This document shows positions 1-11,631 of a DNA stretch of 11,631 nt, one piece after another; position 1 is the first letter of the stretch, and each line of letters opens with the position of its first letter. The stretch is from Caryophanales bacterium UBA6768. Its GTDB lineage: Bacteria; Bacillota; Bacilli; Bacillales_D; Amphibacillaceae. A program made the translations under genes and the position numbers. Under the pieces are notes generated by a model. That model was not told the origin of the DNA, made no database searches, and saw only the letters and a program-made list of their open reading frames with translations. The DNA lies in NCBI GenBank assembly GCA_002453315.1, contig DKGO01000094.1, forward strand, positions 1 to 11,631, read 5' to 3'.

Positions 1-2
1 CG

Positions 3-389
3 ATACCTGGCATTGGACCGGTGTTTACAGCGGGAATTATCGCTGAGATTGGCCAAATAGAACGTTTTGATAACGAAGAGAAAATTGCCAAGTATGCTGG
101 GCTTTATTGGCGAAAACACCAATCCGGTCGCTTTACCGCAGATGTCACATCCTTATCACGTAATGGAAACCAGTATCTCCGGTATTACCTAGTTGAAGCC
201 GCCAATTCGGTAAGAAGGCAGATCCCTGAATATCGTGATTATTACGCGAAAAAGTACCAAGAAGTACCAAAGCATCAACATAAAAGAGCCCTCGTCTTAA
301 CAGCAAGAAAATTTGTGCGTTTGGTGGATGCGCTACTACGCAAAAACCAAATTTACACGCCCAAAGGGGGCGTCATAAATGAAGCATAA
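3..389 (+). CDS. IS110-family transposase, C-terminal part (5' truncated by window edge)
   Basis: The frame is open from base 3 to the TAA at 387-389, so the gene enters from the left edge and only its last 128 codons are seen. The first visible residues, IPGIGPV, are the hallmark opening of the C-terminal transposase_20 domain (PF02371) of the IS110/IS116/IS902 family. Further motifs follow in the family order: AEIGQIERF, KYAGL, a Ser-Gly pair (Ser codon 123-125) that corresponds to the proposed nucleophile serine, and RNGNQYLRYYL plus a VEAAN segment. IS110 enzymes are DEDD/serine recombinases that move the element with a bridge RNA encoded in a non-coding end. The visible part has no frameshift or stop, so the element may be intact. 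The GTG at 21 is an internal codon and not a start. Confidence 0.93.
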   Translation: MPGIGPVFTAGIIAEIGQIERFDNEEKIAKYAGLYWRKHQSGRFTADVTSLSRNGNQYLRYYLVEAANSVRRQIPEYRDYYAKKYQEVPKHQHKRALVLTARKFVRLVDALLRKNQIYTPKGGVINEA

Positions 390-614
390 ATAGCTTCAAA
401 ATTCCTTTAATACATACCAGTAATTACCATTTATTTACTGGTTTAGCTTAGAGTTGCCTTTTTTAAGCAAATTGTACCTTGATAATCAAATAATTATTTA
501 TTTTTCCCTTGACATATTACCGCAGGTCTTTAACTGACTTTTCAAATTAAAAATTCATCATATACATATGTAGTTTACTTGAACTATATATATTTTTCAT
601 GGAATCTGTTTTGA
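390..614. other. Intergenic: IS110 right flank and convergent gap before DUF3397
   Basis: This is very AT-rich DNA between the convergent transposase and DUF3397 gene ends. It should contain the right end of the IS element, but IS110 elements lack long terminal inverted repeats, so I cannot place the boundary. It holds a perfect 8-bp inverted repeat (416-442, listed separately) and a weak 5-bp TAGTT/AACTA hairpin at 571-586 next to a T-rich run on the plus strand. No coding sequence or convincing terminator is visible. Confidence 0.6.
416..442. repeat. 8-bp inverted repeat downstream of the transposase
   Basis: ACCAGTAA (416-423) and TTACTGGT (435-442) are exact reverse complements separated by 11 bases, 27 bases after the transposase stop. 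The plus strand has a T-run only from about 468, so a classical terminator is doubtful. It could be structure in the non-coding right end of the IS element. Confidence 0.45.
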
Positions 615-1007
615 TTAAGCAAAAAATTGATAAATAAATATAAATGCACGATATAAAATTAATATCATATAACTTATTGAGAATATTAGAAAACTCAAAC
701 GAAACAATAATCTAATCCCGTCATATAGAATAATTTCTGTTTGGGAATATCTTTGCCGAATTAAAATAATTGCCAATAGAAAGAGATGGAAAATAATGAT
801 GTAACTCATCGTTTTTAGCTGGAATAAACTATCTACAAGCAGAATCGAGGCAACCACGTAAAACAGTGCCGTACTTTGCACAGACAGATGGATAGCCTTC
901 CATTTACTTTTAGTCAATTTATACATAATGAAATAGATGACATAAGTAAGAAAAACAGGGACTACGATCAAGATTGTTTCTTTTTGCCCAATGACCCAGT
1001 CTATCAT
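615..1007 (-). CDS. DUF3397 family membrane protein
   Basis: A 130-residue, strongly hydrophobic protein with about four predicted membrane helices (roughly residues 10-28, 38-58, 66-84 and 100-125) and short basic loops such as KLTKSKWK. Size, topology and position immediately after panE match the uncharacterised DUF3397 family of Bacillales, which in related genomes usually sits between panE and bshC near the cell-wall/division cluster. No biochemical role is established. The ATG overlaps the panE stop codon (ATGA, 1004-1007), and an AGAGAGG ribosome site lies in the end of panE, so the two genes are co-transcribed and probably translationally coupled. On the downstream side no bshC follows; an IS110 element lies there instead. 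Confidence 0.8.
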   Translation of the reverse strand: MIDWVIGQKETILIVVPVFLTYVIYFIMYKLTKSKWKAIHLSVQSTALFYVVASILLVDSLFQLKTMSYIIIFHLFLLAIILIRQRYSQTEIILYDGIRLLFRLSFLIFSISYMILILYRAFIFIYQFFA

Positions 1008-1873
1008 TCGTTATACCTCTCTTCTAACGCCAATATTGCATCGTGTACAAATTGTGTATATGGTAACGACTGATTACTCTGACGTAATAGATAACCGGAT
1101 ATCGCATCTATTTCCGTTTTCCGATGGTGTTTAATATCTGATCTCATCGATGACGTGTTTTTTTCTGTGTTTTTGGCAATTTGGGTAATCTTTTTCCAAT
1201 AATGATCGGGGTCGAATTTTAAAGTGTTTGCAGTTTCTTGACACAGTTTTCTAGCTATAAGACGAATATATGTATTATGATTGATTTCCCCGTTTTCTAC
1301 ATCGAATAGGGCAGTTAATGGATTAATAATTGCATTTACGATTAACTTTTCCTTTAATAATAACTCCCAATCACTTGCAAAATAAAATGGGAAATGTTGT
1401 TGATGCAATTGTTTTACGATTAATTGTGCTGTCGCTTCACTTCCTGTCAAAGGGGCAATTGTGATTTTACCTTTACCAAGCTGGATCACTTCATTATCTT
1501 GCTTTCTTTTAGCCCCATGTTCGACGATTCCTATGAAGGAATGATTTCCATCTTGCATCATGGACAAATGACCCATACCATTTTGTAAGTAGATAATCGG
1601 TTTATTTTTGGGAAAATAATTAACTACGTCATGAAGTTGGTACTGCTTTACAGAAACAAACCATATATCTTGTTCAGATATATTATCTAAATATGCTATC
1701 TCGATATTATGTGTTTGGAATTGTTCATTTTCATCAAATAATGTTATCCCATACTGACTTATTCGACGATATTGAGATTCTCTTTTAACATATATTGTCA
1801 CATGATGGTCATGATTTAAATAACTGCTTATTAATAGTCCAATGGCTCCCCCACCAATTATTCCAATTTTCAT
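1004..1873 (-). CDS. panE: 2-dehydropantoate 2-reductase (ketopantoate reductase)
   Basis: This cytoplasmic enzyme reduces 2-dehydropantoate to pantoate with NADPH in pantothenate (vitamin B5) and CoA synthesis. The 289-residue length is normal for the family. It has an N-terminal Rossmann nucleotide site (GGGAIGLL, residues 7-14) and a QNGMG loop (97-101). The ApbA C-terminal domain contains KLIVNAIINPLTAL, whose Lys176, Asn180 and Asn184 align with the E. coli PanE catalytic and substrate residues. It also has SSMRSDIKHHRKTEIDAISG (241-260), with the substrate-binding serine and Glu254 in place. No key residue is missing. The ribosome site is weak (GGTGTGA before the ATG). It is first in an operon with the DUF3397 gene, with a candidate promoter at 1931-1959. 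Some Bacillales carry more than one PanE-like protein, so the exact substrate is inferred. Confidence 0.92.
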   Translation of the reverse strand: MKIGIIGGGAIGLLISSYLNHDHHVTIYVKRESQYRRISQYGITLFDENEQFQTHNIEIAYLDNISEQDIWFVSVKQYQLHDVVNYFPKNKPIIYLQNGMGHLSMMQDGNHSFIGIVEHGAKRKQDNEVIQLGKGKITIAPLTGSEATAQLIVKQLHQQHFPFYFASDWELLLKEKLIVNAIINPLTALFDVENGEINHNTYIRLIARKLCQETANTLKFDPDHYWKKITQIAKNTEKNTSSMRSDIKHHRKTEIDAISGYLLRQSNQSLPYTQFVHDAILALEERYNE

Positions 1874-1930
1874 GATGTCACACCGTCAATTCATTTTGTA
1901 TTTTTCAACATGTTAATTTCATTGTTATCT

Positions 1931-1959
1931 ATTTTATAATATTCTTGTATTGTATTCAA
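1931..1959 (-). promoter_or_regulatory. Candidate sigma-A promoter for panE-DUF3397
   Basis: On the minus strand, TTGAAT (-35, 1954-1959) and TAAAAT (-10, 1931-1936) are separated by exactly 17 bases, 58 bases upstream of the panE ATG. Each box has about two mismatches from consensus in AT-rich DNA, so the call is moderate. Confidence 0.45.
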
Positions 1960-1961
1960 TC

Positions 1962-1997
1962 AAACCTTATGGCTTAAACCTTAATATTACAAGGTTT
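1962..1997. repeat. Direct and inverted AAACCTT repeats upstream of the panE promoter
   Basis: AAACCTT occurs at 1962-1968 and again at 1976-1982. The second copy is followed after 8 bases by its exact reverse complement AAGGTTT at 1991-1997. The cluster begins directly beside the proposed -35 box of panE, where an activator or repressor could bind. It has no T-run on either side, so it does not look like a terminator. A chance hairpin is possible. Confidence 0.35.
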
Positions 1998-2181
1998 TGT
2001 CCCCAATAACACTAATAAATATTTGAATAAGACTGATTTAAGGAAATTTTCTTTAAAGAAATCAGCAAAGGAAAATTTCATAAAAAGAAAATTAAAAATT
2101 GTGGTATTTTCTTTATCAATGTTTAATATGTTCATTGGCTTTTTATCGCATCTAAAACTAATTCTTTCACGTTCATGGACT
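1998..2181. other. Intergenic DNA between the surface-protein terminator and panE
   Basis: Together with the sites listed beside it, this makes about 400 gene-free bases upstream of panE. It is AT-rich, with one further 9-bp inverted repeat (GAAATTTTC at 2043-2051, GAAAATTTC at 2071-2079, 19-base loop). I see no reading frame, RNA gene or riboswitch-like conserved core in it. Confidence 0.5.
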
Positions 2182-2184
2182 AGT

Positions 2185-2244
2185 AATAAAAAAACCTAAA
2201 CGTTCCAGCTATTCTATCGTTTGAATACGGGATACGTTTAGGTT
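2185..2244 (-). terminator. Intrinsic terminator of the surface-protein gene
   Basis: An exact 11-bp inverted repeat (AACCTAAACGT 2193-2203, ACGTTTAGGTT 2234-2244) lies 25 bases beyond the stop codon. On the minus strand the stem is followed directly by a run of seven T residues (A-run 2188-2194). The 30-base loop is longer than usual but contains a small CGT/ACG inner hairpin (2218-2229). The T-run polarity assigns it to the leftward surface-protein transcript. Confidence 0.85.
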
Positions 2245-2269
2245 GATGATGTTGTGTTTTGTCTTTATT

Positions 2270-5200
2270 TTAGCGATGTTCTTCCTGGTGTTTTCCTTTT
2301 CGATAAATGAACCATAGGGTGCTTCCTAGTATCATTAGTATAATACCAGCTATTAACCAATTGTATTGGTTTGTTGCTGTAACTGGTAAATTACTTGGTT
2401 TTTTCTCTATTTCTTCTTCCATTTCTTTTTCCGCAAACACAGCATACATAGAAAAGTCAGAAACTGTTGCAGTGATTTTATTCCCATCCAATGTACCGCC
2501 AACTCGTTCCCATGTCCCTTGAAAATGATACAAGGCTGGATTGTCGACAGTTTCATCTACACCCATGGTCAGGATAAAGTCCCCGTGATAATCTTTCTGT
2601 CCGTCTGGATAAGTGAAGATAAAATCATACACTTCCCCTGCCAGTTGTAAATTTTCCGGTTCTTCCACTTGAACCTTAACTACTTGTAATTTCGTGCCAG
2701 CTGGTAAATCACTCGGTAATTGAATCGTTGTGTCTGTATTTTTAATTTTTACGAGCGAACCTGTATCAATTGGAACAGCTTGTTCATCAAGTTCAAGTGT
2801 ATCGGTTTTTGCAACAACATACACTTTTCGAACGACCTCAACTGCTTCATTTCCTTCATTGTCAGTGACATTATAACGAATTTCATAGACTCCTAGTTTA
2901 CTTGTATCTACCTTACCCGTGATGGTGATTTGTTCACTAATATCCCCGTCCACGTTATCTTCCGCTGTTGCCCCTAATTCATCATATTTCATTCCAACTT
3001 CAATGATTAATGGATTATTACCGATTAATGTAATTAATGGTTGTTCTGCGTCGACAACATATACCGTTCTAGTGACTGTAGTCGTATTTCCCATATGGTC
3101 AGTTGCTTTATAAGTTATGTTATATGTGCCAACTGACTTTGAATCGACACCACCAATTTTGTTTACGATTACATTATCATCAAAATTATCTTCTACCTTA
3201 TAGCCTGGGTCTGTGAATTTATTACCGTGTAAAAGGGTTAACGGATTTTGCCCACGTAGTGTCAATGTAGGAGCAGTACGGTCTATTTGAACAATACTTT
3301 TTGCGGTTTTGCTAATATTCCCAGCTTTATCTATAGTTCGAGCATAGATCGTTGTTTTTCCTTCCCAGCTGATTGCAAATGATTTATCGTACGTTAGCCA
3401 CGTGCCATCCTTACCGATTCTATATTCTGTTTTCTTAACTCCACTACCACCTGTATCTGTTCCATGTGTGATGGTAATTGTCTGATTGTTCGATTGCCAC
3501 CCGTCAGAACCATTAATGATTGGCGAGGATGGTACAGTTTTATCGATATTAGTAATCTTTATCGTTTTTATAATTTCATTCCCCGCATTATCTTCCACTT
3601 CAAATGTGTACGTTCCATTCTCGGGAACAGAAAACGTCATTTCAATAGCCTCTTCCCAATCACCATTTTTTTCCCGAATTTGTTTTATACCACTATGCTT
3701 ATCGGTTGCTGTAGCCGTAATGATAACATCTTGATTAGTAGCATCCTCCGTACTGGCTGACAGGATGAGTGTCGGTGCATCGTTATCTAACTTAAAGTCT
3801 TTAGATGTTGCCTCCGTTGTTATACCTGACTTACTAGTTGCTTTAATGTGTAAATAATAATCCCCTGTTGCATTTTTAATTGATAAAATATCGTTACTTT
3901 GAAAATCCGTCCACGTTCCCGATGTTGGGAAGTTTTTACTTTCTGTCCACTGATATTGTAATTTATCTAAATTATCCCTAAACGCCTCGACTTCCACTTT
4001 TGTACTATGAGTTTGTGCATAATTGTTGTTTCCGTCCGTTTCAAAATTAATTTCAGGAGAACCTATTATTCTAAAAATCAAATTTTTCGGTTTCAGATAA
4101 GTCTTATTAAAATTATCTGCATCCTTCTGTGTACGTGCGTAGCCTTTGGTCGCTTGGCTTTGCAAGAACATACTAGTCATAGTCGTTACATTACTCGTAT
4201 CAAATGAACTTAAATCGAGCAAGGTTGCTTTACTTCTCTGGAACATTCTACCCATATTCGTTACATTACTTGTATCAAAAGAACTTACATCGAGAGTAAT
4301 GGCTTCGCTCTCCAAAAACATGTGCATCATATCCGTTACCTTACTCGTATTAAAATTATTTAAATCGAGCGAAGTTGCTCGGCTCGCCTGGAACATGCTA
4401 ACCATAGCCGTTACCTTACTCGTATTAAAATTAGTTAAATCGAGCGAAGTTGCTCGACTACTTTGGAACATAGCCATCATATTCGTTACGTTGCTCGTAT
4501 CAAATGAACTCATATCGAGTTCGGTTGCATAGCTCCCTAAAAACATTGATCCCATATCCGTTACATTTTTTGTATCAAACGAACTTAAATCTAACTCGAT
4601 TGCTTCGCTGCTATGAAACATCCCATGCATATCCTCTACAATGCCCGTGTCAAATGAACTTAAATCTAGTAAGGTCGCTTGGTTGTTATAAAACATATAG
4701 CTCATATCTATTACACTTTTCGTATCAAGAAACCTTAAATCAAGTGTAGTTGCCTTGCTGTCTTTAAACATATTATTCATATCCGTTACATTTTTATTCG
4801 TACTTTTTACACCTTTGACACTTGTATTTTGAAACATGGCTTGATACGATGTTATATTTTGGCCCTTAATTGTGTGCGGTATTTCAACATATTTATCACT
4901 ACCAATATAACGAAAACCACCGTTTGAAACGCCCTGAAAATCACCATCCGTTGCAAGGACATAATCATCAGCATCTCTAACCTTAAATATCAACTTAGTT
5001 GAAACACCATTAAACCTATCTGCATCTGCTTGTGTTTGTGCATAGCCCATTGTAGCTTGGCTACTAGAAAACATATTATCCATATTTGTGACATTTCTCG
5101 TATCAAACGAACTTAAATCGAGTGTGGTCGATTGGCTGTCTGCAAACATATAACTCATATCCGTGACATTTTTATTCGTACTCTTTACACCTTTCACACT

Positions 5201-6229
5201 TGTATTTCGAAACATGCCTGTATACGATGTGATATTTTTTCCTTTAATTGTGTGTGGTATTTCAATATATTCATCATTACCAATATACCAAAAATCACCG
5301 TTAGTAACGCCTTCAAAATCATCATCCGTTGCAAGGACATAACCATCTCTAACCTTAAATACTAACTGACTTGGCTTAAAAGGGCTAACATTAAACCTAT
5401 CTGCATCTGCTTGTGTTCGTGCATAGCCCATTGTAGCTTGGCTATCAGTAAACATATAAGTCATATTTGTGACACTTCTCGTATCAAACGAACTTAAATC
5501 GAGTGTGGTCGCTCGACTACCCTGAAACATACCATTCATTTGCTTAACATTACTCGTATCAAACGAACTTAAATCGAGCGTGGTGGCATGACTATCCTGA
5601 AACATATAATCCATTAACATGACATTGCTCGTATCAAACGAACTTAAATTGAGTGTTCTGGCGCTGCTGCTGTGAAACATAAGACTCATATCCGTTACGT
5701 TGCTCGTATCAAATGAACTTAAGTCGAGTGTGGTGGCTCTACTGTTTTGAAACATACTTTTCATATTCGTAACCTTGCTCGTATCAAACGAACTTAAATC
5801 GAGTGTGGTCGCCAGGCTAAAGTTAAACATAAAGTTCATATTCGTTACATTACTTGTATCAAATGAACTCAAATCGAGTGAAGTGGAATTGTTATGGTAA
5901 AACATTAAGCTCATATCCGTTACATTTTTATTCGTACTCTTTACACCTTTGACATTATTGGGTTTTGCTCCATGTATAAAGGAAAACATTTCTTTATAAG
6001 ACGTAACTGCTACTCCTTTAATCGTATGCGGGATTTCTACATATTCATCATTACCAATATAGCGAAAACCACCGTTATACGAGCCCTCAAAATCATCATC
6101 CGTTGCAAGGACATAGACTGGTTCATCATTTTCCGCTTTAACCAATTTTCCACTATCTGACATTGCCATACCTAACAAAAACAAACCAATCATCAGTAAA
6201 AATATCACTCTATTACTTTTAAGCCCCAT
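2270..6229 (-). CDS. Large BspA/DUF285 repeat surface protein with Ig-like domains and LPVTA wall anchor
   Basis: A predicted cell-wall-anchored surface protein, probably an adhesin or ligand-binding protein. I start at ATG 6227-6229 (1319 aa), where GGAGGG sits 7 bases upstream; the frame extends to a TTG at 6283, but that codon lies beside the proposed -10. The signal peptide is residues 1-32, with likely cleavage after VKA. Three BspA-type modules (about 39-295, 297-419, 423-722) each begin YVLATD, continue to EIPHTIKG and VKGVKSTNKN, and carry 7, 2 and 9 repeats of 25 aa (pattern NVTxMxxMFxxSxATxLDLSSFDTS, PF03382-like). Then come three Ig-like domains (about 725-986), two DUF5011-like domains (987-1060, 1061-1139), a C-terminal domain (1142-1267), LPVTA (1281-1285), a membrane helix (1291-1309) and a basic tail. 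No sortase gene is in the window. The gene lies downstream of the sensor kinase and has its own putative regulated promoter. Its ligand is unknown. Confidence 0.9.
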   Translation of the reverse strand: MGLKSNRVIFLLMIGLFLLGMAMSDSGKLVKAENDEPVYVLATDDDFEGSYNGGFRYIGNDEYVEIPHTIKGVAVTSYKEMFSFIHGAKPNNVKGVKSTNKNVTDMSLMFYHNNSTSLDLSSFDTSNVTNMNFMFNFSLATTLDLSSFDTSKVTNMKSMFQNSRATTLDLSSFDTSNVTDMSLMFHSSSARTLNLSSFDTSNVMLMDYMFQDSHATTLDLSSFDTSNVKQMNGMFQGSRATTLDLSSFDTRSVTNMTYMFTDSQATMGYARTQADADRFNVSPFKPSQLVFKVRDGYVLATDDDFEGVTNGDFWYIGNDEYIEIPHTIKGKNITSYTGMFRNTSVKGVKSTNKNVTDMSYMFADSQSTTLDLSSFDTRNVTNMDNMFSSSQATMGYAQTQADADRFNGVSTKLIFKVRDADDYVLATDGDFQGVSNGGFRYIGSDKYVEIPHTIKGQNITSYQAMFQNTSVKGVKSTNKNVTDMNNMFKDSKATTLDLRFLDTKSVIDMSYMFYNNQATLLDLSSFDTGIVEDMHGMFHSSEAIELDLSSFDTKNVTDMGSMFLGSYATELDMSSFDTSNVTNMMAMFQSSRATSLDLTNFNTSKVTAMVSMFQASRATSLDLNNFNTSKVTDMMHMFLESEAITLDVSSFDTSNVTNMGRMFQRSKATLLDLSSFDTSNVTTMTSMFLQSQATKGYARTQKDADNFNKTYLKPKNLIFRIIGSPEINFETDGNNNYAQTHSTKVEVEAFRDNLDKLQYQWTESKNFPTSGTWTDFQSNDILSIKNATGDYYLHIKATSKSGITTEATSKDFKLDNDAPTLILSASTEDATNQDVIITATATDKHSGIKQIREKNGDWEEAIEMTFSVPENGTYTFEVEDNAGNEIIKTIKITNIDKTVPSSPIINGSDGWQSNNQTITITHGTDTGGSGVKKTEYRIGKDGTWLTYDKSFAISWEGKTTIYARTIDKAGNISKTAKSIVQIDRTAPTLTLRGQNPLTLLHGNKFTDPGYKVEDNFDDNVIVNKIGGVDSKSVGTYNITYKATDHMGNTTTVTRTVYVVDAEQPLITLIGNNPLIIEVGMKYDELGATAEDNVDGDISEQITITGKVDTSKLGVYEIRYNVTDNEGNEAVEVVRKVYVVAKTDTLELDEQAVPIDTGSLVKIKNTDTTIQLPSDLPAGTKLQVVKVQVEEPENLQLAGEVYDFIFTYPDGQKDYHGDFILTMGVDETVDNPALYHFQGTWERVGGTLDGNKITATVSDFSMYAVFAEKEMEEEIEKKPSNLPVTATNQYNWLIAGIILMILGSTLWFIYRKGKHQEEHR
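2375..2389 (-). other. Sortase sorting motif LPVTA (non-canonical LPxTG)
   Basis: The codons read Leu-Pro-Val-Thr-Ala, followed by a 19-residue hydrophobic segment and the tail RKGKHQEEHR. This tripartite layout is diagnostic of a sortase substrate, but the fifth residue is Ala instead of Gly. LPNTA is known as the substrate motif of the Bacillus anthracis class D sortase (SrtC), so this protein may use a class D rather than a class A enzyme. Confidence 0.8.
4064..6115 (-). repeat. Three duplicated modules with 18 units of a 75-bp (25-aa) coding repeat
   Basis: The modules lie at about 5345-6115 (7 units), 4973-5341 (2 units) and 4064-4963 (9 units). Each has an N-terminal lead of about 65 residues, the 25-aa units and a closing segment ending ATxGYAxTQxDADxFN and then a FKVRD-like strand. 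DNA identity is high in places: the plus-strand string CAAACGAACTTAAATCGAGT recurs in several units. The closing segments near 5010 and 5393 differ at only a few positions over about 50 bases, which indicates recent duplication. Unit number differs sharply between modules, as expected when recombination or slippage adds and removes units. Confidence 0.9.
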
Positions 6230-6236
6230 TCTCTTT

Positions 6237-6242
6237 CCCTCC
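6237..6242 (-). promoter_or_regulatory. Ribosome binding site fixing the surface-protein start
   Basis: The minus strand reads GGAGGG, 7 bases before the ATG at 6227-6229. This is near-perfect complementarity to 16S rRNA. It selects this start over the upstream in-frame TTG at 6281-6283, which lacks a site and would overlap the promoter. Confidence 0.88.
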
Positions 6243-6273
6243 ACTATTACCCAATGAACTTGCAATTTACACC

Positions 6274-6332
6274 ATTTTATCAATGGAAGGTCAAGTAAAG
6301 GTCAAGTGGAGGTAAAGTTTTGTTAAAGTTTG
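6274..6332 (-). promoter_or_regulatory. Surface-protein promoter with four 11-bp tandem repeats (probable PhoB/PhoP-class operator)
   Basis: Read on the plus strand, four units stand head to tail: GGTCAAGTAAA (6289-6299), GGTCAAGTGGA (6300-6310), GGTAAAGTTTT (6311-6321) and GTTAAAGTTTG (6322-6332). The last covers the kinase stop codon. On the transcribed (minus) strand the cores read ACTTTAAC, ACTTTACC, ACTTGACC and ACTTGACC, with exact 11-bp spacing. After 9 more bases comes TAAAAT (6274-6279), a good -10 box. There is no separate -35 at the right distance from it. OmpR/PhoB-family regulators bind 11-bp direct repeats in this position; B. subtilis PhoP boxes are TTAACA-like. The likely binder is the regulator at 8556. 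A TTGACC unit used as a -35 with a TGTAAA -10, 17 bases on, is an alternative reading. Confidence 0.75.
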
Positions 6333-8410
6333 TCCAAATCTGTCACTTTTGCGTAGACAGGCAATGAAATATAAAAAATACTGCCATTATTCTCCTTACT
6401 TTCCGCCCAAATATCTCCGTCATGAATATGCATTATCTCCTTAGAAATCGCCAATCCCAAACCACGACTGCCATCATCATTATGAGTGTTAGATGAGCCT
6501 TGATACAGACGTTTAAAAATATGGGGCAAGTCATGTGCAGTGATTCCCGGTCCACTATCAATGACCTGTATAACCATGTCACCGATTTTACGACTAGATC
6601 CCACATTAGAAATTGGAATCCAGTCCACAATCATCTCAACCCTTTTTACTTCTTCTGAATATTTCATCGCATTATACATAATATTCATAAAAACTTGATC
6701 AATCCGATCCCGGTCCATAATGACAATAGCATTAGAAGGCAATTCACCCGCCCAATCCGACCGGTTATGCCAAAGTAATTCATATCCATTTGCTTCCAAA
6801 ACGCCTTGAAAATAAGTGAAAACTTCTTGCGGGAAATGATTTGCGGAAAAAGTTTGCAACTCCATTTTTATTTTCCTTAATTCTAATTCAGATAAAGTAG
6901 ATAAATCCTTAATTAAACGCTTTAATACTCGAGATTTATTATAAACGATGTGCCAATATTTCCGTTCATCCGATATTTTCTCATCAATAATTGCTTCTGC
7001 ATATCCTTCAATTAATGTCATTGGAGTACTTAATTCGTGTGAAATATCCGAAATTAATGCTTTACGTGATTGCTCTACTTGTTGTAATCTAGTATTTACT
7101 TGTTTTAATTCTTTTGTTCTCTCTTCTACTTTTTCCTCTAACGTTAAGTTCAAGCGTTTCAATTTACTAGATAAATTTTCAATTGACCGGAAAGCTTCGG
7201 AATATTTGATCCCGTGAACAAATGTTTGACTGACTAGAAAAATCAAAAATCCTTTCGTTGCAATCTGTCCAGTATTGATAAAATTCAAATAAAACAATGC
7301 ATCATTTAAAGAAGCAATCATAAAAACCAGTAAACTAAGGAAATTAAATCGTGATGCTGGACGTTGTCGAAGCATGGCAATTGTAAATAGATAAACTAAA
7401 TAAAGAACAGTTGGCAACACAAGCAATTGATAGACCATCAGAAAACGTGTGTAAAATAATGCAGGAGTTAACATCACGATACTTATAAAAGAAAATGAAA
7501 CGATATCGACACCAATTTGAATTTTTGACCAAGCATCTTTTGGATAAAGGTGTTGAATATAACGAATAAACAAAGGGACTCCAATAATGAAAGTGAGATA
7601 TTCAAGTTTTACCTGAGTTTCCCAAGGGAACATTGGAAAAACACGGATAAAAAAAGTCTCTCCCATTAATAAAGTCCGAACTGCAAATAGTAAAGTAAAT
7701 AGACCTAAATAAAATGCAGAACGCTGGGATTTACGCAGGAAATAAATAATTAATAAATAGATCCCCATCATGATAAGTGCCCCAGCAACGAGCAACTGCA
7801 AAGCAATTTTCTTTTCACTTACTAATGAAATAGCATCTGCATTCCCAAAATAAATGGTATCCCAAAGCCCACCTTTTCGTTGAGAAAAATTAGAAACAGG
7901 GATGATTAGTTCCACCTTAGTTGACTTGGGAACAAAATAAGCCGTTCGTGCATAGTTGGCTGGAACCATCTCTTTTTCATTTACACCAATGATTCCATTT
8001 GACATTTTTTTCTCCCCATCAATCCACACTTCATAGGCTGTAGCAGCATTAGGGATATATAAGCCGAGCGTTTCCCCGACATACTTTTCCTGTAACCGAA
8101 TCGTTAATTGATACGTTCCATAGCCTGTATTTAAACGAAAATAATCTTGTTTTCCCCACGAGCCTGGTACTTTACTATAACGGCTCTTTTTTAAGTTAGA
8201 CTGTATAGGAGGAAAGGTTGACTCATAAAGCAGCCATTCACCATTTAGTGAAATAATGTTATTTTCTGCTAACGACACCTCTTTTAAATCTATGACACCT
8301 TTATTTGCTAGATGAGTAGAATTTACTTTATTCATAAATAAAACATTATAAAGCAATGCCGAAATCATAATAAAACAAATGGCTAGAATGACATACCAGG
8401 CTTTATGCAT
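6323..8410 (-). CDS. 7TMR-DISM sensor histidine kinase
   Basis: A membrane sensor kinase of 695 residues. An N-terminal membrane anchor (about 7-26) is followed by an extracellular beta-rich domain (about 50-195, with LNGEWLLY, VPGSWG and GYGTYQL) that resembles galactose-binding-like/7TMR-DISMED2 ectodomains, so a carbohydrate or envelope ligand is plausible. Seven further helices (about 202-398) form the 7TMR-DISM membrane region. A coiled coil (about 405-450, LEEKVEERTKELKQV) leads into HisKA with the phospho-acceptor His458 in ISHELSTP. The HATPase_c domain has an N box (NIMYNAMKYS, 576-585), G1 (DSGPGI, 618-623), F box (IFKRLYQG) and G2 (GSRGLGLAIS, 647-656). All catalytic boxes are intact. 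GAGGAG lies 8 bases before the ATG. It is divergent from its presumed partner regulator, and the surface-protein gene begins 93 bases downstream with no terminator between. Confidence 0.93.
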   Translation of the reverse strand: MHKAWYVILAICFIMISALLYNVLFMNKVNSTHLANKGVIDLKEVSLAENNIISLNGEWLLYESTFPPIQSNLKKSRYSKVPGSWGKQDYFRLNTGYGTYQLTIRLQEKYVGETLGLYIPNAATAYEVWIDGEKKMSNGIIGVNEKEMVPANYARTAYFVPKSTKVELIIPVSNFSQRKGGLWDTIYFGNADAISLVSEKKIALQLLVAGALIMMGIYLLIIYFLRKSQRSAFYLGLFTLLFAVRTLLMGETFFIRVFPMFPWETQVKLEYLTFIIGVPLFIRYIQHLYPKDAWSKIQIGVDIVSFSFISIVMLTPALFYTRFLMVYQLLVLPTVLYLVYLFTIAMLRQRPASRFNFLSLLVFMIASLNDALFYLNFINTGQIATKGFLIFLVSQTFVHGIKYSEAFRSIENLSSKLKRLNLTLEEKVEERTKELKQVNTRLQQVEQSRKALISDISHELSTPMTLIEGYAEAIIDEKISDERKYWHIVYNKSRVLKRLIKDLSTLSELELRKIKMELQTFSANHFPQEVFTYFQGVLEANGYELLWHNRSDWAGELPSNAIVIMDRDRIDQVFMNIMYNAMKYSEEVKRVEMIVDWIPISNVGSSRKIGDMVIQVIDSGPGITAHDLPHIFKRLYQGSSNTHNDDGSRGLGLAISKEIMHIHDGDIWAESKENNGSIFYISLPVYAKVTDLDKL

Positions 8411-8555
8411 ATTCCCATCTCCTCACAAATTAGCCTTTTTTCTCTATTTCTCTTATAATATATGAATATAGTCGCAGTGAAAAGGAAAGATTCTATTTTT
8501 CTCTAGTTTAAGATGCTATTGAATATTTCTATTATTCCTAGGTAGGGGGCTAACC
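8411..8555. promoter_or_regulatory. Divergent promoter region between kinase and response regulator
   Basis: A 145-bp region must drive both genes of the two-component pair. Leftward for the kinase I see TTCACT (8476-8481), 18 bases, then TATAAG (8452-8457), followed by GAGGAG (8419-8424). Rightward, a perfect TATAAT (8454-8459) overlaps the kinase -10 but has only a poor -35 (TTAGCC, 8430-8435), so the regulator may instead start nearer TATTAT around 8531-8536. The 11-bp repeats found before the surface-protein gene are absent here, so direct autoregulation through the same site is not evident. Confidence 0.4.
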
Positions 8556-9272
8556 ATGGATAAGAAGATTTTAATTGTCGAGGATGATGATGAAATAAGA
8601 GAAATGATTCGTCTTTATTTATTAGAAGAGGGCTTCAAAGTAGTCGAAACCCTTTCTGGTCTTTCTGCCCCAAACCTAGTAAAATCTGAAAATCCCGACT
8701 TGGTCTTATTAGATATCCTGCTTCCAGGTTACGACGGAATAGAAGTATGTGAGGAAATACGGAAATTTTCAACTGTTCCTATTATCTTTTTAAGTAGTAA
8801 AGCGGAAGAAGTTGATAAAATCGTCGGACTAACAATTGGTGCAGATGACTATTTAACGAAACCATTTAGCCCCAGGGAGTTAGTCGCCCGAATTCGCTCA
8901 TTGCTTAGGCGGCAAAAATATGGAAATGAATTAAGTATGGCAACTAATAGTAAAGATGTGCTAGAATATACAAATTTAAAAATTAATTTACTAAATTACA
9001 CTGTAGAACTTTTTGGAGAACCAATTGAGCTATCCTCTAAGGAATTCAGTTTATTAGCCTTTTTAGCCAGTCATCCGGGACAGGTTTTTAATACTGAACA
9101 ATTATTTGAAACCATCTGGGGTGAACCTAGTTTGACAAATACAAGAACCGTTCTTGTCCATATTAGCAGTCTTCGGAAAAAAATTGAGACAGACCCATCT
9201 AATCCCGACTATATTCTAACCGTCTGGGGAATTGGCTATAAATTTAATGGGAGACACTCAGTGCTCTATTAA
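8556..9272 (+). CDS. OmpR/PhoB-family response regulator
   Basis: A cytoplasmic DNA-binding regulator of 238 residues, the normal length for the subfamily. The receiver domain (1-120) has the acidic pocket ED-D (9-11), the phospho-acceptor Asp53 in LLDILLPGYDG, Ser80 at the switch Thr/Ser position and Lys102 in LTKPF. The winged-helix Trans_reg_C domain (about 135-232) ends with the usual RTVLVHISSLRKKIE recognition helix and the IWGIGYKF-like wing (VWGIGYKF). AGGGGG lies 6 bases before the ATG. It is divergent from the 7TMR-DISM kinase, which is the obvious phospho-donor. Regulators of this family dimerise head to tail on 11-bp direct repeats, which matches the repeat array before the surface-protein gene. 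I assign no gene symbol because many paralogues look alike. Confidence 0.94.
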   Translation: MDKKILIVEDDDEIREMIRLYLLEEGFKVVETLSGLSAPNLVKSENPDLVLLDILLPGYDGIEVCEEIRKFSTVPIIFLSSKAEEVDKIVGLTIGADDYLTKPFSPRELVARIRSLLRRQKYGNELSMATNSKDVLEYTNLKINLLNYTVELFGEPIELSSKEFSLLAFLASHPGQVFNTEQLFETIWGEPSLTNTRTVLVHISSLRKKIETDPSNPDYILTVWGIGYKFNGRHSVLY

Positions 9273-9915
9273 GGATTTATATTCTATATACCTTAGCAAA
9301 TGACAATTTTGACCTTTTAATTTTAATCCGATGAAAGATAATTTGTAAGTTTTATCTTCTCCTACATAGGAACCTTTTTTACTACTAACAATAACATCCT
9401 TTCAAAAGCACTCCTTCAAGGGATTGATTTTTTATTCTTCTACCTTTATACTTCCAATTTGAAACCTTAAAAAAATTCAACAATGTAATATATGGATACC
9501 ATTACTTTACGAAAAAGCAGATTAAATGCATTTTTAAGCAAACTAAACAAGGAGACAGTCTACTTAGCAGGTTATAAAATTTTGTCCTATTATTTAAGAG
9601 TAGTGAATGCCGGGGTAGTGAATTCAAAAAAGTGGGAAGTTGATTCTTTTTTATTTACAACTACAGTATGTTTATTGGATTATAAGTGGATATTTTTTAA
9701 CGCAAAGCAATCTAAATAGACGTTAAAAGGACCCCTGGAAGTTATTTGAATGAAATTAGTTATTAATAAAAAAACACAGCATTACTATCAGAAGGCGGCC
9801 ATTCTTACTTAAATTATCCCTCAAATAAGATGAAATTGCTTTTAAAACTGAAAAAATTTAAGCAATATCATGGTATTTTGAATTGAAACAATTATTATTC
9901 CCAGGGTAAATTCAC

Positions 9916-9938
9916 AAATGTCAAAGGGACATTTTTTT
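9916..9938 (+). terminator. Intrinsic terminator without an obvious gene
   Basis: AAATGTC (9916-9922), loop AAAGG and GACATTT (9928-9934) form a perfect 7-bp stem, running into seven consecutive T residues (9932-9938) on the plus strand. The nearest confident plus-strand gene ends about 640 bases upstream. The similar-looking GTCAAAGGGAC hairpins dispersed in some Bacillaceae genomes raise the alternative that it is part of a repeat element. Confidence 0.65.
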
Positions 9939-10011
9939 CGTTCACAGCTGACATTATAATTACTATTACACCTGAATTGGGCTATTCACCACATAGTTTA
10001 TAATGAAAGAA

Positions 10012-10035
10012 GTAGGTGAAAATTATACCACCTAC
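10012..10035 (-). terminator. Weak terminator after the LacI-type gene
   Basis: GTAGGTG (10012-10018) and CACCTAC (10029-10035) are exact reverse complements with a 10-base loop, 11 bases after the TAG stop. On the minus strand the stem is followed by TTCTTTCATTAT, a broken T-run, so termination is likely but not strong. Confidence 0.55.
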
Positions 10036-10046
10036 CTCATTTATAA

Positions 10047-11039
10047 CTAAGTTGTTCCCCGAACAATTAATTCGGGATCAAAAAGTATTCTTTTCTTCAG
10101 ACGCTTTTTCTCTTGTATTTCCTCTAAAAGAACATCGACTGTTTTATTCGCCATTTCTATAAATGGTTGCGCTACCGTCGTCAATCCAGGTATAGTTGTC
10201 GTTGCTAAAATCGTATTATCAAATCCTACTATTGCTAATTCTTCTGGTATTCGTATACCCCTTTCGGTTGCACCTTGTATAACCCCAATAGCTAGTAAGT
10301 CATTACAAGCAAAAATAGCGGATGGAATTTTCTTTTTATCACCCTGTAAAACTTCCTCAATAAAGGCTTTCCCATTTGCAATCGAGGCCGTTACTCTTTT
10401 CACATTTCGTTCATCAAAGGTTATTCCCCTAGCTTCAAAAGCTACCCGAAATCCATAAATTCGCAAATCACTACTGTGAGCATGTTCCGCGATAATAGAA
10501 ACTTCACGGTGCCCTTTTGTAAACAAATGCGAGGCTGCTTCGTAACCACCTTTAAAATCATCAACTGAAACAATAGATACCTCTAGTGATGCATCATCAT
10601 AGGCTAACATGACGATTGGGATTCCTTTTTTCACAAGATCCCTTAAAAGTGCTTTATCATGGAATGTTGATGCAACTATAATACCATCCACTTGTTTACT
10701 TTGTAACAGTTCAATATATTTCCGTTCTTTTTCAACGCTTCCATCAATGCTACACATTATAACACTTAAACCACGTTCATGAGAACAATCTTCAATATAT
10801 CTAGCCATTGCAGAAAAAAATGGATTTGATATATCCGGTACTAATAAACCGAGTGTACGTGTACCCTTTCCAGTTAATGCAGAGGCCATTAAATTCGGAT
10901 GATAATCCATTTCTTCAATAACTTTTTTTACCCGCTTTCGCGTTTCCTCACGCATATTTCCAGTATTATTTATTACCTTAGAAACAGTAGCTATCGACAC
11001 CCCTGCCCTATCAGCTACATCATAAATTGTAACTTTCAT
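10047..11039 (-). CDS. LacI/GalR-family transcriptional repressor
   Basis: A 330-residue regulator of typical family length. The N-terminal LacI helix-turn-helix is at residues 3-22 (TIYDVADRAGVSIATVSKVI). The hinge region follows (about 46-58, YHPNLMASAL, with the minor-groove leucine at 55). A periplasmic-binding-protein-like sensor domain runs from LGLLVPDISNPFF to the C-terminus and includes the VGFDN motif. I choose ATG 11037-11039 because the family normally begins a few residues before TIYDVA and GAGG lies 7 bases upstream (11047-11050). The frame extends to an ATG at 11070-11072, which lacks a good site. The dehydrogenase gene lies 162 bases upstream on the same strand, so this is probably the local repressor of a sugar or polyol operon. 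Its effector cannot be read from the sequence. Confidence 0.92.
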   Translation of the reverse strand: MKVTIYDVADRAGVSIATVSKVINNTGNMREETRKRVKKVIEEMDYHPNLMASALTGKGTRTLGLLVPDISNPFFSAMARYIEDCSHERGLSVIMCSIDGSVEKERKYIELLQSKQVDGIIVASTFHDKALLRDLVKKGIPIVMLAYDDASLEVSIVSVDDFKGGYEAASHLFTKGHREVSIIAEHAHSSDLRIYGFRVAFEARGITFDERNVKRVTASIANGKAFIEEVLQGDKKKIPSAIFACNDLLAIGVIQGATERGIRIPEELAIVGFDNTILATTTIPGLTTVAQPFIEMANKTVDVLLEEIQEKKRLKKRILFDPELIVRGTT

Positions 11040-11201
11040 AACTTTTCCTCGTTTCACTTGATCGTTTTCCATTATCTACTATATATCCTATCACATTTAA
11101 TTATAACTCTTGAATAAATATAACTATTCGATTAATATTTTCTCTATATTGGTCGAATTACCAAATAATTTATTAAAATAGCAACTATTTATCGAAAAAT
11201 A
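11040..11201. promoter_or_regulatory. Spacer upstream of the LacI-type gene with candidate operator
   Basis: This AT-rich spacer separates the dehydrogenase stop from the repressor start. It contains the dyad TTGGT-CGAATT-ACCAA (11149-11164), of the size LacI-family proteins bind, and a perfect AAATAG-CAA-CTATTT dyad (11176-11190) just after the dehydrogenase stop. A minus-strand TATAAT-like sequence (11102-11107 region) lies between these and the repressor start, with no good -35. Autoregulation is plausible but unproven. Confidence 0.35.
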
Positions 11202-11630
11202 TCAACCATTATGGATGTCAATTAAGCGAACAAGTTTATCGGATTCCAGTGATTGTTTACATGCATATCCTAATTTTGTAGACTCTACTCCATCATCAAC
11301 AGTTACCAATGGTTTTCTTCCTTCAATAATACAATTAATAAATTCTTCCACCTCATTAAGGTACGCCTGGTCAAATCTTTCTAAAAATCCACCAAAACAT
11401 TCTTGAACAACTCCACATTCTTTTAATAGAACAACCTGATTACGTTCTGGTAATGTCCCTATTCGTAGACTTCCCTTAGAACCAATAATTTCTGTTTCAA
11501 TGTGGTAACCATGCACACAATTTCTGCTTGCAACAAAAGTACCGATTGCTCCATTCTCAAAGTGAACCATTGCAGAGCCCATTTCAATGTCTTTAATTTC
11601 AGCAAATTCTGGGCGAGTATAATTGCCGCC
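11202..11630 (-). CDS. Gfo/Idh/MocA-family oxidoreductase, C-terminal part (myo-inositol 2-dehydrogenase-like; truncated by window edge)
   Basis: The frame is open to the right edge, so only the last 142 codons are seen; the ATG at 11580-11582 is internal. The visible part is the C-terminal alpha/beta domain of NAD(P)-dependent sugar dehydrogenases. It includes MVHFENGAIGTFVASR, then YHIETEIIGSKGSLRIG, and the closing FDQAYLNEVEEFINCI and RKPLVTVDDGVESTKL helices, all in the usual order. The pattern is close to myo-inositol 2-dehydrogenases (IolG-like), which oxidise the 2-hydroxyl of inositol, but the NAD-binding Rossmann domain and catalytic EKP motif lie outside the window, so the substrate is not settled. 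Its position upstream of a LacI-type gene fits a catabolic operon. Confidence 0.85.
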   Translation of the reverse strand, partial: GGNYTRPEFAEIKDIEMGSAMVHFENGAIGTFVASRNCVHGYHIETEIIGSKGSLRIGTLPERNQVVLLKECGVVQECFGGFLERFDQAYLNEVEEFINCIIEGRKPLVTVDDGVESTKLGYACKQSLESDKLVRLIDIHNG

Positions 11631-11631
11631 A

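Follow-up and report, generated by a model that had tools for sequence, protein, structure and literature searches.

The window, that is, the whole stretch of 11,631 nucleotides that was analysed, carries a gene for a large surface protein and, upstream of it on the same strand, a gene for a sensor histidine kinase, itself divergent from a response regulator gene. A short array of direct repeats lies between the first two genes and reaches into the 3' end of the kinase gene. The features considered here are the following:

2270..6229, minus strand: surface protein with a signal-peptide-like start, DUF285/PARCEL repeats, Ig-like domains and an LPxTATN sorting signal
6229..6242, minus strand: Shine-Dalgarno sequence GGAGG (6242-6238) and the first base of the ATG (6229)
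6274..6282, minus strand: extended -10, TGATAAAAT, with TG one base upstream of TAAAAT
6289..6296, minus strand: repeat unit 1 (proximal), ACTTGACC, 9 bases before the -10
6300..6307, minus strand: repeat unit 2, ACTTGACC
6311..6318, minus strand: repeat unit 3, ACTTTACC
6322..6329, minus strand: repeat unit 4 (distal), ACTTTAAC, holding the kinase stop codon
6323..8410, minus strand: 7TMR-DISM sensor histidine kinase, with a PF07695 7TM region, HisKA and HATPase_c
8556..9272, plus strand: OmpR/PhoB-family response regulator, divergent from the kinase and proposed binder of the array

The surface protein belongs to the PARCEL/DUF285 proteins, with 12 stretches matching TIGR02167 (269.1 bits) and a DUF285 (PF03382) score of 317.2 bits. 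Its PARCEL repeats are encoded by 75-bp tandem arrays at positions 4166-4591 and 5441-5926, in agreement with the 25-residue (75-bp) tandem repeats reported for PARCEL surface proteins in PMC2996958, the abstract of which holds nothing on their transcriptional control. A similarity search with this protein matched 7004 proteins. As for the kinase, the joint presence of PF07695, HisKA and HATPase_c makes it a 7TMR-DISM histidine kinase. The regulator carries both PF00072 (Response_reg, 2.7e-30) and PF00486 (Trans_reg_C, 2.4e-28), which bears out its earlier assignment to the OmpR/PhoB family, and the closest solved structures are those of RegX3, MtrA, BaeR and KdpE. It was rejected as a WalR (YycF) equivalog, with 233.5 bits against the NCBIfam NF040534 cut-off of 340. 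Among the best 120 of its 306 matches, the top relative with a genus name comes from Virgibacillus sp. W0181 (58% identity), which makes a Bacillaceae-like host likely. Two database proteins, P0113 and P0233, are identical to the window regulator and surface protein, respectively, and the same organism is probably represented by a longer contig as well, of 77,718 bases. At the left end of the window (3-389), an IS110-type transposase gene is represented by its 3' part.

The longest open reading frame of the surface protein opens with a TTG at 6283, but its translation likely starts at the ATG at 6229, behind the GGAGG. With a transcript start expected near 6267, the leader would be about 38 bases long. 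No -35-like hexamer could be read 16-18 bases from the -10 of this promoter, and a sigma-70 promoter scan of positions 6150-6450 found nothing on the minus strand and a single match (9/12) on the other one. An extended -10 without a -35, together with an array that ends 9 bases before it, indicates that the repeats fill the place of the -35 box, as the sequence-only reading had proposed: the position is occupied by non-random 11-bp direct repeats. A role for this region at the RNA level was discarded, since no Rfam family reached its gathering score in the window and the folded transcript region was unremarkable (z -1.57).

Read on the minus strand from 6329 to 6274, towards the surface-protein gene, the array and its promoter are composed of ACTTTAAC-AAA-ACTTTACC-TCC-ACTTGACC-TTT-ACTTGACC-TTCCATTGA-TAAAAT, where TTCCATTGA represents the 9 nt between the proximal unit and TAAAAT. 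On the plus strand, the units at 6289, 6300, 6311 and 6322 read GGTCAAGT, GGTCAAGT, GGTAAAGT and GTTAAAGT, or G[GT]T[CA]AAGT as a whole, and match their consensus at 8, 8, 7 and 6 of 8 positions. Direct re-reading thus confirmed the exact 11-bp spacing and the match counts given before, the location of TAAAAT (6274-6279) at a distance of nine bases from the closest core, and the overlap with the kinase gene, whose stop codon (6323-6325) sits within unit 4. Such an arrangement of a short core repeated directly with a period of 10-11 bp is that of OmpR/PhoB-type operators, here with four units and a period of 11 bp. A degenerate fifth unit, suggested at 6278-6288, did not hold: in register it reads CATTGATA, which agrees with ACTTGACC at only 4/8 positions, and the extended -10, on which the matching TTGA falls, accounts for it better. 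No further copy of the operator was found in the window beyond this single array, the intergenic region between kinase and regulator included.

How far such an array could arise by chance was evaluated in several ways. The four 8-base cores match their own consensus at 29/32 positions, a score reached by none of 2000 dinucleotide shuffles of positions 6201-6400 at period 11, the best of which gave 26/32; for 200 shuffles of the whole window, all periods from 8 to 20 taken together, the best score was 28/32. Other loci (L006-L080, L104-L123 and L151-L170), 2,015,555 bases in all, contained no four-unit array of period 11 scoring at least 28/32 with a low-complexity filter on, while periods 9, 10, 12 and 15 yielded 5, 1, 11 and 4 such arrays, respectively, and periods 13 and 14 none. 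The cores also agree more than their spacers (29/32 vs. 7/12; Fisher p = 0.025), so a young tandem duplication is probably not at their origin.

These figures bear on the simplest alternative, according to which the repeats arose by chance or by slipped tandem duplication and have no regulatory role, the surface gene being read through from the kinase. The kinase and surface genes do lie on one strand, 93 bases apart (counted to the ATG at 6229), and no terminator-like site was found between them, so that read-through from the kinase may well exist beside the array promoter. Nevertheless, with a score of 29/32 attained neither by the shuffles nor by any period-11 array in the 2.0 Mb of other loci, with spacers less alike than cores and with an exact placement before a -10, an array devoid of function appears very improbable.

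The design principle of the array is already established, and its own feature is its lettering. The Pho-box consensus of B. subtilis PhoP consists of TTWACA-like units; on the minus strand, the window units read TTGACC, TTGACC, TTTACC and TTTAAC, none of which is TTWACA. PHO boxes in general are described as 11-nt direct repeats, bound head-to-tail, in which seven positions are conserved and four less so (PMC4415409). The conserved motif is CTGTCAT for E. coli PhoB and GTTCACC for Streptomyces coelicolor PhoP. The 11-nt direct repeats of these two regulators and of B. subtilis PhoP are shared with the window, whereas the motifs differ and no phosphate link was seen in the window. Both four-unit PHO-box arrays and their overlap with the -35 have been described (PMC7866108).

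The kinase of the SaeRS system is of another type than the one found here, but its regulator offers a second parallel. In Staphylococcus aureus, SaeR binds GTTAAN6GTTAA, in which TTAA is needed, and controls surface proteins among other targets (PMC5083920). The window has in common with SaeRS a wHTH regulator, direct repeats with an 11-bp period, the form of the core (G[GT]T[CA]A-N6 on the plus strand) and a probable surface-protein target. However, GTTAA is found in unit 4 alone, with GGTCA, GGTCA and GGTAA in the other three; the window prefers GGTCAAGT and has four units; and its array seems to face the gene the other way round from most SaeR sites, to judge by a remark on exceptions in that paper. 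Concerning pneumococci, PMC5956151 reports that TCS08 regulates the neighbouring adhesin PavB and that a SaeR-like repeat lies upstream of pavB. There, as in the window, a two-component operon stands beside a surface adhesin gene preceded by a direct repeat, but the pair is SaeRS-like and the repeat is an imperfect TTTAAN7TTTAA, not a four-unit array. The architecture of the window resembles SaeRS, the Pho boxes and pneumococcal TCS08/pavB. The suggestion that the array represents a distinct, undescribed operator is weakened: the lettering is special, but the plus-strand form G(G/T)T(C/A)A-N6 comes close to SaeR GTTAA-N6 (PMC5083920) and to the GTTCACC of the 11-nt repeats of S. coelicolor PhoP (PMC4415409).

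In another reading, the array would be the operator of a different OmpR-family regulator encoded elsewhere, such as PhoP of the phosphate response or WalR, with a wider regulon and an incidental adjacent pair. The minus-strand units TTGACC, TTTACC and TTTAAC do resemble the Pho-box type TTWACA, although the G at position 3 and the final C misfit it. Moreover, a phosphate-related domain is absent from the Pfam hits of the window surface protein. This reading is considered unlikely.

A third alternative keeps the neighbouring regulator as the binder of the array but reverses its effect, the bound protein blocking the extended -10 promoter and so repressing it. An extended -10 can function without a -35, and 9 bases separate the proximal unit from the -10, both of which are compatible with repression; against it, PhoB-type regulators that occupy the -35 position typically activate. 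At glpQ1 and glpQ2 of S. coelicolor, the sites for PhoP overlap the -35 (PMC7866108), which likewise argues against repression, a reading that we hold to be quite improbable. 

Relatives of the kinase and their neighbourhoods were then compared. Close relatives of the kinase (P0002-P0005) share 88, 60, 59 and 58% identity with that of the window. Among the 80 loci kept from a first contig scan, full-length kinases did not exceed 36% identity, and a scan of viral sequences gave 8 weak kinase-domain matches. Relative loci were taken from several sources: L001-L005 (34-36% identity) from the 80 kept loci, L006 and L007 (29% and 27%, near full-length) being left out; 20 of 23 places in 397 genomes of an order and 20 of 28 in 398 genomes of a class; and finally L182 and L184, for a total of 46 distinct loci (L154 repeats L004). 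In 28 of these 46 loci a regulator gene was found (blastp, 1e-10) no more than two frames away from the kinase. A large surface-type protein lies beside the kinase in eight of the 46 (L001, L003, L104, L106, L119, L120, L121 and L169), which counts in favour of the operator reading; the neighbours at L104 and L119 were judged by eye, since split or spurious frames lie between, and the one at L121 from its location and size. Nine chosen neighbours were compared with Pfam, two of which (L002 and L184) are not counted among the eight, and other large ones (e.g. at L109, L110 and L168) were left out; in the seven surface-type neighbours so scanned, the domains are SLH, LPXTG-anchor, LRR_5 or LTD/phosphoesterase.

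At the three loci L119-L121, the surface gene beside the kinase has a TTWACA-N5-like array before a -10, and the two surface proteins scanned from this group, those of L119 and L120, carry a phosphoesterase domain, which would suit a target of PhoP. With such a domain in the adjacent surface protein, PhoP is a real alternative binder at L119-L121, and these arrays are ambiguous. In L184, which belongs to the same genus, the kinase-regulator pair is kept, the surface gene is absent with a subtilase gene in its stead, and no TTWACA-N5-like array was seen.

Three further loci display repeats or gene arrangements of their own. At L104 (G015, 329-5685), the relative kinase is split by an internal stop and stands beside a regulator frame and a BspA-type LRR_5 surface protein; the frame following the regulator frame resembles, by eye, a LuxR/NarL-type output domain, and GTTAACC and GTTAATC occur 10 bp apart upstream of the LRR_5 surface-protein gene. 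At position 8889 of L161, just upstream of the kinase gene, stand two 17-bp units (GTCAAT[CT]TATAATCCAC), with the beginning of a third. At position 14550 of L183, TTTACATAAAC-TTTACATTACA repeats before a gene that resembles pstB by eye probably form an ordinary Pho box.

Searches for the window motif itself gave a negative picture of its spread. In the 397 genomes of the order, a three-unit ACTTKACC pattern (up to two mismatches) had 2 matches vs. 7 for the backwards control. A two-unit pattern had 34 matches vs. 102 for the control in seven chosen genomes, and was below the control in six of the seven. In genome G867, a small assembly of 2.2 Mb with a regulator 59% identical to that of the window, the count was 7 vs. 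6 for the control, and all four of the seven matches that were inspected fell inside predicted open frames. Given the 2 vs. 7 in the 397 genomes and the lack of excess in G867, the window motif is no common operator. Period-11 arrays of three units occurred in 12 of 193 intergenic regions near the kinase family, the one of the window included, vs. 45 of 852 in control loci (L009-L080); the 193 regions come from 45 loci, namely the window, L001-L004, L104-L123 and L151-L170, where L004 and L154 are one place. At other periods the counts ranged from 0 to 5 near the kinase family and from 8 to 26 in the control loci, as compared with 12 and 45 at period 11. As the control loci were alike in this respect, enrichment of period 11 near the kinase family was dropped as evidence. 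By eye, no 11-bp repeat block was seen upstream of four MRGILRFG-type kinases, nor in three divergent kinase-regulator pairs (which align poorly), nor at the regulators of L119-L121 and L184.

A different result was obtained upstream of the kinase in a Paenibacillus-like genus, where close kinases (59-100% identity to that of L165) are present in 9 of 75 genomes. In seven of the nine orthologues, those at 65-100% identity, AGTTTAAGTTTTGTTTAAGT stands before the kinase gene. It is composed of two GTTTAAGT units with an 11-bp period and, when the 220 bases before each kinase start were aligned, the motif not being used, it came out at 20 bases as the longest invariant run among the seven, vs. 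8 for the ribosome-binding block and 7 for the -10. In a separate alignment its invariance is there by construction, the regions having been cut around AGTTTAAGTTTTGTTTAAGT. The two most distant orthologues (59%) lack it and, with both included, no invariant run exceeds 3 bases. The seven genomes do not amount to seven independent witnesses either, since L217/L218 and L220/L221 are close species. In 2.66 Mb, GKTNAAGT-N3-GKTNAAGT matched only this Paenibacillus-like site (three genomes, six overlapping loci) and the window, and eight other spacings of the GKTNAAGT pair gave 0 or 1 match. 

The unit GTTTAAGT agrees with the window consensus at 6/8 positions, a likeness noticed after the fact, for which a rough calculation by hand, with registers and strands taken into account, gives a chance of about one in ten. 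It backs the operator reading of the window array and is no proof of it; still, the independent occurrence, in 7 of 9 orthologues from remote relatives, of an 11-bp repeat built from a like unit before the kinase gene supports the original proposal of an 11-bp operator. The form of the window units also resembles this footprint more closely than the Pho-box type, which speaks against a binder encoded elsewhere.

Taken as a whole, the array is probably an operator for a response regulator of the OmpR/PhoB family, most likely the one encoded at 8556-9272, and would activate the surface gene. The repeats with their spacing, position and improbability, the families of the regulator and the kinase and the footprint in relatives are shown; that a regulator binds here, that it is this one and that it activates rather than represses is what we infer. 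The 7TMR-DISM kinase would phosphorylate the regulator, which would then stack head-to-tail on the 11-bp repeats as two dimers over the four units. Thus bound, it may supply the contact of the missing -35 and recruit RNA polymerase to TGATAAAAT, the extended -10, whereby the wall-anchored PARCEL/DUF285 surface protein would be switched on, with a transcript starting at about 6267.

Full-text searches of one open-access library returned no paper on Gram-positive targets of 7TMR-DISM kinases; the papers naming 7TMR-DISM among those listed by a looser search appear, by their titles and the start of their abstracts, to concern other bacteria or outputs. Should the reading of the window array hold, the 7TMR-DISM kinase family would gain a testable operator and would be tied to the control of neighbouring surface proteins. 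A broader idea, put forward tentatively and with less confidence than the reading of the window array, is that 7TMR-DISM kinase/OmpR regulator pairs of Bacilli may share an operator of their own, G-N-T-N-A-A-G-T every 11 bp, through which the pairs of Paenibacillus-like genomes would regulate themselves and which, as a four-unit substitute of the -35, would drive the PARCEL neighbour in the window. If this were true, the shared operator would represent a dedicated sensing switch for surface proteins that have spread horizontally.
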